DNA of 64,000 nucleotides, from assembly GCF_002272795.1 (NCBI RefSeq), contig NZ_MLAT01000001.1:124001-188000 (forward strand), read 5' to 3'. Source of the stretch: Helicobacter sp. 13S00482-2 (GTDB lineage Bacteria; Campylobacterota; Campylobacteria; Campylobacterales; Helicobacteraceae). Below are positions 1 through 64,000 of the stretch, piece by piece. Positions within the stretch are counted from its first letter, which is position 1. Each line of letters begins with the position of its first letter. Under the pieces are notes generated by a model. The model had not been told where the DNA came from, ran no database searches, and worked only from the letters and a program-made list of their open reading frames with translations. The position numbers and the translations under genes were made by a program.

Positions 1-44
1 ACTCAAAATCAAATTTTAAAATACTTTGCCCCTTGAACGTAAAA

Positions 45-668
45 TCAAATTCTTTCAATTCCAAGAACACCATCAAGAATCATTTCTCGTATTCTCTCTT
101 TGCCTCCATAATTCTTATTGATAATTTTATCATTATTTGATGCAACTAACTTGCCTTTTTGATAAAGCCTGTGTTGCTCATTTTTATTGAGCTTATCAAA
201 TTTGGTATAAATGCTCAAAAGCCTTTGATCGGGTTTTAGAAGCTTTTGAATAATTTCAGATACATATTCATCAATTTGTAATTGCGTATGTCTAGCATCA
301 ACAAGATGGACGAATAATTTAATACAAGATCGATGATTTAAAAAATTCCAAAGATTATCTTCCCAATCTTTTTTTGTTCCTTTAGATACTTTTGCATAAC
401 CAAAACCTGGCAAATCTACGAATCTAAAAGAAATACTTTGAGAATCCTCTGCTTTTTTTTCCCATAAAACACTAAAAAAATTTATCAGTTGGGTTTTGCC
501 TGGAGTTGAAGAGCTTTTTGCAAGATTTTTTTCCAAAATAGTGTTGATAAAGGTGCTTTTACCCACATTGCTTCTTCCTAAAAAAACCACTTCCATCATA
601 TCAGGAGGAGGACATCCTTGAAGATTGGTGGCAGAAGTTAGAAATTTCGAATCTTTGAGGATTATCAT
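45..668 (-). CDS. engB: Ribosome biogenesis GTPase EngB/YsxC
   Basis: TRAFAC-class GTPase that acts in assembly of the large ribosomal subunit in the cytoplasm. The G1 loop GRSNVGKST lies at residues 31-39, the G3 region reads DLPGFGYAK, and the G4 base-recognition motif is TKFD, followed by the usual short C-terminal helix region. The 207-aa length is normal for the family. Its ATG overlaps the end of lptA by four bases, so it is the last gene seen of a tightly coupled minus-strand operon running from mltD. The family is well known; identification is firm from motifs alone. Confidence 0.95.
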   Translation of the reverse strand: MIILKDSKFLTSATNLQGCPPPDMMEVVFLGRSNVGKSTFINTILEKNLAKSSSTPGKTQLINFFSVLWEKKAEDSQSISFRFVDLPGFGYAKVSKGTKKDWEDNLWNFLNHRSCIKLFVHLVDARHTQLQIDEYVSEIIQKLLKPDQRLLSIYTKFDKLNKNEQHRLYQKGKLVASNNDKIINKNYGGKERIREMILDGVLGIERI

Positions 669-1276
669 TGATTGCCTTGTGGGGGAATAATAGTTTTTGA
701 TGGATCTGAAAGCATATCTTGAGTATTTTTATCTTTTTGAATTTCTTCAGGACTTGTGTCGGATTTATTCTTACTAGATCTACTAGATTTGGCACTAGAA
801 GGTTTTTTTGATACAGAAACATCATCAAGATTGAATATAAACTTAGCAGGTTTGCTATCACTTCCTAAAACATTTGCATAACCATTTTCATTATTGACAA
901 CAATCTCCTCGCCTCTAATAGTGTTTTCTTTTCCGACTTCTTTAAGTACTGCATTTTCTAAAAGTCTATATTCTCCAGTTTTGGACTCATAAATGAGTCT
1001 ATCAGAATGTCCTTTTATTTCTCTACCATCTTGCATAAAGATGTGAAATTTCACATTTCCCTCCGCTTCATAAGATATAGGTTTTCTATCTTTATCTGTA
1101 TAGATAACAACCTGATCAGCTTCTAGCGTGTCTTTAGATTTTTTGATATGCACATCTCCTTGAATGCGAGTGATTCCATTTTTATCATCACTAAAGAATT
1201 TTTTGGCACTGATTTCAAGAGTTTCTTCAGCAAACAGACTCAAAACTAAGCAAAACAGACAAATTATTTTTTTCAT
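665..1276 (-). CDS. lptA: LPS transport periplasmic protein LptA (OstA-like)
   Basis: Periplasmic bridge protein that carries lipopolysaccharide from the inner membrane to the outer membrane. A short signal peptide (residues 1-16, hydrophobic core LFCLVLSLFA) is followed by an OstA-type beta-jellyroll, with characteristic phrases such as RIQGDVHIKKS and ISYEAEGNVKF, to about residue 145. The last 60 residues are rich in Ser, Lys and Pro and look disordered, an extension not typical of E. coli LptA. It overlaps lptC upstream and engB downstream by four bases each, which implies coupled translation and supports the LPS-transport assignment. Confidence 0.85.
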   Translation of the reverse strand: MKKIICLFCLVLSLFAEETLEISAKKFFSDDKNGITRIQGDVHIKKSKDTLEADQVVIYTDKDRKPISYEAEGNVKFHIFMQDGREIKGHSDRLIYESKTGEYRLLENAVLKEVGKENTIRGEEIVVNNENGYANVLGSDSKPAKFIFNLDDVSVSKKPSSAKSSRSSKNKSDTSPEEIQKDKNTQDMLSDPSKTIIPPQGNQ

Positions 1277-1854
1277 TTTCCTTTTCCTTTTCGTGGTTCT
1301 GTTTCTAGTATGATTTGTGAATTAATATTTTTAGCCTTAATGTTTTGAGTTCTTCTGTTATAGATAATATCCTCTCCTTCAAAATATCCATCGGTGGTAT
1401 TAAAAATAAAATCACCCTCGCCTTTAAAAATTTCTTTGCGATAATCATAGATACCACCTTCACTCCAAAAACTCCCTCTATCGCTTTTAATATAAATCCC
1501 TCCTCTTGGAAAATGATACTTGTCTCCTCTTTTTATCACCTCATCACCACTTATATATTCATAAGTATTTTTGGACTGAGGATTATACCTACTAGCTAAA
1601 AACCCATATAAAATTTCATAATCAGAAAATTGAAATGCCTTAGAGCCCTCAATCTTCATATCCACAAAATCATTATTGACTTGATACATATTAAAATCAG
1701 TGAGTTCTATTTTTGCAATATCGTTATTTTTATTTTCTTGAAGATACTTTGAAGGTGCGAAGAAGAAAAATGAACAAAAAGTAATCACAAGCAATATTAA
1801 AAAAAAATTCAAAACACTATTGGTAGATTTTAAGTACTTCATCTTTAAGCCCAT
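1273..1854 (-). CDS. lptC: LPS export protein LptC-like, membrane anchored
   Basis: Probable bitopic inner membrane protein that passes LPS from LptB2FG to LptA. One membrane segment lies near the N terminus (about residues 14-32, VLNFFLILLVITFCSFFFF) and the remainder is a periplasmic beta-rich domain with jellyroll-type repeats (SDRGSFWSEGG, FEGEDIIYNRR). Sequence similarity to E. coli LptC is low, so the call leans on architecture and on its place directly upstream of lptA. The start overlaps the end of kdsC by 38 bases; an ATG at 1842 would shorten the overlap and is an alternative start. Confidence 0.75.
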   Translation of the reverse strand: MGLKMKYLKSTNSVLNFFLILLVITFCSFFFFAPSKYLQENKNNDIAKIELTDFNMYQVNNDFVDMKIEGSKAFQFSDYEILYGFLASRYNPQSKNTYEYISGDEVIKRGDKYHFPRGGIYIKSDRGSFWSEGGIYDYRKEIFKGEGDFIFNTTDGYFEGEDIIYNRRTQNIKAKNINSQIILETEPRKGKGK

Positions 1855-2311
1855 CTTTTAGCAAGATATATTCAATCATCTCTCTGATCGCACCATTCCC
1901 ACCGTTGTTTTTTAATACCACATCTACATATTCACGTAGCCAAACCGCCCCATCAGATGGCATAAAACGCAACCCACATTCAATAAACATTGGTAAATCA
2001 TTCAAATCATCTCCAATACAAGCAATTTCAGCAGTCTGTAATCCCAGCTCTTCTTTAAGATCTAAAACAATCTTTCTTTTGTTTTCTATTCCCATATACA
2101 GATGAGAGATGCCTAATTCTTTTGCCCTAAAAGCGGTGATTGAAGAGTCTCTTCCTGAAATGATGGCAACTTTCTTGCCAAGTTTTTGCCAAGCAACAAG
2201 ACCTAACCCATCTTTGACATTAAAAAACTTGCTTTCACATAATTCCTGATCGTAGATAATCTTACCATCTGTAAGTGTCCCATCTACATCAAGCAAAATC
2301 AACTCAATCAT
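1817..2311 (-). CDS. kdsC: 3-deoxy-D-manno-octulosonate 8-phosphate phosphatase KdsC
   Basis: Cytosolic HAD-superfamily phosphatase that hydrolyses KDO 8-phosphate to KDO for lipopolysaccharide inner core synthesis. The nucleophile motif LLDVDGTLTDG (Asp8 and Asp10) is at the N terminus, and the magnesium-binding motif IGDDLNDLPM is near residue 101. At 164 aa it is the compact, capless C0-type HAD typical of KdsC. Its ATG overlaps the hisB stop by four bases, and it overlaps lptC downstream, so KDO supply and LPS transport genes are co-expressed. Confidence 0.93.
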   Translation of the reverse strand: MIELILLDVDGTLTDGKIIYDQELCESKFFNVKDGLGLVAWQKLGKKVAIISGRDSSITAFRAKELGISHLYMGIENKRKIVLDLKEELGLQTAEIACIGDDLNDLPMFIECGLRFMPSDGAVWLREYVDVVLKNNGGNGAIREMIEYILLKDGLKDEVLKIYQ

Positions 2312-2892
2312 AAAACTCCCTTTGTGCTAGGGATTTGAATATTTTTATTGAGATAAAGGGCTCTTTTGAGCGATAAAGCAAAGGCCTTGAAGGTGGCTTC
2401 TATAATGTGATGTAGATTCTTTCCTCTTTTGAGATAAATATGTGTGCATAGTCCAGCATTCAAGCAAAGCGCACGAAAAAATTCTTCAGTGAGTTCAATA
2501 TCAAAATCCCCAACCTTTCCCTTAAAATCTCCATAATTACTCATATCAAAGACCAAAAAAGCTCGATTGCAAACATCAATATCACACTCTACACAAGCCT
2601 CATCCATTACAACTGCTGCATTACCAAAACGCTCTATATTAATGATGGGATAAATTTCTTCTTTAAGTAATTGCCCCAACACAATGCCACAATCTTCAAC
2701 GCTATGATGATTATCAATATGTCTATCACCCTCACAAGTTATCTCAAAATCCATCAAAGAATGCTTAGAAAACGATTCAAGCATGTGATCAAAAAAACCT
2801 ATTTTTGTATCAATTTTACCTCTACCTTCGCCATATATATTCAAACTTGCATTAATTTTTGTTTCTTGTGTATTTCGTTGAATGTATTTCAT
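2308..2892 (-). CDS. hisB: Imidazoleglycerol-phosphate dehydratase (monofunctional)
   Basis: Catalyses dehydration of imidazole glycerol phosphate to imidazole acetol phosphate in histidine biosynthesis. The manganese-binding pair of motifs is present: DNHHSVEDCG around residue 62 and a second LHHIIEATFKAFA near residue 160. The 194-aa protein is the dehydratase alone, without the N-terminal histidinol-phosphatase domain found in E. coli HisB. It is a lone his gene inside an envelope operon, two bases after rlpA and overlapping kdsC by four. H. pylori lacks the his pathway, so this gene argues for another Helicobacter species. Confidence 0.95.
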   Translation of the reverse strand: MKYIQRNTQETKINASLNIYGEGRGKIDTKIGFFDHMLESFSKHSLMDFEITCEGDRHIDNHHSVEDCGIVLGQLLKEEIYPIINIERFGNAAVVMDEACVECDIDVCNRAFLVFDMSNYGDFKGKVGDFDIELTEEFFRALCLNAGLCTHIYLKRGKNLHHIIEATFKAFALSLKRALYLNKNIQIPSTKGVL

Positions 2893-2894
2893 CT

Positions 2895-3854
2895 TTACTC
2901 CCTAATAATCACACCAGTTATATTTTTAGATTTGGCAAAATCAAGTGCCTCATCTTCGCTCTTGAAACCTTCGACAAATACTCGATATATCGGCTCTCCA
3001 TTACTAGTTTGCTCTTTAATCTGGACTTTATAATCAGTTTGAATTGATTTTTGGATCTGTTCTTGTAAGGACAATGCACCATCTTTTTTCCTAAATGCAC
3101 CTACTTGAAGCAAGAAGCTTCCTCCTTCTACGCTACTTTTAGAATCACCTATTTTGAACTCTTCTTTAAGGGTTGATGAGTTTTGCATATCTTTTGAAAT
3201 AGATTTTTCATAATCTTTAGAAATCATTCCTCCAAAACCTAATACTTCAAGTCTAACCTTAGCTGTCCCTTTATCTACCATATTGATATCTCTAGCTGCT
3301 GCATTTGAGAGATCAATAATCCTTCCATCTACAAAAGGCCCCCTATCGTTGATTCTCACAATAGTTATTTTTCCATTTTCCTTATTATGAACTTTCACGA
3401 TAGTATTCATTGGTAGGGTTTTAGAAGCAGCTGTATGAGCGTGCATATTATAAATCTCACCATTAGAGGTTTTTTTGGAGTGAAAATTTGGCCCATACCA
3501 ACTTGCGATTCCATCAAAAATCTCTCCGACATCTACACGAGTTGGATAATACCATTTTTCCCCTACCTTATAAGGCCTCATTGTAGCTCTTTGAATTGCT
3601 GCAGATTCACGCATACCATCTAGCATTGAAGGGGATGGATTCCCAAAAAGATCACTAGAGAGATTCCCACTATCAAAGCTACCTTGAGTATATGATTGAT
3701 TGGCGTAATTTGAAGTATATTTTTTGGATCGATATGAACCTAAGCCCTCATAATCGCTAAATGCCCCAACCCCGCCTCTATAAACACTTTGTGGGGAACA
3801 TCCCAAAAACAAAACCACTCCAAAAAACAGTCCCATCCAAGGTAAGGATTTCAA
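2895..3854 (-). CDS. rlpA: RlpA-like lipoprotein with DPBB and SPOR domains
   Basis: Outer membrane lipoprotein of the septal ring; in Pseudomonas RlpA is a lytic transglycosylase that cuts denuded peptidoglycan. A lipobox FLGC lies at residues 16-19. The double-psi beta-barrel spans roughly residues 110-205, with IASWYGPNFHSKKTSNGE and the conserved RINDRGPFVDGRIIDLS region, and a SPOR domain (SFLLQVGAFRKKDGA onward) occupies about residues 245-319 and should bind septal glycan. It overlaps mltD by four bases, so two peptidoglycan-cutting enzymes are made from one message. Confidence 0.9.
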   Translation of the reverse strand: MKSLPWMGLFFGVVLFLGCSPQSVYRGGVGAFSDYEGLGSYRSKKYTSNYANQSYTQGSFDSGNLSSDLFGNPSPSMLDGMRESAAIQRATMRPYKVGEKWYYPTRVDVGEIFDGIASWYGPNFHSKKTSNGEIYNMHAHTAASKTLPMNTIVKVHNKENGKITIVRINDRGPFVDGRIIDLSNAAARDINMVDKGTAKVRLEVLGFGGMISKDYEKSISKDMQNSSTLKEEFKIGDSKSSVEGGSFLLQVGAFRKKDGALSLQEQIQKSIQTDYKVQIKEQTSNGEPIYRVFVEGFKSEDEALDFAKSKNITGVIIRE

Positions 3855-4966
3855 TGTTTTATCTCATTTTGGACTAATTTGCGATAGTCTTTTCTAATCA
3901 CTGGTACAATTAATTTTTGATTGATAGACAAAAAAGAATTTTTCAGCTTATTGGTGATTTTTATTTCTTGGATACTAACTCTATATTTTTTTGCAATAGA
4001 TGTGAGTGTTTCTCCTTGTTTTACTCTGTGGAGTACAAACATTTCGTTTGGATTTTGATCTTCTTGAAAATTCTGTTTAAAATACGCAAGCTTCTCATAG
4101 GGGACATAAACGGTATATTCCCCATAGCCAGGGGGTAAAAAATTATATCTGAATTGACGGTTGTATTTTTTTAACTCTTCTAGGGTCATTTCTGCACCTT
4201 CAGCAATGACAGAAAGCATCGTCCCAGCTTTTACATTCACACTAGCTAAAGTATTCATCGCTCCACGATTAAGTAGGTATTCTCTATCATCACTCTTGAA
4301 TCTGTCTATATTATTGAATGCCAAAGACATACTTAATATCATACGAATATAATTTCTAGTCTCTTTAGGAAGATATCTTTTATGTTCATCAAGCAAAACA
4401 TCAATATCTGTACTTTTAGCCTGTTTGATAGCCTTTTGAAGACGCCCTACGCCACAATTATAAGCCATAGCCGCAAGATACCACTTCCCTGTAATCTTGT
4501 ATAAAAATTGAAGATATTTAATAGCTGCTTGGGTACTTTTAATAGGATCTCGTCTTTCATCAATATAATCATTGATTTTAAGTCCAAGCTGTTTTGCCGT
4601 AACAGGCATAAGTTGCCAAATCCCTGAAGCTTTTTTTGGACTATATGCACGAGTAGAAAACTCTGATTCAGCCATAGCTAAAAATAAAAACTCTTGAGGG
4701 ATTCCAGCTTGTGCCATCATACTTTTGAGAATCGGGATAAACTCATAACCAGAATCAAATTTTTGCACAAAATAATCCCATCTAGCTTCTGCATTGCTAG
4801 ATTTGAGTGAGTTTTTTGCTTTAAGTTCTGCTAAAAATGCTCCACTCACACCAAAAGAATTCAGTACATTCTCGCTGAATCTATCATAAATCAAGCTATT
4901 AAAATCTGCTTTCAAACTATGAGAACAAAGCAGACAAGCAAATAAAAGAGTGGTCTTGATTTTCAT
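3851..4966 (-). CDS. mltD: Membrane-bound lytic murein transglycosylase D-like, LysM-containing
   Basis: Periplasmic lytic transglycosylase that cleaves peptidoglycan with formation of anhydro-muramic ends. After a signal peptide the SLT (lysozyme-like) domain carries the catalytic Glu at about residue 100 in AMAESEFSTRAYSPKKASG, followed by GIWQLMPVTAKQLGL and AYNCGVGRLQKA. A LysM domain at the C terminus (VKQGETLTSIAKKYRVS) should bind glycan. I place the start at the ATG ending at 4966 because AGGGAG lies six to eight bases upstream; a longer reading frame to 5014 lacks such a site and hides the signal peptide. Confidence 0.9.
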   Translation of the reverse strand: MKIKTTLLFACLLCSHSLKADFNSLIYDRFSENVLNSFGVSGAFLAELKAKNSLKSSNAEARWDYFVQKFDSGYEFIPILKSMMAQAGIPQEFLFLAMAESEFSTRAYSPKKASGIWQLMPVTAKQLGLKINDYIDERRDPIKSTQAAIKYLQFLYKITGKWYLAAMAYNCGVGRLQKAIKQAKSTDIDVLLDEHKRYLPKETRNYIRMILSMSLAFNNIDRFKSDDREYLLNRGAMNTLASVNVKAGTMLSVIAEGAEMTLEELKKYNRQFRYNFLPPGYGEYTVYVPYEKLAYFKQNFQEDQNPNEMFVLHRVKQGETLTSIAKKYRVSIQEIKITNKLKNSFLSINQKLIVPVIRKDYRKLVQNEIKH

Positions 4967-5069
4967 TGATCTCCCTGAATAAATTTTTAAACTAACTGTT
5001 TGATTGTACTTCAAAAATACTTAAAGGTAAAATATTCTCATTCACATCATAACCGAAAAGTATTTTTCA

Positions 5070-5840
5070 TCACATCTGCCCAAATAGATCATAAGCATTT
5101 TTCGTGCTCAAAACTCCGATACTTTCATTATCCATCCCTAAAACTTCAGACAGTTTTTGCACCACCAAGGGAATATAAGAAGGCTCGTTACGCTCTCCTC
5201 TATGAGGATGAGGAGTTAAATAAGGAGCATCAGTTTCAAGTAAAATTCTATCTTTAGGTATTTTTGGAAGAATTTCAACAATTTTTTTTGCATTTTTAAA
5301 AGTTGCAACCCCTCCAATGCCATAATAAAATCTATCTGAAAGTCCAAGCAAAATCTCATCGGCATTAAAGCAATGTAAAACTCCACGAAGATTTTTATAA
5401 GTATTGAGTATCTCAAAAGCATCATTACTGGCTTCTCTGATATGAACAATCAAGGGTAGATTTGATTTGATAGCCAATTCAATGTGAGCAATAAATATTT
5501 CTTTTTGAATTTTCTTGTAATTTTCTCGTTCTTTTAATTCTGGTAAGCGATAATAATCAAGTCCACATTCCCCTATTGCGATGCATTTTTCATCCTTAAG
5601 AAAATGCTCTATATCCTTGAGGTTATTACCATAAATTTCATATGGATGAATCCCTAGTGCAAAATAAACATTTGGATAACTTTGAGCTATTTTCACAGCA
5701 TTGCGAAGGTCTTTTGGGTCAGCACCTGGAATAATAAATTTTTCTACTCCATTTTTCTGTGCCCTAAAAATCACTTCTTCAATATCATCTTGATAACATC
5801 CATTATCCAAATGGCAATGGGTATCAATCAAACAACTCAT
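5070..5840 (-). CDS. tatD: TatD family metal-dependent deoxyribonuclease
   Basis: Metal-dependent hydrolase of the amidohydrolase-like TIM barrel type; family members act as 3'-5' exonucleases in DNA repair and degradation. Visible metal ligands are in DTHCHLD at the N terminus, IGECGLDYYR, LIVHIREAS and LLETDAPYLTP. The start is set at the ATG ending at 5840, preceded by a GAGG ribosome site; a frame extending four codons further upstream is less likely. About 100 bases separate it from mltD downstream, so it may share the transcript of the envelope operon. It is divergent from ribE. Confidence 0.93.
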   Translation of the reverse strand: MSCLIDTHCHLDNGCYQDDIEEVIFRAQKNGVEKFIIPGADPKDLRNAVKIAQSYPNVYFALGIHPYEIYGNNLKDIEHFLKDEKCIAIGECGLDYYRLPELKERENYKKIQKEIFIAHIELAIKSNLPLIVHIREASNDAFEILNTYKNLRGVLHCFNADEILLGLSDRFYYGIGGVATFKNAKKIVEILPKIPKDRILLETDAPYLTPHPHRGERNEPSYIPLVVQKLSEVLGMDNESIGVLSTKNAYDLFGQM

Positions 5841-5961
5841 TATTTGCCTCATCTTTTTATGGTAGAATTCAAAATTTTAAGAGATATATTTTATTCCAAA
5901 ACTTTCAGTATTTGGCAACATAAAAAATATAAAAAATAACCTAATTTTTGAAGGATCTTGT

Positions 5962-6582
5962 TTGTTTAGTGGGTTGGTGCACGAAATAGCAAAGGTGAAA
6001 AAATTTCAAAATAATATTCTTTATATTCAATCCCCTTATAAGCCCACATTAGGAGATAGTATCGCTATAAATGGGGCTTGTCTGACAGTGATAAAAATAA
6101 CTTCTGATGGATTTGGGGTAGAGCTTAGCAAACACACGCAAGAACAGATTGCCATGGAAAATTATCACGATCTAGTGCATATAGAACCTGCTTTAATAGC
6201 TAATTCTAGACTTGATGGACATTTCGTGCAAGGACATATTGATAGCATTGGCATCATCACAAATATAATGCCAAATGCAAATCAAACTGATTTCACCATC
6301 AAAGTTCCAAAAGACACACTCAACCTCATCATTCCTCAAGGTTCCATTAGCATTGATGGCATTAGTCTCACTATTGCGGAGGTTTTTGAAGACTGCTTCA
6401 AGCTCACCATCATTCCCTACACCATAGAACATACACTTTTTAAGGAATATAAAATCAATAGGCGAGTGAATATTGAAACAGATATTCTTGTTAGAAGCAT
6501 CGCTCATCTACTAAAAAAAAGAGATCAAAATCTCAAAACAAGCTCTTGGAAAGAAATTGATTCAATGCTATTAGGTTATTAA
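5962..6582 (+). CDS. ribE: Riboflavin synthase alpha subunit
   Basis: Converts two molecules of 6,7-dimethyl-8-ribityllumazine into riboflavin. Two lumazine-binding repeats are visible, the first starting MFSGLVHEIA with GDSIAINGACLTV, the second after SRLDGHFVQGHID with GSISIDGISLTI. Translation starts at a TTG codon, ten bases after an AAGGAT site at 5951-5956; the resulting N terminus MFSGLVH matches the family exactly. It is followed one base later by flhX, so the two are cotranscribed although functionally unrelated. Confidence 0.95.
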   Translation: MFSGLVHEIAKVKKFQNNILYIQSPYKPTLGDSIAINGACLTVIKITSDGFGVELSKHTQEQIAMENYHDLVHIEPALIANSRLDGHFVQGHIDSIGIITNIMPNANQTDFTIKVPKDTLNLIIPQGSISIDGISLTIAEVFEDCFKLTIIPYTIEHTLFKEYKINRRVNIETDILVRSIAHLLKKRDQNLKTSSWKEIDSMLLGY

Positions 6583-6583
6583 A

Positions 6584-6862
6584 ATGAAAGGCAAAACACT
6601 CAAAGCCATCGCTTTAGCCTATAGCAATCAAACAGATATTCCAGCAAAAATTATCGCTTCTGGACTTGGAGAAATGGCACAAGCTATCATCAAAAAAGCC
6701 AAAGAATTTGATGTGCCTATTTTCGCAAATCCTACTCTTGCAAACTCCCTAGCAACTATGCAAATAGATGAAGATATTCCTGAGGAGCTTTATGATAGCG
6801 TTGTAGAAGTATTCATTTGGTTAGAACAAGCTCAAAACTCTGCTCAACTCAGTAAAAATTAA
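6584..6862 (+). CDS. flhX: FlhX, stand-alone FlhB C-terminal domain homologue
   Basis: A 92-aa protein corresponding to the cytoplasmic C-terminal half of the flagellar export switch FlhB. The segment IIKKAKEFDVPIFANPTLANS matches the stretch of FlhB after its NPTH autocleavage site, and DIPEELYDSVVEVFIWL matches the final helix. It has no membrane segments and no NPTH site of its own. In H. pylori such a protein is known to substitute functionally for the cleaved FlhB C-terminal fragment in flagellar substrate switching. It sits one base after ribE, away from other flagellar genes. Confidence 0.85.
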   Translation: MKGKTLKAIALAYSNQTDIPAKIIASGLGEMAQAIIKKAKEFDVPIFANPTLANSLATMQIDEDIPEELYDSVVEVFIWLEQAQNSAQLSKN

Positions 6863-6928
6863 ATAGTCTCATCTTTAAATCAAACACTTAAAATCTAAAA
6901 AACCAAAATGAGAATAATTGTAACACTT

Positions 6929-6934
6929 TATAAT
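6929..6934 (+). promoter_or_regulatory. Putative -10 element upstream of metN
   Basis: A TATAAT hexamer lies in the 100-base AT-rich gap between flhX and the metN operon. No convincing -35 element precedes it, which is common for housekeeping promoters in Helicobacter. Transcription from here would give a leader of about 100 bases before the start I favour for metN. I see no recognisable riboswitch in that leader. Confidence 0.45.
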
Positions 6935-7032
6935 AATTTATTTCAATTTTTTTATAAATACATATCGTGTTTATAAAATATCTAGTAGAATCCATTCCAA
7001 GTTTTGATCACATATTCACTATCAAATTTTCT

Positions 7033-7047
7033 AAGGAGGCTACCATT
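7033..7047 (+). promoter_or_regulatory. Strong ribosome binding site followed by ATT start codon (metN)
   Basis: A full-consensus AAGGAGG (7033-7039) is followed after five bases by ATT at 7045-7047, in frame with metN. Translating from this ATT gives an N terminus of the form M-I-E-L-K-N-I-T that matches MetN proteins. There is no ATG, GTG or TTG with correct spacing; the in-frame GTG at 6967 has no ribosome site and would add 26 residues unlike the family. The arrangement therefore suggests initiation at a non-canonical codon. Confidence 0.6.
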
Positions 7048-8052
7048 ATTGAATTGAAAAATATCACAAAAACCTATCCCAATGGTTTTTGTGCCATAAA
7101 AAAACTAGATCTTGAAGTAAAAGCAGGCGATATTATGGGAATCATAGGATATTCAGGAGCTGGAAAATCTACCCTTATTCGCATCATTAATAGATTAGAA
7201 GATCCTAGTTCTGGAGAAATCACTATAGATGGGTGCGATATTTTGGAACTGAATTCCAGAGAACTTCAGAAGACTCGCCAAAAAATCGGGATGATATTTC
7301 AACATTTCAATTTGTTGAGCTCTAGAGATGTGTTTGGAAATGTTGCTTTTGCATTAGAAATAGCTGGTTGGGAAAAACAAAAAATATCCAAAAGAGTATA
7401 TGAGCTCCTTGATTTAGTGGGTTTGAAAGAAAAGGTAAATTTTTATCCCTCTCAACTAAGTGGGGGACAAAAACAAAGGGTTGCTATTGCTAGGGCACTC
7501 GCTAATCATCCTAAAATACTCCTATGCGATGAAGCAACAAGTGCGTTAGACACAAAAACAACAAAATCTATTCTGGATCTTTTAAAAGATATTCAAAAAA
7601 AATTCAACCTCACTGTTGTGCTCATCACCCATCAAATAGAGGTGGTAAAAGAAATATGCAATCAAATGTGTGTGATGAGCGATGGAGAGATTATCGAAAG
7701 GGGGCTTGTTCATGAAGTTTTTGCCAATCCAAATCATGAAGTCACCAAGGAATTAATCTCTTATTTGCCCCCAACTGATAAGAGTCTCATCTTATCTCAC
7801 ATCAAAACACAAAATCAGGTTTATAAAATTGTCTTTAGTGGAGAAAATACCGATGAACCGCTGATATCAGATGTTATCAAACGTTTTGGGGTAGATGCAA
7901 ATATTCTTTCAGGAAATATCGAAGAGCTTGCCACGCAAAATGTCGGTTATCTTATTATTGAATTTAGTGGCGATAACATCGCTCAATCACTAGAGTATCT
8001 CAAACAAAAAGGCTTGAATATTCAAAAATTGGAGAAAAAAAATGATCTTTGA
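7045..8052 (+). CDS. metN: Methionine ABC transporter ATP-binding protein MetN
   Basis: ATPase of the D/L-methionine importer. It shows Walker [10 protein letters not shown], the ABC signature LSGGQKQR, Walker [13 protein letters not shown] and the switch His in VLITHQ, then a C-terminal NIL/ACT-type regulatory domain from about residue 255 that in MetN binds methionine and inhibits transport. The start is taken as the ATT at 7045 behind AAGGAGG; the alternative GTG at 6967 gives 361 aa. The stop overlaps metI by eleven bases. Neighbouring metI and two metQ genes confirm the role. Confidence 0.93.
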
Positions 8053-8686
8053 TATGATTTATGATTCTACGCTTGAAACCATCTATATGGTATTTTTTTC
8101 CTGCGTTCTTGCTGTGATTTTTGGACTCCCGCTAGGAGTATTTCTATGCATCACAAGAGAAGATTCTATCCTTCCAATGCCATTAACAAATAAAGTTTTA
8201 GGGGCCATTGTGAATACAGCTAGGTCTTTTCCTTTTATCATTTTGATTATTTTGCTTTTGCCTTTGTCTAGACTGATTATAGGAACAAGTATCGGTAGCA
8301 CAGCGGCAATTATACCTTTATCAATCTCTGCAATTCCATTTGTAGCTAGACTCTTTGAAGGAGCCCTTCAAGAAGTTGATAAAGGACTCATTGAAGCTAC
8401 CTTGAGTATGGGTGCAAACAAATTAACTATTGTAAAAATGATGATAGCAGAAAGTTTGCCTTCACTCAGCAATGCTCTTATTATAACCACAATATCCCTT
8501 ATTGGATATTCAGCTATGGCAGGAGCTGTAGGAGCTGGAGGACTAGGGGATTTAGCAATTCGTATTGGATATCAAACCTATCGCCCTGATGTATTGTTCT
8601 ACTCTGTCATCACTATCATTATTTTAGTTCAAATTATCCAGACAGGTGGGGATTTGATTGTTAAAAAATTGAGAAAAAACAAATAA
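8042..8686 (+). CDS. metI: Methionine ABC transporter permease MetI
   Basis: Inner membrane permease of the MetNIQ importer, about five membrane segments in 214 aa, the usual size. The EAA loop that contacts MetN is visible as [19 protein letters not shown] (about residues 116-134). The ATG at 8042 lies inside the end of metN, so translation is coupled. metQ1 follows after ten bases. Confidence 0.94.
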
Positions 8687-8696
8687 AGGAACTAAA

Positions 8697-9467
8697 ATGA
8701 AGTTACCAAAGAATATCGCATTAGCACTTATTTTGAGTTCAAGTGCTTTTGCAGGAGATTTAAGAGTAGGTGCCACACCCGTCCCAGCTGCAGAAATCTT
8801 AGAGTTTGCTAAGCCAATTTTGGCAAAACAAGGTGTGAATCTCATTGTGCAAAGCTTCACAGATTATGTCACTCCTGATATTTCACTCAATGAAGGATCT
8901 AGTGATGCAAATATGTATCAGCACCGACCATTTTTAGAGAAAATGAACAAAGACAGAGGATTTTCTCTTGTAGCTATCAAGTCCATATACATCGTTCCAT
9001 TAGGATTTTATTCCAAAAAATACAAGAGTATTTCTGAAATAAAAAATAAATCCACCATTGCCTTACCCAATGATCCAACAAATTATTCTAGAGCATTGAT
9101 ACTTTTACACGACAATGGAGTTATCAAACTCAAAGATCCAAGCAACTTAGATTGTACGGAATTTGATATCATAGAAAATCCTAAAAAACTCAAATTCAAG
9201 CAAGTAGAAGCTGCAATGCTTCCAAAAGTGCTTGATGGTATAGACGCAGCTGTTATCAATGCAAACTACGCATTACAAGCTGGTATGAGTATCAAACAAG
9301 CATTTTTTCATGAAAATGGAAAATCTGTATATACAAATGTTTTAGCATCTAGGACAAACAATAAAAATAATCCTGATATTAAAAAACTATCAGAAGTTTT
9401 AACTAGTAAAGAAGTAAAAGATTTTATACTCAAAAAATACAAGGGTGAAATCATTCCCGTACAGTGA
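8697..9467 (+). CDS. metQ: MetQ family substrate-binding protein, copy 1 (diverged site)
   Basis: Periplasmic binding component of the methionine importer (NLPA lipoprotein family). The signal peptide ends SSSAFA-GD and has no lipobox cysteine, so the protein looks soluble rather than lipid-anchored. Compared with copy 2 next door it keeps the FTDYVTP and EFDIIENPKK landmarks, but two otherwise conserved ligand-site segments differ: QHRPFL instead of QHEPYL (residues 75-80) and NDPTNYSR instead of NDPSNGGR (115-122). It may bind a related ligand. It lies ten bases after metI in the operon. Confidence 0.88.
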   Translation: MKLPKNIALALILSSSAFAGDLRVGATPVPAAEILEFAKPILAKQGVNLIVQSFTDYVTPDISLNEGSSDANMYQHRPFLEKMNKDRGFSLVAIKSIYIVPLGFYSKKYKSISEIKNKSTIALPNDPTNYSRALILLHDNGVIKLKDPSNLDCTEFDIIENPKKLKFKQVEAAMLPKVLDGIDAAVINANYALQAGMSIKQAFFHENGKSVYTNVLASRTNNKNNPDIKKLSEVLTSKEVKDFILKKYKGEIIPVQ

Positions 9468-9522
9468 TAAAATACCCATACTGATTTTTTGAGATGATTT
9501 AAAAATACATTAAAGGGAAAAA

Positions 9523-10302
9523 ATGAAAAAAATAAAGTTATTTATTGGTTTTTTGGCTTTACTTACGAGCTTTCAACTCGCTTTTGCAGAAGTTTTAAAA
9601 GTGGGTGCGACACCTGTGCCACACGCACAGATTTTAAACTTCATCGTGCCTATGTTAAAAAAAGAAGGGGTTGATCTTAAAATCATTCAATTTACTGATT
9701 ATGTCACACCAAACCTTGCACTAGCAGATAAATCTATTGATGCGGATTTTATGCAACACGAACCTTATTTGAAAAAAATGAACCAAGATAGAGGTCTGAA
9801 TCTGGTCGCTATTGCAAAAATTCACGTGGAGCCTTTAGGTCTTTATTCTAAAAAAATAAAATCTATTGATGAGCTCAAAAATGGTGCAAACATTGCAATT
9901 CCCAATGATCCAAGCAATGGTGGAAGAGCCCTTATTTTACTCCATAATCACGGGATTATCACTCTAAAAGATCCGAACAATCTTTATGCAACAGAGTTTG
10001 ATATCATTAAAAATCCTAAAAAAATCAAAATTCGTCCCCTTGAAGCAGCAATGCTTGCAAAATCCCTAAATGACGTTGATGCCGCCGTTATCAATGGTAA
10101 TTACGCACTTCAAGCCAACCTTAAAGCCAAAGATGCAATTTTTGTTGAGGGAGCTGAATCTCCCTATGCAAATGTTCTAGTAGTGCGAAAAGGAGATGAG
10201 AATAGACCAAGTATTGTCAAACTAAAAGAAGCTTTGCAAAGTCAAGAGGTACGAAAATTTATTTTAGATACCTATCAGGGCGAAATCGTTCCTGCATTTT
10301 AA
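9523..10302 (+). CDS. metQ: MetQ family substrate-binding protein, copy 2
   Basis: Second periplasmic methionine-binding protein, roughly half identical to copy 1 by eye. A signal peptide ends FQLAFA-EV without a lipobox. The standard ligand-site signatures QHEPYL (residues 78-83) and NDPSNGGR (118-125) are intact, so this copy is the better candidate for true methionine binding. A 55-base gap with its own AAAGGG site separates it from copy 1. Its stop codon TAA shares a base with the ATG of the following aminotransferase gene (TAATG). Confidence 0.92.
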   Translation: MKKIKLFIGFLALLTSFQLAFAEVLKVGATPVPHAQILNFIVPMLKKEGVDLKIIQFTDYVTPNLALADKSIDADFMQHEPYLKKMNQDRGLNLVAIAKIHVEPLGLYSKKIKSIDELKNGANIAIPNDPSNGGRALILLHNHGIITLKDPNNLYATEFDIIKNPKKIKIRPLEAAMLAKSLNDVDAAVINGNYALQANLKAKDAIFVEGAESPYANVLVVRKGDENRPSIVKLKEALQSQEVRKFILDTYQGEIVPAF

Positions 10303-11438
10303 TGAATATTAAATTTTTAGATCTTGCCCAGGAATACAATGATCTAAAAACAGACATAGATCGTGCTATTTTAGAGGTGCTAGAAAGTAGCTCATTTGTT
10401 GGTGGAAAAGCTTTAGAAGATTTTGAGCTTCATTTTGCTGATTTTATGGGGGTAAAGAGGTGTTTGGGGGTGGGCAATGGCACAGATGCACTTGAGATTG
10501 CAATCAAAGCATTTGATTTTCCCAAAAATAGCGAAATTATCTTACCGGCAAACTCTTTTATCGCCTCCATAGAAGCTATCATTAACAGTGGTCATAAGGC
10601 TGTATTGATTGATTGTGCTGAAGATTTTTTGATCGATATAAAATGTATTCAAAATGCCATTACTGCTAAAACTGTTGCTATTATCCCGGTACATCTGTAC
10701 GGAAGAGCTTGTAATATGCAAGAAATCATGCACATAGCCCTTGAAAATAATCTGAAAGTTATTGAAGATTGTGCACAAGCACATGGAGCAAAAAGCATTG
10801 TAAATGAAAAAATAAAAAATGTTGGTTCTATAGGAGATATTGGGTGCTTTAGCTTTTATCCAGGTAAAAATTTGGGAGCGTATGGAGATGGAGGAGCTAT
10901 CATTAGTAATCAAGTTGCGTTGATTGAAAAATGCAAGATGATAGCCAATCATGGCATTAATGGGCAAGATAAATATGATCACAAGCTACTTGGATCAAAC
11001 TCTCGTCTTGATGGAATTCAAGCTGCGATCCTTAATGTCAAACTCAAACATCTACTTGCCTGCAATCATCATCGAGAACAAATCGCTCAGCTTTATACCA
11101 AAAAACTCTCTAAAATACCCCATATCATCACCCCACCACCATCACTATATGAAGATCATTGCGTTTGGCATTTATATACCATCATTTTAAAACACATCCC
11201 TAGCAAGAGAAATGAACTCAAGCAATATTTACAAGACAATGGAATATCTACAGGGATACACTATCCAAAGGCATTGAGCCAAATCAAAGCAATTTATGAA
11301 AATGCAAACTGCATCTTACATCCTTGCTTAAGAGCTACAAAATATTCAGAAAATATTCTGAGCCTTCCTATAGGCAATCACATCAAAGATAGAGAAGTGG
11401 ATTATATTTGCGAAATGATTAAAAAGTTTTATGAATAA
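10302..11438 (+). CDS. DegT/DnrJ/EryC1-family sugar aminotransferase
   Basis: PLP-dependent aminotransferase of the sugar-nucleotide type, 378 aa. The PLP lysine is K189 in FSFYPGKNLGAYGDGG, and the cofactor-contacting acid is in VIEDCAQAHGA (Asp156). The overall pattern (FLDLAQEY start, SFVGGKALEDFE, VGNGTDALEIAIKA) resembles enzymes that aminate dTDP-3-keto-6-deoxyhexoses (FdtB, QdtB type). No other nucleotide-sugar gene is nearby; it is translationally coupled to metQ copy 2, an odd pairing. The exact substrate cannot be told from sequence; it may serve the glycan cluster several kilobases downstream. Confidence 0.82.
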   Translation: MNIKFLDLAQEYNDLKTDIDRAILEVLESSSFVGGKALEDFELHFADFMGVKRCLGVGNGTDALEIAIKAFDFPKNSEIILPANSFIASIEAIINSGHKAVLIDCAEDFLIDIKCIQNAITAKTVAIIPVHLYGRACNMQEIMHIALENNLKVIEDCAQAHGAKSIVNEKIKNVGSIGDIGCFSFYPGKNLGAYGDGGAIISNQVALIEKCKMIANHGINGQDKYDHKLLGSNSRLDGIQAAILNVKLKHLLACNHHREQIAQLYTKKLSKIPHIITPPPSLYEDHCVWHLYTIILKHIPSKRNELKQYLQDNGISTGIHYPKALSQIKAIYENANCILHPCLRATKYSENILSLPIGNHIKDREVDYICEMIKKFYE

Positions 11439-11441
11439 ATA

Positions 11442-11457
11442 CCCCACAAAAGTGGGG
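11442..11457. terminator. Convergent hairpin between aminotransferase gene and luxS
   Basis: CCCCAC, a loop AAAA, and GTGGGG form a six-base-pair GC-rich stem in the 27-base gap between two convergent genes. Seven A residues follow on the plus strand rather than T residues, so it is not a textbook rho-independent terminator in either direction, but its place suggests it ends or protects both transcripts. Confidence 0.5.
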
Positions 11458-11465
11458 CAAAAAAA

Positions 11466-11963
11466 TTATTTGAAATTTTTGAGTAATAAATCTTGGGTAT
11501 TCATCACCCCAATGCCTTGATCTAAAAGCTTTCTAGCAATATCTTGAGCCTCTTTTAAAGAGTGCATTTTTGCTGTGCCACACTGATAGATATTGAGCTC
11601 TGGAATGTCTTTTTCATCTTTTACCCTCAAAACATCTCTCATACTAGCTTCCCAAGCATCTTTAACATCATAAGAATCAGGTTCTCCAATAAGACTCATA
11701 TAAAACCCTGTACGACAACCCATTGGGGAAATGTCAATTATCTCTACCTTTGAATTATTCAAATGTTCTCGCATAAATCCAGCGAATAAATGTTCAAGAG
11801 TATGGATTCCTTTTTCACTCAAAATATCTTGATTGGGCTTACAAAAACGCAAATCAAAAACTGATATTTTATCGCCCTTTGGTGTCTGCATACTCTTAGC
11901 AAGTCGAACTGCAGGAGCTGGCATAATGGTATGATCAACCTTGAAACTATCTAATAAAGGCAT
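11466..11963 (-). CDS. luxS: S-ribosylhomocysteine lyase LuxS
   Basis: Cleaves S-ribosylhomocysteine to homocysteine and DPD, the precursor of autoinducer-2, as part of the activated methyl cycle. The metal-binding HTLEH motif is at residues 54-58, the third ligand Cys128 is in YQCGTA, and the catalytic Cys83 is in [11 protein letters not shown]. Length 165 aa is normal. An AAGGAG site precedes the ATG. It stands just beside a methionine import operon, which fits a methionine-recycling theme, though the two are convergent. Confidence 0.96.
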
Positions 11964-11994
11964 AAAAACTCCTTTGAAATAATAAATAACCGAT

Positions 11995-12022
11995 CTTGAT
12001 TATATCAAAATTGAGATATAAT
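11995..12022 (+). promoter_or_regulatory. Putative divergent promoter region, luxS and lipoprotein gene
   Basis: On the plus strand TTGATT (11996-12001) and TATAAT (12017-12022) are separated by 15 bases and would drive the lipoprotein gene at 12053. On the minus strand a TATAAT (12004 to 11999) lies 36 bases before the luxS ATG. The spacing on the plus strand is short, so confidence is moderate. Confidence 0.45.
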
Positions 12023-12052
12023 TGAGTCTCACAAATAAGCAAGGAGAAACCC

Positions 12053-12568
12053 ATGAAGCATTATTTTTTTTGTCTATTCTCATTATTTTTTGCATTAGGT
12101 TGCACTCAGATACAGACTCCGCAAATCTCTCAAAGTATAAACAAATGCCCCACGCCACTAGCAAACGTTCATATCAACTCCATTAGTGCTACACAAAATG
12201 ACTTGAATATCAGCTCTGAAGAAATCAAAAATCTAATGAACGAAAATCTAAAAGATAATTGCTTTACATTAGAAGATACTCAAGATACTTATATGGTTAA
12301 TATCTCTTATAGTACATCTTTAAAAAGCACTTCTGAGGATAAAATAGCTAGTTCAAAACAACAATCTCAAGCTGCTTCAGAGGTCAAAATATCTCTAAAA
12401 AAAGGCACTATTACAAGAACTTTTATAGGAACAAGCAACATTGAACTCAGTGGCAAAAAGATACTGAGCATAGGTTCTGATGCCAAAATCACTCCAGAAA
12501 TCAAAAATGAATCTATTGCTAAAGCATTCAAAGCAGCCTATGAAAGTATGATTAAAAGCTTTGAATAA
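12053..12568 (+). CDS. Putative outer membrane lipoprotein of unknown function
   Basis: A 171-aa protein with a signal peptide and lipobox ALGC (cysteine 17). The mature part contains three further cysteines (in NKCPTP and DNCFTLE) and a beta-rich, Ser/Thr- and Lys-rich body with a likely helix at the C terminus (IAKAFKAAYESMIKSF). I do not recognise the family. An AAGGAG site lies seven bases before the ATG. It is followed ten bases later by a second, very small lipoprotein gene and then a terminator, so the two form a short lipoprotein operon. Confidence 0.8.
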   Translation: MKHYFFCLFSLFFALGCTQIQTPQISQSINKCPTPLANVHINSISATQNDLNISSEEIKNLMNENLKDNCFTLEDTQDTYMVNISYSTSLKSTSEDKIASSKQQSQAASEVKISLKKGTITRTFIGTSNIELSGKKILSIGSDAKITPEIKNESIAKAFKAAYESMIKSFE

Positions 12569-12578
12569 GAGAGAGTGA

Positions 12579-12752
12579 ATGAAAAGTATCAAAGTTGGTT
12601 TTTTTCTCACCATTTTTGCGATTCTTACACTAAATGGGTGTGGAGCAAAAAAGCCAAAACCTCAAGTCACCTACACGACGATAAAATGTGAGACTATCTG
12701 CAAAAACAACCATTGCAACCAAAAATGCATAGGAGTTGAAGAAGTCAAATAA
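12579..12752 (+). CDS. Small cysteine-rich lipoprotein, 57 aa
   Basis: Short gene starting at the ATG at 12579, ten bases after the stop of the preceding lipoprotein, with GAGAG upstream as a possible ribosome site. The product has a signal peptide with lipobox LNGC (cysteine 21) and a mature part of only 37 residues holding four cysteines in the pattern C-x3-C-x4-C-x3-C (CETICKNNHCNQKC). That spacing could bind a metal or form two disulphides. It ends six bases from a strong terminator. Function unknown. Confidence 0.72.
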   Translation: MKSIKVGFFLTIFAILTLNGCGAKKPKPQVTYTTIKCETICKNNHCNQKCIGVEEVK

Positions 12753-12778
12753 ATCCCCTTCCTTATCGGGGGATTTTT
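12751..12778 (+). terminator. Rho-independent terminator after lipoprotein pair
   Basis: AAATCCCC (12751-12758) pairs with GGGGATTT (12769-12776) around a ten-base loop, and the 3' arm merges into a run of T residues. It overlaps the stop codon of the small lipoprotein gene and separates that operon from ferritin. Confidence 0.8.
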
Positions 12779-12878
12779 AATATTTGATCCTGTCACTTAT
12801 CCTAAAAAAATTCCATTTACTTTTTTATTCTCATTTTTGATACAATCATGATACAAATTTAAATTGTAAGGAGTTTTT

Positions 12879-13382
12879 ATGTTATCAAAAGAAGTTATTA
12901 AATTATTGAATTCTCAGATTCAAAAGGAAATGTTTTCGTCAAATCTTTATCTTAGTATGAGTTCTTGGTGCTATGAAAATAGTTTTGATGGTTCAGGATT
13001 ATTTCTATCAGATCACGCCGAGGAAGAAAGGGATCACGCAAAAAGAATCATTACTTATTTAAATGAAACCGATTCGCATGTAGAATTAGCAAAGGTAGAT
13101 GCCCCTGAAAACAAGTTTAAAAGCTTGGTTGAAGTATTTGAAAAAACTTATAAACACGAGAAAGAAATTACTGTTTCTATCAATGAACTTGTAGATCATA
13201 TGCTTAAAAACAAAGATTATCCAACTTTTAACTTTTTGCAATGGTATGTGAATGAACAACACGAAGAAGAAGCACTTTTTAGAGGTATCGTGGATAAATT
13301 AAGACTTATCGGCGATAATGGAAATGGTCTTTATCTTGCAGATCAATATATCAAAAATATTGCTCTCTCTAGAAAAAAATAA
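12879..13382 (+). CDS. ftnA: Non-haem ferritin (Pfr/FtnA)
   Basis: Iron storage protein forming 24-subunit cages. Ferroxidase residues are recognisable: Glu17 region IQKEMFSSNLY, Glu50 and His53 in EEERDHAKRI, Glu94-type residue in KEITVSINELVDHM, and Gln/Glu in QWYVNEQHEEE. Length 167 aa is typical. A clear AAGGAG site precedes the ATG; the upstream region has TACAAT at 12841-12846 as a possible -10 element. In H. pylori the equivalent gene is repressed by iron-free Fur; the AT-rich upstream region could hold such sites but I cannot name one with confidence. Confidence 0.95.
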   Translation: MLSKEVIKLLNSQIQKEMFSSNLYLSMSSWCYENSFDGSGLFLSDHAEEERDHAKRIITYLNETDSHVELAKVDAPENKFKSLVEVFEKTYKHEKEITVSINELVDHMLKNKDYPTFNFLQWYVNEQHEEEALFRGIVDKLRLIGDNGNGLYLADQYIKNIALSRKK

Positions 13383-13389
13383 ATCCTTG

Positions 13390-13410
13390 TGAGATGGCCA
13401 GGCCATCTCA
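13390..13410. terminator. Perfect palindrome between ferritin and a convergent gene
   Basis: A 21-base perfect inverted repeat, arms TGAGATGGCC and GGCCATCTCA around a single A, lies in the 25-base gap between convergent genes. As RNA it would make a stable hairpin usable in both directions, although no T run follows. Probable bidirectional terminator or mRNA stabiliser. Confidence 0.55.
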
Positions 13411-13890
13411 TCTCCGAAATATAAAACGGAAAAATCTTTTAAATTCTTTATTGACTTTAGCAAAATCAAAATTACTATTTTTTACACCCACAAAAACACC
13501 TTTCATTTCACTTCTCTTTGAAGCATCATCTAGATAATTTCCTTTTATGAGTCTCTCATAATTATCTCCCTTATCAGAATCATTTAAAAATTTGAATCCA
13601 TATCCCAAATCAAAATCTTTCAAAAAATCTAATTTGTGATCTTGCGATAAATTTAAATAATCATAGCTAGGTTTGTATTGATACCCTGAGGATAAATATG
13701 CATTAATAGAATCTATTTGATGTGAAAAAAGAATACTAACCCCGCTTCTATTTGTAGTGATATTTTTATTACAACCTGATGCTTTTCCATCAGATAAAGT
13801 GCAATAAAGTTGCTTATCATTACTTGATGAGTGATTTTTCTGTGCATAAAGACTGAAAGCTAATGACAGTATAATCAATATTTTATTCAT
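13408..13890 (-). CDS. Secreted protein of unknown function with paired-Cys loop
   Basis: A 160-aa product with a signal peptide (MNKILIILSLAFSLYAQ) and no recognised domain. The start is taken at the ATG ending at 13890, which has GGAG upstream; an extended frame reaches 13935. Near the mature N terminus it has YCTLSDGKASGCN, very like the VCTKLPDGKSSC segment of the outer membrane protein encoded 110 bases upstream on the same strand. The end is highly basic and aromatic (FKRFFRFIFRR). It might be an exported partner of that porin-like protein or a relic of a paralogue. Confidence 0.65.
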   Translation of the reverse strand: MNKILIILSLAFSLYAQKNHSSSNDKQLYCTLSDGKASGCNKNITTNRSGVSILFSHQIDSINAYLSSGYQYKPSYDYLNLSQDHKLDFLKDFDLGYGFKFLNDSDKGDNYERLIKGNYLDDASKRSEMKGVFVGVKNSNFDFAKVNKEFKRFFRFIFRR

Positions 13891-13999
13891 TATCATCTCC
13901 AAAATGAATACTTTATTGATTATAGCACAGGACAATCAAGAAAAAAATCAACAAATGCTAAATAAAATATCCCATAACTCCCTATCAATAGGCTTTCAA

Positions 14000-14881
14000 T
14001 CAAAAAAGTAAATCTAATGCCATATAAAATGAAGTTGAGCGGAGTGTATCTTTTCCATATATGTCAATTTGTTCAGATGTATTACTGCCAATTTGTGTTG
14101 CAGAACTCATTTGATAAGCGATATCATAATAATCATATAATCTCACTTTGCAACCCACATCAATGCGTATTCTCCGTGCGATTGTCTGAGAAACTCCAAA
14201 ATTCATATATCCACCTTTAATATTCACGTTTGGGGAATCTTTTTCTTTGAGTTTATTGAACATTTCTCCAAAATTATAATCATATCCCAAGCCCAAAAAT
14301 ATACCAAAAGGAGAGCGACCTTTCGTAAAATCAAAAAGATAATCTATGCCCGCAGAAGCAGTATAATAGACACTATCTTCAAAATCTACAAATGGAGCAT
14401 ATTTATGTGTATTTAGTTTTAGGTTCCCTGTTGTAAAACTAACGATAAATCTAAGACCATTTCTAGGAGTGAAAAAATAGTTATAACCAAATCGTCCTCC
14501 ATAACCAACTGATGATTTGCCACTATAACTTGAAGTTTTGATGTTATTTTGGGTGGTTGAGTATCCACCTGGTTTGACATAAGATCCATGACAAGAGGAT
14601 TTGCCATCAGGTAGTTTGGTGCAAACCAGATCTGTTTCAGTAGGGGTCAGAGTTACTCTTGTTGTCTCTTGATCTAATTTTAATTCATCATCATAGCAAG
14701 TATATGAGAAAATACCACCCATAAAAAATCTACTTTTATCTCTAGCAATACTTGCATTCCTCATTGTTTTGTCTGAAAAATAATTAGACTGAGTATCTGG
14801 AGTCCCAAGAAGATCTTGAGCATTTGTTATTACAGATAAGCAAAATATACTAGATAAAATAATCAATGTTTTTTTGTCCAT
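14000..14881 (-). CDS. Helicobacter-type outer membrane beta-barrel protein
   Basis: A 293-aa outer membrane protein with a signal peptide ending VITNAQ and a C-terminal strand SFYMALDLLF ending in Phe, the BAM recognition signature. Alternating-residue strands (GGRFGYNYFF, LRFIVSFTTG, FGIFLGLGYDYNFG, IDVGCKVRLYDYYDIAY) suggest an eight- to ten-stranded barrel of the Helicobacter OMP (Hop/Hof/Hom-like) type. A surface loop carries two cysteines around LPDGKSSC. No poly-nucleotide switch is visible in the gene or just upstream. Ligand or adhesin role cannot be told. Confidence 0.82.
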   Translation of the reverse strand: MDKKTLIILSSIFCLSVITNAQDLLGTPDTQSNYFSDKTMRNASIARDKSRFFMGGIFSYTCYDDELKLDQETTRVTLTPTETDLVCTKLPDGKSSCHGSYVKPGGYSTTQNNIKTSSYSGKSSVGYGGRFGYNYFFTPRNGLRFIVSFTTGNLKLNTHKYAPFVDFEDSVYYTASAGIDYLFDFTKGRSPFGIFLGLGYDYNFGEMFNKLKEKDSPNVNIKGGYMNFGVSQTIARRIRIDVGCKVRLYDYYDIAYQMSSATQIGSNTSEQIDIYGKDTLRSTSFYMALDLLF

Positions 14882-15027
14882 AATAAACTCCTAAAAAACA
14901 AATTTTTACCTATTAATGATATTAAAAATAAAATTAAGATGTTCTTATGTATTGTATTATTCTCTATATTGATTTATCATAAAATAACCGTTAATATATA
15001 TTCAAATACCCCAAATAAGGAAAATTG

Positions 15028-15279
15028 ATGAAAAAAAGCTTATTATTTTTATCTGTGTTCTCGATTTTATCAGCAAATTCTCCTCAGATGATTCCTCAGC
15101 AGATAAAATTTCCCAAACATATTGATGAATGTATCGATGGGTATTTATATAGAGCTTTTGTAGATCAAAAAAATCAAATCATTCAAGCTTCTATTCACCA
15201 AGTAATGGAAAAAAGTTCCTTGCATGAAAAAATATTGCCTAAAACTTGCAAAGCACAACCAAAAGATATTATCAAATAG
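15028..15279 (+). CDS. Small secreted protein of unknown function
   Basis: An 83-aa product with a signal peptide (KKSLLFLSVFSILSANS) and two cysteines in the mature part (DECIDGY and PKTCKAQ), which could form a disulphide. The ATG at 15028 follows AAGGA with six-base spacing; a TTG one codon earlier is less likely. Its end overlaps the end of the convergent MATE gene by eight bases. Family not recognised. Confidence 0.7.
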   Translation: MKKSLLFLSVFSILSANSPQMIPQQIKFPKHIDECIDGYLYRAFVDQKNQIIQASIHQVMEKSSLHEKILPKTCKAQPKDIIK

Positions 15280-16606
15280 TTTTACCTGGACGTTTCCACG
15301 TCCCCCTAGAAAATACAATCCAAAAAATAAATGCTCGAATATAAGTCTCTATAAAAATCATTACAAAAATCCATTCTACCCCAAATCCAAGGTGCAATAA
15401 TACCCACATCGGAAAAATCCTGAACACCCAAATACTGAGTGCATTTATCCAAAGTGAAATCTTAGTGATCCCTGCTCCCCTTAAAGATCCATCAAGCACA
15501 AAAATCCATATAAGAGGTACTTGAGAAAGCCCTACTGCTAAAAGATACATTTTGGATATATGAATCACCTCTTGCTCATTAGCAAAAATAGATGAAAAAA
15601 ACTCAGCAAAAAATGCCATCACCAATCCTAAAATACCCATAATAAAAGAAGAAATTTTCAAAATAGTTTTAACAAAATCACTTGCAATATCCACCCTATT
15701 TGCACCCAAACTCTGTCCTACTAATGCCATCGCAGCAACCATAAAGCCAAAACCAGGCATAAACGAAAATGCTTCAATCCTAGTCCCAATCTGTGAACCA
15801 GCTAAAACACTATCTCCATATTCTGATAAAAATTTTGTAGTTAGCACTAAAGAAAATAATGTTAAAAGTCTCTCCAATCCCGCAGGAATACCAATTCTAA
15901 GAGCATTTTTAAAAAACTTAAAATGGAATTTAAAACAAAAACTCAAATAAGTCTTTTGCCTAAACATCAGTGCAAATAAAATCATTAATTCCAAATAAGC
16001 AATAATAACATTTGAATACCCCGCCCCCACAATTCCAAGTTCAGGAAACCCAAACTTGCCAAAAATAAGGATATAGTTCAACAAAATACAAAGCGATGTA
16101 GTGAAAATCCTCATCAAAAAAGGTGTGATAGTATCACCAATACCTGCAAGTGCTGAGATAATGATATTTTTTAAAAACATCGCTGGAAGTGAATAAATAA
16201 CAATTTTTAAATAAATCTCTCCCAGTCTTCTGGCCTCTACCCCCATAGTGATCCAACTCAAAAATTTTGGATAACCCCAAATGGCGATAAAAACCATGGG
16301 GAAACAGACAAAAACTGATCCAATAAGCAAGGTAGAAAAAACAAGATTTGAGTTTTCTTTATCCTTTGCTCCAAAAAATCTAGATATTTGTGCATTTGTT
16401 CCAATATAAAAAATTGCATTGATAGTATAAAAAAGCATAAAAAAATTGAGGCCTACACCCACTGCAACAATATGCTCACTAGAAAGTTTTCCCATAAAAA
16501 ACATCGAAATTGCTATAACAAAAATATCTAAAAAAGAATTCGCTCCTGAAGGAAGTGCAATGCTTAAGATTTTTTTTAATTTTTGCTTGAATGTATAACG
16601 AATCAC
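15272..16606 (-). CDS. MATE family multidrug/Na+ antiporter (NorM-like)
   Basis: Inner membrane exporter with twelve predicted membrane segments in two halves, as in MATE proteins; landmarks include IALPSGANSFLDIFV near the N terminus, LAGIGDTITPFLMRI and RIGIPAGLERLL at the start of the second half, and VGQSLGANR. I set the start at the GTG ending at 16606, because it overlaps the stop of the upstream methyltransferase gene as GTGA and has AGAG upstream; a TTG at 16627 is the alternative. Substrate unknown. Confidence 0.88.
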   Translation of the reverse strand: MIRYTFKQKLKKILSIALPSGANSFLDIFVIAISMFFMGKLSSEHIVAVGVGLNFFMLFYTINAIFYIGTNAQISRFFGAKDKENSNLVFSTLLIGSVFVCFPMVFIAIWGYPKFLSWITMGVEARRLGEIYLKIVIYSLPAMFLKNIIISALAGIGDTITPFLMRIFTTSLCILLNYILIFGKFGFPELGIVGAGYSNVIIAYLELMILFALMFRQKTYLSFCFKFHFKFFKNALRIGIPAGLERLLTLFSLVLTTKFLSEYGDSVLAGSQIGTRIEAFSFMPGFGFMVAAMALVGQSLGANRVDIASDFVKTILKISSFIMGILGLVMAFFAEFFSSIFANEQEVIHISKMYLLAVGLSQVPLIWIFVLDGSLRGAGITKISLWINALSIWVFRIFPMWVLLHLGFGVEWIFVMIFIETYIRAFIFWIVFSRGTWKRPGKTI

Positions 16607-17154
16607 TCTGATCTCTTTTTGGCACAAAACTGAACTGCTTGAATATTTTTGCCTGATCGATTGATGAGTTTTTTATCATAATATAAAATATCAAAATTCC
16701 AAAACATCTCTTGAAGCTCTCCTTCCTGAAGGATTTTTTCTTCATGAATATTAGCAGGATAACTATCATTTTTAATAAAGGTTTCCATCAAGAAGACACC
16801 TCCAACTTTCAAACCCTTTTTGATACCTTCAAAAAGTCTTCGATCTAAAAAATAAAAATCCAAAATCACCTCATAATGATCAGGTATTATTTCATAATGA
16901 TCTAAATCCAAACACAAAGGAATAATATTGGGTATATTCACAAGCTTATTAATAGCTACAGGTGAAATGTCTATACACTCACAAACAAAACCTCTATCTG
17001 CTAAAAACTTCGCATTCCTCCCATTCCCACAAGCAATGTCCAAAACTCTCCCTTTAGGTAAAGTCTGTACACATTTTACTAAAAATTCACTCTGTGAGTT
17101 TGGCATAAAATCTTTTAGATGTTTCTCATCCCACTTGAGCATATCTTCCTTCAT
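16603..17154 (-). CDS. Class I SAM-dependent methyltransferase (TehB/UbiE-like)
   Basis: Rossmann-fold methyltransferase of about 183 aa. The SAM-binding motif I reads VLDIACGNGRNAKFLADRG, motif II region CIDISPVAI, and a later GGVFLMETF segment marks the end of the core fold. The start is the ATG ending at 17154, behind GAGGAA. This size and pattern resemble tellurite-resistance TehB and small thiol or ubiquinone methyltransferases; the substrate is not predictable. It is translationally coupled to the MATE exporter, so the methylated compound could be exported, which is only a guess. Confidence 0.8.
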   Translation of the reverse strand: MKEDMLKWDEKHLKDFMPNSQSEFLVKCVQTLPKGRVLDIACGNGRNAKFLADRGFVCECIDISPVAINKLVNIPNIIPLCLDLDHYEIIPDHYEVILDFYFLDRRLFEGIKKGLKVGGVFLMETFIKNDSYPANIHEEKILQEGELQEMFWNFDILYYDKKLINRSGKNIQAVQFCAKKRSE

Positions 17155-17235
17155 TTTCTTCCTCAAATGTTTTAAAAATCATACCCCTAATTCAATGCAT
17201 TCTACCTGAGAAATTACTATCCTTATAAATAACCT

Positions 17236-18240
17236 TTATCGTTTTATAAGCTTGTATTTTAGCCATCTAAGTCCTGTATATGAGTGATAAATAACTCCTA
17301 ATGGAATATAGCGCAATAACAAAAAACTAATTCTAGTTATTTTTGACATTCTTGAGTCATTCATAAGAATGCAAATAAGACCATAAATCTCTAATTTGAT
17401 TTTATCATCAGGTATTTTTTGATTTTTGGCTACATAAATACTCAACAATAAATAGCGAATATATTTTTTAAAAACAGGAGTTAAAACTACTGTGGGAAAC
17501 TCTTTGTGTTGATTAAAAAATTCATTCATATCTTTTATTCTTGCTAAAGGAATGCTAAAGTCTATTAAATTGCTTGAAGCATTTGGATTATTCTGACGAT
17601 AAAAATAGTAGGGATCTTGAATATAGGAGATTTTTTTTGCCAAACACATGGTTTCAATAAAAAAAGGGTTATCTACCCAAGAAGCACCTTTTGCCTGAAT
17701 AAAGTTGATTTTATTTTCAAATAAAAATTCCCTCTTATAAACCCCTGCCCAAATACTTGGATGATAGAATAACAAAGAAGGAAAATCCTCTATCTTAAAA
17801 ATTTCCTTGGGAGGTTTGATGTTTTGTGTCCATTTAGGGATAACCTGATAACTATCTTTGAGATCTTGTGCGTCAAAATACTCATAATAAGCACATTTAA
17901 GAACATCTAAATCATCTCTTTTGGCCACCTTTACAAGCATCTCATACATTGAAAAATCAATAAAATCATCAGGTTCTAAAATCGCTATATATTCTCCTAA
18001 TGCCTTATGAAGACCAATATTGCAACTATCACCATATCCTGAATTTTCTTTATCAACCACTTCAATTCTTTTGTCATTTTTGGCATATTCTAAAACAATA
18101 GCCAAAGAATCATCACTTGAGCCATCATTGACACAAATTATCTGTATATTTTTAAGGGTTTGAAAAACAACGCTATCTAGACATTGCCTTAAATATTTTT
18201 CTACATTATAAATAGGAATAATGATACTCAAATCAATCAT
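17236..18240 (-). CDS. Glycosyltransferase family 2
   Basis: GT-A fold glycosyltransferase, 334 aa. The nucleotide-binding start IIPIYNVEKYLRQCLDSV, the motif VNDGSSDDS and the metal-binding AILEPDDFID (in place of the usual DxD) are in the first 105 residues. The C-terminal third has aromatic and basic segments that may sit on the membrane. It is the last gene of the surface glycan cluster, overlapping the upstream transferase gene by four bases. Donor and acceptor sugars are unknown. Confidence 0.88.
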   Translation of the reverse strand: MIDLSIIIPIYNVEKYLRQCLDSVVFQTLKNIQIICVNDGSSDDSLAIVLEYAKNDKRIEVVDKENSGYGDSCNIGLHKALGEYIAILEPDDFIDFSMYEMLVKVAKRDDLDVLKCAYYEYFDAQDLKDSYQVIPKWTQNIKPPKEIFKIEDFPSLLFYHPSIWAGVYKREFLFENKINFIQAKGASWVDNPFFIETMCLAKKISYIQDPYYFYRQNNPNASSNLIDFSIPLARIKDMNEFFNQHKEFPTVVLTPVFKKYIRYLLLSIYVAKNQKIPDDKIKLEIYGLICILMNDSRMSKITRISFLLLRYIPLGVIYHSYTGLRWLKYKLIKR

Positions 18241-19130
18241 TTTATCGCCATATTAATGATTTTATCAGCCAAATTTTTTATCCACAATCTACGTTTGGAC
18301 CCTATGGGAAATAAAATCTTTAGGATAATTTTTTTTGGGAATTGTTTGAATCTGAACTTCAGAGTTTTTTGTTCCCTAAGATAATCTTTTATCATTTTTC
18401 TTCGTTTTAACATCGCTTGTTTTTGAACAAAAAAATAAGAATCCTTCTCCCACCAAGAATTCCCATAGTGATGTGCCAAAACCGATCTATGAGTTAAATC
18501 CTCTAAAATTGGAGTCTTTCCATAAGAAATGGGAGAGAAATAATCTTTGGGATAGATTTTGACCCTATCTGCAATAATAGGTTCTTTAAATCCAAAAATA
18601 TAACCCTTTGACTCATTAAAACTGCCATTATCTAGGAAATATAATGCAGTGATTTTTGGACCTATCAATAATTCTTTACGTGCTAAATAAAGTTTTCCTA
18701 AATTTTCATAAATCTCGCACATAAATTTAGCCAAATTGGAGTTAGGTTTACTCGCCATAGAGTGACTTGTATAGCCTCCTTTTTGGTTTGATTCTATTCC
18801 AATAATAGCATCATATTCTTCTGATATGCTAAGCTCATCAATTAAAATATCCAAACCTTCTTTAGAGACAATCTCTATATCTCCATCTAAATAAATCCCC
18901 CCATACTCCTTTAAAACCCACCACCTAAAATAATCACTCAAGAACACTCCATCTTGAAGTTTAACCATTGCCCGAACATAAGAATTCACATCCAAAGGGA
19001 GATTGGTTGCATTCCAATTTCTGAATTCATAACCTTTAAGTTTTTCTTTCCAGTTCTGAAAATACTCCTGATAAATATCCTCCTCCCCTCCAAATCCAAA
19101 AAATATACGGTGCACAACCTTCAAAGACAT
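18237..19130 (-). CDS. GT32/OCH1-like glycosyltransferase with DxD motif
   Basis: Transferase of the family often found in capsule and LPS loci, about 297 aa. The DxD motif lies in EYGGIYLDGDIEIV, and the N-terminal HRIFFGFGG segment matches the family. I place the start at the ATG ending at 19130, behind GGAG, which gives a ten-base overlap with the upstream gene; a longer frame to 19178 would overlap more and lacks a ribosome site. A C-terminal basic region could bind membrane. Part of the glycan cluster. Confidence 0.82.
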   Translation of the reverse strand: MSLKVVHRIFFGFGGEEDIYQEYFQNWKEKLKGYEFRNWNATNLPLDVNSYVRAMVKLQDGVFLSDYFRWWVLKEYGGIYLDGDIEIVSKEGLDILIDELSISEEYDAIIGIESNQKGGYTSHSMASKPNSNLAKFMCEIYENLGKLYLARKELLIGPKITALYFLDNGSFNESKGYIFGFKEPIIADRVKIYPKDYFSPISYGKTPILEDLTHRSVLAHHYGNSWWEKDSYFFVQKQAMLKRRKMIKDYLREQKTLKFRFKQFPKKIILKILFPIGSKRRLWIKNLADKIINMAIK

Positions 19131-20404
19131 TTTGACTCCAGAACAGCCTTCATTCTCTCGGCCATTTCTTGCACACATTTTTTCCAGCTAAATTTTTTGG
19201 CTTGATTGATTCCCTTCAAAGATAGCTCTTGTGCAAAAGATGAATCTAAATAAATTTTTTTAAAAGCTTCTTTCAATGCCAAAGAATCACTAGGACTAAT
19301 AAGTATCCCGCCATCGCCAACAACTTCAGGAATAGAAGTGACGTTAGAGGCTATGAGTGGAGCACCACAAGACATCGCCTCAAGTGCAGGTAATCCAAAC
19401 CCTTCATAAACAGAAAGATATACACTACACAAACTATGTGAATATAAATTTGACAAATCCCCATCATCAACATAACCTGCACGAATGATTTTATTTTTAT
19501 AAACTCCTAAATTGTGAATTTTATCTTCTAGCTTTTGGATAAACTCTTCCCAATGACCCCCAGCAAGAACAAAAACAACATCTTGGATTTCATTTTGTTT
19601 GATAAATTCTATAAAATTTTCAACTATAAATATTACATTCTTTCTAGGTTCAATCGAACACAGACTAAAGATATATTTTTTATCTTTAGGAATGTGATAC
19701 TTTTCTCTGATAAGATGATTTTTCCTCTCATTTTTATCAGGATAAAAGTTTTCATTCACTCCTAAATGAGCTACGCTGATCTTATGAGGATCTATCTGAG
19801 GACAATGCTTAATAAAATCTTCTTTGGTATAAACTGAATTAGCAAAATAGTAATCCTCTGAATTTAAAGAGTTAAAGAGCTGATAAAACCAGCTTTTTTT
19901 CGAGACGAAATATCCTTCACATACTATAGGTATGAGATCGTGCAATAAAGTGAATTTGATAATCCTATCATTATCTTTAAAAATCTGAGGAATTTTTTCC
20001 ATAGGAGAGAAAAAGACATAATATTCATCTTTATCTAAAGCAAGAGTATCAAAAACACTGAATATTTTTTTTAATATAAGCAACATTAAAGTAAAAGATT
20101 TCGCAAAAAACATCTGCACAATATTTTTAGGAAAAAACAAAGAACGCAAATAAAACCCGTAAGAAACCCACTGATTGGGTTTAGAATACAAAAAGATATT
20201 TTGGATATCCCTGAGTTTATCATCAGATTGAGAATATTTTTTCAAAGCATAAAGAGATTTAATATCACAATAAAGCAACACTTCAAAATTTTCATTTTGC
20301 AACATTTCTAAAAATAAATTATAAGCACTAAAAAATATTCCTGATCTAGAGATATTTTTCTTTGCAATATTTCCAAGCACTGTGGCATCAAAAATGACTT
20401 TCAT
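19121..20404 (-). CDS. Glycosyltransferase family 4 (GT-B fold)
   Basis: A 427-aa GT-B transferase. The C-terminal nucleotide-sugar binding domain shows [19 protein letters not shown] and the EX7E region [21 protein letters not shown] with [16 protein letters not shown], hallmarks of mannosyl- or glucosyl-type retaining transferases. The N-terminal acceptor domain is longer than usual. A gap of 114 bases separates it from the polymerase gene, so it may start a second transcript of the cluster. Confidence 0.88.
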
Positions 20405-20518
20405 TGTTTTAATCCTTCATATTTAAAAAAATATTTTCTTAATAACCCTGAATAACTCGTGTACAAATTAGAATATTGTTTTGAAATGATCATTCAGACA
20501 ATTGTAAAAACAAAATAA

Positions 20519-21940
20519 TCATAAACTATTCTCTCGCTTTGGCTTCCTACAAGCAAGTCCTAAAACTAATCCAGAGAGAATAAAAAACGAATAATCAAGC
20601 TTACTATAAGCCAATATTACATCAAAAAACATAAAAACAATCAAGCCTGTTAAAAAAACCAAAAAACCAAAAATTGGAATATCTAAACACATTGAACCCG
20701 TAATCTTTGTAGCAGACAAACAAATTCTAATTAGCACAAAAATCTGAATGACTATAAGACTAAAACCAATCACACCTAATTCAAAAATCAAAGAAACAAT
20801 CATATTGTGCATATGAGTGTGTGGAGCTAAATCTAAATTTTCAATACTGGAAACATGATACATATGTTGTTTAGATTCAATATCAACATTTCGTGAAAAA
20901 TTTTTATAAAAAAATTGTGCCCCAAATCCATTTGGTCTAAAAGGATTTTTTGAAATATATATCAGTGTCGCTTTAAGCAAAGATATTCTATCAAGTGCAT
21001 TTATTTCAAAATTAAAACGACTATCAAGCTTATCTCCGCTAAATTTAGAGCACTTATAACTTGTTAAATTATTGAAACAAAACACATCGAATCTACCCAT
21101 CTCAGCAGGCGCATAACTCCAAACGATACCAATATGCTCAATCATTTTTCTAAAGTCAAGTCGTTCTCCAAGATGAGGACTACCAAAATACCCTCCCACA
21201 CTAACAAGCACAATCCCTCCAAATACAAGACAAAGAAGACTTTTTTTCAATATATGTCTAAACAAAATTAGTGATACCAGCAACATTGCAACAACAGAAA
21301 AAATAAAAGCTCGTGTACCGTTGGCATACATTGCAAAAAGACTCACAAGCAAGAGCAAGACCCCCAGAAATCTCCATCTCGCTCTAAAATAAACTATCAT
21401 TACTAAGCTCAAAGCAAATGCAAGGATTAAAAATAAACCATAAGGGATTATAGGCATGTCTCCAAACCCAACAAAACGTTCTATTGTGGGAGTAGAAGAA
21501 TTTGTAGCATAATGAAAGATTGTCGACAATGGTTGTAAAAAAACAACAAAACTAAAACAGAAAAACAAAAATTCCAAAGCTTTTTGAGTTAAGTTTTTCA
21601 TCACAAAATAAAACATCAAAGCCAGAAACAAAGGTGCTATCAAAAAAATACTCACAGCTCTAAATGTAGCTTTGGCATCAAAAGCAAAATACATTGATGC
21701 CAAAGCTACTACAATCACACCAATATGGCTTAAAATCCAAAGCTTTATAGGATAAAATTCTTTAATAAAGCCCCGCAAAGAAAATTCATAATGATAAAAA
21801 CAGATCACTACTCCCAGAAAGCAAAACATTACCGCATATCTAAAATCAACTATCTCAAATAAAAAATACGCAAATACCATCAAAAAAGCAATCGTATAAG
21901 ATTTTATATTATCAAAAACCTTTATTTTAGATTCTAACAT
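20519..21940 (-). CDS. O-antigen ligase/polymerase family membrane protein (WaaL/Wzy-like)
   Basis: Multi-spanning inner membrane protein of 473 aa with about ten to twelve hydrophobic segments and one long periplasmic loop (roughly residues 265-375), as in the Wzy_C family. The loop ends in LDLAPHTHMHNMIVSLIFELGVIG, matching the conserved H-x-H-N-x8-E-x-G type motif of O-antigen ligases. It should join or polymerise glycan chains in the periplasm. It starts three bases after the phase-variable glycosyltransferase gene, so the two are cotranscribed. Confidence 0.85.
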   Translation of the reverse strand: MLESKIKVFDNIKSYTIAFLMVFAYFLFEIVDFRYAVMFCFLGVVICFYHYEFSLRGFIKEFYPIKLWILSHIGVIVVALASMYFAFDAKATFRAVSIFLIAPLFLALMFYFVMKNLTQKALEFLFFCFSFVVFLQPLSTIFHYATNSSTPTIERFVGFGDMPIIPYGLFLILAFALSLVMIVYFRARWRFLGVLLLLVSLFAMYANGTRAFIFSVVAMLLVSLILFRHILKKSLLCLVFGGIVLVSVGGYFGSPHLGERLDFRKMIEHIGIVWSYAPAEMGRFDVFCFNNLTSYKCSKFSGDKLDSRFNFEINALDRISLLKATLIYISKNPFRPNGFGAQFFYKNFSRNVDIESKQHMYHVSSIENLDLAPHTHMHNMIVSLIFELGVIGFSLIVIQIFVLIRICLSATKITGSMCLDIPIFGFLVFLTGLIVFMFFDVILAYSKLDYSFFILSGLVLGLACRKPKRENSL

Positions 21941-21943
21941 TTT

Positions 21944-22738
21944 TTACCCACCAAAATAGAAAAACTGTTTTTTGATGCCATAATAAATGTAATGAATAAA
22001 ATAATACACACTTGAAAAAAAACTTAATTTTTCTACCTGTCTATAGACCTCCCATTGACGTTTAGCAGATTTAATTTTATTATAAGTATCACTACCCTTA
22101 CGAATGCGAATAGAAGCTAGAAAGTACTTGGGGGGGGGGGCAAAGCTATGATATTGTTTGAGTATTTTTAACCAAATTTCATAATCATGACGAATATTAC
22201 CACTACAAAGTTTTCCTAAAACACTGCTGTCATAAACGGCTGTAGAATTTGCTATATCGCAAGTTTTAAGAATGTCTTCATAGCTAATATCACTTTTGGG
22301 GACAAAAGAACCAAGTTTATTGTTTTTTTCATCAATGACAAGATATGAGGTGTGTGAAAATGAGATATTTTTTGATAACATAAATTGTATTTGGATTTTG
22401 AGTTTATCTTTTTCCCAAACATCATCTGAATCTAAAAAAGCAATAAACCTACCTTGTGCTTTCTCTAAGGCAATGTTACGAGCTTCAGAAACACCGACAT
22501 TTTTATGTAATGCAATACAAGAAATTCTACTGTCTTTCTTAGAAAATGCCTCAATAATACCCACACTTCCATCATTTGAAGCATCATCAACAACCAAACA
22601 CTCAAAATCTTCAAAACTTTGAGAAAGAACCGAATCAAGTGTAAATGCTATAAAATCAGCTGTGTTATAGCTAGGAATAATAATTGACACAAGTGGTTTC
22701 TTCTCTTCTTTATGAATATTAAAATCGCTACAATTCAA
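21944..22738 (-). CDS. Phase-variable glycosyltransferase family 2 (ON frame)
   Basis: A 264-aa GT-A transferase with IIIPSYNTADFI, VDDASNDGS (residues 50-58) and FLDSDD (101-106). Translation starts at a TTG, five bases after AAGGA. Codons 200-203 (Ala-Pro-Pro-Pro) are encoded by a run of eleven C residues. With 11 C the frame is open to the end; with 10 C a TAG follows after 206 codons and with 12 C a TAA after 213, so slippage would remove the last 50-60 residues. This is the standard contingency-locus design for surface sugars in Helicobacter and Campylobacter. Confidence 0.9.
   Translation of the reverse strand: MNCSDFNIHKEEKKPLVSIIIPSYNTADFIAFTLDSVLSQSFEDFECLVVDDASNDGSVGIIEAFSKKDSRISCIALHKNVGVSEARNIALEKAQGRFIAFLDSDDVWEKDKLKIQIQFMLSKNISFSHTSYLVIDEKNNKLGSFVPKSDISYEDILKTCDIANSTAVYDSSVLGKLCSGNIRHDYEIWLKILKQYHSFAPPPKYFLASIRIRKGSDTYNKIKSAKRQWEVYRQVEKLSFFSSVYYFIHYIYYGIKKQFFYFGG
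22130..22140. repeat. Homopolymeric tract of 11 G (C on the coding strand)
   Basis: Eleven consecutive G on the plus strand inside a glycosyltransferase gene, by far the longest G or C run in the window. Such tracts slip during replication and switch genes on and off. Here the number gives the ON frame; plus or minus one base leads quickly to a stop codon in both other frames. Confidence 0.93.
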
Positions 22739-22780
22739 CTTCTTCCTTACAAAATATGATCTTTTGAAAACAATCCAGCC

Positions 22781-23881
22781 CTATGCTCTTGCCTTTATTA
22801 TATCAAATAATTCTAAAATTTTTAGGATTGCTTTATCTATATCGTAATATTGATACTCTCCTAATCTGCCTATAAAATAAATATTTTTAAATCTTGAAGC
22901 TTCTTGTAAATACCTCTCATATAATTTTTTATTTTTATTATTGGGAATGGGATAAAATCTCTCCATTCCCTTCTTATATTTTCTAGGATATTCAAAACCA
23001 ACGATACTGTGAGGGGTTTTTTGATCTAAAAAATATTTATATTCAATGATTCGAGTAAAATCATAATTATTAGGATAATTCACCACTGAATTGACTTGAA
23101 AATATTCATTTTGAATTTTTCTAATATCAAATTCCAAACTCCTATAAGGTAATTCTCCATAACAATAATCAAAATATTCATCAATCCCCCCACTATAAAA
23201 TATCCTATCATACCCCTCAGTAGAAATATCTTTAAAATCTTGATTCAACCTCACTTCAATCAAAGAATTCTGAATCATCTTCTCGCACATACTAGTATAT
23301 CCTCCAAAAGGGATACCTTGAAATTTATCCTTAAAGTATCTATTATCTTTCCCTACGCACACAGGAACTCTAGCCATCACCGATGGATCAAGCTCATCTG
23401 GTTCACACTGCCATTGCTTGAGTGTGTAATGATAAAAAATATTCTGGTAAATAAAATCACTTAAAAATTTCAATTCCTGCACTTTAGAGAGTTCTAAAAT
23501 AGACACTTTACTCTCATAGTCATAAAGCCTAAGAAGTTGTTTTTCCAATTTCTTAGATAATCGCTTAGGAAAAAGCATTGATAAGGAAGTTAAATTGAAG
23601 GGCACTGGCACAAAATAACCATTGACAAAAGCTTTTACTTCGTGCATATAAGGATAAAAACGACAAAATGAATTCAGATATTCCCATACCCTATTAGAAT
23701 CTGTATGAAAAATATGTGCTCCATATTTATGAACCAAAATTCCTTCATCTTCATAATCATACAAATTCCCACCAATATGATCTCTTCTATCAATAATCAA
23801 GACTTCTTCTTGAAGTTCATTAGCCAATCGCTCTGCTAAAACAAGTCCTGATATCCCCGCTCCAACAATAAGATTTCTCAT
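22781..23881 (-). CDS. glf: UDP-galactopyranose mutase
   Basis: Flavoenzyme that interconverts UDP-galactopyranose and UDP-galactofuranose, so the cell can build galactofuranose-containing glycans. The FAD-binding motif LIVGAGISGLVLAERLA is at the N terminus and the family segments DRRDHIGGN, YGAHIFHTD and FEYPRKYKKG, YPIPN are present; 366 aa is the normal size. The ATG ending at 23881 is preferred over a GTG one codon earlier. It lies only a few bases after the antiporter gene and leads into the glycosyltransferase genes. Confidence 0.95.
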   Translation of the reverse strand: MRNLIVGAGISGLVLAERLANELQEEVLIIDRRDHIGGNLYDYEDEGILVHKYGAHIFHTDSNRVWEYLNSFCRFYPYMHEVKAFVNGYFVPVPFNLTSLSMLFPKRLSKKLEKQLLRLYDYESKVSILELSKVQELKFLSDFIYQNIFYHYTLKQWQCEPDELDPSVMARVPVCVGKDNRYFKDKFQGIPFGGYTSMCEKMIQNSLIEVRLNQDFKDISTEGYDRIFYSGGIDEYFDYCYGELPYRSLEFDIRKIQNEYFQVNSVVNYPNNYDFTRIIEYKYFLDQKTPHSIVGFEYPRKYKKGMERFYPIPNNKNKKLYERYLQEASRFKNIYFIGRLGEYQYYDIDKAILKILELFDIIKARA

Positions 23882-23885
23882 CACT

Positions 23886-25190
23886 TTAACCCAATATCAT
23901 TGCACCCACTACTCCAAATATCATCAAAGGGATATTATAAGCAATGAAAGTAGGAACGCAAGTATCCCAAATATGATTATGCTGATCATCAATATTCAAA
24001 CCAGAAGTAGGTCCCATAGTACTAGAAGAAGCAGGAGAACCAGCATCTCCTAAAGCCCCTGCAATTCCTAAAAGCAATATCGTGGCACTCATTCCAAAAC
24101 CAAGCTCTACACACAAAGGACAATAAAATGCCGCAATAACAGGAATAGTACCAAAGGAAGTCCCGATACCCAAAGTCACCAAAAGACCTATAAAAAGCAT
24201 CAAAATCGCTCCTCCGAGCTTCCCGCCAACCATATTTACAGTGCTACTCACAAGATCCCCTATAGCTCCACTCTCTTTGAGAACTTCCCCAAACCCAGCA
24301 GCAATAAGCATTACAAAGGCAATGAAAGCCATCATCTTCATCCCTTCATCAATCACCATATCCATTTCATTCCATTTGATGACCTTCCCTATGAGCATCA
24401 CAATAAGCCCAATAAATGCTCCAAAAGGAAGCGAACCTGTATAAATCTGCACACCAAAAGCTATAACTGCTCCTGCTAATGCAAAATAATCTTGCAAACT
24501 CAAATGTGCATTTTGCAATTTTTCCTCTTGTTGGGAGAAAATCTCCTCTCTATATTCTCTAGGTTTTCTATACAAAACAAGTATTGAAATCACAAGTCCC
24601 ACAACCATACTTGCTCCACCTATCCACATCACACTAGCAATATCTGAAAGTGAAACTTGTATGCCATTTTGAATCATCTGATCACGTAAGATAGTATGAA
24701 AAATGAGTCCAAAACCTACAGGTATGCAGATATAGGGTGCTTCAAGTCCAAAAGTAAGAGCACAAGAAATAGCTCTTCTGTCAATTTTAAGCTTGTTCAT
24801 CAGTCCCAACAAAGGAGGAATCAAGATCGGTATAAAGGCGATATGAACAGGAATAAGATTTTGAGAAAAACAAGCAATAAAGGCAATAAAAAAACATAAA
24901 AATATAGATCTACCATTAATCATTTTGGTCATTTTTGCGATTAAAACCTTTGTTAAATTGCCCTGAGATATGGCCACCGCTAAAGCACCAAGCAAAATAT
25001 AACTCAATGCAGTTTCAAGATTGCCTTTCATTCCAGCTATCATAATATCAACTGTTTGAATAATGCCCATACCTGATACAATCCCAGCAACTATACAAGC
25101 ACTGATAATTGATAACAAAACATTCATACGAAACAAACACAAAACACTCATCACAAAAACAGCGACCACAACAGGGTTGAATAAAATCAA
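23886..25190 (-). CDS. Na+/H+ antiporter family membrane protein
   Basis: A 434-aa inner membrane protein with about eleven or twelve membrane segments. The pattern (FGLEAPYICIPVGFGLIFHTI, IGTSFGTIPVIAAFYCPL, GIAGALGDAGSPASSSTMGPTSG) belongs to the Na+/H+ antiporter (NhaC-related) family. From memory H. pylori carries a homologue directly beside its aguB-like gene, as here, 13 bases downstream of aguB. Whether it moves protons, sodium, or an amine or amino acid linked to AguB is not known. Confidence 0.8.
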   Translation of the reverse strand: MILFNPVVVAVFVMSVLCLFRMNVLLSIISACIVAGIVSGMGIIQTVDIMIAGMKGNLETALSYILLGALAVAISQGNLTKVLIAKMTKMINGRSIFLCFFIAFIACFSQNLIPVHIAFIPILIPPLLGLMNKLKIDRRAISCALTFGLEAPYICIPVGFGLIFHTILRDQMIQNGIQVSLSDIASVMWIGGASMVVGLVISILVLYRKPREYREEIFSQQEEKLQNAHLSLQDYFALAGAVIAFGVQIYTGSLPFGAFIGLIVMLIGKVIKWNEMDMVIDEGMKMMAFIAFVMLIAAGFGEVLKESGAIGDLVSSTVNMVGGKLGGAILMLFIGLLVTLGIGTSFGTIPVIAAFYCPLCVELGFGMSATILLLGIAGALGDAGSPASSSTMGPTSGLNIDDQHNHIWDTCVPTFIAYNIPLMIFGVVGAMILG

Positions 25191-25202
25191 ATCTATCTTC
25201 CT

Positions 25203-26084
25203 CTAATCACAAAATCTTTTCAAGATATCAGCATACGCATCAATTCGTCTATCCCTTAAAAAAGGCCATACACGACGCACCTCTTCACACCTATCCATAT
25301 CAATTTCAACACTTAAAATCTCATCATCTTCAACACTTCCAAGAGCTAAAAGCTCTCCTTGTGCGCCAAATGCAAAACTAGATCCCCAGAATCTAACCCC
25401 TGAAAGAGTTCCACTAGGATCTTTTTCAAATCCTGTTCTATTGATCGCAATCACTGGAAGAGAATTTGCGACACTATGTCCTCTTTGAACTGCAATCCAA
25501 GCATCTCTTTGACGCTCCTTCTCTCTCTCATCATCTCCATCAAACCATCCAATTGCAGTAGGATAGATTAATATTTCTGCACCTTTAAGTGCCATAATTC
25601 TGGCTGCTTCAGGATACCATTGATCCCAACATATGAGCACTCCAAGCCTTCCAATACTTGTATCAATGGGTTCAAAACCTAAATCACCAGGCGTGAAATA
25701 AAACTTCTCATAAAAACCAGGATCATCAGGAATATGCATTTTGCGATACTTTCCCGCCACACTACCATCTTTTTCAAACACAACTACAGTATTGTGATAC
25801 AACCCACTGCTACGTTTTTCAAACAAAGAAGTTACCAAAACAACTCCACATTCTTTAGCTATTTTGGCAAAAAATTCTACATCTTCAGGATAATCACGAG
25901 CATAATCAAAGATATTCACATCTTCGGCTTGACAAAAATACTCCCTAGTATGCAACTCTTGGAGTAAAATAAGCTGTGAACCCTGAGCAGAGGCATCCTC
26001 TATCATTTTTCTTGTGTGTTCGATAGTAGCAATCCTATTGCCCTTAAAGCTATGCTGCAGAGCAGCAATTTTTATTTTTTTCAT
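25203..26084 (-). CDS. aguB: Carbon-nitrogen hydrolase, N-carbamoylputrescine amidase-like
   Basis: Nitrilase-superfamily amidohydrolase, 293 aa. The Glu-Lys-Cys triad is visible as Glu43 (LLQELHTREYF), Lys115 (KYRKMHIPDD) and Cys152 (ICWDQWYPEAAR). The close match to plant and bacterial AguB suggests it releases putrescine, carbon dioxide and ammonia from N-carbamoylputrescine in the arginine-decarboxylase route to polyamines. Its ATG directly abuts the stop of the acidic microprotein gene. No agmatine deiminase gene is in the window. Confidence 0.9.
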   Translation of the reverse strand: MKKIKIAALQHSFKGNRIATIEHTRKMIEDASAQGSQLILLQELHTREYFCQAEDVNIFDYARDYPEDVEFFAKIAKECGVVLVTSLFEKRSSGLYHNTVVVFEKDGSVAGKYRKMHIPDDPGFYEKFYFTPGDLGFEPIDTSIGRLGVLICWDQWYPEAARIMALKGAEILIYPTAIGWFDGDDEREKERQRDAWIAVQRGHSVANSLPVIAINRTGFEKDPSGTLSGVRFWGSSFAFGAQGELLALGSVEDDEILSVEIDMDRCEEVRRVWPFLRDRRIDAYADILKRFCD

Positions 26085-26255
26085 CTATTCTTCTTCATAT
26101 TCTTCATCTGCATTTTGATAATCATCATCATCATAGCCGTTATACAAGGGGGTGTCCCCATCTCTATCATCTCCATAATCTTGATATTCATCATCAAGAT
26201 CTTCACCTTCAATCTCATCATCTTCATACATTTTGTAGGCATATGTCTTGAGCAT
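26085..26255 (-). CDS. Hyperacidic 56-aa microprotein
   Basis: Short gene between tcdA and aguB. Its ATG shares one base with the tcdA stop (TGATG) and its TAG stop abuts the aguB ATG, so all three are translationally coupled; GAAGAAGAA near its end probably serves as the aguB ribosome site. Of 56 residues 25 are Asp or Glu, only 3 are Lys or Arg, and 9 are Tyr; there is no Cys and no signal peptide. The predicted charge is near -22. No domain is recognised; it may be disordered, metal- or polyamine-binding, or a nucleic-acid mimic, all speculative. Confidence 0.72.
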   Translation of the reverse strand: MLKTYAYKMYEDDEIEGEDLDDEYQDYGDDRDGDTPLYNGYDDDDYQNADEEYEEE

Positions 26256-26914
26256 CACTTTCTCCTATTCAAAATATCTCTAATCACTTCACTTCCAATC
26301 TGCAAACCAAAGCTTCCTGTCACTGCACTAAAACTTCCTAAAGACTTGCATTTAGGATTTTCAGGGCTAAATATTACCTTAAAATCACCAGAAAAATTCT
26401 CTTTTTTTAATAAATCTCTAAATTTTCTGGCAAATTTATCCCCATAGCTTTTCCACACACTATCTACTCGAATTTCTAAGGGATTGAGTTTTTTAGCACT
26501 ACCTGTGGAGCTAATATAAGTTCCATATGGCATTGTTGAACATTTTTTTGCTAAAGCTACTTTTGCAGGAATATCATCAATGGCATCAATAATATAATCA
26601 TATTCCCTCACATCAAAATCATCTAAAAAATTCATATCTACAGATCTTTTTATAGGGGCAATACCTGGGTATATTTCAGCTAGAGCCTGAACTTTGTCTT
26701 CGCCAAGTTTGTGCGAACCAATCTGTCTATTTTGATTGGTGATGTCAAAAGTATCTTTATCAACAATACTGATACTACCAATCCCTGTGCGATACAGACA
26801 ATCTAGTGCGAATCCCCCCACACCACCTATGCCAAAGATAATCACCCTTTTATCTCTAAAAAGTTCAAAATCTTCTCCAAATAAAAATCTTGTTCGTGTG
26901 AATCTATCTTCCAT
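26255..26914 (-). CDS. tcdA: ThiF/E1-like tRNA threonylcarbamoyladenosine dehydratase TcdA
   Basis: E1-like ATP-using enzyme that cyclises t6A37 to ct6A in tRNA. The adenylate-binding motif FGIGGVGGFALDCLYRTG is near residue 28, followed by the family residues DKDTFDITNQNRQ and YIIDAIDDIPAK; the sequence follows TcdA rather than MoeB or ThiF and lacks the zinc-binding CxxC pairs of those. At 219 aa it is shorter than E. coli TcdA (about 268 aa). First gene of the operon that includes the acidic microprotein and aguB. Confidence 0.85.
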   Translation of the reverse strand: MEDRFTRTRFLFGEDFELFRDKRVIIFGIGGVGGFALDCLYRTGIGSISIVDKDTFDITNQNRQIGSHKLGEDKVQALAEIYPGIAPIKRSVDMNFLDDFDVREYDYIIDAIDDIPAKVALAKKCSTMPYGTYISSTGSAKKLNPLEIRVDSVWKSYGDKFARKFRDLLKKENFSGDFKVIFSPENPKCKSLGSFSAVTGSFGLQIGSEVIRDILNRRK

Positions 26915-26990
26915 TACCTATTCCATATATTGTTTCTGTTATTCTATCATAAGCCCCGAGCTTAAAACCCCAATTTAAAGAAGGATTCAC

Positions 26991-27986
26991 ATGAAAAGCC
27001 ATCCACTCAAAAAAATGTTCTTGTGTATGAGCTTGGGAGTAATCTTGGCCACCACTCAGCTCCTAGGCAAAAATATTGAAGTTAAGGATTATTTTGGGAC
27101 TCAAAGTATCCCACTCCCTATCAATAGGGTGATTTATCTAGGAAGTTTTGCAGAAGTTCCTGCAATGTTTGGGAACTGGAATAAAGTCGTAGGGATGGCT
27201 TCTTATGGGTTTAAAAGTGATATTGTTAAACTCAGTGCCAAAAATCTAAAAAACATCAAAAAACTCAGTGATGACCACTATGCTGCCCTCAATATTGAGG
27301 AACTCAAAAATCTGTCTCCTGATCTTATCATTACTTATGTAGGAAATCCGCAGGCAGTAGAATTTGCAAAGAAATTTGGGATTAAATTTCTTTCTTTTAG
27401 AGATAAAAGTGTGGAAAATGTCATTGATGATATTTCTATTCAAGCAAAAGTATTGGGCGAGGAAAAATCTTCAAAACCAAAAATAGAAAAAATGAGAGAA
27501 ATACTCCATCTTATTTATACAAAAACTCAAAACATTGCTCAAAAAAAACGTGTCATTGAAATCTTTCACAAACCCAATCAAATTAGTGGTGAAAATAGCT
27601 TAGATTCTGATATTTTAGCGAGAGCGGGAGTGAAAAATATAGGCTTACAGTATATTAAAAATGGAAGAGCTGAAATCAGTTTGGAAAAAATCGTTTCTGA
27701 AAACCCTGACATGATATTCATCTGGTGGCTCAGTCCGTATAATCCTGAAGATATTATCAAAAATCCACAATTTCAAACCATTAATGCAATCAAAAATAAA
27801 CAAGTATATAAACTCCCTCCCATTGATATTGGTGGGCCAAGAACACCCCTTATTTCTTTATTTATAGCCATAAAAGCCTATCCAGAGGAATTTAAAAATA
27901 TCAATGTTGGCAATGTGCTAAGGGATTATTACAAAACTGTTTTCAATTTAAAAGCTCCAGAAATAAATTCTTTTTTATGGAATTAA
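26991..27986 (+). CDS. Periplasmic binding protein for iron chelate, nickel or cobalamin (FecB/CeuE-like)
   Basis: A 331-aa substrate-binding protein of the class III type (PF01497-like), with a signal peptide (LGVILATTQLLG) and typical phrases NRVIYLGSFAEVPAMFG, LSPDLIITYVGNP and ARAGVKNIGL. No lipobox is seen. In H. pylori related CeuE proteins bind nickel or iron chelates. No permease or ATPase gene is adjacent, so it is an orphan here and must work with a transporter encoded elsewhere. It is divergent from tcdA. Confidence 0.85.
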   Translation: MKSHPLKKMFLCMSLGVILATTQLLGKNIEVKDYFGTQSIPLPINRVIYLGSFAEVPAMFGNWNKVVGMASYGFKSDIVKLSAKNLKNIKKLSDDHYAALNIEELKNLSPDLIITYVGNPQAVEFAKKFGIKFLSFRDKSVENVIDDISIQAKVLGEEKSSKPKIEKMREILHLIYTKTQNIAQKKRVIEIFHKPNQISGENSLDSDILARAGVKNIGLQYIKNGRAEISLEKIVSENPDMIFIWWLSPYNPEDIIKNPQFQTINAIKNKQVYKLPPIDIGGPRTPLISLFIAIKAYPEEFKNINVGNVLRDYYKTVFNLKAPEINSFLWN

Positions 27987-28078
27987 GGTCAATCTCTTAG
28001 ACAATAAAGATATTTTTTCATCAATATGCTCCAATAATTATGGAATAATTCCAAGAACTAAAATCCTTGGAGACATCA

Positions 28079-28687
28079 ATGCAAAGATATTGGAAAATAT
28101 TTTTAACTGTTTTGATTTTGATATCCCTAACATCTCAATTACAGGCAAGGAAGAGAGGTGCTTTTGAAATTTACGGGGATATTTTTCAATTCTTACCAGT
28201 AATGGCAGCTGTTTATACGCTTACTCAGAAAGATTACCAAGGGCTTGGAGAACTCGCAATTGGTTCAGGGAGTGTTCTAGCGGCAACATTTGCTATGAAA
28301 TACAGTTTTGTGGGTATCTCTAGAAATCATCCAAACTGGGCAAAAATCAGTCAAAGACCTGATGATTTAGACTCCTATGAAGGGTTTCCATCAGGGCATA
28401 CTTCATTTGCTTTTTCAGCTGCGGGTTTTATGCAGAGGCGTTATGGTTGGAAATGGGGAGTCCCCACTACGGTTTTAGCAACTCTAGTAGGTATTTCGAG
28501 GATCACATCAAAAAGACATACCATTACTCAGACGATTGCTGGGGCAATACTTGGATATGGAGTATCTTATTTGGTTACAAGCAAGTTAGATAAAAATGTT
28601 GAAATAAAAGTAGATATCGGCGATGAAGAGATTTCAAAAGGCAAGTACCAAAACACCTATGGAATATCTGTAAGCTATAGATTCTAA
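28079..28687 (+). CDS. PAP2-superfamily phosphatase-like membrane protein, altered motif
   Basis: A 202-aa protein with an N-terminal membrane or signal segment and PAP2 motifs: PSGHTSFAF (His107) and SR-x5-H (Arg141, His147). The position three residues after the nucleophilic His, normally Asp, is Gln151 (SKRHTITQT), and the first motif K-x6-RP is irregular. Relatives in Helicobacter (LpxE, LpxF) dephosphorylate lipid A; this copy may be less active, have a shifted specificity, or be non-catalytic. The start is the ATG at 28079 behind GGAG, not the TTG at 28067. Confidence 0.78.
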   Translation: MQRYWKIFLTVLILISLTSQLQARKRGAFEIYGDIFQFLPVMAAVYTLTQKDYQGLGELAIGSGSVLAATFAMKYSFVGISRNHPNWAKISQRPDDLDSYEGFPSGHTSFAFSAAGFMQRRYGWKWGVPTTVLATLVGISRITSKRHTITQTIAGAILGYGVSYLVTSKLDKNVEIKVDIGDEEISKGKYQNTYGISVSYRF

Positions 28688-28703
28688 AATTTATTTTAGA
28701 ATC
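28680..28703. terminator. Bidirectional hairpin at convergent gene ends
   Basis: A perfect ten-base inverted repeat, GATTCTAAAA and TTTTAGAATC around TTTA, spans the stop codons of the PAP2 gene and of dcd, whose coding regions end three bases apart. The U-rich arms on both strands let it act as a terminator for both transcripts. Confidence 0.75.
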
Positions 28704-29260
28704 CTTGGCAAAGTGATTCCTTTTTGACCCTGATATTTTCCCTTTTTATCCCTATAGGTTACCTTGCAAGCTTCATCTCCTTGCAAAAATAGCACCTGTG
28801 CAATACCTTCATTGGCATATATTTTTGCGGGTAATGGCGTGGTATTTGATATTTCAATAGTGATATGGCCTTCAAATTCAGGCTCAAAAGGTGTTACATT
28901 CACGATAATTCCACATCTCGCATAAGTGCTTTTTCCTAAACAAATCGCAAGAGTATCTCTTGGCATTCTAAAATATTCCATTGTTCTAGCTAGTGCAAAA
29001 GAATTTGCAGGTATGACACAATAGCCATCTTTGGAAGCATCTACCTCTATCACGTTGCTTTTGTGAAAATCTTTTGGATCAATAATAGTTGCTCCGATAT
29101 TTGTGAAAATCATAAATTCACTTCCCACTCTAATATCATACCCATAACTACTCAGACCAAAACTCACAACATTTTTACCCACTTGCTCTTCACAAAAAGG
29201 TTCTATCATATTGTGTGTCAAACTCATTTCTTTTATCCATTGATCAGATTTCAACCCCAT
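28691..29260 (-). CDS. dcd: dCTP deaminase
   Basis: Deaminates dCTP to dUTP, the source of dUMP for thymidylate synthesis. Family landmarks are visible: [14 protein letters not shown], the catalytic stretch [23 protein letters not shown] with Glu in the last part, and [14 protein letters not shown]. At 189 aa it is typical for Dcd; the C-terminal [13 protein letters not shown] segment closes over the nucleotide in homologues. It is divergent from accB, an arrangement I recall also from H. pylori. Confidence 0.95.
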
Positions 29261-29372
29261 AACACAGCCTTTATTTAAATTAAACTTATGGTATTATAGC
29301 AGATACGAATAGCTGACTGTAAAAACTCTAAAATTATGGATTTTAAAATTCAGATAAAAGGATAGGTACATT

Positions 29373-29831
29373 ATGAATCTTGCAGAACTAAAAAAACTCA
29401 TCGAAATGTTTGATAATTCAGACGTTGCTAGATTAAGTCTAAAGCAAAGTGATTTTGAAATAAAGCTAGACAAGCAACCTGGTTGTGCTCAATCAATTCC
29501 TCTTGTGCAACCTCAAACCGTGGTAGTAGAACCACTAAATTTGGCACAAACACCCCCTGCAGTTCCTAGCAACACTTCAGAAAATAAAAAAGGAGATTTT
29601 ATTACTTCTCCAATGGTAGGGACTTTTTATCGATGTCCTTCTCCAGATTCTGCTCCATATGTGAATGTAGGTGATACCATAAAAAAAGGGCAAACCATAG
29701 GAATCATTGAAGCAATGAAAATCATGAACGAAATTGAAGCGGAATATGATTGCAAAATCCTTTCCATAGAAGTGAATGATTCACAACCTGTAGAGTTTGG
29801 AAGCAAGCTTATAAAAGTAGAGAAAATCTAA
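29373..29831 (+). CDS. accB: Biotin carboxyl carrier protein of acetyl-CoA carboxylase
   Basis: Carries biotin between the two half-reactions of acetyl-CoA carboxylase in fatty acid synthesis. The biotinylated lysine is Lys116 in IIEAMKIMNEIEAE, within the C-terminal lipoyl/biotinyl domain (about residues 77-152). A Pro/Thr/Val-rich linker (residues 42-70) joins it to an N-terminal helix used for AccC binding. accC starts four bases after the stop. Confidence 0.96.
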   Translation: MNLAELKKLIEMFDNSDVARLSLKQSDFEIKLDKQPGCAQSIPLVQPQTVVVEPLNLAQTPPAVPSNTSENKKGDFITSPMVGTFYRCPSPDSAPYVNVGDTIKKGQTIGIIEAMKIMNEIEAEYDCKILSIEVNDSQPVEFGSKLIKVEKI

Positions 29832-29835
29832 AACT

Positions 29836-31194
29836 ATGAAACAAGTAGAAAAAAAATCACTCCAAAGAATCCTGATTGCTAATCGCGGAGAAATTGCTCT
29901 AAGAGCTATAAGAACTATTCAAGAAATGGGAAAAGAAGCCATCGCTATCTATTCTACGGCTGATAAAGATACGCATTACCTAGATATTGCAGATGCAAAA
30001 GTATGCATTGGTGGACCAAAATCCTCTGAAAGCTATCTTAATGTTTCTGCCATTATGAGTGTGGCGGAATTGTTTGATGCAGATGCGATTTTCCCTGGAT
30101 ATGGATTTTTAAGCGAAAATCAGAATTTTGTAGAGATTTGCTCTCATCATGGGATAGAATTCATAGGTCCAAGTTCTGAAGTAATGGTAATCATGAGCGA
30201 TAAATCAAAAGCTAAAGATGTGATGAAAGAAGCTGGTGTGCCCGTAATACTAGGAAGTGATGGAGCACTCAAAAGCTACCAAGAAGCTCAAAAGGTAGCT
30301 GAGAAAATCGGTTATCCAGTAATCATAAAAGCAGCAGCAGGTGGGGGTGGTAGAGGCATGAGAGTCGTTGAAGATCCAAAACTCCTCAAAAACCTCTATT
30401 TGGCAGCTGAGAGCGAAGCATTGAGTGCATTTGGAGATGGCACAATCTATATGGAAAAATTTATCCGCAACCCCAAGCATATTGAGGTTCAGATACTAGC
30501 AGATAAGCACGGAAATGTGATTCATATAGGCGAAAGAGACTGTTCAGCACAACGCAGACAACAAAAACTCATTGAAGAAACTCCTGCTAGTGTTCTCTCT
30601 CCTGAAGTTAGAAAAGCACTACTTGAAACTGCCGTAAAGGCAGCAAAATATATCGGTTATGTGGGTGCAGGAACTTTTGAATTTCTTTTAGATGCTAACT
30701 ATAAAGATTTCTATTTTATGGAGATGAACACAAGGCTTCAAGTTGAACATACCATTAGCGAAATGGTGAGTGGTCTAGATATGGTAGAGTGGATGATAAA
30801 AATCGCAGAAGGACAAACCCTTCCAAGCCAAGAAGAAATCAGTTTCAAAGGACATTCTATTGAATGTAGAATCACTGCTGAAGATCCTGAAAAATTCTAT
30901 CCTTGTCCAGGTAAGATCACCAAATGGATAGCACCAGGTGGTGCAAATGTGAGGATTGATACACACGCCTATGCTGGATATGTCGTACCTATGTTCTATG
31001 ATTCAATGATTGGAAAACTGATTGTATGGGGAGAAGACAGAACTCGTGCCATTGCAAAAATGAAAAGATCTTTGAGAGAATTTTGTATTGAAGGAATCAA
31101 AACCACGATTCCATTTCATCTAAAAATGATGGATAATGTGGATTTCAAACACTCTAAAATACATACCAAGTATTTGGAACAGAATATGGAATAA
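29836..31194 (+). CDS. accC: Biotin carboxylase of acetyl-CoA carboxylase
   Basis: ATP-grasp enzyme that carboxylates biotin on AccB. The N-terminal domain starts RILIANRGEIALRAIRT, the glycine-rich ATP loop is AAAGGGGRGMRVV, and the metal and catalytic segments FMEMNTRLQVEHTISEMV and the bicarbonate-binding region follow. 452 aa is the normal length. A short gap with a small hairpin (31199-31223) separates it from the next gene. Confidence 0.97.
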   Translation: MKQVEKKSLQRILIANRGEIALRAIRTIQEMGKEAIAIYSTADKDTHYLDIADAKVCIGGPKSSESYLNVSAIMSVAELFDADAIFPGYGFLSENQNFVEICSHHGIEFIGPSSEVMVIMSDKSKAKDVMKEAGVPVILGSDGALKSYQEAQKVAEKIGYPVIIKAAAGGGGRGMRVVEDPKLLKNLYLAAESEALSAFGDGTIYMEKFIRNPKHIEVQILADKHGNVIHIGERDCSAQRRQQKLIEETPASVLSPEVRKALLETAVKAAKYIGYVGAGTFEFLLDANYKDFYFMEMNTRLQVEHTISEMVSGLDMVEWMIKIAEGQTLPSQEEISFKGHSIECRITAEDPEKFYPCPGKITKWIAPGGANVRIDTHAYAGYVVPMFYDSMIGKLIVWGEDRTRAIAKMKRSLREFCIEGIKTTIPFHLKMMDNVDFKHSKIHTKYLEQNME

Positions 31195-31235
31195 CAAGTG
31201 CTTATTAAACTATGAAATAAGCAAAAGGACTGGTA

Positions 31236-31916
31236 ATGAAAATCACTCCACATAGTGCTAATATTAATGACAAATCTTCTGGTAAAGGGGCTTTGAGCAC
31301 ACGTTTAGAGAATGATAATAACATCAATGGAACGATCAAGGCGAAGCCTCTAAAAAAAAATGAAGACTCTGTTGTCATTAACGAAAGCGAACTAGCAAAA
31401 TCTACAAGAGAGATCAATAACACCATAGGTTCTTTACAAATAGCTATAAAGGCTATGAATGAAATGAGTCAAAAAACTGAGGAATTGATTAAAAACTCTG
31501 AAGAAATTCACGCAAAAGATTCACAAAAATCTGAGATAGCACTCAAAGAATCCCAAGATATTAAAGCAGATATCACGAAAATTTTCGATACCTCAACTTT
31601 CAATAAAGAAAATGTATTTACAAAAAAATATAGCCATATAGACCCTAAAATAAAATTTCAGTCCAACTCAATCAATCCTGATAAAATTGAAATAAAAAAT
31701 ACAAAAAATCTCAATGATTTTCTCAAGGATATTAATCTGCAGAAAAAATATGCCAAAGAAGGTATTGAGGCACTCAGAGAAAAAGTTGGGGAGACTCTTG
31801 TTGATGATGAAAAATACGAGACACTAAATAAAGATGCACTAGATAAAGAACAATTCAAGGCTTCTCATAATACCGAAGGAATCACCTTAGAACGCCTGAC
31901 AAAACTACTTAATTAA
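31236..31916 (+). CDS. Coiled-coil protein of unknown function upstream of pseC
   Basis: A 226-aa hydrophilic protein without signal peptide or membrane segments. Residues 55-105 (ESELAKSTREINNTIGSLQ onward) have heptad-like spacing and probably form a coiled coil, superficially like the helical arms of flagellin-type or flagellar cap proteins; the rest is Lys/Asn/Asp-rich. Its TAA abuts the ATG of pseC with no gap, so pseC depends on its translation. Since PseC feeds flagellin glycosylation, a flagellar role is possible but unproven. Confidence 0.65.
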   Translation: MKITPHSANINDKSSGKGALSTRLENDNNINGTIKAKPLKKNEDSVVINESELAKSTREINNTIGSLQIAIKAMNEMSQKTEELIKNSEEIHAKDSQKSEIALKESQDIKADITKIFDTSTFNKENVFTKKYSHIDPKIKFQSNSINPDKIEIKNTKNLNDFLKDINLQKKYAKEGIEALREKVGETLVDDEKYETLNKDALDKEQFKASHNTEGITLERLTKLLN

Positions 31917-33038
31917 ATGAATCCTTATAGCACTCAATACATTGAAGATGATGACATACAAGCTGTCATAGAGGCTTTAAGAAGCCCTACACTCACTCAA
32001 GGAAACCTTACTCAAGAATTTGAAGAAAGAATTGCTGATTTTATAGGAGCGAAGTATGCTCTTGTATTTAACTCCGCTACAAGTGCTTTATATGCAAGCT
32101 ATAAAGCCATCAATTTAGATCACGATCATTATGCCATCACTTCACCCATCAGCTTTGTTGCTACTACTAATATGATGCTAGAATGTCACTCAAAGCCCAT
32201 ATTTTGTGATATAAAAAGGGATGGAAACATTGATGAAAACTCCATAAAGTCACATATCACCAACCAAACAAGTGCTATTGTGAGTGTTGATTATGCAGGA
32301 AATAGCATCGAGGCTGAAGTAATCCAAAAAATCTGTAAAGAAAATAATTTAGTATTTATTTCAGATAGCTCCCACAGTTTTGGTGGCAAATATCAAAATC
32401 AAAAAATCGGCACACTCGCTGATGCGACTATTTTCAGCTTTCATGCAATCAAACCCATCACAACAGCAGAAGGTGGGGCCTTGCTCACGAACAATGCAGA
32501 TATATACGAACAAGCCAAACTCATTCGATCGCACGGAGTCACAAAAAAAGAGTTATGGAATTCTGATGTCACAAGAAGTGGGTTTAACTTTCGTATGAAC
32601 GAACTTCAAGCAGCACTTGGAATATCTCAACTCAAAAAAATCAATAGATTCTTGCATACCAAAGAAGAGATTGCAAAATTTTATGACAAAGCCTTTGAAG
32701 GCAATCCTTATTTTTTTACTCTTCATCAGCATATAAAACATTTCAGCACAAATCATCTCTATCCAATCATTCTTGCACCAGAATTTTGGTGCTCTAAAGA
32801 AGATATTTTTAGATCTCTTCAAGAAAAGGGACTTGGAGTACAGGTGCATTACAAGCCTATCAATGAATTCAGTTTGTATAAAAAACTTTTAGGAGAAGTC
32901 AATCTTCCTAATGCAAGAGATTTTTATCGTGCAGAAATTTCTATCCCATGTCATCAAAAAATGAGTTATGCGGATGCAAAAATAACTGCCGAAAAAATCC
33001 TGAGTGTTTTTGAAAAATTCAAGGCCTGTTTGCATTAA
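31917..33038 (+). CDS. pseC: UDP-4-amino-4,6-dideoxy-N-acetyl-L-altrosamine transaminase
   Basis: Aminotransferase of the pseudaminic acid pathway, which supplies the nine-carbon sugar that decorates flagellins in Helicobacter and Campylobacter. The PLP lysine is Lys179 in FSFHAIKPITTAEGG, with ISDSSHSFGG as the cofactor-ring contact and GFNFRMNELQAALG as the family signature. The gene begins directly at the stop codon of the upstream gene, with no own ribosome site visible, which points to translational coupling. Confidence 0.92.
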   Translation: MNPYSTQYIEDDDIQAVIEALRSPTLTQGNLTQEFEERIADFIGAKYALVFNSATSALYASYKAINLDHDHYAITSPISFVATTNMMLECHSKPIFCDIKRDGNIDENSIKSHITNQTSAIVSVDYAGNSIEAEVIQKICKENNLVFISDSSHSFGGKYQNQKIGTLADATIFSFHAIKPITTAEGGALLTNNADIYEQAKLIRSHGVTKKELWNSDVTRSGFNFRMNELQAALGISQLKKINRFLHTKEEIAKFYDKAFEGNPYFFTLHQHIKHFSTNHLYPIILAPEFWCSKEDIFRSLQEKGLGVQVHYKPINEFSLYKKLLGEVNLPNARDFYRAEISIPCHQKMSYADAKITAEKILSVFEKFKACLH

Positions 33039-33086
33039 AAAGGAATAATTTTTGCTAGATATCCAAAAACGATTTGGAGTTCTACT

Positions 33087-33557
33087 GTGGAAATTAATTC
33101 GCAACTACCACAAACATCAATATATAATCTGTTTAACACACAAAAAGAACAAACCCAGAGTTCGCAAACTGAAAAAACTCATCTCAAATCTAACGAAAAA
33201 GCCTCTCTAGAGCCTAAAAAACAAATTACTAACCCCATAGAATCAAAGCAAAGAGAGACTTATGGGTTGCTCGTTTTAGAACTGATGAGTAATGATGAAT
33301 ACAACGCATTTAAAAGGGCTACTGCAGGAATGAGTGAAGGGGATAAGATGTTAGCTGCACAATCTTTGTATAGTTTGACAAACTTTTATAATGGAAAATA
33401 TAATCCTGATTTACAACAAGATCTAAAAACTGATTCTAATCCTCATCAAAAGAATGCTCAAAGAGCCTTTGGCATACAAGCTCAAGATCTCAATAACTTT
33501 TTGGAAAAATACAAAAATGCCTATGAAAGTTCTGGTGGATTTGATACGATACTTTGA
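33087..33557 (+). CDS. Conserved-looking protein of unknown function downstream of pseC
   Basis: A 156-aa protein that starts at a GTG (33087) seven bases after GGAG. The first 55 residues are Gln/Ser/Thr/Lys-rich and probably disordered; the second half (about residues 56-156) looks like a compact helical domain: YGLLVLELMSNDEYNAFKRA, then SEGDKMLAAQSLYSLTNFY and LNNFLEKYKNAYESSGG. No membrane segment or export signal. Family not recognised; with the coiled-coil protein on the other side it brackets pseC, so a flagellar link is conceivable. Confidence 0.62.
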   Translation: MEINSQLPQTSIYNLFNTQKEQTQSSQTEKTHLKSNEKASLEPKKQITNPIESKQRETYGLLVLELMSNDEYNAFKRATAGMSEGDKMLAAQSLYSLTNFYNGKYNPDLQQDLKTDSNPHQKNAQRAFGIQAQDLNNFLEKYKNAYESSGGFDTIL

Positions 33558-33560
33558 TTA

Positions 33561-33589
33561 TTGACTTTTCAGGGGATTTCTCTTATAAT
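33561..33589 (+). promoter_or_regulatory. Sigma-70 consensus promoter of the tRNA gene
   Basis: TTGACT (33561-33566) and TATAAT (33584-33589) are separated by 17 bases, an almost perfect housekeeping promoter, with the tRNA starting twelve bases after the -10 element. A good -35 element is unusual for Helicobacter protein genes but expected for a strongly transcribed stable RNA. Confidence 0.85.
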
Positions 33590-33600
33590 TACAGGCTCTT

Positions 33601-33678
33601 GTCAAGGTAGCTCAGCTGGTTTAGAGCGCTGGTCTCATAAGCCGGAGGTCGGGAGTTCAAGTCTCCCTCTTGACACCA
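33601..33678 (+). tRNA. tRNA with CAT anticodon (probably elongator Met)
   Basis: A complete cloverleaf can be drawn: acceptor stem GTCAAGG with TCTTGAC, D arm GCTC/GAGC, anticodon arm CTGGT-CTCATAA-GCCGG giving anticodon CAT, and T arm GGGAG-TTCAAGT-CTCCC, then discriminator A and an encoded CCA. G1 pairs with C72, so it is not the initiator tRNA, which has an unpaired 1-72 position. A tRNA-Ile with lysidine-modified CAT cannot be fully excluded by eye. Confidence 0.93.
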
Positions 33679-33900
33679 ATATGTTTTTTATTTCTTTTCT
33701 TAAAAATCCATTAAAAATATTTGAATCCATCTACAAGCATTTGAACTTAAATACCCTCTCCTTGTTGTATGGTTATTCTTGGTTTTTAAATCAAAAAATC
33801 CATTGCATGTTTTTAAAATCAAATCTTATACGGATTTATTTTAAAAACCCAGATTACATATTCATATGGCTGTAACTTGAAAATCTTCTTTATTCCTAGC
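33679..33900. other. Non-coding gap after the tRNA
   Basis: About 220 bases between the tRNA and the convergent MFS gene. It is very AT-rich, begins with a T-rich stretch that may end the tRNA transcript, and has short frames only. I see no gene, repeat or clear hairpin in it. Confidence 0.6.
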
Positions 33901-35070
33901 TCAAATGACTTTAGAATTGTTTGCCTTGTATCCAAAAAATATAAGCAGTACTGTCAAACAAACAAATACAATAAGTGGTATATTCCACGAATGCGACAAA
34001 TCATATATAAACCCAAGAAAAATAGGCCCTAGTGCAGCTATCAAATAACCCAAAGACTGTGCCATACCTGATAATCTAGCTACTTTTTGAGGATGTGAGG
34101 CTTTGGTTGAGACAAACAAAAGAGCGATTCCAAACATTCCTCCCATCGGAAAAGCTAAAAAAATAGTGGCAATAAGCATGGCAAATAAACTATTATAGAA
34201 AAACAAAATACCAAAAGCAAAAGCATACATTAAACACAAAAAGCTAGTCAAAACATGTTTGTGTTTATTCCTGATCCTAGCTACCATTATGGGTGCGACC
34301 AACGCAATGGGCATTGAACAAACCTGATATAAAAGCGTCATATTTGAGGCAAAATGAATGTCAAAACCCTTTTCTATCAAAATGGAAGGAAACCAAGCAA
34401 TGATGCTATAAAAAATCAATGATTGAGTCCCCATAAAAAATGTTATCCACCAACTCGTAGCGTATTTATAAATAGGAGTCATCTCGTTAATATTTCTTTT
34501 TTGATTTTTATATCTTCTTCTGCCTCCTAGCTGAGGTATCCATAAAATAATCGCGATAACTGCAATTATTGCCCAAAGTGCTAGGGTATTCTTCCAGCCT
34601 AGATTCAATGAAAGTGTCAAAGGAACAGAGATTCCTGCCCCAATAGCTGCAGAAATAACCAAAACCAAAGAATAAATGGACATAATCTTTCCAAAAGTCT
34701 TAGGAAATCCTGCTTTGATGATGCTTGGCAATAGGACATTAGCGATGGCAATTCCTATCCCCATAATAAGTGTTCCAACAAAAAGCCCTGACTCTGCGAA
34801 ATACGAACGAACGATTTCTCCAAAAAAGATAAATAATAGCCCATAAAGCATCATCGTGACATATCTAAATCTTGCAACAATGGGAGAAAATATGGCAAAT
34901 GCCAAAAGAGGGAGTGTGGTGATAAATCCTGCAAGAGAGTTTGATAATCTATAGTGTTCTTTAATGATCTCAATAATTGGACCCACCGCTGTAATAGGTC
35001 CTCTTAAATTCAAAGTGATAAAAATAATCCCCAATAAAATAAATAACTCTATTCTTCTTTTGCTGTGCAT
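33901..35070 (-). CDS. MFS transporter, CynX/NimT family
   Basis: A 389-aa inner membrane transporter with twelve predicted membrane segments. The N-terminal LNLRGPITAVGPIIEII and the first loop pattern match the cyanate/2-nitroimidazole (CynX) branch of the major facilitator superfamily. It follows the TonB-dependent receptor gene by 137 bases on the same strand, so both may be iron-regulated and handle one compound, for example uptake or export of a metal chelate; that link is inference. Substrate unknown. Confidence 0.85.
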   Translation of the reverse strand: MHSKRRIELFILLGIIFITLNLRGPITAVGPIIEIIKEHYRLSNSLAGFITTLPLLAFAIFSPIVARFRYVTMMLYGLLFIFFGEIVRSYFAESGLFVGTLIMGIGIAIANVLLPSIIKAGFPKTFGKIMSIYSLVLVISAAIGAGISVPLTLSLNLGWKNTLALWAIIAVIAIILWIPQLGGRRRYKNQKRNINEMTPIYKYATSWWITFFMGTQSLIFYSIIAWFPSILIEKGFDIHFASNMTLLYQVCSMPIALVAPIMVARIRNKHKHVLTSFLCLMYAFAFGILFFYNSLFAMLIATIFLAFPMGGMFGIALLFVSTKASHPQKVARLSGMAQSLGYLIAALGPIFLGFIYDLSHSWNIPLIVFVCLTVLLIFFGYKANNSKVI

Positions 35071-35207
35071 CTTATCTCCGAAATTAAAAAATACTTCATT
35101 ATATTTGAATAGATTTAATTTTTAAAGATTATCTTTAAATCTTATCAAGATTTTTTATAAAAAACACTCCATATTGATCATCTCAGAATAACAGATAGGA
35201 TAAAAGT

Positions 35208-37421
35208 TTAAAAATTATACCTGAGTTCAATATAATAACTTCGACCTGCCGCAGGAATATAGGCCGCAGGAATAAAAGAATCAGAACTAAGGGCTAAATG
35301 ATAATCAAAATATTGTGTATCAAATAAATTCTGTACCCCTGCATCAAATTTAAAAGATTTGAACGAATAACTCAAACCTAAATTATTCAAGATATAAGCA
35401 TCTACTTTTGAATAGCTATTATCAAGAGAGGGGCCATAAAAAGAGTTGTTAAGCATCACGCTCAAAAGTTGATTATCACTTTTAATAATATCATAGGCAA
35501 GATTTAAAGTGATTTTATAATCCTGAACCAAAGGGATCTGTTTGCCTTTGTTGGTTCCTTTTAATATTTCATTATAGATATAAGAAATTGACTCATTCAA
35601 ATGAAATCTATCACTAAAAAAATCTTGATAAGCAACCACCTCAACCCCTAATCGGTAAGTTTGATCTAAATTATTGTATTGCCAATTAGATCCGTGCTCA
35701 ATCTGATTATAATGAATTTCATCTGAAGTGAGTGTGTAATATAATGTGGCAGAGAGATAGGTGAAATCATATTCATCTCTATACCCCAACTCAAAAGTAT
35801 CATAAGTTTCAGGTTTGATACCATTGTAGCTAAGTCCATTTTTAGGATCTGAATCCATCATTTGATTGGGTGAAGGTGTGATAAAACCTCTTTCATATTT
35901 CAGGTAAATATTTCCCGTATCAGAATATTTGAAATTAGGAGTCATCTCTAAAGCATAATTGTTTCTAGTAGTACTAAGTCTAAAATGTGGAGAAGGACCG
36001 CTTTTAATGGTTTTATTTAAAGGGCCACTTGCTTGAGTATCTTTATCATTAGATAGATCATAAAGACTATTTTCATATCTTAGTCCCCCGCTAAGCTCAA
36101 AGTAATTCGTGAATTCGTATTTATCAAATACATAAAGAGCATTGGAAATTTTACTCGCCTCCAAATTAGTTTGCCAAGCATGATCTAAAGCAGTTGCTAG
36201 ACTCATATCTGGCACTCCAACTGCACCTGCAACTCCTGACCCACTAGCACCTCCTCCTGTTCCCATAGGAGGTTTTTTTGCAGAAAGTGCGGCGACTATC
36301 TTATCAAGAAGCCCTTTAGGCATTTGAACGACATAATGGTTATTTGATTTTCTAATTGTGCTCTGATACAAAATATCATATCCTAGCATTATGGTATTTT
36401 TATCTGTGGTGTATTTGAGCTTTGCATTCCCCCCAGCACCCTGATTAAAAAATTCACTCCCACTTTCATCAAAAGGTACTGTTGTGCCTCTTTTTGTAGC
36501 AGAAGTGATTGAAAGAGGATAAGCCACATTGTCCATCTGATAAAAACCCAATAAGTCAAAATTCCATTTATCTGATAATTTGGCTTTATAATTAAGAGAG
36601 GTATTAATAAAATTATCTTCAGAGGTAATTTCTCCATTTCCTGCAGCTCGTCTATTGTTTTTAAGCTCAATAAGAGAAATACCAGGTGTTGTGTTTATTT
36701 TTGAATAAGAATAACCAACATTAAAATCTAAAGATTGATTTTCATTAAAGCTATAGAGAGCCTCTGCATTAAGATAATAGTTAAATAAACTATCCCCTAT
36801 TCTATATCCATTAGTATTAGCAACACTAGCATCTGCTTTCAAAAATAAATCTCCGATATTTTTACCTGCTGATAAATCAAGCCTACCAAAAAGACCATCT
36901 ATCACCTCATAGCTACCACCTTTTAAATTAATATTCGCAAAATCTTTTTTGGCGGATTTAGTGACGACATTCACCACCCCACCTCTAGTGCCATTCCCAT
37001 ATACCACAGCCCCACCACCTGGAATAATTTCTATAGATTGAACATCTTCAAGATTGATTTGAGAAAGTGGGGTGATGCCATGACTTGAATCCAAAAGATT
37101 GATGGGTATACGATTTATTAGAACTTTTACACCTTGATTAGCACTTCCTCCCTGTCCTCTCAAATCTATATTTTGTCCAAATCCGTTGTTTGAAAAAGTA
37201 ATTAACGGAGACATCTTAAGTGCATCATCTAAATTTTGATAACCCTTTTTTGTGAGAGTATCTTTATCTATAATAACAATATTTCTAGGCTCATCTTTAA
37301 GGGGTATATCAAATCCAGTGGCTGAAGTAATGATTTTATTGAGCTTAATGCTTGATTCATCTTCAGCATTTAGCCCCACATAAAGCAGTGAAACAACAAA
37401 AAAAATCTTATAGAATTTCAT
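35208..37421 (-). CDS. TonB-dependent outer membrane receptor
   Basis: Outer membrane receptor of 737 aa for energy-dependent uptake of a metal complex. The signal peptide is followed by a short TonB-box region and the plug domain (about residues 40-160; NIVIIDKDTLTKKGYQNLDD, DLRGQGG, IEIIPGGGAVVYGNGTRGG), then a 22-strand barrel ending in SYYIELRYNF. One loop near residues 380-405 is unusually rich in Gly, Ala, Ser and Val. A Fur-box-like palindrome lies just upstream, so iron repression is likely. The substrate is not identifiable; siderophore or nickel chelate are the usual options in Helicobacter. Confidence 0.9.
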   Translation of the reverse strand: MKFYKIFFVVSLLYVGLNAEDESSIKLNKIITSATGFDIPLKDEPRNIVIIDKDTLTKKGYQNLDDALKMSPLITFSNNGFGQNIDLRGQGGSANQGVKVLINRIPINLLDSSHGITPLSQINLEDVQSIEIIPGGGAVVYGNGTRGGVVNVVTKSAKKDFANINLKGGSYEVIDGLFGRLDLSAGKNIGDLFLKADASVANTNGYRIGDSLFNYYLNAEALYSFNENQSLDFNVGYSYSKINTTPGISLIELKNNRRAAGNGEITSEDNFINTSLNYKAKLSDKWNFDLLGFYQMDNVAYPLSITSATKRGTTVPFDESGSEFFNQGAGGNAKLKYTTDKNTIMLGYDILYQSTIRKSNNHYVVQMPKGLLDKIVAALSAKKPPMGTGGGASGSGVAGAVGVPDMSLATALDHAWQTNLEASKISNALYVFDKYEFTNYFELSGGLRYENSLYDLSNDKDTQASGPLNKTIKSGPSPHFRLSTTRNNYALEMTPNFKYSDTGNIYLKYERGFITPSPNQMMDSDPKNGLSYNGIKPETYDTFELGYRDEYDFTYLSATLYYTLTSDEIHYNQIEHGSNWQYNNLDQTYRLGVEVVAYQDFFSDRFHLNESISYIYNEILKGTNKGKQIPLVQDYKITLNLAYDIIKSDNQLLSVMLNNSFYGPSLDNSYSKVDAYILNNLGLSYSFKSFKFDAGVQNLFDTQYFDYHLALSSDSFIPAAYIPAAGRSYYIELRYNF

Positions 37422-37444
37422 TATTTTACCTTTAATATTAATTT

Positions 37445-37459
37445 TAGTAATTATTATTA
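37445..37459 (-). promoter_or_regulatory. Fur box upstream of the TonB-dependent receptor gene
   Basis: On the coding strand the 15-base palindrome TAATAATAATTACTA differs at one position from the H. pylori Fur consensus TAATAATnATTATTA. It ends 23 bases before the ATG and overlaps a TATAAT (37461 to 37456) that could be the -10 element, the right place for iron-dependent repression. Confidence 0.7.
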
Positions 37460-37591
37460 TATTTAGCTTATAATCTGTTTAATGGGTATTTTTAATTCAA
37501 TAATTAATTTGATTATTTATGTGCTCTGATACACAAAATCAATCAAACAATAAAGATGCATGGATTATAAATTCTAGCTTTTGTTGTTTTT

Positions 37592-38890
37592 CTAGGATGA
37601 GTGTCCCATATGCAAAGCTTTGGCAATAAGCTCTAATGGATGAGAAAATGTTGTCTTCACTCCTTGGTGATCCATTGCATTATCTAATTGCATATGACAG
37701 GCACCACATTCTGCACTGACAATCTCCGCATTAGTCTCTTTTATCATCTGAGCTTTTGGAATTCCTGCCTTTAAGGTGAGGTCATACTTTTCACTTTGCA
37801 TACTAATACCTCCAAAACCGCAACACCTACTTGAATCACTCATTTCTATCAAAGAATAGTTTTTTGATAGCAAATTTCTAGGTTCTTTATAAATATTCAA
37901 AACCTTTCTAGCATGGCAAGGATCGTGATAAGTGAAAGTTTGTTCTTGAGATGGAATTTTGAGTAAAATATCTGGAAGTGAAGTATTTTTGTCTAACCAA
38001 AAACTAGCCATATTGAACTTAGGAATTAGTTTCTGCAGTCTCTTTGACCAATCTCCTTCTTCATCTTTAAGAGCATGTTTCCAATCTTCTATCAGCATAG
38101 CCCCACAAGTCGCCTCTGGTATCAAGATAGCATCTACTTCATCAATAAATTCTTCAAAATGAATAATATTTTTTTTAATGAGATGTTTTACAGTTGCAAT
38201 ATCTCCAGAAAAATAAGCGGGAGCACCACAACATTCCTGTTTGGGAATCAAAACATCTATTCCTAATTCATCTAAGATAAAAAGTAAGCTCTCCCCTACA
38301 TTAATATAATTATAATTACTCAGGCAGCCAATAAAAATCGCTACTCTATTGTGAAGTAGCTTTGAAGTTTTTGAAATATTTTTGGAGAGAATTTCACCAT
38401 TATGTTTTTGCAAAAAACTCTTTGAAGAAAATGGAAATACAGTTCTTTTGCCAATTTTTGGGAGTGAGAATCTAAAGGTATTTTTAGTATTAGATGGATT
38501 TTTTTTGAATATACAAGGCGAAACAAAATAAACAAAAGAAAACACAAAATCCATCAATTTTCTATGCTTCAACAAATAAAAGAATAGTTTTTTACTCCAA
38601 GAAATGCCATATTTTTTTGCAATATCAACACGGATTTTTTCAATCATCACATCTATGGGAAGAGTATTGGGGCAAACTTGCACACAAGTAGTACATAAAA
38701 AACAAGACTCAAAGATATTCTTTACATTTCTGTCAAGCTCTAAATCACCTCTTTCATAAGCTCCAAGTAGATCTAAAAACCCCCTAGGAGAAGTGGTCTC
38801 ATCTTTTTTAATTTGATAAATAGTACAACTAGGAATACATTTACCGCATTTTACGCAAGCATTAGAAATACTACCAAAGTCCATACTCAC
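37592..38890 (-). CDS. Iron-sulphur (Fe-S) oxidoreductase subunit, GlpC/GlcF-like
   Basis: A 432-aa protein with two ferredoxin-type clusters at the N terminus (CVKCGKCIPSC and CFLCTTCVQVCP) and two CCG domains later (ECCGAPAYFSG and RCCGFGGISMQ, with DPCHARK). This is the build of GlpC and of the glycolate oxidase subunit GlcF, which pass electrons from a flavin dehydrogenase to quinone. No dehydrogenase gene is adjacent. It overlaps hemN by four bases; the same pair occurs in H. pylori, where the gene is usually labelled glpC. The physiological donor is unclear. Confidence 0.82.
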   Translation of the reverse strand: MSMDFGSISNACVKCGKCIPSCTIYQIKKDETTSPRGFLDLLGAYERGDLELDRNVKNIFESCFLCTTCVQVCPNTLPIDVMIEKIRVDIAKKYGISWSKKLFFYLLKHRKLMDFVFSFVYFVSPCIFKKNPSNTKNTFRFSLPKIGKRTVFPFSSKSFLQKHNGEILSKNISKTSKLLHNRVAIFIGCLSNYNYINVGESLLFILDELGIDVLIPKQECCGAPAYFSGDIATVKHLIKKNIIHFEEFIDEVDAILIPEATCGAMLIEDWKHALKDEEGDWSKRLQKLIPKFNMASFWLDKNTSLPDILLKIPSQEQTFTYHDPCHARKVLNIYKEPRNLLSKNYSLIEMSDSSRCCGFGGISMQSEKYDLTLKAGIPKAQMIKETNAEIVSAECGACHMQLDNAMDHQGVKTTFSHPLELIAKALHMGHSS

Positions 38891-40275
38891 ACGCTTTTAC
38901 TGAATCGTCTCTGATTGATGGGAATTTTTTGAAGATACTCATCAAAAACCATAGCAATGTTCCTTATAAGCATTCCACCAGTTGGAGTGGTATAAATCCC
39001 CTCTTGGGTAATCTTTAAAAGATCTGATTGAATATATTCTTCTAATTGTTCTAACTCTATTTTGAAATAATCTGCAAAATTGATATGAAATCTTTCTTCT
39101 ATAGTTTTAAAATCCAACTTGAGATTATTCATTAGCCCCATAATAACTTCTTTTCTAATGATATCTTCATTACTCAGTCGAATTCCACGTTCTACAGGTA
39201 ATATTCCACTATCAATAGCCTTTTCATAGCTTTCCATATCTTTATAATTTTGCGTGTAATAATCTTTTCCTTCTCCAATGCTTGTAAGTCCCATACCTAT
39301 AGTTTGTGAAAATCCACGTGTAGTGTAACCTTGAAAATTTCTACGAAGTTCTCCCTGAACACTTGCCTTGTAAAGCTCGTCGGTTGCTTTTGCAAAGTGA
39401 TCCATTCCTATCATCTTATAAGCCATTTTTTCCAAAAATGTAATGGTGTATTCTAAGATTGCCAACTTCTCATCAGGAGGAGGAAGAGTGGTTTCATCAA
39501 TTTTTCGCATCGTCTTTTTCATCCAAGGAACATGGGCATAGTTAAAAATAGCTAAACGATCAGGAGATAAAGCAACTACTTTTTTGAGCGTTTCAGAAAA
39601 ACTCTCATATGTTTGCAATGGCAAACCATAAATCAAATCAAAATTGATTGAAGCAATTCCAAAACCTCTAGCAATATCAACACAGTGACTTACAAGATCA
39701 ACGCTTTGAGTGCGATTGATAGCTTCTTGAACCCTCTGATCAAAATCTTGCACTCCAAAACTCAGGCGATTAAAACCTCCATTTTTCAAAACCTCCATTT
39801 GAGCTTCATTGAAATGTCTAGGATCAATTTCGCAACTAACCTCAGCATTTTTTGCAAAATTTGGAAAGGTAGATTTTATCAAATCAATGACTTCCTTTAG
39901 TTGCTTGGTATCAAAAAAAGTAGGCGTACCGCCTCCAAAATGAAATTGAACAACTTCGCGCTCTACGTTCATATATTTTTTAAGAATCTCAAGTTCCTTT
40001 TTTAGATAGCTAATATAGCGATCTTTTTTGTCTTCTTTACTAGTATAAATCACATTGCACGCACAGAAATAACATGCACTCCTGCAAAAAGGCAAATGCA
40101 CATACAAAGAAAGTGGGAGCTTGTTCTGAGAATATGCATCTATATTGTCATTACGAATAAATGATTCTTTCAAAGCATTATCATCAAAGTCCGAAGAAAA
40201 TTCTACGGCTGTAGGATAGCTAGTATATCTAGGAGCTGATTTTGAATATTTAACAAATTTTTTAAAGTCTATCAT
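38887..40275 (-). CDS. hemN: Oxygen-independent coproporphyrinogen III oxidase
   Basis: Radical SAM enzyme that oxidatively decarboxylates coproporphyrinogen III in haem synthesis under low oxygen. The cluster motif is C64-R-S-A-C68-Y-F-C71 followed by C73, the arrangement specific to true HemN, and the N-terminal substrate region has APRYTSYPTAVEF. GGGTPTFFDTKQL and FNYAHVPWMKKTMRKI are further HemN landmarks. 462 aa is full length. A microaerophile would rely on it, as no oxygen-dependent HemF is seen here. Confidence 0.95.
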   Translation of the reverse strand: MIDFKKFVKYSKSAPRYTSYPTAVEFSSDFDDNALKESFIRNDNIDAYSQNKLPLSLYVHLPFCRSACYFCACNVIYTSKEDKKDRYISYLKKELEILKKYMNVEREVVQFHFGGGTPTFFDTKQLKEVIDLIKSTFPNFAKNAEVSCEIDPRHFNEAQMEVLKNGGFNRLSFGVQDFDQRVQEAINRTQSVDLVSHCVDIARGFGIASINFDLIYGLPLQTYESFSETLKKVVALSPDRLAIFNYAHVPWMKKTMRKIDETTLPPPDEKLAILEYTITFLEKMAYKMIGMDHFAKATDELYKASVQGELRRNFQGYTTRGFSQTIGMGLTSIGEGKDYYTQNYKDMESYEKAIDSGILPVERGIRLSNEDIIRKEVIMGLMNNLKLDFKTIEERFHINFADYFKIELEQLEEYIQSDLLKITQEGIYTTPTGGMLIRNIAMVFDEYLQKIPINQRRFSKSV

Positions 40276-40290
40276 TTCAAAATTACCCTG

Positions 40291-40770
40291 TTAGCTAATC
40301 GGATTTTGTTTGCGAAAATATTCATCAAGATTAAAAAATAAATTAGGATGCTCCTTCTTTATCTGACCAACAAAAGATCGTGTATCAATCTTTGGCAAAG
40401 TCCCATCACTTTTCCGATATCTTTCAAGTCTATTATTAGCTACAGTTTTAACATCATCAAAATCAACAGGAGTATGAGCAATAATATCCCTCTCAATTTC
40501 AACTTTTAGCTTCTCTTCATATGCCTTTTTGATAGTAAGGATAATTCCCTTAAGGACGGACTGCGGAACCATGACATACTCATTATTTTCTTCGTCTTTG
40601 ACAAACCAAGCTTCTTTGGAACTAAACTCGCCTTTTTGTAATTCTAAAAGCATTTTTGTCTCATCTATTTTTTTTGCACTAATATGATTATTCGTCAAAT
40701 CTAATCCTCGATACAAGCCCTCGGGAGTATTTGAATTCAATCGTTTTAAATTCTGTTTTGATGTAGCCAT
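40291..40770 (-). CDS. Conserved epsilonproteobacterial protein, unknown function
   Basis: A 159-aa soluble protein in the place of the small hypothetical gene that lies between hemN and aroC in H. pylori. It contains a compact alpha/beta-looking middle ([23 protein letters not shown], with a long helix [21 protein letters not shown]) and a C-terminal [14 protein letters not shown] think it belongs to a family named UPF0763 or DUF2603, restricted to this class, but I am not certain. Its start lies inside the 3' end of argF (25-base overlap), so they are coupled. Confidence 0.7.
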
Positions 40771-41702
40771 ACCATAATCCCCTTTTGTGCGTGAAGTCGA
40801 TTTTGAGCCTCTTGAAATACCCTACTTTGATGTCCCTCCACCACACTATCTGTGACTTCTTGACCCCGATAAGCAGGAAAACAATGTAAAAAAATCGCAT
40901 TTTGATCTGCTAAAGACATTAAATCATCATTCACACAATAATCCTCAAATATTTTCTTTCTCTCTTGTTTTTCATCTTCTTGACCCATTGAGGCCCAAGT
41001 ATCAGTTGTAACGACATTACAACCTTTCAGTGCTTGTTTTGGACAAGTAGTGATAGTTATTTTCGCCCCACTAATTTGTGCAAAACTCATCGCATCTTGC
41101 ACAACTTTTGTATCTGGCATGTAGCCCTCAGGTGAGGCAATAGTGAGCTCAAAACCCAATTTGGAAGCCAACATAAGCCAAGAATTTGCCATATTGTTCC
41201 CATCTCCAATATAAGCAACTTTTGGAGTTGCAATATGAACACTGTCATACTGCCTATTCAAAAGATAAATCCCGCATTCTATCATTGTTAGATAATCTGT
41301 AAGCAACTGTGCGGGGTGAAATAAATCACTCAAACCATTAATAACTGGCACAGGCGAATAAGAAGCGAATTCTTCAAGTCTTTCTTGTGAATAGGTTCGT
41401 AGCATTATCATATCCACCATTGATCCAATAGCTCTTGCAGTATCTTTGATGGGCTCTCCTCTCCCAAGTTGAGTATCTTTGCTAGAAAGAAACATGCCCA
41501 TTCCTCCAAGCTGATATATCCCTGCTTCAAAACTTACTCTAGTTCGGGTGGAGTTTTTTTCAAAAATCATTGCCAGAATTTTATTTTTCATCAAAGGCGT
41601 ACTTTTACTCTGAAGAAAATCCTTTTTTATTTTTATGGCAATATCTATCATATCAAGAATTTCATCTTTGGTAAAATCCTTTAATGTCAAAAAATGTCTC
41701 AT
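40746..41702 (-). CDS. argF: Ornithine carbamoyltransferase
   Basis: Makes citrulline from ornithine and carbamoyl phosphate in arginine synthesis. Carbamoyl-phosphate binding [19 protein letters not shown], the ornithine site DTWASMGQE and the [11 protein letters not shown] segment (usually HCLPA) are present. 318 aa is normal. H. pylori lacks argF at this place, and lacks arginine synthesis, so the insertion between aroC and the hemN block marks a biosynthetically richer species. Confidence 0.95.
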
Positions 41703-41784
41703 AAATGACCCTTTAAATCATAGAGTAATCGCAACGAATTTAATTCTATCTTTTAAAACTTTTAATACAGTTGAATCAGCAACA

Positions 41785-42870
41785 CTACTTGTAAATTTTA
41801 TGCAGATGATCTATTTTTGCTCCTAGATTCAAAAGCAACATATCTGCCAAAATAATTGCAAGAAGACTTTCACACACCACACTACCTCTGATAGCAATAC
41901 AAGGATCGTGCCTACCTTTAAGAGAGCAGATCACTTCATCTTTATCTGTGTTTAAAGTTTTTTGAGGCAAAAATATACTCGGTGTGGGTTTGAAATAAAC
42001 CTTTACAAAAATTTCTGATCCATTACTCATTCCACCTAAAATCCCACCTGAATGATTACTCAAAAAACCATTAGAATCAATGCAATCGTTATTTTCACTC
42101 CCAAAAATTTCACTTGATTTAATGCCATCTCCAATCTCAACAGCCTTCACTCCATTTAATCCCATCATTGCACAGGCTATCGTGGCATCTAATTTATCAT
42201 ACAAAGGTTCTCCTAATCCAATAGGAATTTTTCCATTTTTACCTCTAGCTCTTATCAAGGCTACTCCACCCACACTATCGTGATTCATCCTTGCCTTATC
42301 AATAAGATCTTTTTGAATTTCTTGTTTGTTCTTATCTAAAGAAAAAATCTCATTTTCTTTAGAATATTGAAAATCCAACTCCTGTGCACTAATTGCCCCG
42401 ATTGAATAAATACCACTTTCACAGACAATCCCTACCTCTTTGAGTAAGATCTTTGCAATTGCTCCACTTGCAACCCTAGCAACACTCTCTCGTGCAGAAC
42501 TCCTCCCCCCGCCCCGATAATCCCTAATTCCATATTTATGATAATATGTCCAATCTGCATGTCCAGGACGAAAAACAGATCTAATGTTTTCATAATCAGA
42601 GCTCTTAACATTATTATTTCGAATGATCATTCCAATAGGAGCCCCTGTGCTAAGCCCATCAAAAACACCACTCATAATTTCAACCTCATCGCTTTCTCTT
42701 CGTGGAGTGCTGTAGCGATTTTGACCACCCCTTCGCCTATGCACTTCTTTGGCAATGAAATTTTCATCGATTTTAAGACCTGCAGGAACACCATCAACAA
42801 CACATCCAATCCCAGCTCCATGAGATTCTCCAAAAGTACTAACTCTAAACCTTTGTCCAAGTGTATTCAT
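41785..42870 (-). CDS. aroC: Chorismate synthase
   Basis: Last enzyme of the shikimate pathway, converting EPSP to chorismate with reduced FMN. The signature [16 protein letters not shown] is at the N terminus, the second signature [18 protein letters not shown] is near residue 120, and the third [15 protein letters not shown] near the C terminus. 361 aa is the bacterial size. Two bases separate it from rnc upstream. Confidence 0.97.
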
Positions 42871-42871
42871 A

Positions 42872-43555
42872 TCAGTCCTTTTTTAGCTTCTCATAAGCAA
42901 TTTGTGCACATTTTTGTTGAGCATCTTTCTTGCTTCTACCTTTTGCTCTAGCATATTGTACGCCCTTGATAGAAAGAATCATCTCAAACTCCTTACAATG
43001 ATCAGGCCCACTCTCAGAGATCAACTCATAAGTAGGTATTTCAAAAAACTTTGCTTGGGAGAGCTCTTGAACACTGGTTTTATAGTCTAAAGATAAACTT
43101 TCAAAATCCTCGTTTGGATACACTTTTTCTAATAATGTATGCACAATCTTTTTAACCTCTTGTAATCCACCTTCAAGATAAATAGCACCCATCAGTGCTT
43201 CAAATGCATCAGAGAGAATGGACGGTTTATGGCGTCCATGATTTTGCTCTTCGCTTTGAGAAATATATAGATAATCCCCTAACTTAATACAAAGTGCGAG
43301 TCTCATAAAACCTTTTTCATTCACTATTCCCGCCCTCATTTTCGAAAGATTCCCTTCTGTGCTTTGTGGAAATTTATGGAATAAAAATTCTCCCACTATC
43401 AAATCCAAAACAGCATCTCCCAAAAATTCCAATCGTTCATTATCTGCACTAATCTTATAACTTTTGTGGGTGAGTGCTTCTATGAGCAAATCTTTATTTT
43501 GAAAAGTATAGTTTATGTCATTTTCTAGTACTCTAAAATTCATCGCATTATCCAT
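42872..43555 (-). CDS. rnc: Ribonuclease III
   Basis: Double-strand-specific endoribonuclease that processes rRNA and structured mRNA. The catalytic signature [16 protein letters not shown] is near residue 40, the second acidic pair is in [16 protein letters not shown], and a dsRNA-binding domain ([18 protein letters not shown] to [15 protein letters not shown]) fills the last 70 residues. The start overlaps rnhA by eight bases, so two ribonucleases are made from one message. Confidence 0.97.
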
Positions 43556-43982
43556 CTAAAACCTTTTTATATTTTAAAGCCCACTTTTTAGCAATTTCAT
43601 CACATCTTTCATTTTCAATATGCCCATTGTGGCCTTTCACCCAAATTGCCCTAACATCATGAGATTTAGAAACCTCAACATACTCTCTCCATAAATCTGG
43701 ATTTTTTATCTTAATAAAATCTTTTTTTATCCAATTTGATAACCAAGAATTAATGCCATCACAAACATATCTTGAATCACTATAAAGATCAATTTTACAG
43801 GGTTGTTTTAAACACTTAAGTGATTCTATGACCGCTTTTAGTTCCATTTGATTATTGGTGCTGACTTCTTCCCCTCCTGCTATGATTTTTTCCTTATCTG
43901 CATATTGCAATATCCCGCAATATCCACCTGCACCTGGATTGCCAAGAGAAGAACCATCGCAAAATAATTTAACTGATTTCAT
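43548..43982 (-). CDS. rnhA: Ribonuclease HI
   Basis: Removes the RNA strand from RNA-DNA hybrids. The four catalytic acids are visible: Asp9 ([15 protein letters not shown]), Glu47 ([11 protein letters not shown]), Asp69 (DLYSDSRYV) and Asp128 ([11 protein letters not shown]). 144 aa is normal. It overlaps the TPR protein gene upstream by 14 bases and rnc downstream by eight. Confidence 0.97.
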
Positions 43983-45081
43983 TGTTTTTTATCTTACGTG
44001 GTTTTAAAATCAAATCCATCATGCCAAGTTCTGAACAAGAAGGACAACGATAGGAATCAAAAGGAAAAATGCTTTTACAACTATGACAACGATACTCAAA
44101 ATCTATTCCTGCTTTTAAATGAGAATAATGATGGGATAATCTCAAAAGCTCTAATTCAAAAATTTCGCATTCTTTTTTATCATCAATAAAACCTTTTGCC
44201 CGATACACATCCAAGATTCTCTGAGAGCTCCCAAGCAAATTCATAGGAAGATCTTCTTTGCCAAAACTCCATAGCAAATCAATAAAATTATTGACATACT
44301 CAAGTGTTATGATATGATTCCAAAACATTGGCAAATTATAAGTTTTTAAATACGAAAGTATGACTTTTTGCAAAGAAGGAGCTTTTATAAATAAGGAATT
44401 GATTTGATTTTGCTTTTGCTCAAAAGAAAGGAAATTATCATTAGTAAGCATCATTAAATAAAGGTAATTTTTACTATCTAAAATAACTTTATTTTCAGAA
44501 ATTTCAATATCTAAGAGCTGGTGGTCATTTTTGTCCTCGAAACGATCTTTATCATCAGAACCAAACTCAACTTCATCAAGACAATCAAGAACTTCTAGTG
44601 CTTTTTTATACTGCCCCATACTCTCATAAGTTCTCATCAAATAAGAGAGTGCATTGGAATTTCTAGGAAAACTCTTTAAAATCTCAATGAAAATATTCTT
44701 TGCTCTCTGTAAAAAACCCGCATTAAAATAAGTTACTCCTAAGGCTTGCAAGACTGGGATCTTATCTTTTGACTCAGAAGTTTTTTCTAATATGCTCAGA
44801 TAGATTTTGATAGCCTGTTCGCTATCCCCACTTTTTGCATAGGTCTGAGCTAAAAACATTAAAGTGGGGATGGGGTTATGAGCTAAGGATAAAAATTCCA
44901 TCACGCCATCATTTAGCCCACTATACTCGTAAGATTTTGCTAAATTTATCAAAGATTGCGAACGCTTTTTTGAGCGATTACGATTACGACTGTAATCTGC
45001 TAAAGCAACAATGGCAATGATGGCGATCAAAATTGTGATTCCAAAAAGAGGATCTCTGTAAATAAAAGCGATATCTTTCAA
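43969..45081 (-). CDS. TPR protein with N-terminal anchor and C-terminal zinc ribbon, LapB/YciM-like
   Basis: A 370-aa protein: one N-terminal membrane segment (about residues 12-28, LFGITILIAIIAIVALA), several TPR repeats (residues 40-170 and beyond, e.g. PTLMFLAQTYAKSGDSEQA, PVLQALGVTYFNAGFLQRA, NALSYLMRTYESMGQYKKA) and a final zinc ribbon CHSCKS-x8-CPSC near residues 333-351. This is the build of E. coli LapB, which controls LpxC proteolysis and LPS amount. Sequence similarity is modest, so I call it LapB-like. It lies between a SurA-like chaperone gene and rnhA, both touching it. Confidence 0.75.
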   Translation of the reverse strand: MKDIAFIYRDPLFGITILIAIIAIVALADYSRNRNRSKKRSQSLINLAKSYEYSGLNDGVMEFLSLAHNPIPTLMFLAQTYAKSGDSEQAIKIYLSILEKTSESKDKIPVLQALGVTYFNAGFLQRAKNIFIEILKSFPRNSNALSYLMRTYESMGQYKKALEVLDCLDEVEFGSDDKDRFEDKNDHQLLDIEISENKVILDSKNYLYLMMLTNDNFLSFEQKQNQINSLFIKAPSLQKVILSYLKTYNLPMFWNHIITLEYVNNFIDLLWSFGKEDLPMNLLGSSQRILDVYRAKGFIDDKKECEIFELELLRLSHHYSHLKAGIDFEYRCHSCKSIFPFDSYRCPSCSELGMMDLILKPRKIKNNEIS

Positions 45082-45082
45082 T

Positions 45083-45973
45083 TCATTCTCTTATAGTGTT
45101 GATTTTTGCCTTTACCCTTATTTTCTCAAAATATTCATCTAAAATCCTATCTTGATTGCCCTCTACAAGTTTTTGTGCAATAAAATTTTTAGCTTGTTGA
45201 AAGGGAACTTGGGTCGTTCCTATCTTGTCTTTGATAAAAAACGATACGTAGCTACCTTCTCCAGCATTAAGTATAGGGGTAAAATCTTTAATTTTGGTTT
45301 GAATAAAAACTTGAGCAATTTGAGGATTTAAAGATTCTAAAGAAATTTTTTCTTCTCCACTATCCACGCCTGTTACCTTCATCATAGGATTTTCAACTGC
45401 CTTTTTTAGTGCTTCAGGATCTTTGGAAACATAACGAATCGTTTGAACTTCTTTTGGAATACTGAACTCTTCTTGATGTTTATCATAATAATCACGCATT
45501 TGAGTTTCACCAGCTGTATTAACATTTGACAGTAAAACACTTCTTAAGAGTTCTTGAGTTTGTATTTGCTCTTTTAATTCATCTTTGTATTTGCCATAAT
45601 TCACCCCTTGTTTCATAAGCATGGCTATAAAAGTATCATAGTCCATTCCATTTCGTTTGGCAATATTTTTGATTTCATCTTCAATTCTAGCATCATCAAC
45701 ATTAATATTTAAACGTTTGATTTCTTGAGATTTAATCCTATCAGCTATCAAAACATCAATAGCTTTTTTCCTATCAATTTTCAATTTCTTTTGGGTTTGG
45801 GAGATTTCATAAAGCGTTATAGGATCTCCATTCACTTTGATGGCAATCCCATCAATAATGGTTCCCTGAGTAGTTTTTGATTGTATTTTTTGTTTTTGAT
45901 CACTATGAGAATCCTCACCAAATAGGCCTGAAATGCACCAAAGGAGAGAGAAAATTAAGAAAACTTTTTTCAA
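45083..45973 (-). CDS. SurA/PEB4-like periplasmic chaperone, peptidyl-prolyl isomerase family
   Basis: A 296-aa exported protein with signal peptide (VFLIFSLLWCISGLFG). A SurA N-terminal chaperone domain starts around IDGIAIKVNGDPITLYEI and includes RNGMDYDTFIAMLMKQGVNYGKYK; a diverged parvulin-type domain follows from SIPKEVQTIRYV, with a C-terminal helix. It should assist folding of outer membrane proteins. Its stop lies one base before the ATG of the TPR gene, so both are cotranscribed and may share an envelope role. Confidence 0.82.
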   Translation of the reverse strand: MKKVFLIFSLLWCISGLFGEDSHSDQKQKIQSKTTQGTIIDGIAIKVNGDPITLYEISQTQKKLKIDRKKAIDVLIADRIKSQEIKRLNINVDDARIEDEIKNIAKRNGMDYDTFIAMLMKQGVNYGKYKDELKEQIQTQELLRSVLLSNVNTAGETQMRDYYDKHQEEFSIPKEVQTIRYVSKDPEALKKAVENPMMKVTGVDSGEEKISLESLNPQIAQVFIQTKIKDFTPILNAGEGSYVSFFIKDKIGTTQVPFQQAKNFIAQKLVEGNQDRILDEYFEKIRVKAKINTIRE

Positions 45974-46088
45974 TAATATTCCTTGTTTTTAAATGCGAGT
46001 ATTTTAACATTAAAAACCTATTTTTAATTTAGAATATGTTTTTTTAAGATAGAATTCAGAAACTCAAAATCATCCTCAGGCAAAAATA

Positions 46089-47252
46089 ATGAAATTTGAT
46101 TCTTCCAATAAAGCTATTTTGGCTTTGGCTTTAAGTTCTTTTTGTATGGGGGTCACAGAATTTATTGTAGCAGGAATACTCCCTGATATTGCTAACTATT
46201 TTAATATCACTCAACCCAAAGCAGGATGGCTTGTTACTCTTTATGCACTAGGGGTTGTGATCGGTGCACCCTTGCTCACAATTCCGCTAAGTTCCATGAA
46301 TCAAAAAAATCAGCTCCTTATCAATTTAGGAATCTTTGCTGTTGCTAACCTCATCATTGCAATCAGTGATAGTTTTTATGTGAGCTTGTTTGCTAGACTC
46401 ATTGCAGGATTGATGCACGGTGTATTTTTTGTTATCGCTACTATTACTGCGGTAAAAGTTGCAAAAGAAGGCAAACAAAGCCAAGCCATCGCAGTGATGG
46501 TTTCAGGGCTTACAATTGCTTTAGTGACTGGTGTTCCTTTGGGAACCTCTGTGGGTCAAGCCTTTGGATTCAAAGCTGTATTTTTACTGATTTTTATCCT
46601 CACTAGTATTGCTTTTATGGCAGTTTTAATGATTATGCCTCATCATCTTCAAAGCTCAAAAACTAGTATAAAAAATCTTTATTTAGCACTTAAAGTCCCT
46701 CCCTTAATCAAATGTTATGTGATTACTATTTGCACTTGTGGGGCTGGATTTGTGCTCTACACCTACATAGCCGACCTACTGTTAAATGTGAGTGGTTTTG
46801 AAAAAAAGGCTATCAGTATTGTTTTGCTTTTATATGGAATCTGTGCGGTCATAGGAAACTTAGCAGGGGGAAAACTAACTGATCTTAAAGGCTCAATAAT
46901 GGCCTTACGAATCATTTTGTTTGGACAAGTGATTGTGTATTCTCTTGTGAGTTTAAGTGCATACTCCCAAACACTAGCTATCATCAATCTATGCCTGATG
47001 GGCTTTTTTGCATTTGCTGGAATATCCCCTTTAAAAACTCTTGCGATGATTAGTGCAGAAAAATACACTCCCAATTTTATCAATAGCTCTGTAAGCTTAA
47101 ATGAAGGTGCCTTTAATGTTGGAATTGCTCTTGCCTCATTTATCGGAGGAATTATTTTTGCTCATCTAGGAATCATACTCAATCCATTATTTGCGGGTCT
47201 TTTTGCTCTCCCTGCACTGCTTATCACACTCAAAAGCTCACGCATTATCTGA
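46089..47252 (+). CDS. MFS efflux transporter, AraJ/NepI-like
   Basis: A 387-aa inner membrane transporter with twelve predicted segments. The start LALALSSFCMGVTEFIVAGILPDIA and GWLVTLYALGVVIGAPLL is characteristic of the drug/sugar efflux (DHA1) branch that includes AraJ, SetA and the purine ribonucleoside exporter NepI. From memory H. pylori has a homologue labelled sugar efflux transporter. Substrate cannot be read from sequence. It stands alone, divergent from the SurA-like gene. Confidence 0.88.
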   Translation: MKFDSSNKAILALALSSFCMGVTEFIVAGILPDIANYFNITQPKAGWLVTLYALGVVIGAPLLTIPLSSMNQKNQLLINLGIFAVANLIIAISDSFYVSLFARLIAGLMHGVFFVIATITAVKVAKEGKQSQAIAVMVSGLTIALVTGVPLGTSVGQAFGFKAVFLLIFILTSIAFMAVLMIMPHHLQSSKTSIKNLYLALKVPPLIKCYVITICTCGAGFVLYTYIADLLLNVSGFEKKAISIVLLLYGICAVIGNLAGGKLTDLKGSIMALRIILFGQVIVYSLVSLSAYSQTLAIINLCLMGFFAFAGISPLKTLAMISAEKYTPNFINSSVSLNEGAFNVGIALASFIGGIIFAHLGIILNPLFAGLFALPALLITLKSSRII

Positions 47253-47362
47253 AAACTCACGCATTGAAAATATCCTCAAATATTTCTTCAAATGAGTATT
47301 TTTAAATAAATTTTAAACAATAAAAAATTAAAATAAGTATAAAAATACATTAGAGGAAGTAA

Positions 47363-47701
47363 ATGAAAAAAATAGAAACTTTATTTGTATTTCAAAATGG
47401 AACAAAGTATAAAACAACCCAAAGTAGAACAAGCATCTATCGGGTACAAAATAAGATCTTTTTACGTGATTATCCTGAAAATGATGAGAATCCTGTGGAT
47501 ATTACTACGCTTGAATCCATTTTATGCTATAGCGGTAAAAACGAAAAAACTACAAAGATGGTTATGCAGAGACTTTTGGATAAAATGAAAAGTTATGATG
47601 AGGCACAAGAACAAAAAAAGTCTCTCAAAACTAGAGTGTTTGATTTTATTGAATTTGAAAAAAACTTATCACTTGAACCTAAAAAGAAACGCAAGAAATA
47701 G
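47363..47701 (+). CDS. Small basic protein of unknown function
   Basis: A 112-aa soluble protein, preceded by GAGGAAG seven bases before the ATG. The first half is beta-like (TLFVFQNGTKYKTTQSRTSI, NKIFLRDYPE), then a helix (KTTKMVMQRLLDKMKSYDEA) and a strongly basic tail KPKKKRKK-like. No domain recognised. It lies 55 bases before rmuC on the same strand; the basic tail could bind nucleic acid but nothing more can be said. Confidence 0.68.
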   Translation: MKKIETLFVFQNGTKYKTTQSRTSIYRVQNKIFLRDYPENDENPVDITTLESILCYSGKNEKTTKMVMQRLLDKMKSYDEAQEQKKSLKTRVFDFIEFEKNLSLEPKKKRKK

Positions 47702-47756
47702 CGACAATCAAGCTCACTTGTTTTATAATCTCAAGAATGGAAATCTATAAGGAAGT

Positions 47757-49073
47757 GTGATGTTTGCATTTTTTATCATTTTAACTCTGGTTTTAACTCT
47801 AGCTCTAATAGCTTTAGGGGTTTATCATATTCGGTCTCTAAAACCTTCGCCAAATATTAATGAACTCAAAATAAAAATTCAAGAACTCACCACAGAGCTG
47901 AGCTTACAAAAAACATACTATGAAAAAAATCTGATAAATGAGCAGGAAAAACTACAAAATACCATAATGAATCTCAATCATCAAAGCGATGCACAAAAAC
48001 AATACTACGAAAAACGTTTGCTTGATGAAGAAGAGAAAATAGTTTCTTTAAAATCAGATCTCAACAATATGGAAAGAATCAAAAAAGAACTCAAATTAGA
48101 ATTTGAAAATCTAACTCAAAAAGTTTTGGACAATAAAACTCAAGATTTTAATAACTCTCAAAGCAAAACGCTAGAACCATTACAAAAAGATATCAAAGAT
48201 TTCAAGGAGGCTTTTGAAACACTCAAAACTGAGCAAACCAAAGAAAGAACAAGCCTTTTAACAGAAATCAAGCTCCTCAAAGATATGAATGAAACCATCT
48301 CTAAAGAAGCTTCTAATCTCACCAAAGCACTCAAAGGGGAGAGCAAGACTAGAGGAAATTGGGGAGAAATGATTTTAGAATCTTTACTAGAAAAAAATGG
48401 TTTTATACAGGGTATTCATTATTACAAACAAGCCCAATTTAAAGATGAAGATTCAGGCAAACATTACCAACCTGACATTATCATAAATCTCCCAGATGAT
48501 AGGATCATCATCGTAGATGCTAAACTTAATTTGATAGCATATGATAGGTTGATTGCCTCAGAAACAAAGGAAGATATTGCAACGCACACAAAAAACCTTT
48601 TAGCCAATATCTACACTCATTTTAATGAGCTCGGGAATAAAAAATACCATCTTTTGACGCAAGGAAAAAGTCCTGATTTTACGATTATGTTCATACCCAT
48701 TGAAGGTGCTTTCATAGAAGCAATGAGAGCTGATCCTGATTTGTTTAATAAAGCTTACAATCTCAGAGTTGTGATCACTTCTCCAAGCACTTTAATGTCT
48801 ATATTGATGACAATTAACAATCTATGGAAAAATGAACAAATCGATAAAAACTATCATAATATTATTTCTAAGCTTGATTTACTCAAAGATAAAATGATGA
48901 CCTTTTGCAAATATATGAATGACATTGGGAAGGGGATTGAGACACTTCAAAACAGATACGAAGTAGCCAATAAAACCTTACAGATAGGCAAAGCAAACAT
49001 AATGGATAGGATCAAAACAATTCAAAATACAAATCAATCTATTGAATACGATGCCAAAGAAAATGAAGATTAA
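47757..49073 (+). CDS. rmuC: DNA recombination protein RmuC
   Basis: A 438-aa member of the RmuC family, predicted nucleases that limit recombination between inverted repeats. An N-terminal membrane segment (FAFFIILTLVLTLALIALGV) is followed by a long coiled coil (about residues 35-170) and the RmuC domain with ETRGNWGEMILESLLEK-like region, YQPDIIINLPDDRIIIVDAKLNL (restriction-endonuclease-like D-x-K) and FIPIEGAF. Its stop overlaps the convergent outer membrane protein gene by four bases. Confidence 0.92.
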   Translation: MMFAFFIILTLVLTLALIALGVYHIRSLKPSPNINELKIKIQELTTELSLQKTYYEKNLINEQEKLQNTIMNLNHQSDAQKQYYEKRLLDEEEKIVSLKSDLNNMERIKKELKLEFENLTQKVLDNKTQDFNNSQSKTLEPLQKDIKDFKEAFETLKTEQTKERTSLLTEIKLLKDMNETISKEASNLTKALKGESKTRGNWGEMILESLLEKNGFIQGIHYYKQAQFKDEDSGKHYQPDIIINLPDDRIIIVDAKLNLIAYDRLIASETKEDIATHTKNLLANIYTHFNELGNKKYHLLTQGKSPDFTIMFIPIEGAFIEAMRADPDLFNKAYNLRVVITSPSTLMSILMTINNLWKNEQIDKNYHNIISKLDLLKDKMMTFCKYMNDIGKGIETLQNRYEVANKTLQIGKANIMDRIKTIQNTNQSIEYDAKENED

Positions 49074-49984
49074 AACAAATAAATATAACTAACACGCCAC
49101 TCATTGCCTTTAGAGATGTCAAAATTTTGCCTTAGAAGTTGCTGTTTCCAAGGATCAGGATCCCCATATTTATACCAGTTTTGAGAATTCAGTGAATAAT
49201 AAGGGATTTTTACCCCTATATTGATACGATTGTGCCTACCAAGATAAATAGAACCTCCCAGATTAGCGAAAAAACCACTTCCAGAGGCAAAAAAAGACCT
49301 GCCATTCACTCCTGCTTCTAGATTATCCCAAGAGCTACTTTTTAAAGTCGCATACTCTACTCCACCTCCAGCATAAACACCAACCTTAAAAAATGGCATT
49401 TTTTTCCAAAACAATTGCACTAAAGAATCAATAGGAAGATTCACAAAAAAATCAAGATTGAGAGCATAGCTAATCCAAATTCCATTGTCAAATAACTCCA
49501 CTTGAGGATCAGAAACATTTTTCATATTAACCTTTCCAGTAACCATCGTAGTAGGTGGAGGGTATACCGGAGGGCAATTGGTGCAAGTAACAAAAGAAGT
49601 ATCCCGTGCAGGGGTGTCTTTTATGCTAGATTTCTCTAGGGAACCTAATGAAACATTAGCATACTCAATGCTTCCATAAAAACGCAAACCAACAATCTTG
49701 AATTTATCAAAAAAAGTCTCATCTCCTAACACTGCATAAAGGGTATTTCCCTGATACCCAAAATAAGATCCGCTTGTTTTATTCCCTATACACAACCCAT
49801 CAGGACAGGTGCTATTATCTTTTGTGGTTTGTTGCCAAAAATCTGTCTGATAAGATGTTTTGTTTCCCATAAAACTTCCAAGTCCTACTCCAAAACCCGT
49901 GAAGAGATTATTCTCTATTGAAAAAAGAGGTAAGAATAAAAAGAATGGGAGCAAATACTTTAACACTTCAGTTTTCCTTTTCAC
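49070..49984 (-). CDS. Helicobacter-type outer membrane beta-barrel protein
   Basis: A 304-aa outer membrane protein with signal peptide (LPFFLFLPLFSIE) and terminal strand EWRVSYIYLF ending in Phe. Glycine- and aromatic-rich strands (FGVGLGSFMG, FKVGVYAGGGVEYATL, GSGFFANLGGSIYLG, RINIGVKIPYYSL) fit a small barrel of the Hop/Hof type. A loop has paired cysteines (STCPDGLCIG) and another CTNCPPVYPPP. It begins at a GTG that overlaps the dusB stop as GTGA, an odd pairing of tRNA-modifying enzyme and porin-like protein. Confidence 0.83.
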   Translation of the reverse strand: MKRKTEVLKYLLPFFLFLPLFSIENNLFTGFGVGLGSFMGNKTSYQTDFWQQTTKDNSTCPDGLCIGNKTSGSYFGYQGNTLYAVLGDETFFDKFKIVGLRFYGSIEYANVSLGSLEKSSIKDTPARDTSFVTCTNCPPVYPPPTTMVTGKVNMKNVSDPQVELFDNGIWISYALNLDFFVNLPIDSLVQLFWKKMPFFKVGVYAGGGVEYATLKSSSWDNLEAGVNGRSFFASGSGFFANLGGSIYLGRHNRINIGVKIPYYSLNSQNWYKYGDPDPWKQQLLRQNFDISKGNEWRVSYIYLF

Positions 49985-50973
49985 ACGCTTTTCTTATTTA
50001 GCTCTACGATGACAGGTAAATCACCTCTAATGATACTCATATCAAAAAACTCACTAATCCCTTCACGCATCTGCACTGAAGAAGTCATTGAATTAACCCT
50101 AGTGCGAAATTCACTTGCCTCTGTATGTCCTTTAGCATAAGCGTGAAGATTCTTACGAAACATCACCACACCTCTTTCTCCATAGAAATCAACCATCCTA
50201 TCAAAATGTTCAAGCACAAGTTCTTTTTTTATCACAGGCGGAAGCTCATCAGTGTTATTTTTGATCTGCCAAAATATCCACGGAGAACTCAATGCCGCAC
50301 GGCCTATCATCAGGCCATTCGCCCCTGTAATATTTAAAACCTCTTTTGCTTTTTGTAAGCTATTGATCTCGCCATTGGCTATCACGGGGACTTTTAGGAT
50401 TTTCTTCATCTGAGCAATACTATCATAATCTATCTTTTCTTTTTTATATCCATCACTACGAGTTCTGCCGTGAACAACTACAAAATCTACTGGTGCATCT
50501 CTTAAGGCCATCGCTATCTCTAATGGGATTTTTTTATCAAATCCAAGTCTGACTTTCACACTCGTGTAGGGTTTATTTGTGGTTTCTCTGATGAGAGTAA
50601 GCATCTTCACTAAATGAGGAAGTTCTTTTAAAAGACCACTTCCATTACCGTGATTAGCCACCTTCGGAGCAGGACAGCCACAATTAAAATCTATAATGTC
50701 AATTCCTTGAACTTCATTTAAGATCTCCACAGCTCTTTTAAGAATTTCTTCTTTTGAACCTGCTATTTGAACGCAATAAGGACTCTCCAAAGGGGATTTC
50801 TCAATCATTTTCTTTGTTTTTGCACTAGAGTATGCTAGAGCGTGAGAGCTTATCATCTCACTCACTGTAATGTCCACACCAAATTTTTTCACCACAGACC
50901 GAAAGGGAAGGTCGGTATAACCTGCTAAAGGTGCCAACATCAATAAATTTTGAAAATCTATCTTCACTATCAC
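49981..50973 (-). CDS. dusB: tRNA dihydrouridine synthase (Dus family)
   Basis: FMN-dependent enzyme that reduces uridines in the tRNA D-loop. The catalytic cysteine lies in DFNCGCPAPKVANHGNGSGLL, the FMN contacts in MLAPLAGYTDLPFR and VIANGEINS, and NGLMIGRAALSSPWIF closes the barrel; the helical tRNA-binding domain fills the last 80 residues. 330 aa suits the DusB type, the usual single Dus in this class. The last bases overlap the outer membrane protein gene. Confidence 0.9.
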   Translation of the reverse strand: MIVKIDFQNLLMLAPLAGYTDLPFRSVVKKFGVDITVSEMISSHALAYSSAKTKKMIEKSPLESPYCVQIAGSKEEILKRAVEILNEVQGIDIIDFNCGCPAPKVANHGNGSGLLKELPHLVKMLTLIRETTNKPYTSVKVRLGFDKKIPLEIAMALRDAPVDFVVVHGRTRSDGYKKEKIDYDSIAQMKKILKVPVIANGEINSLQKAKEVLNITGANGLMIGRAALSSPWIFWQIKNNTDELPPVIKKELVLEHFDRMVDFYGERGVVMFRKNLHAYAKGHTEASEFRTRVNSMTSSVQMREGISEFFDMSIIRGDLPVIVELNKKSV

Positions 50974-51045
50974 TGCCTTGCTATGATTATGGGTAAGATT
51001 ATATCACATTTGATTCATATAGCAAATCTATTGAATATTGAAGTT

Positions 51046-52335
51046 TTATTGCTTTGTTTCATCGGTTTTTTGAAACTTTTCAAAAATTTTTTTGATTTCA
51101 GCCTCTATCTTTAGAGTCAAATCAACAAAAGCAACCTCCAAAGAAACATTTCCTGGATTGTTTGGCTTGAAAACAAAACTTGTTTTTCCTTGAAAGTCCC
51201 CTATCTTAGGATATAACAAAATCGTTTTTTCACTCTTATATTTGCTCACATATGCCCACATTTGATAAATATCAGATACTGCGATATCTTTTTGTGATTC
51301 TATCTTTTTCCATTTAGTATCCAAGATGATAGTTTCATTATCTTTTGTTGCCACAATATCTGGACGCAAGGCACAAAAATCATTTTGCAACAAATATTTT
51401 CCACGATCTTGAGCACTAATATCCCAGTCTTGGCGATGGGATTTTAGATGATGAGCAACATAGGATTCAAAAAGATAGTTCATATCAAACAAAAGTGCTA
51501 TAGCTACAGTATTCCCGCCATAGGGAGCAAAATTTTGTTTTCTTAAAAATACCTTACACCAAAGTAAAACAATCTTATAATACTTGAGTGATCTGTCATT
51601 ATGACAAGAGTTAAAATCTTTGTCAATATTTTCACTAGTAGGTATATCATTAAAGACAAAATAGCATTCTCGCAAAAGACTTTGAGTTTTCGCACCTAGT
51701 GAGATTTTTGAAAATAACTCTAAGGTGCTTTTTATCAAACGATTTTGAGGAATATTTGGGGAGTATTCATCACTGCTAGTATAAAATCTCTCTTGATGAG
51801 TAAGATTATGCTTGATGTGCTGTGAGAACAAAAGTTTGCCTTTGAGATAAAAACGATTTTTCTGCATGGATTGATAGTTTGATTTGATACCTTTTTTGAT
51901 AAGAATGATGAGTTCATTTAAAAACATCTGGATAAAGATTTCCAAAAGCGGGGTTTTTGAGGTGTTAAGATTTGAAAAATTAGAGGCTTTGGCAGGAAAG
52001 TTTCTAAGTGTTTTGAGCATCTCAACAAGCAGCGTTTTTGTGCTTTCACCCTGTTTTGCTAATGAATCCTTATCATTAATTTTTGGCAAAATCTCTAGGC
52101 AAAAACCGCTTTTGGTCTGGATAAGCCCAACATAATTTCTAGCTTTAAGGGCTTTCCCTGCTTTTATGATAGTTATAAATGCATGGTTATGTTCCTCAGA
52201 GGCAAATTTTTTAAGCTCATCAAAAATCTTTTCTGCTTTTGTTTTATCATCAACGATATTTTGTATATCATTTGATGAAATACTCTGCCATTCAATGATT
52301 TGCAGAGTATTTTTTGGGTTATTGTGATTGCTCAT
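51046..52335 (-). CDS. mcrC: McrC subunit of a McrBC-type modification-dependent restriction system
   Basis: The nuclease partner of McrB. It is 429 aa with an N-terminal beta-rich region that contacts the McrB ring ([20 protein letters not shown]) and a C-terminal PD-(D/E)xK nuclease: [20 protein letters not shown] around residues 320-345 supplies Asp, Asp-x-Lys. Catalytic residues look intact. The ATG lies inside the 3' end of mcrB, 17-base overlap, so production is coupled. Confidence 0.93.
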
Positions 52336-54049
52336 CTTTATTGGTTTCTTTATTTGCTGCTTGATTTAAAATTGTGCTATAGGTTGATGATTCATCCCAA
52401 ATTTTCTCTTTAAAACTAGCGATTTTATAGCTCTCTTTATCTTCTAAATCCAAATTCTTAATGATCTCTGTATTTAAAAAAATATTTCTAGGCTCAATTT
52501 TCTTTTTTTCTATCATTTCATTGCCATTTAAAACCGCATTTATTTTCGCATAATCTTCATAAAAATACTCCTGTAATAAAGGAATAATTTTGTTTTGAAA
52601 TACTTTTTTGAGATCGGTTAAAGTCTCTATATCCATAAAAAATGCATGGCCGATCGTGTGCTCTCTATCGTATAGAAATTCAATGCGTTCATTCATAGCT
52701 TCAAGCATTTCTTGTAAATTGACTTCTTCAATATCTTTATCTTTTAATAGTTCAGGCTTAGGAATCATTTCTATAAAATCAAACCTTCTGCGAAGGGCTG
52801 TATCCATAAGGGCAATACTCCTATCAGCAGTGTTCATCGTGCCGATAATATATAGATTCTTAGGTACTCCAAAAGACTCTCCACTATAAGGCAGAGTCAA
52901 GCTCAGCTCTTCATCATTTCCAATACGTTTGCTAGGCTCTATCAATGTGATGAGCTCACCAAAAATCTTAGAAATATTTCCACGATTGATTTCATCAATG
53001 ATGAGAATATAAGGTTTTGTAGAATTTTTTTTAGCCTCCATGCAGATTCTTTTAAAAACTCCATCTACAACTTGGTAATTTATTCCCTGCTTGATTTCAT
53101 TATTACCACTATATTCGTCAATAACAGGCTTGATACCTTCTATAAATTCCTCATAGCCATAGCTTTGATGGAAGGTTATAAATTTTATTTGGCCTTGTTT
53201 CGCAAGATGATCAAAAAGAATTTTTTTATTCTTTCGATCATTATCTGAAATAGCTATCTCTAAGCTCTCTAGCTCAATCTTGATCTTTTTATCATCGTAA
53301 TTTAAAATTTCAAATGCCTTATCAATAGTTTGATAAGTTTTACCTGTTCCTGGAGGTCCATATAAAATTTGATTAAGAGGTATGCTTTCTAATTTTTTCT
53401 CATTGGATTGCACATCATCATTTGATGAACTTTCAGCTTTGGAATCTTCCCCGTATTTGTTCCATAATTCCCAAGAAAAAATATCTAAACTTCGTGGTTT
53501 CTTTTTAATAATTTCTTCATACATTTGACTCATCGTCATTTTATCTGAATCTTTTTTGCACTCTTGTTTGACAATTTTTCTGAGTACTTCTTCTTTATAA
53601 ATAGGAATGATTTTTGGATTGTCCATGTCTTGATAACAAAAAGCTATCTTCCATTTATATATATCTCCCCCACAATCAATGCTATCAATATCGCTTATTT
53701 TATCATTCTTCACACATTCAATGATTTTTAAAATTTGACTCTTGATGTTTTCAAATGCATCTTCTTTTGTATCCCCATATCTTTTATACCAAGCATACCC
53801 ATCTTCATCACAAATCAAAGGATCTTTTTTTTGCCTATTATTAACCTTATTGTAAATCCCATATCTAATGCAATCTACTACTCTTATCCTTCCTAAAAAA
53901 TCAAGTCCATGTTCTATCCAGTAGGCAAAACAACTATCTTTGCCTCCAGATGTGTGATACTCTTGTAAAGTCATATTTTTGACTTTATCTTCATTCCATT
54001 TTTCTTGAAACTGTTTCCACAATTTTCTGTTTTCAGCACTCAACATCAT
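52319..54049 (-). CDS. mcrB: McrB-type AAA+ GTPase with unrecognised N-terminal domain
   Basis: Motor subunit of McrBC, which cuts DNA carrying modified cytosine. Walker A GPPGTGKT is at residues 231-238, Walker [12 protein letters not shown], and the GTPase-specific [23 protein letters not shown] segment follows. The first 160 residues, which in this family read the modified base, do not look like the E. coli DUF3578 domain; they carry [19 protein letters not shown] and three spaced Trp/Tyr-rich strands. The gene lies 62 bases after murG and may use its promoter. GGAG precedes the double ATG. Confidence 0.9.
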
Positions 54050-54111
54050 TTACAACTCCAATTTTTTATCTCTATCATACTTTTTTATGGTAATTCAATG
54101 CATCCGCAAGG

Positions 54112-55185
54112 CTATTTGATGCACTCACTTTCCTCTATCACTTTTTTTGCTATCTGTGTTGCCCCGCCTTGAGTTATTTTGCTCTTCAATCTAGCACTAA
54201 TATCTTTAATCTTAATAATGCCATTTTCATCTACTTCTTGAAGTTCTTCTAAAAATTCAAACAATACCTCTGGAGAGAGTTCATTTTGACGCACAAGTTT
54301 TCCTAATCCATCGTTTGTAAATTCTAAGGCATTATAATACTGATGATCTCCCGCTGCATATGGATAAGGGATGTATAACGCAGGAAGTCCATTTGCTGCT
54401 AGTTCCCATACGCTACTAGCTCCTGCTCTACTTACGCACACATCAGCTTGAGCTATTTTATCAACAAGTGTTTTATCAAAATCAAAAAGTTCTATAGAAT
54501 CTAAAATTCCTAATGTCTCATAAAGATCTTTAATACGTTCAAAATCCCCTTTACCACATTGATGAATGATTTTTACTCCTTGTGCTAAAAGATTTTTTGC
54601 TACCAAAATAACAAAATCATTCAGTGCCCTAGCCCCTTGGGAACCACCTAAAAAAATCACACAATTGATTTCTTTTCTCACTCTGCCTTTAGCAAAAAAT
54701 TCATTTCTGAGTGGATAAGAAGTCTTAATATAATTATTTTCTGTATGAGAAAAACTCCCAAATGTGGCTTTTGCAAAATTACAGAGGTATTTGTTTAAGG
54801 CACCTTTGATAGCATTTTGTTCGTGGATAAAAAGTGGAATCTTGCTCCCTATACTCGCTAGAGCTGCTGGACCTGCGGAAAATCCACCCACACTAAGGAC
54901 AGCATTAATTTTATGAAGTTTAAATATCTTTTTTGCTTTGATGATGGAAATAAACTGTTTATACAATGAAACAATCAGGCCAAAGCCTTTTTTATTGACC
55001 ACACCAGTAGTGTCAAAAAAATAGCACCTTTCAAACAGAGGGCTTCCTTCAAACCAGTCTCTGTCTTGTCCAGCGTTAGAGCCAATATAAATAACGCTAT
55101 GACCTAAAGAGTTAAATTCCTCTCCCAACGCTTTAGCAATCGCTAAATGACCACCTGTTCCACCACCTGTAATAACGATATTCAT
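54112..55185 (-). CDS. murG: UDP-GlcNAc:lipid I N-acetylglucosaminyltransferase MurG
   Basis: Inner-face peripheral enzyme that makes lipid II from lipid I in peptidoglycan synthesis. The first glycine loop ITGGGTGGHLAIAKAL, second loop SVGGFSAGPAALAS, third FLGGSQGARALN and donor-binding SRAGASSVWELAANGLPALYIPYPYA are all present; the usual last motif is followed by a normal C terminus. 357 aa. It lies 54 bases after fliW and before mcrB. Confidence 0.97.
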   Translation of the reverse strand: MNIVITGGGTGGHLAIAKALGEEFNSLGHSVIYIGSNAGQDRDWFEGSPLFERCYFFDTTGVVNKKGFGLIVSLYKQFISIIKAKKIFKLHKINAVLSVGGFSAGPAALASIGSKIPLFIHEQNAIKGALNKYLCNFAKATFGSFSHTENNYIKTSYPLRNEFFAKGRVRKEINCVIFLGGSQGARALNDFVILVAKNLLAQGVKIIHQCGKGDFERIKDLYETLGILDSIELFDFDKTLVDKIAQADVCVSRAGASSVWELAANGLPALYIPYPYAAGDHQYYNALEFTNDGLGKLVRQNELSPEVLFEFLEELQEVDENGIIKIKDISARLKSKITQGGATQIAKKVIEESECIK

Positions 55186-55239
55186 AGCAAGACCTTATAA
55201 GTTTGCTTGAATTCTATCTAGGGGTTGGTTTGTAAATGC

Positions 55240-55635
55240 TTAAGCACCCACTTCTTCAATAGCAAAAGATTTAAGTGTATCTCTGAATCCAAAATCTGGA
55301 TAATCCATAATTGAAAGTGCTATCTGTGCAGCTGTAGAATTACTAGGATTGAATATCAAAGGAGCTAGAAAATTTACCATTGAATCAGAAAGTTCTTTTT
55401 GCAGAACAACCACGCAATAAACCTCTACTTTAGAATCTTTATCAAGTTCTAAAAGCAATTCCACATACTTAGGAATACTAAAAGAATATTCTCTGAGCAT
55501 GTAAGGATTCACCAACGCCATATTAAAAGAACCATCAAGACTGCTGATTTTGCTAAACATATCATCAATCTTTTCAAATTCAACCTGTGCAATATTTTCA
55601 AAACCTAAAATCGGTGCCTTTAAATCATAAAGCAT
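55240..55635 (-). CDS. fliW: Flagellar assembly factor FliW
   Basis: Small cytoplasmic protein that binds flagellin and relieves CsrA-mediated repression of flagellin translation. The start MLYDLKAPILGFENIAQVEF and the segment LVNPYMLREYSFSIPKY fit the family, and 131 aa is normal. I place the start at the ATG ending at 55635 because AGGAG is six bases upstream; the longer frame to 55701 is not needed. The order fliW-murG with divergent valS is one I recall from H. pylori, which has two fliW copies. Confidence 0.9.
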   Translation of the reverse strand: MLYDLKAPILGFENIAQVEFEKIDDMFSKISSLDGSFNMALVNPYMLREYSFSIPKYVELLLELDKDSKVEVYCVVVLQKELSDSMVNFLAPLIFNPSNSTAAQIALSIMDYPDFGFRDTLKSFAIEEVGA

Positions 55636-55710
55636 ATTTTCTCCTGTAATTGATTGGCTTTTTTGTATAATTAAAAAAGCAAAACCTATACCATATTTCA
55701 AGGAATCCTG

Positions 55711-58383
55711 ATGAATACCGCCTCAGAAAGTAAATCCTATCAACCTAGTGATATAGAATCTAAATTTTATAAAATATGCAAACAGCGAGGATATTTTGAA
55801 ATCAATGGAAATAAAAATATTCAAAAAGAAGGTAAAAAATTCGCCATAATGATGCCACCTCCAAATGTAACTGGAGTATTGCATATAGGACACGCACTAA
55901 CCCTAACACTCCAAGATATCATCACGCGATATAAGCGAATGGATGGCTATAAAACGCTCTATCAACCTGGTTTAGATCACGCAGGTATTGCAACTCAAAA
56001 CATCGTAGAAAAACAACTCCTAACTCAAGGAATAAAAAAAGAAGAGCTCGGTAGGGAGATGTTTATTGAAAAAGTATGGGAATGGAAAGAAAAAAGTGGG
56101 GGAGAGATATTTTCACAAATGGAACATCTTGGTATCACTCCTGCGTGGTCTAGATCAAGATTTACAATGGATGAAGGACTCAGAAATGCGGTGAAAAAAG
56201 CTTTTGTAAAGTGGTATGAAAAAGGACTTATCATTCAAGACAACTATATGGTGAATTGGTGCACACACGATGGAGCATTATCTGATATAGAAGTGGAATA
56301 CGAAGAAAATAACGGCAAACTCTACCATCTAAAATACCCCATAAAAGACTCTAATGAATATCTTATAGTTGCCACTACCCGCCCAGAAACTTATTTTGGA
56401 GATAGCGGGGTAATGGTGCATCCTGAAGATGAACGCTACAAACACCTTGTAGGGAAAAAGGTTCTCCTCCCTATAAGCAAAAGGGAAATCCCTATCATCG
56501 CTGATGAATATGTGGATATGAGTTTTGGTACAGGTTGTGTGAAAGTTACCCCAGCTCATGATATTAACGACTACGAAGTGGGTAAAAGACATCATTTAGA
56601 GTTTATTACCGTATTTGATAAAAACGGATTTTTAAATGAAAATGCTGAAGAATTTCAAGGACTTGAAAGATTGCAGGCACGAGATAAAATCATAGACAAA
56701 CTAACCAAAGAAGGTTATGTAGAAAAAATCGAAGAATATACCAATCAAGTGGGTAAATGTTATCGCTGTGGCAATACAATAGAACCCTATATCTCAAAAC
56801 AATGGTTTGTAAAAGCAGAAGTCGCCAAAGGAGCCATAGAAAAAGTCAATAACAATTTTGCTTCATTTTATCCCCCTGGATGGAAAAATAATTACAACGC
56901 TTGGATGAGAGACTTAAAAGATTGGTGCATTTCTAGACAACTTTGGTGGGGACACAGAATTCCTGTTTGGACTTGCGAATGCTCCCATACATTTGCCTCT
57001 GAATCAGACTTTGTGCATTCTTGCCCAAAATGTTCTAGCAAAAATATCCTTCAAGATCCTGATGTTCTAGACACTTGGTTTAGTTCTGGATTATGGGCTT
57101 TTAGCACACTTGGATGGGGAAATGAGAATTGGGAAGAAGGTGAAAAATGGAACAAAGAAGATTTGAATGAATTTTACCCCAACTCTGTATTGATCACTGG
57201 CTTTGATATTTTATTTTTTTGGGTAGCTAGAATGCTTTTAAGTGGTGAATCCTTGCTTGGGGATCTTCCCTTTAAAGATATCTATCTACACGCCTTAGTA
57301 CGTGATGAAAATGGACACAAGATGAGTAAATCTAAAGGCAATGTCATAGATCCTTTAGAAATAATTGAAAAATATGGAGCAGATTCAGTTCGTTTCACTC
57401 TAGCAATGCTATGTGTTCAAGGCAGAGATATCAAACTCTCAAATTCTAGTTTAGAAATATCCAAAAATTTTGCTAATAAACTCTTTAACGCTGTGAATTT
57501 TTTGATGATGTATTTAGAACAATTAGGAGGCACACACGCTTTAGAAAAAGGTTTTCAAACCAAAGAAAAGCTTGAGGATTTTAAAACACCATTAGGAAAA
57601 TATGCCAAATCAAGACTGAATCTTGCAATCAAAGAAGTTCGATTAGCACTTAATTCTTATCGTTTCAATGATGGGGCAAATATTTTGTATCGATTTTTAT
57701 GGGGAGAGTTTTGCGACTGGTTTATAGAATTATCTAAGGCAGATAAACCTTCAATTTATGAACTTGGGAGTGTCCTAAAAGAATCTTTAAAACTTTTACA
57801 CCCTTATATGCCTTTTATAACTGAGGATTTATGGCATAAACTCAATGCTAGCTCACTAGAGAACTCCTCATCAATTATGATAGCTTCCTATCCTAATGAG
57901 ATAATACAGGATGAAAACACAGAAAATGAATTTAAAATCATTCAAGATGTTATTATTTCTATCAGAAGGGCAAAAATGACTCTAGATATAGGGAACAAAT
58001 CCATTGCGAAAGCTTATGTACAACTCAACGAGAATAAAAAAATAAAAAATCAAGATTTATTTATAAAGTTCATCACTAAACTAGCAAAAGTTGAGAAAGT
58101 TCATATCGTGGGCAATAAGCCAGAGAAAACAGTGAGCGATGTGAGTGAGTGCTGTAAAACCTATTTGAGCTTAGAAGGTATTGATATAAGTCCTATTTTA
58201 AAACGGCTTGAAGCACAAAAAGAAAAACTAGAAAAAGAAATCTCTAAACTAAAAGCAATGCTAAATAATGAAAAATTTCTCCAAAATGCCCCTGCTGAAG
58301 TTTTAGCTACAAATAAAGCAAATCTAAAAGAATGTGAAGAAAAATTTTCTAAAGTTTTAGATGAACTCAAAACCTTTGCTTAG
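55711..58383 (+). CDS. valS: Valyl-tRNA synthetase
   Basis: Class I synthetase charging tRNA-Val. HIGH motif PPPNVTGVLHIGHAL is near residue 55, the CP1 editing domain (residues about 190-340, VATTRPETYFGDSGVMVHPE) removes mischarged threonine, the zinc-ribbon CYRCGN and CPKC pairs are present, and KMSKS lies in ENGHKMSKSKGNVIDP. A C-terminal coiled coil (residues 820-890) binds the tRNA. 890 aa is full length. Confidence 0.97.
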   Translation: MNTASESKSYQPSDIESKFYKICKQRGYFEINGNKNIQKEGKKFAIMMPPPNVTGVLHIGHALTLTLQDIITRYKRMDGYKTLYQPGLDHAGIATQNIVEKQLLTQGIKKEELGREMFIEKVWEWKEKSGGEIFSQMEHLGITPAWSRSRFTMDEGLRNAVKKAFVKWYEKGLIIQDNYMVNWCTHDGALSDIEVEYEENNGKLYHLKYPIKDSNEYLIVATTRPETYFGDSGVMVHPEDERYKHLVGKKVLLPISKREIPIIADEYVDMSFGTGCVKVTPAHDINDYEVGKRHHLEFITVFDKNGFLNENAEEFQGLERLQARDKIIDKLTKEGYVEKIEEYTNQVGKCYRCGNTIEPYISKQWFVKAEVAKGAIEKVNNNFASFYPPGWKNNYNAWMRDLKDWCISRQLWWGHRIPVWTCECSHTFASESDFVHSCPKCSSKNILQDPDVLDTWFSSGLWAFSTLGWGNENWEEGEKWNKEDLNEFYPNSVLITGFDILFFWVARMLLSGESLLGDLPFKDIYLHALVRDENGHKMSKSKGNVIDPLEIIEKYGADSVRFTLAMLCVQGRDIKLSNSSLEISKNFANKLFNAVNFLMMYLEQLGGTHALEKGFQTKEKLEDFKTPLGKYAKSRLNLAIKEVRLALNSYRFNDGANILYRFLWGEFCDWFIELSKADKPSIYELGSVLKESLKLLHPYMPFITEDLWHKLNASSLENSSSIMIASYPNEIIQDENTENEFKIIQDVIISIRRAKMTLDIGNKSIAKAYVQLNENKKIKNQDLFIKFITKLAKVEKVHIVGNKPEKTVSDVSECCKTYLSLEGIDISPILKRLEAQKEKLEKEISKLKAMLNNEKFLQNAPAEVLATNKANLKECEEKFSKVLDELKTFA

Positions 58384-58526
58384 ATGAGATCCTTAAAAAT
58401 AACATTTGGATTTTAAGAGTTTATAAAATTTCTAAAATTTTATCTTGCTCTTTAAAACTCCAAAAATCCTCTTAAATCTAAATAGAGAACCTATTTAGAT
58501 ATTGAAATGAGTTTATAGTATATATG
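58384..58526. other. Convergent intergenic region with hairpin
   Basis: A gap of 143 bases between the ends of valS and the EamA gene. A perfect inverted repeat ATCTAAATA / TATTTAGAT (58476-58500, seven-base loop) could end both transcripts, and a weaker pairing GGATTTTAAGAGTTT with AAAACTCCAAAAATCC is present upstream of it. No gene seen. Confidence 0.6.
58476..58500. terminator. Hairpin between valS and the EamA transporter gene
   Basis: ATCTAAATA and TATTTAGAT pair perfectly over nine bases around GAGAACC. Both genes converge on this gap, and A/T-rich arms resemble the bidirectional hairpin at 28680-28703, though no T run follows. Confidence 0.5.
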
Positions 58527-59411
58527 CTAGGATGATTTTTTGTAGCTTTTCTTCCTTCTTGGAAGATAAAAATTAATCAAATAAATCGCCACCAAAGCAA
58601 TAAAACCTCCAATAACCGTATGTAACTTGGGTATTTCTCCTAAAAATATCCAAGCAAATAGCAAAGCTCCAAGCGGAACAAGTAAAACAAAAATACCCCC
58701 CTGTGTAACACCTAAAACCCTAATACCCTTATAAAAAATTGTCGTAGCAAAAGTAGTAGAAAGTATCGTTACGCTAAACATACAGAGCCAAAATTTATAA
58801 TCCACGTTTGCTAAAGGTTGAACATCTACAAAAAACAAAGAGGGTAAAAAAATTACAAATGGCAATATTGAACTATAAAAATTAATAATGATAGGGTGGG
58901 AATCCTCAGTAGCATATCTTGAACTTATCGTTAGTAACGCCCACATCAATGCTGCAAATACGTAAATTATGTTAAAAGGAGATATCAAAGAATCATAGTT
59001 GGTAATATCAACTAAAAACCCTCCTGAAACAATCCCCAAAACAAGTCCTATTTTTTCATTTCTCAAAAGTGATGTTTTCTTGAGAATACTCCAAATAAAA
59101 GTAGCAAATATCGGAGATAAAACCTCCGCAATAACCCCCGCACTCCCAGCTTCTCCATAATTAAGCCCACTCAAAAGTAAATAGTTATAAATCGTATTAA
59201 AAATCCCTATCAAAAGAGTAGGCAAAACAGCACTTCTAGGAATTAAAAAAGGAATCTTGAGATAAAACACAAAAGGCAAAAAACTCAAAGTGACAATGCC
59301 GCACTTGATAGAAACAATTTGAAAAGGATCCACCTGCTGATCAATCATCACTTTTGAAGCAGTCCAAGTGAGTCCCCATAGCATCATAGATAAAAACATC
59401 AATGCCCTCAT
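58527..59411 (-). CDS. DMT superfamily (EamA) transporter
   Basis: A 294-aa inner membrane protein with ten predicted membrane segments and the internal duplication of EamA transporters; FLSMMLWGLTWTASKVMID and GEAGSAGVIAEVLSPIFATFIW mark the first half, and GIRVLGVTQGGIFVLLVPLGALLFAW the second. Family members export amino acids or metabolites; the substrate cannot be predicted. A basic tail (PRRKKSYKKSS) should face the cytoplasm. GGAG precedes the ATG. Confidence 0.88.
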   Translation of the reverse strand: MRALMFLSMMLWGLTWTASKVMIDQQVDPFQIVSIKCGIVTLSFLPFVFYLKIPFLIPRSAVLPTLLIGIFNTIYNYLLLSGLNYGEAGSAGVIAEVLSPIFATFIWSILKKTSLLRNEKIGLVLGIVSGGFLVDITNYDSLISPFNIIYVFAALMWALLTISSRYATEDSHPIIINFYSSILPFVIFLPSLFFVDVQPLANVDYKFWLCMFSVTILSTTFATTIFYKGIRVLGVTQGGIFVLLVPLGALLFAWIFLGEIPKLHTVIGGFIALVAIYLINFYLPRRKKSYKKSS

Positions 59412-59451
59412 TTGTGGAAACTCCTTTTGACCTACCTACAACAACCAATGA

Positions 59452-60933
59452 TTATAGATTTTTTAACATTGTATCAAAAGCTTCTTTTGTTCCTGCTCTA
59501 ACTGGTTGTAAAAGGCTAACTAGAATAATGGCAATACTTGCAAATAAAAATCCTGGAATGATTTCATAGAGTCCAAAGTATTGAATGAAAAAATTCTTAT
59601 ACACAACAACAACGACAGCTCCTACAGCCATTCCAGCAATCGCACCCATTCGAGTCATTCTAGACCAAAAAAGTGAAAAAACAATCACACTACCAAAACT
59701 TGCTCCAAATCCTGCCCAAGCATAAGAAACAATACTTAATACACTAGAGTCCTTATCGGTGGAAATAAAAAACGCTACACAAGCCACCAAAAGAACTGCG
59801 ATACGCGAAACAGTCATCACAAGTTTAGGAGGAGCATCTTTATTGAATACTTTTTTATAAAAATCCTCTGCAATCGTGGATGAAGAAACCAAAAGTTGAG
59901 AACTTGCTGTACTCATAATAGCTGCCAAAATAGCACTGAGTAAAATTCCAGCAATCCAAGGATTAAAAAGCAATTGACTCATCACGATGAAAATTTTCTC
60001 AGGGTCACTCAAGGATAAATCAAATTTAACTACATAAGCAATACCTAAAAATCCTATCATACAAGCACCAATAAGACTAATGACCATCCATGATATGCCT
60101 ACAAAAGTAGCTGTAGGTATATCTCTGGTAGATTTTATGGACATAAAACGCACTAAAATATGAGGTTGCCCAAAATATCCCAAACCCCAAGCAAGAGAAG
60201 AGATAACAGAAACCAGGCCTACCCCATTTCCAAAAGATAAAGCCTGTGGATTTATATCAGAAACCAAATAAACTGCCTCGCTCATACCACCTAAATGATA
60301 GAGCATCACACAAGGAACAATAATCAATGCCCCCATCATCAAAAGTCCTTGTATTAAATCTGTCCAACAAACCGCCTTATAACCACCAAAAAAAGTGTAA
60401 GCAACAATAATAACAGTGCCTACAACCAAAGCATAACTATAATCCAACCCAAATGTCGCTTCAAAAAGCTTCCCTCCACCAACCAATCCAGATGAGATAT
60501 AAATAGTGAAAAATATCAAAATAACAAATGCAGAAATCAATCTCAAAATATGCTTGTCATCAGAAAATCTTGTTTCAAAATAATCTGGAATAGTTATTGA
60601 ATTAGATATCACACTCGTATATACCCGCAATCTTTTAGCTATCAAAGCCCAATTGATAAACGCACCTACGCTAAGACCAATAGCAATATAGCTCTGCGAA
60701 AGCCCTCCCACATACAATGCACCTGGCAATCCCATCAAAAGCCATCCGCTCATATCTGATGCACCTGCAGAAAGAGCACTTACAAAAGGACCCATTGTCC
60801 GATTGCCTAAAAAGTAATCTTCTGTTGTCTCATTTTGTCTATAAAAATAAAACCCTATATAAAGCATCAACAAAGCATACACGAGGAAAGTCGTGATAAT
60901 GGGAAAGCTTAAAACGACCGTTTCTTCAGTCAT
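59452..60933 (-). CDS. putP: Sodium/proline symporter
   Basis: Inner membrane Na+-coupled proline importer of the SSS family, 493 aa and about thirteen membrane segments. [22 protein letters not shown] is the conserved TM2 region with sodium and proline contacts, and [17 protein letters not shown] and ISMT-like loop [23 protein letters not shown] are further signatures. It lies 18 bases after putA, so import and catabolism of proline are cotranscribed. H. pylori uses the same pair, and proline is a major respiratory fuel in this genus. Confidence 0.96.
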
Positions 60934-60951
60934 GATTATCCTTTGTTTTAA

Positions 60952-63900
60952 TTATTTTTTTAAGGCTCTAGCACCTAAATTACCATATCTATGATAGGAA
61001 ATGCTAACAGATTTTTCCAAGTGATAATAAAGCAACTCAAACCTACCATTTATGAGTGGTCTTGAAGACGCAATAATGATTGCATGAGCTGCGGAAGCTT
61101 TATAGATTGGATTTTCTCTATCTGGAGTTGCAAAATATCTCACTCTTCCAAATTCTGAGATTTTCTCTGCAAATTTTGTATCACTCTCATAACGAACTTG
61201 AACATCACAACCAAGCTTTGTGAGATTTTTTTCAATCATAACAAAATAAGGATTTGATTGTGCAGAATCAATGCTTAAAACAAGAGGAATCTTACAAATA
61301 CTTGCTCCAATGACAACACCCATTATATCTTTAAGTGTATCAGTGTCGCTAATGCGATAACCAATAGATTTTACCTTTGTGTAAGAGAACAAGTTATCTT
61401 CACCACGAATATTGACATAATCTTTTTTGGTTTCAAATTCATGTTTATTGTGATAAGCATAACTCTTTGCCATATCAATAATAGTTTTGAGTTCCGCTGA
61501 ATCAACACCGCTCAGGCCAAAAGATTCAATCTTGCTAACAATAGGAGTATCAAGCAAATTATTATCGCTATGTTTTTGAGTAATGTCCATAAATTGCGTG
61601 ATATAGTTGAATATACCCACTTTTCGACCAAAACCAATCGCTGATTTTTTCACCCCACCAAATGGTTGTCTCAGAACGATTGCACCAGTAGTAGATTTAT
61701 TAATATAGAGATTACCTGCTTCAATATTTTCAATCCATTCATCCCACTCACGTTCATCAAGCGATTCTAAAGCACTAGTAAGACCATAACCTGTGGAATT
61801 TACTATAGAAATGGCGTGTTTTAGATTTTTTGCACACATCACAGATAAAATAGGCACAAAAAGCTCTGTTTTATGGGTATAATCACCTTCTTTTGTTCCA
61901 TATTTTATAGCAGGTCTCATTAGATATGGATTATTGTTCTCATAACTAGGTGCAATAGCCCACTCTTCATAACTTTCTTTTGTATCAATAGCTTTTTGTA
62001 CTTTGTCATTGACCTTATCTGCTAAAGTTCCAATTTTATTTTTAAGAATAAAAGGATCTCCTACCGCCATACTCTTAGTCGCATCTATCAAAGTCTTTTT
62101 GAAATTCTCATCATTATAAACCTCTTCTTCTAGCACCAAAAGTGAAGTAGCTGAGCATTTTTGACCAGAATTACTAAAGGCTGAATGAATGATATTTTTG
62201 ATAGCCTGATCTCTATCTGCCATCTTACTTACAATGGTTGCATTCTTTCCACCTGTTTCTGCAGAAAGCAAGAGTGCAGGATTAGCCTCTAGCATCTTAT
62301 AGGCAGTATCTTCGCCTCCTGTTAATACAGAGAAACATACAGATTTATCTTTGAGTAGGTATTTACTAATATCTGATCCTTTTGCAGGAAGATAAATAAG
62401 TGCATCTCTTGGAATACCTGCATCCCAGAAACATTCACATAACATATATCCAGTCACGCTTGAAAGGCTAGAAGGTTTATAGATAACCCTATTCCCTGCC
62501 GCCAAAGGTGCTGCTATGGTTCCTATGGATATACCCACAGGGAAATTCCAAGGAGCAATAACCACACCTATTCCCTTAGGGGCAAAATGAGTATTTGGAT
62601 TTTCTTCCTTTAAGATTCTAAGACTATGAGGATAAAACTCTAAAAAATCTATCGCTTCACTCACTTCAGGATCTGTTTCTGCATAAGTTTTTCCTACTTC
62701 TAATGCTGCTATACCAATAAGATCTCCTCTTCTCTCTCGTACTTTTTGAGCAACCTGTGAGATAATCTTATGAATGTCTTTATGATCCATTTTTGAAAAT
62801 CCACTTTTATCCTCTTTTGCAACTTCTAGTGCTTTGTGAATAGCTTCCTCATCGGCAAGTGCGATGGTAGCAATTTTTTTATTTTGAATATGATCAAAAA
62901 CTTCTGTTTTTTTCATACCAGGGTTTTGTATTTTTTCACCTGCGATGGGATAGATCTCTAGATGTGGTAAGTTTTGATATTTGGCCTTAATCTGTTGTGC
63001 CCAATCCCTATTGGCGGCCAAAATAAAGTCTGTATCACTTTCATTGGTGAATTCTTTATGATCATAGGTGCTTTTCCCACTTTGTGGAGCAAGACGATTT
63101 TGAGTCCTATGAGTAGAATTATCAAGCTTAGCCATGTTTTCTAACGAATCCAAAAATAACTGCTTTTGAGTTTCCCAATTTTTTGAACCCACTTTGAGAT
63201 TGAAAAAATATCTCATAAAATTATCTTCACTTGTATTTTCATCAAGTCTTCTGACTAGATAAGCAATTGCATTATTAAAATGTTCATCATTGCAAACTGG
63301 TGCATAAAGAATCAATTTGTGCATTTTGCTGAGTTCATAAGAAGCCTGCAGACTCATTCCTTCAAGCATCTCAAATGTAAATGAGTCTTGAGCTCCCTTA
63401 TCATAAACTCTTGTATAAGCATATGCAATTTCAAAAAGATTATGGGAAGCAATACCGATTCTTATGTACTTGTAGTTATCACCTTCAAGCACAAAATCCA
63501 ACATCTTATTGTAGTTGGAGTCAGTATCCATTTTTCTTGAGAATGTCGGTAATTCCCAACCTTTTTGAGAAGCGATAGTCTCTTCTGATTCCATATTCGC
63601 ACCTTTAACAAAACGAATTTTGATAGCAGGTTTGCCTGATTTTACCCTCTGTTTTGAAAAATCATGAAGTTTTTCTAAATACATTAAAGAATCTGGAATG
63701 TACGCTTGAAGAACGATTCCTGCTTCAATATCAAATTTTGAAACAGACTCCATAAAGGCACTCACTGTAAGTTCTAAATCTCTAAATTCCTCCATATCAA
63801 GATTGATAAATTTTTTCTTGCCGTGTTTTTTCTCAGATTCTTGAGCGATGCTATAAAGTTCATCAAGTCTTTTAACTACTTCAGATTTTGAGTATTCAAA

Positions 63901-64000
63901 ATCAATAATATTGATTTGTGAGAAAATAGTAGTGATCTTAATGGAAATATATTCAATATGCTCAGATCTAAGCGCATCTTCATATTTGTGCATTCGATAC
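60952..64000 (-). CDS. putA: Bifunctional proline/P5C dehydrogenase PutA, partial at window edge
   Basis: Oxidises proline to glutamate in two steps, passing electrons to quinone and NAD. The reading frame stays open through the window end, so the N terminus is missing. Visible are the proline dehydrogenase barrel (IRFVKGANMESEETIASQKG), the aldehyde dehydrogenase core (VIAPWNFPVGISIGTIA, catalytic Glu in LLSAETGGKN, catalytic Cys in SGQKCSATSLLV) and a long C-terminal domain. It lacks any DNA-binding region in the part seen; Helicobacter PutA does not carry one. putP follows. Confidence 0.95.
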   Translation of the reverse strand, partial: YRMHKYEDALRSEHIEYISIKITTIFSQINIIDFEYSKSEVVKRLDELYSIAQESEKKHGKKKFINLDMEEFRDLELTVSAFMESVSKFDIEAGIVLQAYIPDSLMYLEKLHDFSKQRVKSGKPAIKIRFVKGANMESEETIASQKGWELPTFSRKMDTDSNYNKMLDFVLEGDNYKYIRIGIASHNLFEIAYAYTRVYDKGAQDSFTFEMLEGMSLQASYELSKMHKLILYAPVCNDEHFNNAIAYLVRRLDENTSEDNFMRYFFNLKVGSKNWETQKQLFLDSLENMAKLDNSTHRTQNRLAPQSGKSTYDHKEFTNESDTDFILAANRDWAQQIKAKYQNLPHLEIYPIAGEKIQNPGMKKTEVFDHIQNKKIATIALADEEAIHKALEVAKEDKSGFSKMDHKDIHKIISQVAQKVRERRGDLIGIAALEVGKTYAETDPEVSEAIDFLEFYPHSLRILKEENPNTHFAPKGIGVVIAPWNFPVGISIGTIAAPLAAGNRVIYKPSSLSSVTGYMLCECFWDAGIPRDALIYLPAKGSDISKYLLKDKSVCFSVLTGGEDTAYKMLEANPALLLSAETGGKNATIVSKMADRDQAIKNIIHSAFSNSGQKCSATSLLVLEEEVYNDENFKKTLIDATKSMAVGDPFILKNKIGTLADKVNDKVQKAIDTKESYEEWAIAPSYENNNPYLMRPAIKYGTKEGDYTHKTELFVPILSVMCAKNLKHAISIVNSTGYGLTSALESLDEREWDEWIENIEAGNLYINKSTTGAIVLRQPFGGVKKSAIGFGRKVGIFNYITQFMDITQKHSDNNLLDTPIVSKIESFGLSGVDSAELKTIIDMAKSYAYHNKHEFETKKDYVNIRGEDNLFSYTKVKSIGYRISDTDTLKDIMGVVIGASICKIPLVLSIDSAQSNPYFVMIEKNLTKLGCDVQVRYESDTKFAEKISEFGRVRYFATPDRENPIYKASAAHAIIIASSRPLINGRFELLYYHLEKSVSISYHRYGNLGARALKK

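Follow-up and report, generated by a model that had tools for sequence, protein, structure and literature searches.

A run of eleven cytosines (C11) within a GT2 glycosyltransferase gene of Helicobacter sp. 13S00482-2 is very probably a contingency (phase-variation) locus that toggles the enzyme, judging from its sequence and from its counterparts in other species. All the features of a contingency locus that are testable at the sequence level are found in this tract. The preliminary description of the window, i.e. of the whole 64-kb stretch of DNA that was analysed, had proposed phase variation by slippage at this site. The proposal is strongly supported by a comparison between species, with one genome for each: runs of C10, C11 or C15 are present at the same site in eight species of three genera. 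The gene and its parts are as follows.

22744..22748, minus strand: AAGGA, resembling a ribosome-binding site, 5 nt upstream of the TTG start (read from the sequence)
21944..22738, minus strand: GT2 glycosyltransferase CDS, 264 aa, TTG start (PF00535, E=1.4e-34)
22130..22140, minus strand (G11 on the plus strand): C11 homopolymeric tract, the putative slippage site (sequence, shuffles, same-site tracts in 8 species)
21947..22129, minus strand: C-terminal coding segment missing in the OFF frames, 61 aa (slip simulation, DSSP, conservation)

The C11 tract and the segment behind it

The run corresponds to nucleotides 599-609 of the CDS (22738-21944) and spans positions 2 and 3 of codon 200 (Ala) together with Pro201-Pro203. 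The eleven C encoding Ala200-Pro203 that had been described at this place were present on re-reading, with the minus strand as the coding strand. The tract is the sole G/C run of at least 7 nucleotides in the 64-kb window, and a run of 11 G was obtained in none of 100 dinucleotide-preserving shuffles of the whole window. As CCC represents only 42 of the 325 Pro codons (13%) in the 23 CDSs of the window, three consecutive CCC codons are not explained by codon bias.

At C11 the gene is in frame in the source assembly, and the ON state initially assigned to it was right, the 264-aa frame being open. Slips were simulated and the resulting sequences were re-translated. Tracts of 8, 11 and 14 C gave an open GT2 frame of 263-265 aa, those of 10 or 13 C a TAG stop after 206/207 codons and those of 9 or 12 C a TAA stop after 212/213 codons, i.e. 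a premature stop in two of the three registers. The stops claimed beforehand, TAG after 206 codons for 10 C and TAA after 213 for 12 C, were both recovered. The tract is located at 76% of the gene length, downstream of all the catalytic motifs; as had also been claimed, the simulated slips spare DDASNDGS and DSDD while removing the last 50-60 residues. The HDYE motif is likewise retained in the OFF products.

The AlphaFold2 model of the enzyme (pLDDT 90.2, pTM 0.88) has SpsA (1h7q) as its closest solved fold, followed by other GT-A enzymes, and among 19 homologs D105 is invariant and D106 and D185 are near invariant. The PF00535 match, the DxD-type motif with the catalytic Asp and SpsA as the top fold are those of a GT2 enzyme with a GT-A fold. 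The TuaG model NF047683 matches residues 12-258 of 264 (E=1.2e-67), and both this full-length match and the GT-A fold are shared with TuaG-like GT2 proteins; identification as TuaG was nevertheless rejected, the score of 228.2 bits being below the NF047683 cutoff of 400 bits.

The 61 residues lost in the OFF frames form a strand (206-211) and two helices (221-235 and 240-263) according to DSSP of the AlphaFold2 model. In an alignment with 12 homologs that lack the run, four residues of the window protein (R211, K221, R233 and Y245) are found in every sequence, and conservation reaches at least 80% at 15 positions. OFF products therefore lose conserved parts of the enzyme and, since these include the conserved strand and both helices, are predicted to be most likely inactive or unstable. 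The earlier suggestion that the lost part is an acceptor or membrane region is a reasonable one, given a strand and two C-terminal helices that are conserved in homologs without the run.

Because the tract is late in the gene, with the catalytic motifs upstream, a slip might alternatively alter the tail and produce a truncated enzyme with changed activity or location, as was suggested under the name of C-terminal phase variation for eight genes of Helicobacter canadensis with late tracts (PMC2823697). This is unlikely here, as the alternative tails measure ~1-20 residues, are unrelated between most species and show no conservation, whereas the segment that they replace is conserved in proteins without the tract, down to the four invariant residues. 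In H. canadensis, HCAN_0165, 0641, 0643, 0914 and others have a long G tract likewise near the 3' end of the gene, with a length mixture seen in reads (PMC2823697). Late slips in that species mostly alter a few terminal residues, however, whereas a slip in the GT2 gene costs 50-60 family-conserved residues, which makes an ON/OFF effect more likely.

Orthologs, origin and selection

When 121 Helicobacteraceae genomes, one per species, were searched with a profile, GT2 orthologs were found in nine of them, belonging to three genera. In 8/9 orthologs, a C10-C15 run is present at exactly the same site. With tract lengths taken from draft assemblies, in which homopolymer miscalling is possible, the gene is in frame in the source genome (G000, C11), G001 (C11) and G002 (C10), and out of frame in G004, G027, G109 and G105 (all C11) and in G103 (C15). 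The ON share is thus 3/8, compared to 1/3 expected under free slippage. Length and register vary among the orthologs while the gene is otherwise intact, as is characteristic of contingency loci.

The residues right after the run differ in number and kind between orthologs. Conserved flanks are found in the window's genus, HDYEIWLKIL... before the run and LASIRIR.GSDT.NK.KSAKRQW after it; this genus groups the source genome with genomes that apparently are those of Helicobacter sp. 11S02596-1, isolated from a monitor lizard (PMC5566214), and Helicobacter sp. faydin-H76. In the ninth ortholog (G102) the run is broken (C7 then ACCACC) and several frame breaks mark the gene as a pseudogene, the decayed C-terminal part of which is joined to an EpsG gene remnant (L140). 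Two further runs were seen near the orthologs: a second run of C14 at the 3' end of the G105 gene, just before EpsG (L138:2301-2314), and a C11 in a short open frame within an extra stretch between glf and GT2 in Helicobacter sp. 11S02596-1 (G002; L041/L069).

In other Campylobacterales families, homologs were retrieved from 22 genomes at E<=1e-40; the non-Helicobacteraceae loci L071-L096 are distant GT2 proteins and were used only for the structure alignment. No C/G run longer than 4 was found in the readable homologs from these families. Unlike the window GT2, these homologs lack the tract, and their sequence continues smoothly across the site (...GI.EPLA.YRI...S.SSNK...). In a tree built on the part preceding the run, the eight tract-bearing genes make up one side of a branch with a support of 100/100. 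One gain of the run, followed by its retention, would be the simplest reading of this pattern.

For ortholog pairs compared in the original frame, pN/pS was 0.20-0.53 after the tract, compared to 0.22-0.56 before it, with silent sites saturated or nearly so in most pairs. Two out-of-frame orthologs, G027 and G103, gave a dN of 0.12 and a dS of 0.34 after the tract. They are also the nearest pair (dS ~0.33) and their tracts are 4 C apart, which indicates that tract length changes faster than the flanks. Judged by these ratios, purifying selection continues to act on the original frame of the sequence after the run in OFF orthologs. This suggests that the segment is frequently read in that frame, a pattern typical of a reversible switch. 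A pseudogene status of the out-of-frame orthologs was rejected on the basis of dN/dS, except for the truly decayed G102.

Long runs are common in these bacteria. The source genome (1.9 Mb) contains 47 G/C runs of at least 8 nucleotides, two of length 8, four of 9, nine of 10, 28 of 11 and four of 12, found in or beside glycosyltransferase, GT8, type III mod, type ISP and autotransporter genes, and G runs of at least 9 occur in 121/121 Helicobacteraceae genomes searched. The GT2 tract therefore belongs to a set of runs of a kind that is usual in the group. A bias of slippage might by itself let C runs drift to about 11 without any adaptive switching, in line with the clustering of lengths at 11 whatever the frame, the many runs in every Helicobacteraceae genome and an ON fraction equal to the random expectation. 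Such a purely mutational explanation is distinctly unlikely for the GT2 tract, which occupies one codon in three genera whose silent divergence is saturated, has one origin on the tree and no equivalent in the non-Helicobacteraceae homologs read, and is followed by a segment that is under purifying selection even when out of frame.

Transcriptional or ribosomal slippage could also bypass the frame breaks and provide some full-length enzyme in every register, and a downstream frame conserved in spite of 5/8 orthologs being out of frame is the signature that it would leave as well. It is very improbable, however, as species differ in register and tract length in the way that DNA slippage predicts, and such slippage is an established process in tracts of this kind among related species. 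Finally, homopolymers are error-prone on some sequencing platforms and wrong tract lengths could make some OFF calls false, but an assembly error is highly improbable as the explanation of a tract found in 8 separate assemblies, with intact flanks for ON and OFF calls alike.

Gene neighbourhood and proposed mechanism

The tract-bearing gene is part of a block on the minus strand in which glf is followed by the GT2 gene, a Wzy_C gene and three further glycosyltransferase genes:

22781..23884, minus strand: glf, UDP-galactopyranose mutase, the upstream neighbour (TIGR00031, E=7.4e-121, above cutoff)
20519..21940, minus strand: Wzy_C gene, O-antigen polymerase/ligase-type, candidate for a polar effect (PF04932, E=9.5e-10)
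19121..20404, minus strand: GT4-type glycosyltransferase of the same gene block (PF00534, E=2e-29)
18237..19178, minus strand: Gly_transf_sug, DXD sugar-binding-type glycosyltransferase (PF04488, E=3e-08)
17236..18240, minus strand: second GT2 glycosyltransferase, without a tract (PF00535, E=5.2e-34)

Promoter and terminator scans of positions 17000-25300 gave no more matches than were obtained in shuffles. Further along the minus strand, two adjoining open frames (13408-13935 and 14000-14881) are without a Pfam match, the latter with the look of an outer-membrane protein (signal-like start, aromatic C-terminus).

The spacing of three bases between the GT2 gene and the Wzy-like gene, pointed out in the preliminary description, is real: the GT2 stop codon lies at 21944-21946 and the next ATG at 21938-21940. 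In 8/8 genomes, the start of the next gene falls in a short interval, from a few nt ahead of the last base of the GT2 stop codon to ~10 nt past this codon, the gene being Wzy_C in the window's genus and EpsG in the other two genera. The conservation of so tight a junction makes coupled translation and polarity plausible. The OFF truncation falls ~155-180 nt ahead of where the next gene starts, and a polar effect of the OFF state on the Wzy-like gene, via coupled translation, is a plausible consequence. The neighbouring glf gene suggests that the affected glycan perhaps contains galactofuranose.

If the C11 run is a contingency locus, slipped-strand mispairing at replication would add or remove C at high frequency. 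One register in three would give the whole GT2 enzyme, as in the source assembly (ON), and in the other two translation would end no more than ~14 codons after the run begins, leaving out the last 50-60 residues. The surface glycan made by the glf-GT2-Wzy_C-GT block would consequently alternate between two forms within a clone, and termination at this distance from the next gene may also reduce the translation of the latter. More tentatively, the tract may be a switch of single origin held at one codon in at least three Helicobacteraceae genera, lying in an insertion-tolerant loop, in which one slip could control sugar addition together with chain polymerisation or ligation through the joined Wzy_C or EpsG gene; we regard this wider proposal as possible rather than likely.

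Other runs of the genome and known switches

Several other runs of the source genome were noted. A G12 at G000:C22:92520-92531 (L107) splits a type III DNA methyltransferase into parts of 183 aa (PF12564) and 465 aa (PF01555) that lie in different frames, and this gene is a candidate for a phasevarion caught OFF. A G10 at G000:C85:73050-73059 (L126) interrupts a type ISP restriction-modification enzyme close to the C-terminal specificity domain and leaves it out of frame in the assembly. Six long G/C runs lie within ~12 kb at G000:C89:62000-79000 (L128), in or beside genes for a hexapeptide transferase, an AMP-binding enzyme and a formyltransferase, the last of which has its run at the 3' end of the gene, as in H. 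canadensis HCAN_0643. At two contig ends, G000:C62:570-580 and C89:570-580 (L118 and L127), C11 open frames are equal in length and offset and probably represent an unresolved repeat.

Homopolymeric switches of surface glycans are documented in related bacteria. In H. pylori, homopolymeric tracts, including poly-C, are also found in the LPS glycosyltransferase genes HP0651 and HP0379 (alpha-1,3-fucosyltransferases), HP0093, HP0208, HP0619 and HP0217 (PMC1599737). H. pylori belongs to the same bacterial family, but the enzymes are different and the tract described here is late in its gene; moreover, the presence of the HP0651 tract varies among strains of one species, whereas the GT2 tract is kept at one site in three genera. 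In C. jejuni, the LOS galactosyltransferase genes wlaN and cj1144-45 contain homopolymers whose length determines an early stop and thereby the LOS structure (PMC3397941). Those switches were followed experimentally in cells, whereas the GT2 tract is known from sequence, and the resemblance does not imply orthology. The poly-G tracts of H. canadensis vary in read data, one of them within a glycosyl transferase (PMC2823697).

No report of the GT2 tract locus was found in literature searches, and the reptile Helicobacter genome paper contains no mention of phase variation, homopolymers or LPS (PMC5566214). The proposed mechanism is familiar, being that of a homopolymeric contingency locus; the late position, in a loop, and the apparent single-origin conservation over three genera are what is unusual. 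Homopolymer switches have mostly been described at the level of the strain or species, and many of them seem to appear and disappear fast. With its apparent single origin and with species in both states, the GT2 tract is a test case for the lifespan of a hypermutable switch under selection, and the reptile-type Helicobacter, in which phase variation is hardly described, gain a concrete candidate for a surface-glycan switch.
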